Source: a virus. Taken from it: a stretch of 22,903 nt of DNA. Shown here piece after piece: positions 1 to 22,903 of the stretch. Each line of letters begins with the position of its first letter. The stretch's first letter is position 1. Where the stretch lies: the IMG/VR virus record IMGVR_UViG_3300020428_000094, positions 1-22,903 of that record; one strand, given 5' to 3'. Made by a program: the position numbers and the translations under genes. Below the pieces are notes generated by a model. That model did not search any database and was not told the DNA's origin. It worked only from the letters and a program-made list of their open reading frames with translations.

Positions 1-194
1 CCTGTAGCCTTTGGTAGTTGTCCATCTATTGCGCCTGGTATAGCCTTTGTTATATCACCCATAATTGCGTTTTTAATTTTCGCCAGACCTTGTGGACTGG
101 TCAGGTACTTATAAGCAAAGAAGCCTGAACCAAGCGTACCAGCGATTAAAACGAAACTAGCGACAGCTAACCCATCTAAAATACGTCTAAACAT
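1..194 (-). CDS. Small single-pass membrane protein, 3' end outside window
   Basis: The reading frame opens at ATG 194 and runs off the left edge with 64 complete codons. It starts MFRRILDGLAVASFVLIAG, so residues about 8-30 form one membrane-spanning helix after a short basic N-terminus. A polar, Ile/Lys-rich tail with the pattern SPQG..KIKNAI...ITKAIPG follows. From memory, near-identical small membrane proteins of unknown function occur in marine cyanophages, including T4-like ones; this is one basis for the host guess. No Shine-Dalgarno sequence is visible. The start is divergent from the plus-strand gene at 240, with a palindrome between them. It could be a lysis-related or envelope-modifying accessory protein, but nothing in the sequence shows this. 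Confidence 0.7.
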   Translation of the reverse strand, partial: MFRRILDGLAVASFVLIAGTLGSGFFAYKYLTSPQGLAKIKNAIMGDITKAIPGAIDGQLPKAT

Positions 195-204
195 TGATTT
201 GTAT

Positions 205-224
205 TTAATATGCAGACATATTAA
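205..224. promoter_or_regulatory. Perfect palindrome in divergent intergenic region
   Basis: The 45-bp gap between the divergent starts at 194 (minus) and 240 (plus) holds TTAATATG-CAGA-CATATTAA, two perfect 8-bp arms with a 4-bp spacer. It is too AT-rich for a terminator and is placed like an operator or a pair of back-to-back -10-like elements. Its minus-strand half GGTTAATATGT recurs at 15349-15359 and at the internal capsid start near 17779-17789. The regulatory role is inferred from position and symmetry. Confidence 0.4.
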
Positions 225-239
225 CCATAACGGCACTTA

Positions 240-392
240 ATGAACATGGACGGCAATATTTTTAGAGATGCTTTCTTAAAGGCATTAGGCCCCGTAATGA
301 TTATTACCTTTGCCGCTGGGGCTGCTTTACTACCGCTTTATATGGTTGGCAACGTTATACTTATTCGTTCGGATCAGTCGGCCATAAGGTGA
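240..392 (+). CDS. Small putative membrane protein (50 aa), only plus-strand gene
   Basis: A short ORF starts at ATG 240 and stops at TGA 390-392. The protein is amphipathic at its start (MNMDGNIFRDAFLKALG), then has one long hydrophobic helix (residues about 17-41, with GPVMIITFAAGAALLPLY), then a short polar tail. This is the composition expected of a real single-pass membrane protein. It fills a 166-base region with no minus-strand ORF, which also favours its being a gene. Its last 32 bases overlap, tail to tail, the 3' end of the minus-strand gene at 361. There is no clear ribosome-binding site, and no terminator is seen before transcription would run antisense into the fibre genes. A holin or other lysis role is possible but unsupported. 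Confidence 0.5.
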   Translation: MNMDGNIFRDAFLKALGPVMIITFAAGAALLPLYMVGNVILIRSDQSAIR

Positions 393-909
393 TTCCTGCG
401 GTTCTTTTTCTATCACTATCGTAAGTTCCATCAATTAATTTCTTTAATGCTGCAACATCAGAGCAAGCATTAATTTCGTTTTCTCTTGTTGTGCATGTAG
501 TTCTTATTGCATCTCTATAAGTCACTATTGAGGAAGGAATCGCTGTTGTCTTCTCGGCTTTGCGTACAACGTACCAATCATATTTAGCTAATAAACTTCC
601 TGCTGCTTCCTTCTGTTGTCTAACCCATTGTGTTTTTAATCCTTCGTTAATCACCTGATTGCCATCAGCATCTTTTATCAATTTGCCATCTGAATCTTTT
701 GCATTTTCATCAGTAAGTCTCTTTTCATTACCTACGCCCCAATAAAACCTCTGGTCATAGGTAGCTTCATCAGCAACTTCAGTAATGCCGATTGCCTTCT
801 TTTCATCAGCAGTTGCCAGCCTTAACCAGTTAGCAGGGTATTGAGTACCATCGGACGTTTTGAAAGCAACGTCTACACCTAAAGGTTTTGAATCAAGTTG
901 GAAAGCCAT
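361..909 (-). CDS. Phage tail fibre accessory / tail assembly-like protein
   Basis: This 182-aa protein has an N-terminal segment (residues 1-65) containing YPANWLRLATADEKKAIGI and YDQRFYWG. From memory, this pattern is found in marine phage proteins encoded at the end of tail-fibre cassettes and often called tail assembly chaperone-like. The middle (about 92-135) is helical, with a KEAAGSLLAKYDWYVVRKAE segment followed by IPSSIVTYRDAIR. The C-terminal helix ends with a WPTDPNE tail. It has no signal peptide or membrane helix. It lies 9 bases after the 769-aa fibre and is the last gene of the minus-strand cassette, so it could assist fibre folding or attachment. That role is inferred from position and resemblance. 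Its last codons overlap the convergent small gene at 240-392. Confidence 0.6.
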   Translation of the reverse strand: MAFQLDSKPLGVDVAFKTSDGTQYPANWLRLATADEKKAIGITEVADEATYDQRFYWGVGNEKRLTDENAKDSDGKLIKDADGNQVINEGLKTQWVRQQKEAAGSLLAKYDWYVVRKAEKTTAIPSSIVTYRDAIRTTCTTRENEINACSDVAALKKLIDGTYDSDRKRTAGITLWPTDPNE

Positions 910-918
910 GAGTTTAGT

Positions 919-3228
919 TTAACGTGCGTTGGCGTACTTGAATGGAGTTTCCGCAAGAGCATAGTAAATATAATCTTTACTACTTCCATTTATTCCGCCA
1001 CTGTTTATTCTTGCTTTAAATCCATTAGATAAAAGATCAACTCTATCTTGTGTGTACTCAGCATCGTCTAAATTAGGTATGAGTACATTATTATCTACGT
1101 TATATCCTAATCGTTTGTTATCATATATTTCCCAATTTTCTGCACTATTTGTACACTTGACTAGTAAAAATGCAGGTTTAAAACCTAGGTAAATAAAAGT
1201 ACCATTAGCATTTCCGTTTCCTGTATAACTACCTACCTTGCTATATCCTTCTACACCTGCAAATAGATAAGCAATATAATTATCACCACTTAAATTCACA
1301 GTTGCATGATTTTGGGTAGTAAAAATACTACTTGTTGGTACTGTATCGTTCCATGTTGGATGATCTTCAAAGGCTTGATTTGTATCTAACCTTCCGAAAT
1401 AAGTTGCAGAACTAGCAGTAGTTGCTTGCACTCTATGGTGATAAATACCCCAATGATCGCTAGAATCTCTAGATTTGACAATTATCATCTCAGGAGCAAC
1501 TCCCAATCCGTGTGATCTTGTTTGTGGATTAGAACCAGTACCTGTATAAGAGACAATATCAAATCCTGCTGAAGCTGATTCTTTCCAGTTCCATGCAACA
1601 TAAGTATTACCATTTGAACCTACATCACTATTATTTCCAACTGTAAACCCATCAGAACTAAAAGCCTTTAATCCTTGTGCTTGAGTTTGTTCTGCAGCAG
1701 TTTCGTTTGAAAATATTCTTTTTGTTACACCACGAACAGAATCATATAAATCGTGCCAGTTTCCAGCATTTGATCTGTTTTTAATCCACGCCCAGTCTGT
1801 TTGAAATCCAACACCTGTTACTGCTAAGTCAGAACCTGTACCTGTATAAAGTACAGTATTAAAATAATCACTTCCTTTTTTAATTGTTGGTTCAGGTAAT
1901 TCACTTGTACATAAACCTACAAAACCTGTTGGCTGATGTGAAAAAGCACGTTGTCCAAAGTTGACTGAACCTTGGGGATTTCCACCTGAACTTGCGTATC
2001 TAGCAATCCAATATTTATATTCTGTACCCGCCACTAATGCTTCTGTATTACCAATATTAGTCCCATTCTTTGAGAATTGAACAGTTTGAGCACTTCTATC
2101 AACAGCAACACCAATTATATCTCCATCAGAAATAGCTGCTACAGTTTGAGTCTCTGAATTATCTTTCCAAATCTTTCCATGATAAGTATATAAATATCCT
2201 TCAGAAAAAAGACCAAAATCCTCAATAGGTTTTAAACCAAAGCATCCACTTTCTAAATCCGTTGCTGTAAATTCTGCATACCACTTACCAGAAGTAGGTA
2301 TTGCTATTGTCGAATAAGGAATAGCAGAAGTGTCAGCAATGTTGAAATCTAAATTTCCATTCGTTCCTGAATAAAAAGCAGTTGAATAACCATCTACAGG
2401 ATTAAGAGTTGGATAGTTATTTGTAGGTGTATCTGTTAATGAATCATTCCCTACACCTGCTGCAACTGAGAAGTTAGTAGGAGTCCAGTTATTACTATTA
2501 GCTGACGAATCAGCTCCTAATGTTGTTGCTGTCGTTCCTGAATTATCAGAGAAGTTTAAATAGAATCCATTTGTACCATGTGCTCCAGCATATTTTATAG
2601 GTATCCATTGCCCTGTATCTGCATTTGTTTCACCAAAAGAACTAGGGGTTAATTGTGTACCATCAACGCTATGAAATTCAGCTAAATAGCCATCCCAATG
2701 GTCATTACCACCAGTCCAACCACTTCTTCCGATAGCCATCTCGTTGGTCTGATTGATATCTAAATCATTATTCTGACCCGGATATCTATTAGCTCCCGAT
2801 CCTACCTCCCATGTACTCAGGTCTTCCTCAACTCCATTTATATACACCTTAACCCTATTGGTATCTGTTGCTTGAGTGGTATCCATAGCAACTACACATG
2901 AATACCATGCTGAGCGATCTCTAAATTTTCTAAGTGACCAAATTTGAAATACACCTTGGTCATATAAATAAAGTGTTCCATCTACCTGTAGCGCAATTAT
3001 AAAACCATTAGCATTACTTGTGTTTCCCTCAAAGATAATAGTATTAGTGCTACTTAATTGTCCTACTTTGAACCAAAAGGAAAGTGTAAAGGTTTTACTA
3101 TTAGTTGTTGATGAGGGAGTGAAAGTTAATTTTGGAGAATCATCTCTATTAAACCTTAAAGATCTTTCTATTTCATATCCACTATCTACTGTTGAAAGTA
3201 GTAAAGGGAGAGGAGTACCAAGAGCCAT
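919..3228 (-). CDS. Large tail fibre with LamG-like, SPRY-like and DUF7483-like repeats
   Basis: This 769-aa protein is the largest of the adsorption cassette. Residues about 22-230 look like a concanavalin A/LamG lectin domain (LTFTPSSTTNSKTFTLSFWF, RVKVYINGVEE, a late GYLAEFHSVDG strand). Residues about 310-430 resemble a SPRY-type sandwich (WYAEFTATDLESGCFGL, IGVAVDRSAQTVQFSKNG). Three related units follow, starting near residues 459, 559 and 664. Each begins YTGTG or YTGNG, has a W-I-K or I-V-K strand, and ends in a Y-x-A or Y-Y-A-L strand. These match, from memory, the DUF7483 repeats of marine phage fibres. The protein is probably a receptor-binding fibre or tip lectin for surface glycans. 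It starts directly after the previous gene's stop (TAAATG). The glycan target cannot be read from the sequence. Confidence 0.75.
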   Translation of the reverse strand: MALGTPLPLLLSTVDSGYEIERSLRFNRDDSPKLTFTPSSTTNSKTFTLSFWFKVGQLSSTNTIIFEGNTSNANGFIIALQVDGTLYLYDQGVFQIWSLRKFRDRSAWYSCVVAMDTTQATDTNRVKVYINGVEEDLSTWEVGSGANRYPGQNNDLDINQTNEMAIGRSGWTGGNDHWDGYLAEFHSVDGTQLTPSSFGETNADTGQWIPIKYAGAHGTNGFYLNFSDNSGTTATTLGADSSANSNNWTPTNFSVAAGVGNDSLTDTPTNNYPTLNPVDGYSTAFYSGTNGNLDFNIADTSAIPYSTIAIPTSGKWYAEFTATDLESGCFGLKPIEDFGLFSEGYLYTYHGKIWKDNSETQTVAAISDGDIIGVAVDRSAQTVQFSKNGTNIGNTEALVAGTEYKYWIARYASSGGNPQGSVNFGQRAFSHQPTGFVGLCTSELPEPTIKKGSDYFNTVLYTGTGSDLAVTGVGFQTDWAWIKNRSNAGNWHDLYDSVRGVTKRIFSNETAAEQTQAQGLKAFSSDGFTVGNNSDVGSNGNTYVAWNWKESASAGFDIVSYTGTGSNPQTRSHGLGVAPEMIIVKSRDSSDHWGIYHHRVQATTASSATYFGRLDTNQAFEDHPTWNDTVPTSSIFTTQNHATVNLSGDNYIAYLFAGVEGYSKVGSYTGNGNANGTFIYLGFKPAFLLVKCTNSAENWEIYDNKRLGYNVDNNVLIPNLDDAEYTQDRVDLLSNGFKARINSGGINGSSKDYIYYALAETPFKYANAR

Positions 3229-3660
3229 TTATTGTAAGTCAAGAATAACTTGCGCTGTAATTTTAGAAGCTGTTCGAGCATGCCAAACAACAGCATCAAC
3301 CGCATTAGCTCCTGTAGAAAGAGTCGGTAAGGTTCCTCCAGTAAAATCCCAGTAAGACTCTGCGCTCCAAGTCCTCGACCCAGTGCCATCCTGAGAAATA
3401 TACAAAACGCCGCTCTGGCCAGGCGCAACTGTTGTTGGATTCTTTAGAGCAATATTCCCTGTCAAAGTCATGCTGAAATTATTAGCCGTCTTCATATCAA
3501 TTAGAACGTCACCTGTTTTGTTGCCAAGTGCGCTGATCTCCCCAATAGTACCCTTGCACGTTACCCTCCCGTTGCCCCCGGACGTTCCACCATTATCAAA
3601 GACCAGCGTATTAATTCCGCTAGTTTCGTGTTTTACGTTTTGGGTGTTGAGTGTTGACAT
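3229..3660 (-). CDS. Phage tail fibre-like structural protein
   Basis: This 143-aa protein is rich in Gly, Thr, Ser and Asn and predicted to be all beta. The N-terminus (MSTLNTQNVKHETS, then NTLVFDNGGT) is a pattern known to me from cyanophage and pelagiphage fibre proteins. The C-terminal part (GQSGVLYISQDGTGSRTWS, then a final A-S-K-I-T-A-Q-V-I-L strand) resembles beta-rich fibre tip units. It is separated by 2 bases from the upstream gene, and its stop abuts the ATG of the 769-aa fibre, so it belongs to a translationally linked cassette. It is probably a minor fibre or baseplate-associated adhesin. No catalytic residues are visible. Confidence 0.65.
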   Translation of the reverse strand: MSTLNTQNVKHETSGINTLVFDNGGTSGGNGRVTCKGTIGEISALGNKTGDVLIDMKTANNFSMTLTGNIALKNPTTVAPGQSGVLYISQDGTGSRTWSAESYWDFTGGTLPTLSTGANAVDAVVWHARTASKITAQVILDLQ

Positions 3661-3662
3661 AA

Positions 3663-4379
3663 TTAACCGATGGCTGTGATGCCTACTGAAGGTCTAACAG
3701 GAACATCAGTGATGTCTGCACCATCCCAATAAGCTAGTCGGCCAGCAGATGCTTCATTTCCACTACCATAATGTCTCCATTCCCATTTAAGTTCCTTACC
3801 ACTAGTCCAGCTTGCTTGCCTACCTGTAGCAGCAGTAGTACTGCCACCAATATTAAATGCCCATTTGAATGATTTAGTGACACCACCTGATTGGACTTCA
3901 TGGCCTTCTGTTCTTCTAGCGTCTGTTACTTCAGTACCGCCTATACTTAATTTATGATGAGTAAAACTAGTACCACCATAGACATGGTAATAAAATGCAA
4001 ATTCATAAATAACCTGAGTAGTTCCTGTTGGAGGTGTATAAGTAATATTTGATCCTGTCTGATCAGCATGTGATGCTGTAGAGTCTTGCATTGCAGTAAC
4101 ATCAGGAAGAGTTAGATTTCCCGCTGACAAAGCTATTACTGACCCATCGCAAGGAGAGTAGAACTGTTCTAATATTTTCCTGCCAGTGCCTGCACTATTA
4201 GCTACCCATTCAAGTTCTGCATTTGTTGAGCTGTGATTAGCAGAAGCAACCGCAAGGACTTGACCGGATGATCCCGTTGTTGACGGAACCTTTAAGCTGA
4301 TATCAGCAGAAGGGTTAGCTGCTGGCCCGTTAATAATCGTTCCGTTTCCAGAACTATGTTTTAGTTTTACGCTGCTCAT
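3663..4379 (-). CDS. Cyanophage-type tail fibre / structural protein
   Basis: The 238-aa product has two parts. The first 45 residues (MSSVKLKHSSGNGTIINGPA, then SADISLKVPSTTGSSGQVL) form a module I recall at the N-termini of structural proteins in T4-like marine cyanophages, probably used for attachment. The rest (about 65-238) looks like a jelly-roll or TNF-like trimeric head with strands IYEFAFYYHVYG and LKWEWRHYG, ending in VRPSVGITAIG. This layout, a short adaptor plus a beta-sandwich head, fits a receptor-binding fibre. It starts in an ATGA overlap with the preceding gene at 4376-4379, indicating coupled translation. The receptor is unknown. Confidence 0.65.
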   Translation of the reverse strand: MSSVKLKHSSGNGTIINGPAANPSADISLKVPSTTGSSGQVLAVASANHSSTNAELEWVANSAGTGRKILEQFYSPCDGSVIALSAGNLTLPDVTAMQDSTASHADQTGSNITYTPPTGTTQVIYEFAFYYHVYGGTSFTHHKLSIGGTEVTDARRTEGHEVQSGGVTKSFKWAFNIGGSTTAATGRQASWTSGKELKWEWRHYGSGNEASAGRLAYWDGADITDVPVRPSVGITAIG

Positions 4380-4699
4380 GGTTTCGGGTTAGCGTCCTTG
4401 ACGGATTTAATGTGTTTGGCCCACGTGCCAGTTGCATCGAGTTTACCTGCCACTAAGTCTGCATACAACATATCGAGCTGGTTACCTACTGTGTCGTAAG
4501 TGGTTGAGCCATTAGTTGTTCGATCAGTTTTATATTTAACGGCTGCTGCTTCTGTGTTTAAGGTATTTCTTGCTGTATTCACCTTTGCCTGTGTAACAGT
4601 GACATTTTTTCCATCTTTATCAACGCAACCATGTGTCTCATCAATAGATACAACTGTTGGATAGGCTTTTTTAATTGCCTCCATATCGGAATATCTCAT
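4376..4699 (-). CDS. Small conserved phage protein in fibre cassette
   Basis: I chose ATG 4699 over an ATG 18 bases upstream because a strong GGAGGT lies 6 bases before it and because it makes an ATGA overlap with the preceding gene. The 107-aa product is soluble and mostly helical: MRYSDMEAIKKAYPTVVSID, then a GCVDKDGKNV hairpin, a helix (VTQAKVNTARNTL), and a C-terminal part with QLDMLYADLVAGKLDATGTW and KHIKSVKDANPKP. From memory, the C-terminal pattern (D-x-L-Y-x-D-x-x-x-G-K-L-D-A-T-G-x-W...VKDANPKP) is common in marine phages beside fibre genes. The function is unknown; a chaperone or adaptor for the neighbouring fibres is a guess from context. Confidence 0.7.
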   Translation of the reverse strand: MRYSDMEAIKKAYPTVVSIDETHGCVDKDGKNVTVTQAKVNTARNTLNTEAAAVKYKTDRTTNGSTTYDTVGNQLDMLYADLVAGKLDATGTWAKHIKSVKDANPKP

Positions 4700-5406
4700 G
4701 CCAATACCTCCATACAAGTAATACTAGAAGCAGTCCTTACAGAAGTAGCATCATTACTGCCGTCACCCCAGTTTTTGTTAAACAAAACATCGTAACCACC
4801 ACTCGCAACTTTAAAAGTCAATTTGTATGTGATTTCACTTGTTGTCCCTGGTGAATCTAAATAACTCATTACATGGTGCATATTGTGTTTGAAAGTCAGT
4901 GAGACATTGCCTGTACTTCCACCGTCAGCATCGTGATAACCACCCATCGTATGATGCACTTTATTAGTAGCTGAAGCACCTCTATAAATGTTTGTATCTG
5001 AACTGCTTACTTCTCTTAAAATATCCATGTAATAGATTTGATTACAAGAAAAGCAAACATCTACTAAAACCAAAATCTTGCTATCGTTTGCACTTGGTTG
5101 GATTTTTACGCAAAATACTGAACCACTTCCAGTTTGATCCGTCCCAGGTAATACATACCCAGTCGTACTACCTGTGCTAGACGTGTCAGTTTTAACTGAT
5201 TGCAGAACTTTACCTATTTTTCCACCACCTGCCCCGACAACCCCACTATTTGATATCGACATTCTCTCAACGCCACCCGTTGAGAATTTAATGGAGTCAG
5301 CCCCATAACTAACGCCACTGTTTGCGTCTTGTCCACGGGTTGACGGCGCTGCAACTGAGCCGTCCGGTAAAGCTATTCCTGTTGTTCCGCTGATAGTTAA
5401 TGACAT
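4696..5406 (-). CDS. Tail fibre / receptor-binding-like protein
   Basis: The 236-aa product has an N-terminal fibre module (MSLTISGTTGIALPDGSVAA, GADSIKFSTGGVERMSIS) of the type found in marine phage fibres. A flexible Gly-rich linker (GVVGAGGGKIGKVLQSVKT) is followed by a C-terminal beta-sandwich of about 150 residues, with strands such as SVFCVKIQPS, ILVLVDVCFSC and ITYKLTFKVAS and a final SSITCMEVLA strand. The end pattern matches fibre head domains that trimerise at the tip. It lies 3 bases after the upstream gene and shares ATGA with the next, so it is part of one operon. It is probably one of several alternative or stacked adhesins. No enzymatic motif is seen. Confidence 0.65.
   Translation of the reverse strand: MSLTISGTTGIALPDGSVAAPSTRGQDANSGVSYGADSIKFSTGGVERMSISNSGVVGAGGGKIGKVLQSVKTDTSSTGSTTGYVLPGTDQTGSGSVFCVKIQPSANDSKILVLVDVCFSCNQIYYMDILREVSSSDTNIYRGASATNKVHHTMGGYHDADGGSTGNVSLTFKHNMHHVMSYLDSPGTTSEITYKLTFKVASGGYDVLFNKNWGDGSNDATSVRTASSITCMEVLA
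4706..4711 (-). promoter_or_regulatory. Ribosome-binding site fixing the start at 4699
   Basis: On the minus strand GGAGGT stands 6 bases before ATG 4699. It lies inside the last codons of the preceding gene, so the downstream gene is translated by reinitiation or from this embedded site. Most genes in this window have no recognisable Shine-Dalgarno sequence, so this is one of the few starts fixed by one. Confidence 0.75.
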
Positions 5407-5409
5407 AAT

Positions 5410-6018
5410 TTAAACAATGGTCCAAGTGGAGTCACTAGGGATCGTGACCGTTTTACCTGCATTAATTGTGATCTCGCCAAAGCTACCTGCCCCTCTTGCC
5501 GCCGTTATTGTGTAATCGTGAGTTACGGTTTTTTGGTTTTCCCAGAAAACAGCATTGTCTCCTGAATCTCCACCCGTAGCACCTCCAGCAGATCCGCCAA
5601 TCTCCCCCCATGCCGCCGATGCTCCTGAATACCCTTCGAAGGAATTGGTAGTCGTGTTGTAGCGAAGCATCCCAACGCTAGCCGACCCCGGACGTTGTGC
5701 GGTTGTGCCGTCTGGACACTTAATTGCCGTATTGCTATCAAAGTCAGCCGTTCCTGTAATCGTAGGACTTGCGGCTGGGGCTAAACCTAAATTTGCAGTA
5801 GCTAAAGTTCCAACCTCTACCCATGCATTATTAGCTGCGTTCCTAATTTTTAATTTTCCTGTATTAGTGTCGGCCCATAGCATGTAAGCGTATTTAGTCC
5901 CACTAGGTTCAGACGACCCGCTGTTTTGACTTACCGCCGCTGCGAAGACAGTATTAATAGCCGCACGAACTGCGGCGCCTGTTCCATTATCAACTTCGTG
6001 TTTAGTCGCTTGTGCCAT
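5410..6018 (-). CDS. Tail fibre-like protein, first gene of fibre cassette
   Basis: The 202-aa product is built of small fibre modules. Residues 1-75 (MAQATKHEVDNGTGAAVRAA, then YMLWADTNTGKLKIRN) resemble an N-terminal attachment domain. A middle block (about 97-137) has GTTAQRPGSASVGMLRYN followed by SFEGYSGASAAWGEIGG, a pattern I recall from short tail fibres of cyanophages. The C-terminus (NQKTVTHDYTITAARGAGSF, VTIPSDSTWTIV) is a beta-helix-like cap common in marine phage fibres. It is the first gene after the gpJ homologue, 32 bases downstream, so it may dock on the tail tip. The function is inferred from composition and place. Confidence 0.7.
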   Translation of the reverse strand: MAQATKHEVDNGTGAAVRAAINTVFAAAVSQNSGSSEPSGTKYAYMLWADTNTGKLKIRNAANNAWVEVGTLATANLGLAPAASPTITGTADFDSNTAIKCPDGTTAQRPGSASVGMLRYNTTTNSFEGYSGASAAWGEIGGSAGGATGGDSGDNAVFWENQKTVTHDYTITAARGAGSFGEITINAGKTVTIPSDSTWTIV

Positions 6019-6050
6019 TAATACGTAGTAATAGCAATATTGAGTTTATT

Positions 6051-9000
6051 CTATACCCCTAAGCCATAACCCGCACAATGCCAAGTCACATTTTTATTAA
6101 TCGCAGCCCCACTTGAGTTCTTAATCGTGAAAGAGAACCCTGACGCTGTAACGCTTGGCCCATCTATATAATCACCACTACTTAGATTATTTACTGAAAT
6201 TGAGACAGATGGAAGATAAGCATTAACGCCCCCAAGTCCGCTTGTTCCCACGAAGAACGGCTTACTAAAGTTAATTGTCTTAGCCCCTGCCCCACTAGCA
6301 ACAGCCGCCACGCTTTGTTCTTGTCTTCTCTTTAATGTTGCTGAATAGCCCAATTCTTTTACTCTTATATTCTCGTCAGTATCAGCAGAACTAAGAACAG
6401 ATTTAAATTCATATCCTCTAGCTTTATGTGTTCCATTTGCGAACTCTTGCCATGCGCTCCAAGTAGGTGAACCACTAGCAGGATCGTTATCAGTCGTTCT
6501 TACATAGATCTTTGCGTCAACATTAGAAGGATTTGCCCCGTCAAAATCAGGCCATGTATCACAAAGCGCTGCACGACTATCAAATAAATCATCTGGTAAA
6601 TATCCTTCTGTTAATAAGTGCCGTTTTAAATCAAGAGAATAAACAGCGCCTAGATCTAATTGATTAGCAAATAGATATGTTCCAGTCGTATCAACATCCC
6701 CGATAATATCCCAGTTAGCAACAGCATCTACATCTGTAATTGCATCAAAACTATTTTCACCCTCAAGGGTTATGCAATCGTTCCCAGCGTCATAGTAAAC
6801 ATTAGTTTTTGCACCTGTAAAAGGTGTTGGGCTAATTGAATCTTCCCGTTGTGTAAAGACCCCTAAAGATGTTGTCGCATCAGGCAAATCAACAATAACT
6901 GAAGTTGCATTAGTGCTTTCCCTGTTTCCATCATCAACAGCTTTAACAAAAATCTCGCCTTCTACTAATGGAACTATTGCTTGGCTAGCAGAACCGCTAA
7001 TAGCTGGAATTAGACTTGTTGCTTTAGACCAAATTGCATTGCCTGACGTATCAGAAGAATGTCTGATTTCTATCTTTCCTGAAAGTTTTACATCTAACTC
7101 TGCTGATTGATCCCAACGTAAGCGACCTGTATTAGAACTAACCGCTTCAAAAGTTAAGTTTGCAATATCAGCAGGAACAGCAGTTTTACCAACAGCAGAG
7201 AAACTAACTGTTGAAGGATTAGCAGAAGGTTTTAAAGCGTTATTTAAAGTAAATACCCTGAAATCATATATCCCATCTGAAGTATCTAAAATTTCATAAT
7301 CAGACCCATAGGCTGTATCTTGTATCCAGTTTCCATTATCTTTTTTCCACTGAACACGATAATTTGTGGCACCTGAAACAGGAGTCCAACTTGCAATAAT
7401 TTTTGCTTTGGCCTGATTATTAATATTGACAATTTGCTCTATAGCCTGAAGGTTGCCCGGTGGACTCAATATTTGATTAAGGATAGAGACAGTACGAGTT
7501 GGCAGAGTTGCGCCATCTTCTACATATGCGTATTTACCAGAGTTATAAGCAAGGGCCGTTATTTGATACCCGCTTTCATCTACTTCTGAAATGCTTACTA
7601 CCCGCCATTGGCTTGTTTGAACTGTGTCATTTGATAGGGTCCATACAGAATTTACATTTGGAGCCACAGAGAAAGCAGAACTAACAGTAATAACAGCACC
7701 AACAATAGAAGTAACTGTTTTTGCTTCTACTGAGCCATCAGGTAAAACAACAGAAAGTATTGGGTTATTTGTTGCATCTAAGTCTGTCTGATCTGTATTA
7801 TCTACCGTTACTTGTGTTGTTGTAGCTGCGTTAATCCTGCCGCCTCTTCTTAATCCACTTCTAACAGGATCAGCAACGTCTATTACATCACCGGGCGCAA
7901 TTGTGCAGGTTTCTATAGTCGATGTAAAAGTAATAGTTTCAGTTTCATTAAAGAGGGTGTAGAGCATCCACTTTCCAAGCCTTGAAGCTTGCCCCCTTGA
8001 AGTACACCCAAAGGCTTTTATATTTTTCTGAATAATTCCAAACTTAGCTTGATAATTTGTATCTCCTACTTCTTCCCAATCTATTTCTTGTGTTTCATTA
8101 TCGAAGTAAGAAACATTAACTTGAGTTGCTCTTGTCTTTACACTTGAACCGCTATAAACAAAACCGCCTTCTGTTACATTTGCAAGGGTGAATAAATAAG
8201 TTGAATCTTTTGGTGCGTCCTGACTAATTGTTAATGTTCCATTGGACCAATAGGGCATAACCCGCATTGATGCGCATATATTTTGAATTAATCTATAAGC
8301 GTTAGTTTGTCTTTGAATTGCGCCGTTAAATGTAAACCTTGGTTCTGTTCCACCTAATCCATTATTAATCTGTGCATTGTTATAAACGCTTGCATTATAA
8401 AAATCATATTTAGCAATTTGTGACTCTGTTATATGAGAACCAAATCCATATCTTTCATTAATTAAAAGGTCGTAAAGTATCCAAGCGGGACAGCAATGTG
8501 ATTCTTTATCTGCTTTAAAAGTACCATTCCATGAACCACTAAAAGTTAAAGATCCATCACTTTGTACTGTTGAATTAACTGGAATTTTTGTTTTTATGCC
8601 CCTGACCTTATATGAACGCCTTGGGATCTGTGGGAATTGCTCCGCATCAAACCTTAATGCTACATGTGCTGTATTGGGATAGGCTCTCTGTTCGTCAATA
8701 ATTTCTGTGTATGTTGTCCACTGAAAGGAATTGTGTAGCTTTGCATCTGTACTATCTGCGGTGTTACGAACCACACGAACATCAACAGGATAAGCACCCG
8801 TTAAGGTGACCCTGTAATCTCTAACATAGGTGCTAGATGAACGCCCTTTAACTGTATCTGTAATGGCTGTTGTATAGCCGCCGCTATTATGTTGAATCTG
8901 AATACTTAAAGAAACTTCTGCCCCGTTTATATCTCCATTAGATTCATATTTTTCTAACCGTGGGAAAGCAACAGTAACCCTAACAGCATTAACATCCGTA

Positions 9001-9398
9001 TTGGTAATTGACCTTGTAACAGGCGAACCATTTTCAACAACAACTCCTACAGATTTTTCTGTTTCTATATCAGCGATGCCGGGAATAAATGTTTGACTAG
9101 CAGTCCCAAAACGAGGGGTAAAGCCAACATCTCTAAAGTTATAATCTGTGTCCTGTGGGTTGGTTGGATCAGCAGAAGATGTAAGTATTTGAGTTCCATT
9201 TAAGTAAATATCTTTTAATGCTGCTGTGTTGTAGTTTGTTGTGCCTTGCGTATAACCATCAGCAGAAGGAAAGCCCCCTTGTTCCCCTTCTCCCAATACG
9301 TCAACATAGGTTGCAAACTGCTTACTTCCTAGCCGATCCTTTGGCAGCGTTGGGTCAGTGATTTTTGTCACTTGAGCAATAAGGCCTTGTCCCCACAT
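6051..9398 (-). CDS. J: Tail tip attachment / host-specificity protein, lambda gpJ-like
   Basis: The 1115-aa protein follows the gpI homologue by 2 bases, as J follows I in lambda, and is close to lambda gpJ in length (1132 aa). The N-terminus (GSKQFATYVDVLGEGEQGGF) and the next about 500 residues match the hub/insertion region of the family, including ICASMRVMPYWSNGTLTISQ. Two fibronectin type III-like domains start near residues 647 and 745 (IIASWTPVSGATNYRVQWKK; LRWDQSAELDVKLSGKIEIR). The last about 280 residues form a beta-rich section ending NKNVTWHCAGYGLGV. The family makes the trimeric tail-tip spike that binds the host receptor and passes DNA. The C-terminal receptor-binding part is not recognisably lambda-like and should fit this phage's own host. 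Confidence 0.88.
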   Translation of the reverse strand: MWGQGLIAQVTKITDPTLPKDRLGSKQFATYVDVLGEGEQGGFPSADGYTQGTTNYNTAALKDIYLNGTQILTSSADPTNPQDTDYNFRDVGFTPRFGTASQTFIPGIADIETEKSVGVVVENGSPVTRSITNTDVNAVRVTVAFPRLEKYESNGDINGAEVSLSIQIQHNSGGYTTAITDTVKGRSSSTYVRDYRVTLTGAYPVDVRVVRNTADSTDAKLHNSFQWTTYTEIIDEQRAYPNTAHVALRFDAEQFPQIPRRSYKVRGIKTKIPVNSTVQSDGSLTFSGSWNGTFKADKESHCCPAWILYDLLINERYGFGSHITESQIAKYDFYNASVYNNAQINNGLGGTEPRFTFNGAIQRQTNAYRLIQNICASMRVMPYWSNGTLTISQDAPKDSTYLFTLANVTEGGFVYSGSSVKTRATQVNVSYFDNETQEIDWEEVGDTNYQAKFGIIQKNIKAFGCTSRGQASRLGKWMLYTLFNETETITFTSTIETCTIAPGDVIDVADPVRSGLRRGGRINAATTTQVTVDNTDQTDLDATNNPILSVVLPDGSVEAKTVTSIVGAVITVSSAFSVAPNVNSVWTLSNDTVQTSQWRVVSISEVDESGYQITALAYNSGKYAYVEDGATLPTRTVSILNQILSPPGNLQAIEQIVNINNQAKAKIIASWTPVSGATNYRVQWKKDNGNWIQDTAYGSDYEILDTSDGIYDFRVFTLNNALKPSANPSTVSFSAVGKTAVPADIANLTFEAVSSNTGRLRWDQSAELDVKLSGKIEIRHSSDTSGNAIWSKATSLIPAISGSASQAIVPLVEGEIFVKAVDDGNRESTNATSVIVDLPDATTSLGVFTQREDSISPTPFTGAKTNVYYDAGNDCITLEGENSFDAITDVDAVANWDIIGDVDTTGTYLFANQLDLGAVYSLDLKRHLLTEGYLPDDLFDSRAALCDTWPDFDGANPSNVDAKIYVRTTDNDPASGSPTWSAWQEFANGTHKARGYEFKSVLSSADTDENIRVKELGYSATLKRRQEQSVAAVASGAGAKTINFSKPFFVGTSGLGGVNAYLPSVSISVNNLSSGDYIDGPSVTASGFSFTIKNSSGAAINKNVTWHCAGYGLGV

Positions 9399-9400
9399 AG

Positions 9401-10051
9401 TTAAGCAGTTCCCTCAACTTGTACTGTATCGACTCCATTACTAACGATAACGGAACCTACTATGACTTCATATCCATAAACCAAACTTACAGGTATTCCA
9501 GATCTTGAAACGTTTTGAACACCGCTAAAGGAATAATTACTTTGTGGATCAATTGAGTTTTCACCTGCGCCGGGCATTTCTGGCAACTCAGGTTGAGGCG
9601 TAAGCATTTCTGCAACACCGCCAAAAGCTAAAGCAGTTCCTACCCCTGCCATGATAGTTGCACCGACACCGCCAATAATTGCCGCCGAACCACCTCCAGC
9701 CGTAACCAACCCGCCTAAATAAGTTGCTCCAACAGGGCCAAGCATTATTGCACCTGCAACCAAAGCCACGCCTGCAACAAATTTCCAAGCCCCCTTAGCC
9801 CCAACCATTACCGGAACAATCTTTATTTCTTCTGTCTGACCTATAGGATCATTTATTTCATCAATATCAAAATCACGTTCACCAATAATTACTTTGTAAT
9901 GCTGCTTAGACATATGGCCTTTGATCTCAGGCCAATTTGCTTTTAGAAAGCTCATTACATCGGCAATACTTCTTACATCAGCTTCAAAAACACCGTTATC
10001 CCATTTAAGGAATTTTTTTAACCGTCCGTAGACTTTAATTCTTTTAAGCAT
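9401..10051 (-). CDS. I: Tail assembly protein, lambda gpI-like (beta-grasp N-terminus)
   Basis: In this 216-aa protein, residues 1-82 have the beta-grasp (ubiquitin-like) layout of gpI: RIKVYGRLKKFL, a central helix DVMSFLKANWPEI, then YKVIIGERDFD and EIKIVPVM. Residues 86-150 are a Gly/Ala-rich hydrophobic stretch able to form one or more membrane-active helices. The C-terminal segment (SFSGVQNVSRSGIPVSLVYG, then EVIVGSVIVSNG) is shared by the family. AAGGAGGT at 10058-10065, 6 bases before ATG 10051, sets the start. It overlaps the gpK gene by 8 bases and lies just before gpJ. In lambda, gpI is needed for tail-tip assembly but is not in the finished tail; the same role is inferred here. 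Confidence 0.85.
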   Translation of the reverse strand: MLKRIKVYGRLKKFLKWDNGVFEADVRSIADVMSFLKANWPEIKGHMSKQHYKVIIGERDFDIDEINDPIGQTEEIKIVPVMVGAKGAWKFVAGVALVAGAIMLGPVGATYLGGLVTAGGGSAAIIGGVGATIMAGVGTALAFGGVAEMLTPQPELPEMPGAGENSIDPQSNYSFSGVQNVSRSGIPVSLVYGYEVIVGSVIVSNGVDTVQVEGTA

Positions 10052-10736
10052 GGCGATACCTCCTTACTGTTGATTCTATTAGGTATGGGCCGTAAAGATC
10101 ACGGCTGCTTAATCTCCCGTACATGTGATGAATCACTTTTTGATCTCCTATATATACAGAAACATGGTCAGGACATGGCCCTTTAAATTTATGCAGTAAA
10201 AGATCGCCTACCTGTATTTCATCATCAACAAGAATAAAATTACTTTTAGGGATTAAACGCTCAAAAATCCCATTGGTCAAAATTTCTTCTGATCTTTTAG
10301 GCCGTTCCCAGTTTTTCACCTCCAACCCTTTCTCCGCAAAATAGTCAATCACAAGGGTCCAACAATCCGCAGATTTCCAAGTCCATTTTCTTCCTAATAA
10401 AGGCGCTTTATATCCAGACGGTTCAAAATAATTCCATTGCTCAGTTTCAGGATTACAAATATAAAAAGGCAAGTCGATATATTCACAACTAGCTAAATCA
10501 ACAGGACTTGGATCAGTAGAACAATCGGGGTGACTATGAACAATCGCTATTGGTTCGCCTTCTTCTTCTGCAAAAACCCAATCATCAGGATCAATACAAA
10601 AACCCTCTATGGGATCTTCTGCAATATTCCTACAAGCAAAATATTTTTCACGACCTTTCACAACTGCCAAAATCCCGCAAGCCTCTATAGGTTGTTGTTG
10701 CCTTGCATGTTCTAAAGCTTCTTTTTTCCAATCCAT
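10044..10736 (-). CDS. K: Tail assembly peptidase, lambda gpK-like (JAMM + NlpC/P60)
   Basis: This 230-aa protein has two domains. Residues 1-105 form a JAB/MPN (JAMM) domain with the full metal site: Glu18 in EACGIL, then H67-S-H69-P, Ser77 and Asp80 in the H-x-H-x7-S-x2-D pattern. Residues 115-230 form an NlpC/P60 cysteine peptidase with candidate catalytic Cys125 (ADCWTL), His191 (DHVSVYIGD) and His203 or His204. Both active sites therefore look intact. In lambda-like phages gpK acts in tail-tip assembly; the NlpC/P60 half may cut peptidoglycan peptides during entry, and the JAMM half may process a beta-grasp partner. It shares one base with the gpL stop codon (TGATG) and overlaps gpI, which carries the beta-grasp fold. 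Confidence 0.9.
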   Translation of the reverse strand: MDWKKEALEHARQQQPIEACGILAVVKGREKYFACRNIAEDPIEGFCIDPDDWVFAEEEGEPIAIVHSHPDCSTDPSPVDLASCEYIDLPFYICNPETEQWNYFEPSGYKAPLLGRKWTWKSADCWTLVIDYFAEKGLEVKNWERPKRSEEILTNGIFERLIPKSNFILVDDEIQVGDLLLHKFKGPCPDHVSVYIGDQKVIHHMYGRLSSRDLYGPYLIESTVRRYRHA

Positions 10737-11314
10737 CAGCCAACAAAAGTACCAACGCCGGGAAAGTCTGCCCTTGTAATTAAACGCTTAGGAGCTTTAG
10801 GCCCATAAGAAAGATCAAAGGCTGTTGCACATTCCCATTCAACAATGTCTCTATTCTCTGTAACCTTGCGATCTAAATGAAAAATTTCTTGGGGGAGTTC
10901 ACTGGTTGGGTCTGGAGTACCAAAAGGGTTTGTGCCTGTACTCCAATTTGCAGCGTCTAAGTATCGGGCCAAAGTGCGTATTCTGACTAATTTAGAACCG
11001 CCTAGATCGACTCCAGTTGTCACTTCATTTGTATTGAGCATTAAAGCTGTTAATAGTCCAAAAGCATTAGAAGCAACTAACCGAGGTCTAGGTAATGAAC
11101 CTTTGCCGCTTTGTTGAAAGCCCGTACATTCAATTGGATAACGTGTATAGCTATTACCTGCCCAAATCACCTCGCCATTATTATTAGGACTAGAACCGTT
11201 ATGAAATCTATATACGTCAGTTGATCCATGAAGCGTAGTATCTAGGGTCAAAGTAAAAAGCTCAATAACTGAACTTGGATTAATTTTTTGTAGTTCAGAT
11301 ACAGGAACAGCCAT
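10736..11314 (-). CDS. L: Minor tail protein, lambda gpL-like, short form
   Basis: The 192-aa protein begins as gpL proteins do (SELQKINPSSVIELFTLTLD) and keeps the family core: FHNG, VIWAGNSYTRYPIECTGF, GLLTALML, VRIRTLARYLDAANW and the DRKVTENRDIVEWECATAFD strand. It sits between gpM and gpK as in lambda, sharing its start with the gpM stop (TAATG). Lambda gpL is 232 aa and its C-terminal domain binds an iron-sulphur cluster through cysteines. Here the C-terminus is short (KAPKRLITRADFPGVGTFVG) and the whole protein has only two cysteines, both in the core. The cluster domain therefore seems absent. The role in tail-tip assembly next to gpM is inferred. Confidence 0.82.
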   Translation of the reverse strand: MAVPVSELQKINPSSVIELFTLTLDTTLHGSTDVYRFHNGSSPNNNGEVIWAGNSYTRYPIECTGFQQSGKGSLPRPRLVASNAFGLLTALMLNTNEVTTGVDLGGSKLVRIRTLARYLDAANWSTGTNPFGTPDPTSELPQEIFHLDRKVTENRDIVEWECATAFDLSYGPKAPKRLITRADFPGVGTFVG

Positions 11315-11649
11315 TAGGGTTCAAAGACTTGGCGAAAAGTTGCTGTAATGGTTGATCTAGCTGCTACCGCCTTATTCATTGACCAATTTTCACAAACATA
11401 TTTTCCAGCGCTCCCCCTTGGTGGAGTCCAATCAAATGATTCTGTTCCTTTTCTAGCTTCTAAGAAAGTCAAAATATTATCCCTTTCTGTGTTGTCTCTA
11501 TTAGCAAAGGTGAGACTCCATTCTTTCGGGTCACGTTGCAGGCCAAATTGGATTCTATGCTCATAGCCTTCCCCAAGTCTTACGACTCTTTTAATAGGGT
11601 TGCTGCTTTCATCAGCAGGAAAAGATGGGGTGTAAGTAAAGGTAGCCAT
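11314..11649 (-). CDS. M: Minor tail protein, lambda gpM-like
   Basis: The 111-aa protein matches the gpM family in length (lambda gpM is 109 aa) and pattern. It has FTYTPSFPADESSNPIKRVV, GEGYEHRIQFGL, a W-S-L-T-F strand, the helix TERDNILTFLEARKG, and the FDWTPPRGSAGKYVCENWSM block where lambda-type proteins have an aromatic-rich turn. It lies directly after the tape measure gene (2-base gap) and before gpL, the lambda order. gpM acts at the tail tip in the assembly initiator around the tape measure protein. Confidence 0.87.
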   Translation of the reverse strand: MATFTYTPSFPADESSNPIKRVVRLGEGYEHRIQFGLQRDPKEWSLTFANRDNTERDNILTFLEARKGTESFDWTPPRGSAGKYVCENWSMNKAVAARSTITATFRQVFEP

Positions 11650-11651
11650 AA

Positions 11652-13424
11652 TTAAGCAGGTGCTAAAAGTCCTCCGGGTCTTTGCTCTTTAATAATCGTA
11701 GATTGAACAGCAGCGGCGATTAATTGACCTAACATTTTCCCTTCATTTTCATTTCCTTGTACTTCAGTACCAGAAGCATCAACATTAACAACCACGTTTG
11801 TTCCGCCCCCACCTTCTACGCCTAAAACACCGTTGCGCCTCTTTAAAGGAAGTATTGCTTCAGGTCCGCTTCCTTCTCCCATGATCCCAAATTTCCCAGC
11901 TCCTCCCATTGCAAACATAGTAGGGCTATCGACTACACCACCTTTTGCGTAAGCCGTTAAATGGTTACCACCGCTAAATACATTACCTTTTGCGCTTTTG
12001 GTTGGGCTGAAAATGCCACCTAACAAACTACTAAAAGCACCTGTTAAAGGTTTTGTTATCGACTGTTGAATAGTGATTCTAATCATATCTCTAATAATGC
12101 TATTTGCTAAATCCTTAAATGAAAGCTTGCCCGTCATCACAAAATCAACCAAACTGTCCTCCATTGACTTCAACGACTTCACAACAACATCACCTATTTG
12201 ACCGCCTAAGTCTTCCATTGACCGTGAAAAATCTTTAAGCTTGCCAAGCATCGAGCCACCAAAAGTTTTATCTAATTGAACTTGCAATAAACCAGCTTCT
12301 TTCCTTCCTTCTCTGAAATATTCAGCAGGTGCATTTGATTTTCCACTAAATAACTTATTTATTTTTTCCATATCTCCCTCTAATCTTCCTTCCAATCCTT
12401 CTACAAAATCTTCTCCGTATATCTTCTCCATTCCCCCCTTATATAAATTGACGGCGCCTTCTCCTGCTCCTTTTAAAATATTTCCTGCCCCACCCATCAG
12501 TTTTATTAACCAAGGTGGAACTCTACTAACAATAGAATCAATAGCGTTTTGAATCCTTTTTGCTAAAACTCCAATAGCTCTTAACATTTCATCAAACAAT
12601 CTAATCACCACATAAACAGCCGTTGCAATACCCCTAATGGCTATTTCTATTCCATTAAACAAAGCCGTATAATCATTGTCCGCAGAAAATAATTCTCTAA
12701 AAACTTCAACTATTGCATTTAACGCTGGTAATAAAGCATCTGATAATTGTTTCCTAAACCCATCAAAACCAATCCTCATCATTGTTAATTGGTCGTTAAA
12801 ATATTCTGCATTTTGTGCAAAACCTTCACTAGTGGCATAATTCCATTTATTCATAGCCTCACTACCAGAATTAAGCAAAGGAATTAAACCTGCCCCTTGT
12901 CTACTAAATAACTCCATTGCTAAAGCTGCCTTCGTTGCACCATCAGGCATATCTCTAAATCTGTCAGAGATTTCATTTAAGACTTGTTCAGAGCTTTTAA
13001 AATTTCCTTGTGCATCCCTAACGCTAATACCTAACGCATTAAAAGAATCCTGATAAGTATTAATCCCTTGATCGGCTTCTCTCATTGATTGAGCCAACCG
13101 CCTTAACGCTTTATCAATCGTTACCTGTTCTACCCCTGCTAATTTTCCAGCGTTGACATAAGACTGCAAAGTATCGGCTGCTATCCCTGTTTGACTACTT
13201 AACTTCCCAAAAGCATCTGCTTGATCTATTGCACCTTTTACAAATTTCGTAAATGCTCCCGCCGCTAAAATGACAGCTAACGCTTTAAAAGCAGCCGTTA
13301 GACCACCAACAGCCATCTTTAAATTTTTAACTTTCCCTTGTACTCCTTGCATGGAATTACCCATGCGCTTTATTTGACCTTCCCCGCTTGTCTTGGCAGC
13401 AATGATTATTGGAAACTTAGCCAT
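11652..13424 (-). CDS. H: Tail tape measure protein, lambda gpH-like, short
   Basis: The 590-aa protein follows the two chaperone genes. AAGGAGG at 13436-13442 precedes ATG 13424 by 11 bases, and the start abuts the upstream stop. Residues 1-60 begin with MAKFPIIIAAKTSGEGQIKR and a hydrophobic helix (38-60). Residues about 65-200 contain the family signature (AFGKLSSQTGIAADTLQSYV). Hydrophobic helices near 262-295 could insert in the host membrane. The region near 420-475 (FVMTGKLSFKDLANSIIRDM and ITKPLTGAFSSLLGG) is the C-terminal signature of lambda-type tape measures. The C-terminus is beta-rich and Gly-rich. It sets tail length; at about 0.15 nm per residue it predicts a tail near 90 nm, shorter than lambda's (853-aa gpH). 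This length is an estimate from the family rule. Confidence 0.9.
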   Translation of the reverse strand: MAKFPIIIAAKTSGEGQIKRMGNSMQGVQGKVKNLKMAVGGLTAAFKALAVILAAGAFTKFVKGAIDQADAFGKLSSQTGIAADTLQSYVNAGKLAGVEQVTIDKALRRLAQSMREADQGINTYQDSFNALGISVRDAQGNFKSSEQVLNEISDRFRDMPDGATKAALAMELFSRQGAGLIPLLNSGSEAMNKWNYATSEGFAQNAEYFNDQLTMMRIGFDGFRKQLSDALLPALNAIVEVFRELFSADNDYTALFNGIEIAIRGIATAVYVVIRLFDEMLRAIGVLAKRIQNAIDSIVSRVPPWLIKLMGGAGNILKGAGEGAVNLYKGGMEKIYGEDFVEGLEGRLEGDMEKINKLFSGKSNAPAEYFREGRKEAGLLQVQLDKTFGGSMLGKLKDFSRSMEDLGGQIGDVVVKSLKSMEDSLVDFVMTGKLSFKDLANSIIRDMIRITIQQSITKPLTGAFSSLLGGIFSPTKSAKGNVFSGGNHLTAYAKGGVVDSPTMFAMGGAGKFGIMGEGSGPEAILPLKRRNGVLGVEGGGGTNVVVNVDASGTEVQGNENEGKMLGQLIAAAVQSTIIKEQRPGGLLAPA

Positions 13425-13700
13425 TTATTTTTTAGCCTCCTTATTAATAGCTTCCATAGCTGCTACTTCCATAATTTGAAGACCTTCAAACACAGCTACA
13501 GGATCATCATATTTATACATATCCATAATAGCTAATACGCTTGCATAATTTAAACCAGTTATTCCGCCAAAACTCATATTCCATTGAGTTTGGACACGTA
13601 AAAACATTTCTACAATTTCCCAATTATCAGGCCATACTTCAAAATCTGGTCCCTTTTCTGGCTCAGGTAATGCAATGCCCATCATTGCAGCATCACTCAT
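13425..13700 (-). CDS. T: Tail assembly chaperone frameshift extension (lambda T equivalent, DUF1799-like)
   Basis: This reading frame has the DUF1799 core pattern VWPDNWEIVEMFLRVQTQW, then GGITGLNYASVLAIMDMY, which I recall from tail chaperone extensions. It is open upstream of its first ATG, back to the slippery site at 13757, in the -1 frame relative to the preceding gene. Read through the shift, the extra residues begin LTEAAEYWAAGDKNNTDELM and continue into MSDAAMMG. The fusion would be 224 aa: 114 from the first gene and 110 from this frame. In lambda, gpG and gpGT are made in a fixed ratio and recruit tail tube to the tape measure. The ATG at 13700 has no good ribosome site, so most product is probably the fusion. 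Confidence 0.85.
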   Translation of the reverse strand: MSDAAMMGIALPEPEKGPDFEVWPDNWEIVEMFLRVQTQWNMSFGGITGLNYASVLAIMDMYKYDDPVAVFEGLQIMEVAAMEAINKEAKK

Positions 13701-13728
13701 TAACTCATCTGTATTATTTTTATCCCCA

Positions 13729-13748
13729 GCCGCCCAGTATTCGGCGGC
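13729..13748 (-). promoter_or_regulatory. Stimulatory hairpin of the -1 frameshift
   Basis: On the minus strand GCCGCC (13748-13743) and GGCGGC (13734-13729) form a 6-bp all-GC stem with an 8-base loop. It begins 8 bases after the slippery heptamer, within the usual distance for structures that stall ribosomes and promote slippage. GC-rich runs like this stand out in the AT-rich surroundings. Confidence 0.72.
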
Positions 13749-13753
13749 CTCCG

Positions 13754-14098
13754 TTAGTTTTTTCTTTTGACTCCAGCCATAGAATTAAAGTAAGCAGTTG
13801 CAATAGCAGTTGCTACTAAAGGGATATCTATTAATTGATTTAAGGTTGATTGAGAAAATTTAACAGGGTTGCCGTCATCATCATCAATATTTGTCCAACC
13901 TACTAAAACTTCTCTTACTAAATCAGCATCCGTTATTTCTTCCTCTTGAATTAGTTGGCCCATTTCACGAATACGGGATTGAGTCACCCTTTTAAATTCA
14001 CCATCAAAAGTTTGCCTATCATGCCTGCCACCATCAACAGGAATATCAATAACTACAGGCCATTGATAAGTGTCACTTTGCTTTAAAGTAAAAGCCAT
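13754..14098 (-). CDS. G: Tail assembly chaperone, lambda gpG-like
   Basis: The 114-aa protein lies between tail tube and tape measure, the place of lambda G. It begins with a beta-rich part (MAFTLKQSDTYQWPVVIDIP) and continues with helices (FKRVTQSRIREMGQLIQEEE, ADLVREVLVGWTNIDDDD) and a conserved-looking FSQSTLNQLIDIPLVATAIA helix. It ends ...GVKRKN. The last codons AGA AAA AAC overlap the slippery sequence A AAA AAC directly before TAA, so a share of ribosomes should shift to the -1 frame and add the downstream domain. Known chaperones of this kind coat the tape measure and recruit tail tube subunits and are absent from the virion. No ribosome site is evident before ATG 14098. Confidence 0.86.
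   Translation of the reverse strand: MAFTLKQSDTYQWPVVIDIPVDGGRHDRQTFDGEFKRVTQSRIREMGQLIQEEEITDADLVREVLVGWTNIDDDDGNPVKFSQSTLNQLIDIPLVATAIATAYFNSMAGVKRKN
13757..13763 (-). other. Programmed -1 ribosomal frameshift site (slippery A AAA AAC)
   Basis: In the zero frame the minus strand reads AGA AAA AAC TAA. The heptamer A-AAA-AAC fits X-XXY-YYZ, so both tRNAs can re-pair after a one-base backward slip. The -1 frame then reads CTA ACG GAG GCC and stays open through the downstream DUF1799-like frame. The zero-frame stop directly follows the slip site. The hairpin at 13729-13748 lies 8 bases downstream. Confidence 0.85.
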
Positions 14099-14124
14099 TA
14101 AATTTGCTACGTCTAAATAGTAAT

Positions 14125-14145
14125 GTAAGCCGAGCTTACGTTTTT
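14125..14145. terminator. Hairpin after tail tube gene; weak terminator or attenuator
   Basis: The 56-bp gap between tail tube and chaperone genes holds GTAAGC-CGA-GCTTAC (14125-14139), a 6-bp stem with a 3-base loop. On the plus strand it is followed by GTTTTT, which looks like an intrinsic terminator for antisense transcripts. On the minus strand, the coding direction here, it is followed by ATTACTATTT, a weak tract. It could lower expression of the chaperones and tape measure relative to tail tube, or stabilise the 3' end of tail tube mRNA. Confidence 0.4.
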
Positions 14146-14154
14146 GGCAATTAT

Positions 14155-15321
14155 TTACTGGAAGACTAAAGCTAACTCGTCGTTACCGCTTGCGCTAGGT
14201 GTTGGGACATAAGGAATAGATAGCATCTGTATCCCTGAATCATCTGAATAAGTTGGGTTGCCAATATCACAAACAGGCATTACAGCGCTAACAATATTTC
14301 CTGCTGTAGTTCCATGCTGGAAGCAAACACGTCCTGTTGTGTTGTCATTTGCAATAGTAAAGAAGTCTTTCTGTGCAATGGTTGGTGCTTCAACAACGAT
14401 TTCACCTGTTGGTGCTCTGTTAGTTAAAAGCACCTCAGTTGATCCCCCGACAAGCTCTCTATAAACGATTTCATTAGACATATCAACGTTAATATTTGAA
14501 ATCTTGGCAGTGTCGTAATCCATCACAGAAACAGCAACGGTATTACCTGATTTAAATAAAACGGGTGTTGTCTGATTTGAATAGGTTGTAGCAGGAAGTG
14601 CGGTATCTGTTGGCGCCACATATTGCCCCGTCATGGAGAAGTTAAATGTAGGAATTTCGCCTAGCCCAAGTGACATATTTACACTTCCTCGACAACCCAC
14701 CGCTTTATGTAAAACGCCTGAGTTATTGAAATAAATAGTGGTTGATTCAAAGCCTGTTGATATTGGTAGATATTTTACGTTGGCACTAATTGAATAACCT
14801 GAACTTGATCCAGGAACAAAGGTCGCTGTTCCGCCGGGTTTTACTGTGGCTACTTTTGAACTACCTACATAATCAACAATCAAGCCTTTATGACCGTTAC
14901 CTGTTCCGCTAGTTATGGTTATTGTCATTCCTACGTAAATATCATCTGTTGCGCTAGCACCTGATGCAAGAGTTATAGAACCTGCGCTTCCTGCCTGTGA
15001 TGATCCTGTTACTGCTGATCCTGTAGTAGTAGAAGACATACCGCAAGCTCTAAGCAAGCTATCCATTCTTGAAGGGGTCGCGGCGGCTCCAGATCCCGCA
15101 ACCTCAACCTCGAAATTTAACGCCACTCTGACATTACTTAAGAGCTGGTCACTATTTCCCATGTAAGACCTAATCAGATCTCTACTTACTGTTTCCGCTT
15201 CGATAGGTGTTACATCTAAATTTCTTACTAATAGCGCATCCGTTCCAGCAGGGCTGCTGTCGCTTCCTGAACTGCTTTCAAGTTTTGTTTGAATCAGCCT
15301 AGATCTTGAGAGTAATGCCAC
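14155..15321 (-). CDS. V: Major tail tube protein (gpV position)
   Basis: The 388-aa protein starts at GTG 15321. The first 80 residues (RLIQTKLESSSGSDSSPAGT, then ALLVRNLDVTPIEAETVSRD) and the following VRVALNFEVEVAGSG and MDSLLRACGMS are typical of siphovirus tail tube proteins of the Phage_tube_2 kind. At residues about 112-165 is an inserted Ser/Gly/Thr-rich beta segment (SITLASGASATDDIYVGMTI), seen in related marine and proteobacterial phage tubes. The C-terminal half repeats tube-like strands (SVNMSLGLGEIPTFNFSMTG). It would form hexameric rings of the tail shaft. It stands directly before the G/GT chaperones, as V does in lambda. A 59-bp gap precedes it, one of the largest here, and may hold its own promoter. 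Confidence 0.85.
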   Translation of the reverse strand: MALLSRSRLIQTKLESSSGSDSSPAGTDALLVRNLDVTPIEAETVSRDLIRSYMGNSDQLLSNVRVALNFEVEVAGSGAAATPSRMDSLLRACGMSSTTTGSAVTGSSQAGSAGSITLASGASATDDIYVGMTITITSGTGNGHKGLIVDYVGSSKVATVKPGGTATFVPGSSSGYSISANVKYLPISTGFESTTIYFNNSGVLHKAVGCRGSVNMSLGLGEIPTFNFSMTGQYVAPTDTALPATTYSNQTTPVLFKSGNTVAVSVMDYDTAKISNINVDMSNEIVYRELVGGSTEVLLTNRAPTGEIVVEAPTIAQKDFFTIANDNTTGRVCFQHGTTAGNIVSAVMPVCDIGNPTYSDDSGIQMLSIPYVPTPSASGNDELALVFQ

Positions 15322-15340
15322 GGCTCAACGGATTTAAAAC

Positions 15341-15359
15341 ATATGCTTACATATTAACC
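15341..15359 (-). promoter_or_regulatory. Candidate promoter/operator motif before tail tube
   Basis: In the 59-bp gap before the tail tube gene the minus strand has GGTTAATATGTAAGCATAT. It shares GGTTAATATGT-2-GCATAT with the divergent gap at the left edge (226-208), where the second half completes a perfect palindrome. AT-rich spacing before a protein needed in high amounts suits a late promoter. No -35 element is clear, so this rests on recurrence and position. Confidence 0.35.
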
Positions 15360-15380
15360 TGCCTACGCTATTTAGCCGTA

Positions 15381-15809
15381 TTACTGCGTTAAATCATCAA
15401 CTTCTGTTCTATATAAAACGATGTATTCACAGGTAGTTACTCCAATAGGACTATCGCCATCAATCGCTTCAAAAGAAACTGAACTTGGTTGAATATCTAT
15501 TGCTTCTCCGCCTAACGTTAAATCTGCCATTATCTTGCTGTGCATACTAACTAAAGTAGAGTCTGCCTGTTCGTCGGGTACGTCGCCTGAACTTAGAATT
15601 GTAACGCTACAACTGAGACTCCAATCAAGGGTAGGTAGAGCTGTGTTTTGCTCAGGAGTGTCATTACTCCACTCAATAATTAACGCTGGAAGTTGTGAAC
15701 GTTGAGCAAGAGGTATCGTCCTACTCCTATAAATCCTAGTCGAGACTCCGCTAGTTCCCGCTAATGCTGTTTTAATTGCGTCTAATATGTCTTCTCTTTT
15801 TGAGGCCAT
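15381..15809 (-). CDS. U: Tail terminator / completion protein, gpU-like
   Basis: The 142-aa protein is in the lambda U position, between gpFII-like and tail tube genes. It begins with a helix (KREDILDAIKTALAGTSGVS), then RIYRSRTIPLAQRSQLPALI, and alternates strands (WSLSCSVTILSS) with a long helix (ADSTLVSMHSKIMADLTL). It ends with a VTTCEYIVLYRTEVDDL strand and tail, the fold pattern of tail terminators. The family caps the growing tail tube and joins it to the head. GGAGAAAG lies upstream of ATG 15809, and the start abuts the previous stop. No separate gpZ gene is seen, so this or the neighbouring joining protein may cover that role. Assignment rests on position and pattern. Confidence 0.7.
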   Translation of the reverse strand: MASKREDILDAIKTALAGTSGVSTRIYRSRTIPLAQRSQLPALIIEWSNDTPEQNTALPTLDWSLSCSVTILSSGDVPDEQADSTLVSMHSKIMADLTLGGEAIDIQPSSVSFEAIDGDSPIGVTTCEYIVLYRTEVDDLTQ

Positions 15810-16088
15810 TTAAACTTTCTCCAATGAGATTTGACAAGTAAGGCCGTCTAAATCTTTTTCGTTAGTGCGCACTTTGTAATTAACAGAATTGACGCTGATT
15901 GCATCGCCACCAACAAGAGTTCCAAAATCAGAGTTTTTACAATGTAAAACCCTATCAACCATGATTACTTGGTCACCTGCAATAACTGAGGTGGGTTCAT
16001 CCAATATTCCTTTACCATTTGTTCCACCTGCTGAAACATCAACAGCAAAATCAGAAAAGAACCCGTCTAAGTCATCACTCAGCGCCAT
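15810..16088 (-). CDS. FII: Head-tail joining protein, lambda gpFII-like
   Basis: The 92-aa protein begins DDLDGFFSDFAVDVSAGG, the typical opening of gpFII-type neck proteins in which a helix leads into beta strands. It ends with SVNSVNYKVRTNEKDLDGLT and a final CQISLEKV strand. Lambda gpFII is 117 aa. The small beta-barrel binds the portal-connector complex and makes the surface to which the finished tail attaches. It overlaps the preceding gene by 14 bases, and the next gene starts directly after its stop. Order and sequence pattern agree, so the assignment is fairly secure. Confidence 0.75.
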   Translation of the reverse strand: MALSDDLDGFFSDFAVDVSAGGTNGKGILDEPTSVIAGDQVIMVDRVLHCKNSDFGTLVGGDAISVNSVNYKVRTNEKDLDGLTCQISLEKV

Positions 16089-16302
16089 CTTCTTCTACTT
16101 CGTCAATAATTACGGCAGCTTTCTTAGGCTTTTTAGCTTTTGCCTTTGGTGGAGTAGGTGGACAAGCAGGCGCATCAGAAGCTTTAACAGCCTTACCCAT
16201 ACTTAGAAGGGTTGCTGCGTCTTTATCACTTAGGTCGTGCGTTTCGCCTTCACCTAAATGAACACCGCCAACTGCGGTCGATCGTGTGATTAATACTTCC
16301 AT
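16075..16302 (-). CDS. Small post-capsid protein (75 aa), function unknown
   Basis: The product has a compact N-terminal half (MEVLITRSTAVGGVHLGEGE, then DLSDKDAATLLSMGKAV). This pattern, a strand, a G-x-H/E turn, a helix and GKAV, is frequent in small proteins encoded just after phage capsid genes. The C-terminal half is low-complexity: a Pro/Lys/Ala-rich basic stretch (KAKAKKPKK) followed by an acidic tail (EVEEDGAE). It sits in the lambda FI region but does not clearly match gpFI. Its ATG is only 3 bases beyond the T-tract of the terminator that follows the capsid gene, and there is no separate ribosome site. Expression therefore probably depends on readthrough, and the terminator hairpin may also mask translation initiation. 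Confidence 0.65.
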   Translation of the reverse strand: MEVLITRSTAVGGVHLGEGETHDLSDKDAATLLSMGKAVKASDAPACPPTPPKAKAKKPKKAAVIIDEVEEDGAE

Positions 16303-16305
16303 GAG

Positions 16306-16331
16306 AAAAAAAAGGGGGCAATTAAGCCCCC
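16306..16331 (-). terminator. Intrinsic terminator after capsid gene
   Basis: The minus strand reads GGGGGC-TTAATT-GCCCCC followed by eight T. The 6-bp all-GC stem and uninterrupted T-tract make a canonical Rho-independent terminator, the strongest in the window. It lies 8 bases after the stop of the capsid gene and ends 3 bases before the next ATG. It should give abundant capsid-ending transcripts, with reduced readthrough into neck and tail genes. Confidence 0.88.
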
Positions 16332-16339
16332 ACTAATCG

Positions 16340-18322
16340 TTAGGTTGTAACGTCTAAGCAAGCAGCAAATGCAGAGGCTTGTCTTACAGCAACGTCAATT
16401 GTTGTAATAGCTCTGACACTTGTTAATGCCTTGCTGAAGTCATCGGAATCTGTACCAATTTCAACTTCTAAACCGTTACCCCATACACCCAAGGCAACTT
16501 GTGAGAAGTCACCAAAGATAACAGCAGAACAAACACTAGAGCTAGATCCTTTAGTTAGGTTGCTAGGTACGTTTGTTGATACTCCTATTGGATAGCCGTT
16601 AATAACGCCCGGTGTGCCGCCACGACCAATGCCGCTTGTATCAGTGTTCCAAAGGAAAGAACCGTCACCAGCCGCAGAACCACCAGCTCTTAGTTTCTTC
16701 AATTCAGAAAGAACTTTAGGGTTAGTTGCATAGGCCATGCTTGGACCCATTGCGTTGTCTACTAATACTTCTTCCTCAAGATTGACAAGAGTTTCAAGAG
16801 TAATAGCGCCACCGTTTGTGCCGATAGCAACAGAACCAATTCCTGAAGTTCCGGTAATACCTGTTGGCTGACCAGAAGAACCAGAACCAGCAATTACAGC
16901 AGCGTCAATACCAACGTTGATTGTGTCGGTCAAGTCACGCCTAATAAGCTCCTCAATTCCTGGAGTTGCTTGTAGAAGTGTTTGACGAGAGAACTTACTT
17001 AAAGCAGCGTAGTTCTTAGGTGCCAAAGTCACTTGGTCAAAGGTTGACTCTGATTGAGTGATTGCTGTTGTCTCGTTTGCCAACCAATAGCCAGTTGAAA
17101 CTGCACTACGGCGAGGAATTGCAACATCACCAACTAAGCCGGGAAGTGTGCGAATACCTAAAGCGCCTGTAATTGTGTTAGCTCTTAAGGCCTCAATAAA
17201 CTGATCTGCTAAAAGGTCAGTCGCTACAAGGTTGCCTCCAGTTGTTGCTCCAGAGGTTACATAAGTTGCCCTTTGAGTTAGTGCAGAATAAGGAATTAAG
17301 AAACTACGGTCAGCAGATCTTTTAATACCTGAACGCTCAACTTCGTCTGAAAGCTCACGAACTAAACCAGCTTCACGAGATGACCAATCACCTGTAAGAA
17401 CTGCCTTAATACCAGCGGCAATGCTGTAACGCTCCTCTGTCTTTGCATCCATCTCTACAGGAGAGACAGTCTCAACAGGCTTTGCTTGAATCTTATCTAA
17501 AGCAATTGCTCTAGCTTCTTCAAGTGAGGTGCCTTTTGAAATAAGGCTATCTTTTAATTCTTCTCCTAGTTGATGCGAATTACATAAACCAGTAATTTCT
17601 CTTATGCGGTTGCGCTCATCAGAAGCCGCTTTTTTGGAAGCTTCAGAACGCACCACTTCAAGGTCAGGGGTGCTAGTCATCTCAGTTTTACTTTGAGGGT
17701 TTTTGGTTAGTGGTGCATCAGAAGACGCAACGGCGCTTTCACGCTGTTCTTGCATATTAACTGAATCTTGCTCCGTAGACATATTAACCTTATTATTCTC
17801 CTCTTTTAATTCCTTAGATCTTCCTATCCCAGATTGCGAATAGTCAGCAGGCACAGTTACGATACTTACCTCCGCTGGCTGGAAGCCAATAACTCGGTAG
17901 TAGTTCTTATCAGGCTCCTCTTTTCTTTCTTCTTCCTGTGTTTTAGTCACGCTATAACCCACGCTGACATTCTTCAATATCCCATCATTAATTAGGCCTA
18001 AGACTTCTTCACCTCTTTCATGCTTACCTAGTCTAACTGTGACAAATCCTCTCTTATCTTTTATCCAAGATTTTTCAACTACTCCTAAAACATCATCAGA
18101 ATTATGGTTATAAAGCAAGGGTGCTGAAGACATTAACCTACTTTGGTCTACTGAATCCTCGCTAAAATCCAACACTTCATAACCTAGATAGCCCCGATTT
18201 ACTGGCTCCTCAGATCCATACGGAAAAGTCAAAGTTCTTTTATCTTTATCAATTTTAAAATCAACCGCTTCTGAACGGTGTTGAATCTGCCCCTCTAAAT
18301 CACGCTGTTTCTTCTTTGTCAT
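16340..18322 (-). CDS. Prohead protease fused to HK97-fold major capsid protein
   Basis: One 660-aa frame joins two phage proteins. Residues 15-165 match the HK97-type prohead protease (peptidase S78), with candidate catalytic His73 (PLLYNHNSDD), Ser120 (LKNVSVGYSV) and an acidic residue at Glu152 (PAEVSIVTVP). Residues about 181-345 are charged and helical (DERNRIREITGLCNSHQLGE), like the delta/scaffold domain that the protease removes. Residues about 350-660 are an HK97 major capsid protein (TYVTSGATTGGNLVATDLLA, LGIRTLPGLVGDVAIPRRSA, PKNYAALSKFSRQTLLQATP). The shell needs hundreds of capsid copies but few proteases, so the internal start at Met181 (17782) may supply protease-free subunits. 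It overlaps the portal gene by 23 bases and ends at a strong terminator. No gpD-like decoration gene adjoins it. Confidence 0.92.
   Translation of the reverse strand: MTKKKQRDLEGQIQHRSEAVDFKIDKDKRTLTFPYGSEEPVNRGYLGYEVLDFSEDSVDQSRLMSSAPLLYNHNSDDVLGVVEKSWIKDKRGFVTVRLGKHERGEEVLGLINDGILKNVSVGYSVTKTQEEERKEEPDKNYYRVIGFQPAEVSIVTVPADYSQSGIGRSKELKEENNKVNMSTEQDSVNMQEQRESAVASSDAPLTKNPQSKTEMTSTPDLEVVRSEASKKAASDERNRIREITGLCNSHQLGEELKDSLISKGTSLEEARAIALDKIQAKPVETVSPVEMDAKTEERYSIAAGIKAVLTGDWSSREAGLVRELSDEVERSGIKRSADRSFLIPYSALTQRATYVTSGATTGGNLVATDLLADQFIEALRANTITGALGIRTLPGLVGDVAIPRRSAVSTGYWLANETTAITQSESTFDQVTLAPKNYAALSKFSRQTLLQATPGIEELIRRDLTDTINVGIDAAVIAGSGSSGQPTGITGTSGIGSVAIGTNGGAITLETLVNLEEEVLVDNAMGPSMAYATNPKVLSELKKLRAGGSAAGDGSFLWNTDTSGIGRGGTPGVINGYPIGVSTNVPSNLTKGSSSSVCSAVIFGDFSQVALGVWGNGLEVEIGTDSDDFSKALTSVRAITTIDVAVRQASAFAACLDVTT
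17780..17804 (-). promoter_or_regulatory. Internal translation start inside protease-capsid gene
   Basis: On the minus strand AGAGGAG (17804-17798) lies 15 bases, and AAGG (17791-17788) 5 bases, upstream of an in-frame ATG at 17782, which encodes Met181. The next codons read STEQDSVN. The site falls in a low-complexity linker (KELKEENNKVN) right between protease and scaffold-like domains, where a start would yield a 480-aa scaffold-capsid protein. Lambda makes its scaffold Nu3 from an in-frame start inside C. Confidence 0.6.
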
Positions 18323-19841
18323 CAGTTTGGTTACTATTTGTGCTTATCTTACTGTCTTTTTGATACGTAGACATATCGGTATCAAATACGAGGTCTAACT
18401 GACTAGCCGCCTCAACCTCGGCTTTTCTTGCGGGCAATAGTTCCTCTAAGTCTCCCCCTTGTTCCGCAATAACCTGGGCCTGTGTTTTAAATCCTGCTTT
18501 TACAGCTTCCTTAGCTGCATTTATCTCTTTTTGGGGATCTATCCACGCCCACCCTCTAGGTATCCATCTCACCCGCCTATATCTTCTCGGTTCAGTGTCA
18601 AAATTAGGCAAAGACAAAGCCCCGCTTAAAACGGCCATTTCTAGCCATGCGTCAAAGATACGGCTATGGAAGTTTTCTATTAGGTAATTTTGAATAGACC
18701 TGTAGTGATTCCGATCTTCTAAAAGGCTAAGTCTTGAAGAAGAATAGTTTGTTTGTGAAAAGTCCCTAGAAACAGATTCAAAACTAACTCCACAACCAGC
18801 CGCAACACTACGTAACATTGAGCGCATAAATTCTGGAAACTCGCTATTAGGTGAGTCGAAATCTGGAACAGAAATTGTTTCCCCCGGTTGCAAATAAGAA
18901 AATTTTCCAGGTTCGAACTGTGAGACTCTTTCACCGTCATAAACTTCACCGCCTTGGTCTAATTCACCTTCAGGAGAACTAATAAATCCCATCAACGAAC
19001 TAGCCGCCCTTGCCCTAATTACGCTTGCCTCTTGAAAACCACTCAAATGATGTAACGCCAAAATAGAAGACGCTAACCATGGTTCGCCCCTTGATTGATT
19101 AGGTCTATTACTTAAAAAAATATGGCATATATCTTTAGCCGGGATCATCATGTGTTCCCGCTGACCTACAGGAGTTCCAAAAGCAGTATCACCCGGATGT
19201 TTCTTTAAAAATGCGTATTGAATTGCACGCCCAAACTCACTCTGTTCAATTCCCATCCTCCAAGTATTTTTCTTTCTTGAACTTCTACCTGTAAAGTCGT
19301 CATCTAATTGCTCGCTTTCTAAAACTTCTAAAGCAAAAGGAATCTGAGAACGTCCAAAAGGTTTACGAACAAAACGAACAAAAACCTCACCATCAGTAAC
19401 TAAAGATCGAACAATTAATTTTTCAATATCGTTAAAGCAAAGTTTTCCCCCTGTATGGCATGAGTCATAACGGCACCATTCACGCCAAGCCATTTCAATC
19501 TGTTCATTGATCTTTGGATCTAACTTTTTACCTCTTTGCTGCTTAACGTTGGCTTGCATCTTGATCCCATTAGGACCAATAACGTTTGACTCAACCGCAC
19601 GTACAACTTGCCTAGCCCAAGGATTATTTTGTATTAGATCCCTTGACTTATAACGTAAGGGTTTTAAAGCTCCCTTTAATGCAGCATCAGCAGAAGCATT
19701 AGTAGTAGACCAATTAGAAGTAAGACGGCTTGGCGTTGCTGCGTCATAACCTCGCCTAAATGGTCTTTTAATTACAGAAGGGTTTTTGACAAAGCCATCA
19801 CCTGATGACCAAAGACCTTTCCAAGCGTTAATAAGTCCCAT
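18300..19841 (-). CDS. B: Portal protein, lambda gpB family
   Basis: The 513-aa protein lies between the gpW-like connector and protease genes, the lambda position, and is close to lambda gpB in length (533 aa). Family features in order: the N-terminal segment with YDAATPSRLTSNWS, then RDLIQNNPWARQVVRAVESN with GPNGIKMQ; the wing region (MAWREWCRYDSC, LVTDGEVFVRFVRK); the DICHIFLSNRPNQSRGEPWL block; and the late VSRDFSQTNYSSSRLSLLED with RRVRWIPRGWAWIDPQKE. The acidic, Asn/Gln-rich end (about 490-513) may be trimmed on maturation as in lambda. It would form the dodecameric vertex ring through which terminase pumps DNA. Its 3' end overlaps the protease start. Confidence 0.93.
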   Translation of the reverse strand: MGLINAWKGLWSSGDGFVKNPSVIKRPFRRGYDAATPSRLTSNWSTTNASADAALKGALKPLRYKSRDLIQNNPWARQVVRAVESNVIGPNGIKMQANVKQQRGKKLDPKINEQIEMAWREWCRYDSCHTGGKLCFNDIEKLIVRSLVTDGEVFVRFVRKPFGRSQIPFALEVLESEQLDDDFTGRSSRKKNTWRMGIEQSEFGRAIQYAFLKKHPGDTAFGTPVGQREHMMIPAKDICHIFLSNRPNQSRGEPWLASSILALHHLSGFQEASVIRARAASSLMGFISSPEGELDQGGEVYDGERVSQFEPGKFSYLQPGETISVPDFDSPNSEFPEFMRSMLRSVAAGCGVSFESVSRDFSQTNYSSSRLSLLEDRNHYRSIQNYLIENFHSRIFDAWLEMAVLSGALSLPNFDTEPRRYRRVRWIPRGWAWIDPQKEINAAKEAVKAGFKTQAQVIAEQGGDLEELLPARKAEVEAASQLDLVFDTDMSTYQKDSKISTNSNQTDDKEETA

Positions 19842-19844
19842 GAT

Positions 19845-20408
19845 TTAAAACCTAACAAAAAGTGAATGAGGATTACCTAAACCGTTAGCAATCATGTTTG
19901 CTTTTCTTTCTCTTACAACTTCTGCTTTTAATTGACTTTCCCTAGCTCTTAATTCTGGTAGATCTAAACGCTTAAAGGTACGCCCACCTATTGAATACTC
20001 TTTAGCCTTATCACTAATAATTGAACGTATTGCAGCGGTAACATTATCTAAATCTATTTGTGCTTGTGTCCTGCCATCAAATGCGCCGGGTGTCCCTGTA
20101 TATGTAAGTTGTGCTTTGACTTCTACTTGCCCTTCATAAAGGGTTACTTCATCACCTGACTTAACCGCACGGATTTGATAAAACCACGTTCCAGCATCCA
20201 TAGTGGAACTAGAAGCCTGCGGGATAACAAATTCCCATCCGTCCGTATAATCCGTTCCAACAATTGCCTTTGCTTCTCCAGAAGCGTTAAATCTTAAATA
20301 CGCTGTGCATGTGTAATCAGCATTAGTAACCGATTCATTGAGCCAATTAACCCCCGCAGGGATACGCCAACGAACGGTATCACCCGCCCTAAAAATGCTA
20401 GGAATCAT
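19845..20408 (-). CDS. W: Head-tail connector, gpW-like C-terminus with added beta domain
   Basis: The 187-aa protein occupies the lambda W position, between large terminase and portal, but lambda gpW has only 68 aa. Residues about 118-187 match gpW: a helix (LDNVTAAIRSIISDKAKEYS), a beta turn with IGGRTFKRLDLPELR, a second helix, and a C-terminus ending in F. Residues 1-105 form an extra beta-sandwich-like part (AGDTVRWRIPAGVNWLNESV, YTCTAYLRFNASG, MDAGTWFYQIRAVKSGDEVT). gpW plugs the portal after DNA packaging and provides the docking surface for gpFII. The added domain could decorate the neck or be used in assembly; this is inference. It lies 6 bases after the terminase stop and 3 bases before the portal. 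Confidence 0.72.
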   Translation of the reverse strand: MIPSIFRAGDTVRWRIPAGVNWLNESVTNADYTCTAYLRFNASGEAKAIVGTDYTDGWEFVIPQASSSTMDAGTWFYQIRAVKSGDEVTLYEGQVEVKAQLTYTGTPGAFDGRTQAQIDLDNVTAAIRSIISDKAKEYSIGGRTFKRLDLPELRARESQLKAEVVRERKANMIANGLGNPHSLFVRF

Positions 20409-20414
20409 TAGAAA

Positions 20415-22298
20415 TCACCATTGGTTGACATACGACTGCGTAGGCCTATTTCTTGATTTTAGCGTGTTTTTGGTAGTTGGATTAGTGGGATTTAAGAGTT
20501 TATTAGCGTAAGTTTCAAAGAATTTACCTTTAATAGTCGTTTTTAAGAGCAAAGAATACGCAGAATAGGCATATACACAGCAATCAAGTTTTTCTACCGC
20601 TTGATTTGGTTTCTTTTCATATGTACTTACGGGGTATCCTTTGCTATTCGTTTTCTGTGTTCGATATTCTCCCGTCAGTTCATTAAAATATTCTTCTGTT
20701 GTCTCTGCGTGGAAATGAATTTTTCCTTCTCCCTTTATCTTACTAAAGATTCTGTCTTTTATGTCTTCTGTATTCAATAAATAAACAATCCCGCTTTTCT
20801 TTCTTATCTTCCCGCTGTAATTAATATCGACTCTTGACCCTTTGCCAATTATCGGTCCCCCTGATCTACTACTACCCTTAATTGCAATTACCCCCTTTCC
20901 TCTACGCCTCATGCAGTAATCATAAACAGACTGCGTTGCAAGTCCTCCAGAGTCCACAGCACAAGCGCTAATCTTTAGCTTCCCTCCGCTTGGGTGTTCA
21001 TAATCAGCATCTAACAAAACGTCTAAAGCTCTCCAGACTTCGCTCTGATTTGGGTCGCCTGCAATAACATTGTGGTCAATAAGATACATCTGTTCAGCAA
21101 GTCCCGATGGGTCAGCCGCAAACCCCCAACAACTCACCTCTAATCTCTGAGAAGCCGAACCCAAGCCGCCTTGCACGTCAACCCCAAGACATAGACAAAC
21201 AACAGGTTCAGGAATCGTACCCGGCAAATAATCCTCCCTTGTCTCCATCAAAGCCTCAGCGTTTAACTTCGCTTGGTATTCGTAGGAAAATGTCTCTGCT
21301 AAACGACTATTAGTGAAAGCACGTAATAAAGAAGGATCACTTTTAGCCCTTAGAAATTCATCTGCTATCTCATACCAAGACAACCAACCTAAAGGGCTAT
21401 TTAATCCATTAAGCCAAAACCCCGCCGTTTTCCCTTTGTTTTCTGGCTTGGTTGCCCTCCATTCTCCTTTTCTAAGCATCGTTGTTTTTGCCGTTTCATC
21501 AAAACGCTCTTTACAAGAAATACATTCATATTCAACCTTGTCTAATTTCTTTGAATCAAATTTAAGTTGCTCAAACATCAAGACCTGCTGAAAACCACAA
21601 AGAGGACAAGGGACATAGTATTTACGTTGGTCACTGGCTTCATATTCGGCCTCAATTCTGCATGTGTCTTTTATGGTCGGCGTTGATGTAAGTAATATCT
21701 TTCTTCTTGTGAAGGTAGAAGCTCTTTTTTCAGCCAAAGCAACTGGGTCTCCTTCCCCGTCCACATCCCCCGGATACGCGGAAATTTCATCAAGCCCCAA
21801 ATATTTTGCTGGCATTGAGCGTAAAGAAGCCGCACTATTTGCACCCGTAATAACTAAAACGCCCCCCGGAAATATCTTTGCTAGTTGACTATTTCCACTA
21901 TCACGACTTCTGGGCGGTGGGATCTTCTCAGCTAAGCAAGGAGTCTCTTGCAGCATCCCCTCTAGTCTTTGCTTACTCAACCTCTGCGCCATTTGCAAAG
22001 TTGGTTGACACATCAACATGGGACCGGGTGAATAATCTATGCAATAACCAATCCAATTATTCATAGTCTCCGTCTTCCCAACTTGAGCAGCAAACATCAA
22101 CACAACCCTTTGGATAGGGCTATCAGTTGAAAGCTCTTGCATTGGCTCCCTTAAATATGGCGTTCTATCAGTTCTAAATTTCCCCGGCTCACTACTTCCA
22201 CGACTTGAAAGCACTCTATATTTATCGCTCCATTCATCAACAGTTAAGGGTTCCTGTGGTTTTAGCCCTTTTAAAAATCCTTCTTCCCAAGCGTTCAT
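20415..22298 (-). CDS. A: Terminase large subunit, lambda gpA family
   Basis: The 627-aa protein (lambda gpA, 641 aa) has the packaging ATPase in residues about 35-280: P-loop-like AAQVGKTE (70-77), Walker B YLGLDE with Asp170-Glu171, and LLTSTPT as a coupling motif. A zinc-binding cluster follows, with CPLC at 231-234 and CISC at 259-262. The nuclease domain (about 365-600) has acidic residues in GVDVQ (Asp374) and AVDSGG (Asp449), placed for two-metal cleavage, and a late EKLDCCVYAY segment. It cuts concatemeric DNA and drives it into the prohead through the portal. The gpA type suggests packaging from cos sites with cohesive ends. It starts in an ATGA overlap with the small subunit. Confidence 0.94.
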   Translation of the reverse strand: MNAWEEGFLKGLKPQEPLTVDEWSDKYRVLSSRGSSEPGKFRTDRTPYLREPMQELSTDSPIQRVVLMFAAQVGKTETMNNWIGYCIDYSPGPMLMCQPTLQMAQRLSKQRLEGMLQETPCLAEKIPPPRSRDSGNSQLAKIFPGGVLVITGANSAASLRSMPAKYLGLDEISAYPGDVDGEGDPVALAEKRASTFTRRKILLTSTPTIKDTCRIEAEYEASDQRKYYVPCPLCGFQQVLMFEQLKFDSKKLDKVEYECISCKERFDETAKTTMLRKGEWRATKPENKGKTAGFWLNGLNSPLGWLSWYEIADEFLRAKSDPSLLRAFTNSRLAETFSYEYQAKLNAEALMETREDYLPGTIPEPVVCLCLGVDVQGGLGSASQRLEVSCWGFAADPSGLAEQMYLIDHNVIAGDPNQSEVWRALDVLLDADYEHPSGGKLKISACAVDSGGLATQSVYDYCMRRRGKGVIAIKGSSRSGGPIIGKGSRVDINYSGKIRKKSGIVYLLNTEDIKDRIFSKIKGEGKIHFHAETTEEYFNELTGEYRTQKTNSKGYPVSTYEKKPNQAVEKLDCCVYAYSAYSLLLKTTIKGKFFETYANKLLNPTNPTTKNTLKSRNRPTQSYVNQW

Positions 22299-22807
22299 GA
22301 TTCAACCAACTGTTCAAGAGCCGCCCTATGTTCTTGCGTTAATAACTTATGTATTACCTGCGGGTCTGTTTCTCCTGCTACCTGACTTGCTAGACGATCC
22401 GCCAAATTTGCCAAGCTTTCCCTAATAGCTCTACCCATTTCAAAACTACTTTTTTTAATCTGAGTAACAGGAATTAAATCTTTCTTTTGCTGTTGTACTT
22501 GCAACTGAGCCAAGGACGCCTGCCAATGTTCTTTTCTTGCTCTACTCGTATTAAAATCAGGTATTGCATCATCAGGCAAAGCATCAATCTGTTTCTTCAG
22601 TTCCTTTTTCGACTGCGTAGTAATAACAGGCTTATGCACAATTGAAGTTGTGCTTTCCCATAATTCCAGCCCTAAGTCTTTATCAATTAATTTTTTCTTG
22701 CCACTGTTGACAATTGCGCCCTCTAACTTCCCATCCTTAACAGCCTTTGAAACCCGCTGCCTTGAAAGGCCTTTGACCTTAGCGAAATCTGAAATACTTA
22801 AGAGCAT
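22295..22807 (-). CDS. Terminase small subunit, Nu1-like DNA-binding protein
   Basis: I chose ATG 22807, giving 170 aa, over a TTG 57 bases upstream, because the TTG version would translate the repeat array as VDK...VDK and has no ribosome site. Residues 1-50 (LLSISDFAKVKGLSRQRVSK, AVKDGKL) form a winged helix-turn-helix of the Nu1/excisionase type, used to bind the packaging site. The rest is helical and charged (Gln/Lys-rich, AQLQVQQQKKDLI) and fits a dimer or oligomer that contacts the large subunit. Its stop overlaps the gpA-type start by ATGA, as expected for partners made in set amounts. It is the most upstream gene in the window of the minus-strand operon. Confidence 0.8.
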   Translation of the reverse strand: MLLSISDFAKVKGLSRQRVSKAVKDGKLEGAIVNSGKKKLIDKDLGLELWESTTSIVHKPVITTQSKKELKKQIDALPDDAIPDFNTSRARKEHWQASLAQLQVQQQKKDLIPVTQIKKSSFEMGRAIRESLANLADRLASQVAGETDPQVIHKLLTQEHRAALEQLVES

Positions 22808-22814
22808 TTTACGT

Positions 22815-22855
22815 TTGTCAACACTACCACTATATATAGTTGTCAACTTGTCAAC
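22815..22855. repeat. Three TTGTCAAC octamers upstream of small terminase
   Basis: Identical octamers lie at 22815-22822, 22840-22847 and 22848-22855, all in the same orientation. The last two abut; the first is 25 bp from the second. Between the first and second is an AT run (TATATATA). Read on the minus strand they are GTTGACAA and contain TTGACA, the -35 consensus, though no well-spaced -10 pairs with it. The place directly before a Nu1-like gene is where lambda has cosB, the terminase-binding repeats. A promoter or operator is the other explanation. Confidence 0.55.
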
Positions 22856-22903
22856 AGTTCTCAATAACCGACGCTAGTTTTTATTCGAGCCTTTCAGATG
22901 ACC

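Follow-up and report, generated by a model that had tools for sequence, protein, structure and literature searches.

The window analysed here, the whole 22,903-base stretch of a virus record, derives from an uncultured aquatic phage and carries on its minus strand an ordinary siphophage structural module, which includes a GpA-type terminase, a lambda-family portal, a capsid protein, a tail tube protein, two frames and a tape measure protein. The terminase was closest to those of the Synechococcus phages S-CBS3 and S-CBS1 (44-45% identity), a likeness that does not fix the host. The phage is an uncultured siphophage with a lambda-type portal and a GpA-type terminase, distantly related to the Synechococcus siphophages, and no near DNA-level match to the segment 11652-14098 was found in phage records. 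On the same strand, a single 660-aa frame (16340-18322) joins a Peptidase_S78 prohead protease to an HK97-type capsid protein.

The two frames are situated between the tail tube and tape measure genes in the order tube - TAC - DUF1799 - tape measure, and the start codon of the tape measure gene adjoins the stop codon of the DUF1799 frame (Table 1). The first frame matched Pfam Phage_TAC_4 (E 1.5e-5; 25.6 bits, exceeding the cut-off of 21.1) and phrog_569 (4e-21), the second matched Pfam DUF1799 (PF08809; E 2.8e-18; 66.4 bits with a gathering score of 26) and phrog_680 (1.3e-25), and phrog_17368 spans both of them. The structure model of the G-like chaperone reached a pLDDT of 79, and its comparison with the PDB by Foldseek and VIA-align returned nothing with E <0.001 or Z >3.3; the structure model of DUF1799 was of low confidence. 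Searches of the G and DUF1799 profiles against solved structures gave nothing usable, and ribosomal L20, which appeared in them with E values of 0.04 to 0.5, was rejected as a structural relative, as it looks like a chance similarity of helices.

Table 1. Features of the chaperone locus and its flanking genes in the window.
Feature	Position	Strand	Basis
Tail tube protein, upstream context	14155..15321	-	Pfam Phage_tube_2, 7e-18
G-like tail assembly chaperone, zero-frame product, 114 aa	13754..14098	-	Pfam Phage_TAC_4 and phrog_569
SD-like GGAG, probable 5' stimulator, 7 nt upstream of the heptamer	13771..13774	-	codon choice in relatives
Slippery heptamer A AAA AAC, in the final two sense codons ahead of TAA	13757..13763	-	sequence and relatives
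Zero-frame stop TAA, right after the heptamer	13754..13756	-	sequence
GC-rich hairpin of 7 bp, probable 3' stimulator	13728..13749	-	fold, synonymous null, compensatory change
-1-frame T-like extension, 110 codons and stop, DUF1799	13425..13757	-	Pfam, phrog_680 and conservation
Tape measure protein, directly downstream	11652..13424	-	Pfam Tape_meas_lam_C, 1e-20

A slippery heptamer at the end of the chaperone gene

The chaperone frame ends in GTC AAA AGA AAA AAC TAA, in which the heptamer A AAA AAC (13763-13757) is in phase as X XXY YYZ. From 13757, the -1 frame begins LTEAAEYWAAGDKNNTDELMSD... and stays open for 110 codons to 13425, which gives a predicted fusion of 224 aa. The initial annotation had proposed this heptamer before the stop codon and a -1 frame running into a DUF1799-like frame; the sequence, phase and coordinates of the former agreed with our analysis, and the latter was borne out by the Pfam match. 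Among the ORFs of the window, only this one contains an in-frame A AAA AAC, and the chaperone is the only one of the 22 minus-strand ORFs that ends in any X XXY YYZ heptamer. The string AAAAAAC occurs twice in the window, where 11 copies were expected; compared with dinucleotide shuffles, it is about five-fold depleted across positions 1-22903. A -1 extension of at least 100 codons after the stop was found for 9 of 22 ORFs in the window. Such open frames are common here because the next gene lies in that frame; therefore, openness alone is weak evidence, and it is conservation that counts.

Conservation of the junction in relatives

Two scans of viral contigs yielded 129 loci, and 123 sequences, including the window, hold both parts. 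All 123 have X XXA AAC at the end of the first gene and a -1 frame that stays open into DUF1799; the heptamer is A AAA AAC in 90 loci and G GGA AAC in the other 33, and 70 distinct junctions are represented. Twelve of the 14 cultured phages examined also carry the heptamer in the last two codons together with an open -1 frame. In isolate ZDD2 the heptamer lies three codons earlier, and isolate Scapp has no heptamer, yet its record annotates a joined product. A check of related phages for -1-frame stops that separate the slip site from the downstream ORF had been suggested earlier; none of the 123 loci and none of the 14 isolates has such a stop. Homopolymer errors are known to occur in metagenome contigs, and a single gene broken by an assembly or sequencing error might look like the present pair of frames; however, the same -1 relation in 123 loci and in cultured phage genomes refutes this explanation, the probability of which we consider negligible.

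On the tree of the fusion, four switches from one heptamer to the other are needed; well-supported branches force at least three of these, and none of the switches led to a non-slippery sequence (the tree took in the residues of the heptamer itself, which is a minor flaw). Inside the marine clade, two loci (L022 and L023) have switched from G GGA AAC to A AAA AAC, which replaces Gly with Lys and keeps the slipperiness. This switch is the strongest sign that the heptamer is selected for slipping, not for its codons; single heptamer switches could also be explained by recombination. The second slip codon was AAC in every X XXA AAN heptamer at the junctions (L002-L144 included) and never AAG, which is the slip codon favoured in bacteria.

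Since the heptamer of the window opens with six A residues, the two frames could in principle be linked by slippage of the polymerase during transcription instead of slippage of the ribosome. However, six A residues are short for the polymerase, with runs of nine cited in a review (PMC5009743). Moreover, G GGA AAC, in which no run exceeds three, occurs with the same frame relation throughout a marine clade and in several isolates, and the conserved phase of the heptamer, together with the hairpin and the spacing, is consistent with ribosomal slippage. These observations make the transcriptional explanation extremely unlikely.

The -1 frame is conserved as protein ahead of its first start codon

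The first in-frame start codon of the -1 frame is ATG 13700, and the 19 codons from the slip site to this position are conserved as -1-frame protein. The segment ahead of the ATG reads LTEAAEYWAAGD..., in which L1, A4, W8, G11 and D17 are invariant across 22 sequences, and the window differs from L003 in these codons by 6 synonymous and 2 non-synonymous changes. In relatives, the DUF1799 extension is conserved from its first codon on, and the strongest constraint on synonymous sites was located at the junction. Furthermore, in 43 of the 123 loci the -1 frame lacks any ATG, GTG or TTG for at least the first 104 nt past the stop, and the first start in such loci often falls within the DUF1799 domain.

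These results bear on the possibility that DUF1799 is a separate gene translated from ATG 13700, through its own ribosome binding site or through termination-reinitiation, with an accidental -1 overlap. The window does contain this ATG, and S-CBS1 and S-CBS3 have separate genes annotated in their public records. However, a clear SD sequence was not found before 13700, and the conserved segment ahead of the ATG cannot be supplied by a separate start; nor does a separate gene accommodate the loci with late starts or explain why a slippery heptamer occurs at the exact spot in relatives. We thus consider a separate gene very unlikely, and on the comparative data it was rejected together with the transcriptional slippage and the assembly error. 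The proposal of the initial annotation that the downstream frame is a 110-aa extension of a 224-aa fusion is in line with the gene families, the gene order and the conservation in relatives.

A downstream hairpin and an upstream GGAG as probable stimulators

Downstream of the heptamer, the arms GCCGCC (13748-13743) and GGCGGC (13734-13729) form a stem that encloses the loop GAATACTG and is extended to 7 bp by a G-U pair (13749-13728), with a fold energy of about -14.8 kcal/mol. An all-GC 6-bp hairpin at 13729-13748, 8 bases downstream, had been described before; the fold reproduced it and added the closing G-U pair. The spacer measures 7 nt to the G-U pair and 8 nt to the all-GC stem, and this spacing falls in the range of three-part -1 signals, in which the stem-loop lies about 5-8 nt downstream of the heptamer (PMC4066793). 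Because the encoded Ala-Ala pairs account in part for the high GC content of the stem, a synonymous null was used. When the downstream segment was recoded synonymously with the codon usage of the window, equal stability was rare (z -2.69, p 0.007), and the stem uses GCC, which makes up 8% of the Ala codons of the window. In 27 lineages, each recoded with the phage's own codon usage, the mean z was -1.74, compared with -0.24 at 270 control positions. The results showed that the stability of the hairpin exceeds what the encoded protein requires. The same recoding gave no significant hairpin in some lineages (e.g., L065, L136, L142, L144 and L137); the hairpin is common among the lineages, not universal.

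Comparison of the window with L002 revealed one stem pair changed from C-G to G-C via two synonymous changes, and two more pairs altered by wobble. The five core pairs are formed by each of 30 distinct junctions from the freshwater clade, with one replacement of C-G by U-A. The 3' arm in the freshwater clade lies about four bases further on; therefore, it is the structure that is kept, not the sequence. Far longer stems occupy the same place in S-LBS1, Silvanus and IME347. A search by eye for a pseudoknot formed by the hairpin loop with bases further downstream gave a 3-bp option only, and this was dropped.

Upstream of the heptamer, sequences of the A AAA AAC clade with Gly at the position of the GGAG use the codon GGA in 27 of 30 distinct cases, against a background of about 11% in those phages; because these sequences share ancestry, the count should not be read as a probability. 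This Gly codon is the best-conserved Gly codon of the fusion. Neither the clade with G GGA AAC nor the Synechococcus isolates have the GGAG at the position seen in the window. An upstream SD-like GGAG serves IS911 as a stimulator, and dnaX has a similar element (PMC4066793, PMC5600365); by analogy, the GGAG probably stimulates frameshifting in the window as well. The frameshift signal had been called complete in the initial annotation, which had missed the likely upstream GGAG.

Discussion

The signal and its conservation suggest that the tail module very probably contains a programmed -1 ribosomal frameshift of the lambda G/GT type. We infer the slippage itself, its rate and the roles of both proteins from the signal anatomy, the families and the conservation that were observed. 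Most ribosomes would translate the 114-aa chaperone G and then stop at TAA. A minority would be paused by the hairpin ahead, and probably by a pairing of GGAG with the 16S rRNA behind, while AAA occupies the P site and AAC the A site; these ribosomes would slip back by one base to AAA AAA and read 110 codons to afford the 224-aa G-DUF1799 fusion. The predicted junction peptide is NLTEAAEYWAAGDK if the slip takes place in the A site after decoding, or LTEAAEYWAAGDK preceded by Lys if it takes place in the P site. In lambda, G coats the tape measure protein and a few GT fusions recruit tail tube subunits, and both G and GT leave before the tail is completed (PMC5009743). On the lambda analogy, G in the present phage would coat the tape measure protein, and the DUF1799 part would recruit tail tube subunits.

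A lambda-type system needs a fusion level of a few per cent only, and a level of this order, like the low-level shifting of lambda, is expected here. Two chaperone frameshifts measured in other systems reached 6 and 7% (PMC3711429), and halophilic archaeal viruses, too, have G GGA AAC and A AAA AAC as their slip sites (PMC5009743). In Escherichia coli, A AAA AAC shifts far less readily than A AAA AAG (PMC5009743, PMC4066793). Given this weakness of the heptamer in E. coli, the earlier description of the frameshift as efficient is unsupported.

The frameshift of phage lambda gpG/gpGT and its counterparts in long-tailed phages were reportedly described by Xu, Hendrix and Duda in 2004, and a review covers them (PMC5009743). 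The lambda site, with the heptamer G GGA AAG, resembles the present locus in its place between the tail tube and tape measure genes, in a heptamer near the end of G, in a -1 extension that continues as T and in the low level of fusion expected, whereas the window has A AAA AAC, a DUF1799 extension and, in addition, a hairpin and GGAG. In the Acinetobacter phage Loki (gp12/gp13), the same heptamer directly precedes the stop of the first chaperone gene (PMC5313236); the host and sequence context differ, and the likeness rests on the published description. For Silvanus (Stenotrophomonas) and Scapp (Serratia), a DUF1799-homologous extension is recorded as a joined T1-type tape measure chaperone frameshift product. 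Silvanus shares A AAA AAC and has an 11-bp hairpin, whereas the identity of the two to the window is about 30-36% and Scapp is without the heptamer. The closest isolates are the Synechococcus phages S-CBS1, S-CBS3 and S-LBS1, which resemble the window in the heptamer A AAA AAC, in the open -1 frame and in the hairpin, but share 33-43% identity with it, lack its GGAG and have the frameshift unannotated in their records. IS911 and dnaX combine an upstream SD-like GGAG, an A-rich heptamer and a downstream stem-loop (PMC4066793); unlike in the window, their heptamer ends in G and other genes are involved, and the purpose of the dnaX frameshift differs. G/GT frameshifting is textbook knowledge from lambda and the majority of long-tailed phages, the motif and its place have been published for Loki, and DUF1799 frameshift products have already been annotated; the combination of stimulators is possibly new.

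The frameshift is not mentioned in the paper on S-LBS1. Its record (L132, MG271909.1, 3001-3722) calls the chaperone 'ATPase component of the ABC-type cobalamin transport system', places an antisense ORF over the slip site and reduces the DUF1799 extension to a short fragment, and the records of S-CBS1 and S-CBS3 start the extension late. The records of these three phages thus miss or cut the extension, and both they and the window should have the downstream ORF annotated as the C-terminal portion of the fusion. Moreover, the alignment represents a natural experiment in which a phage lineage retains the frameshift signal while the slip site and the stimulators change.
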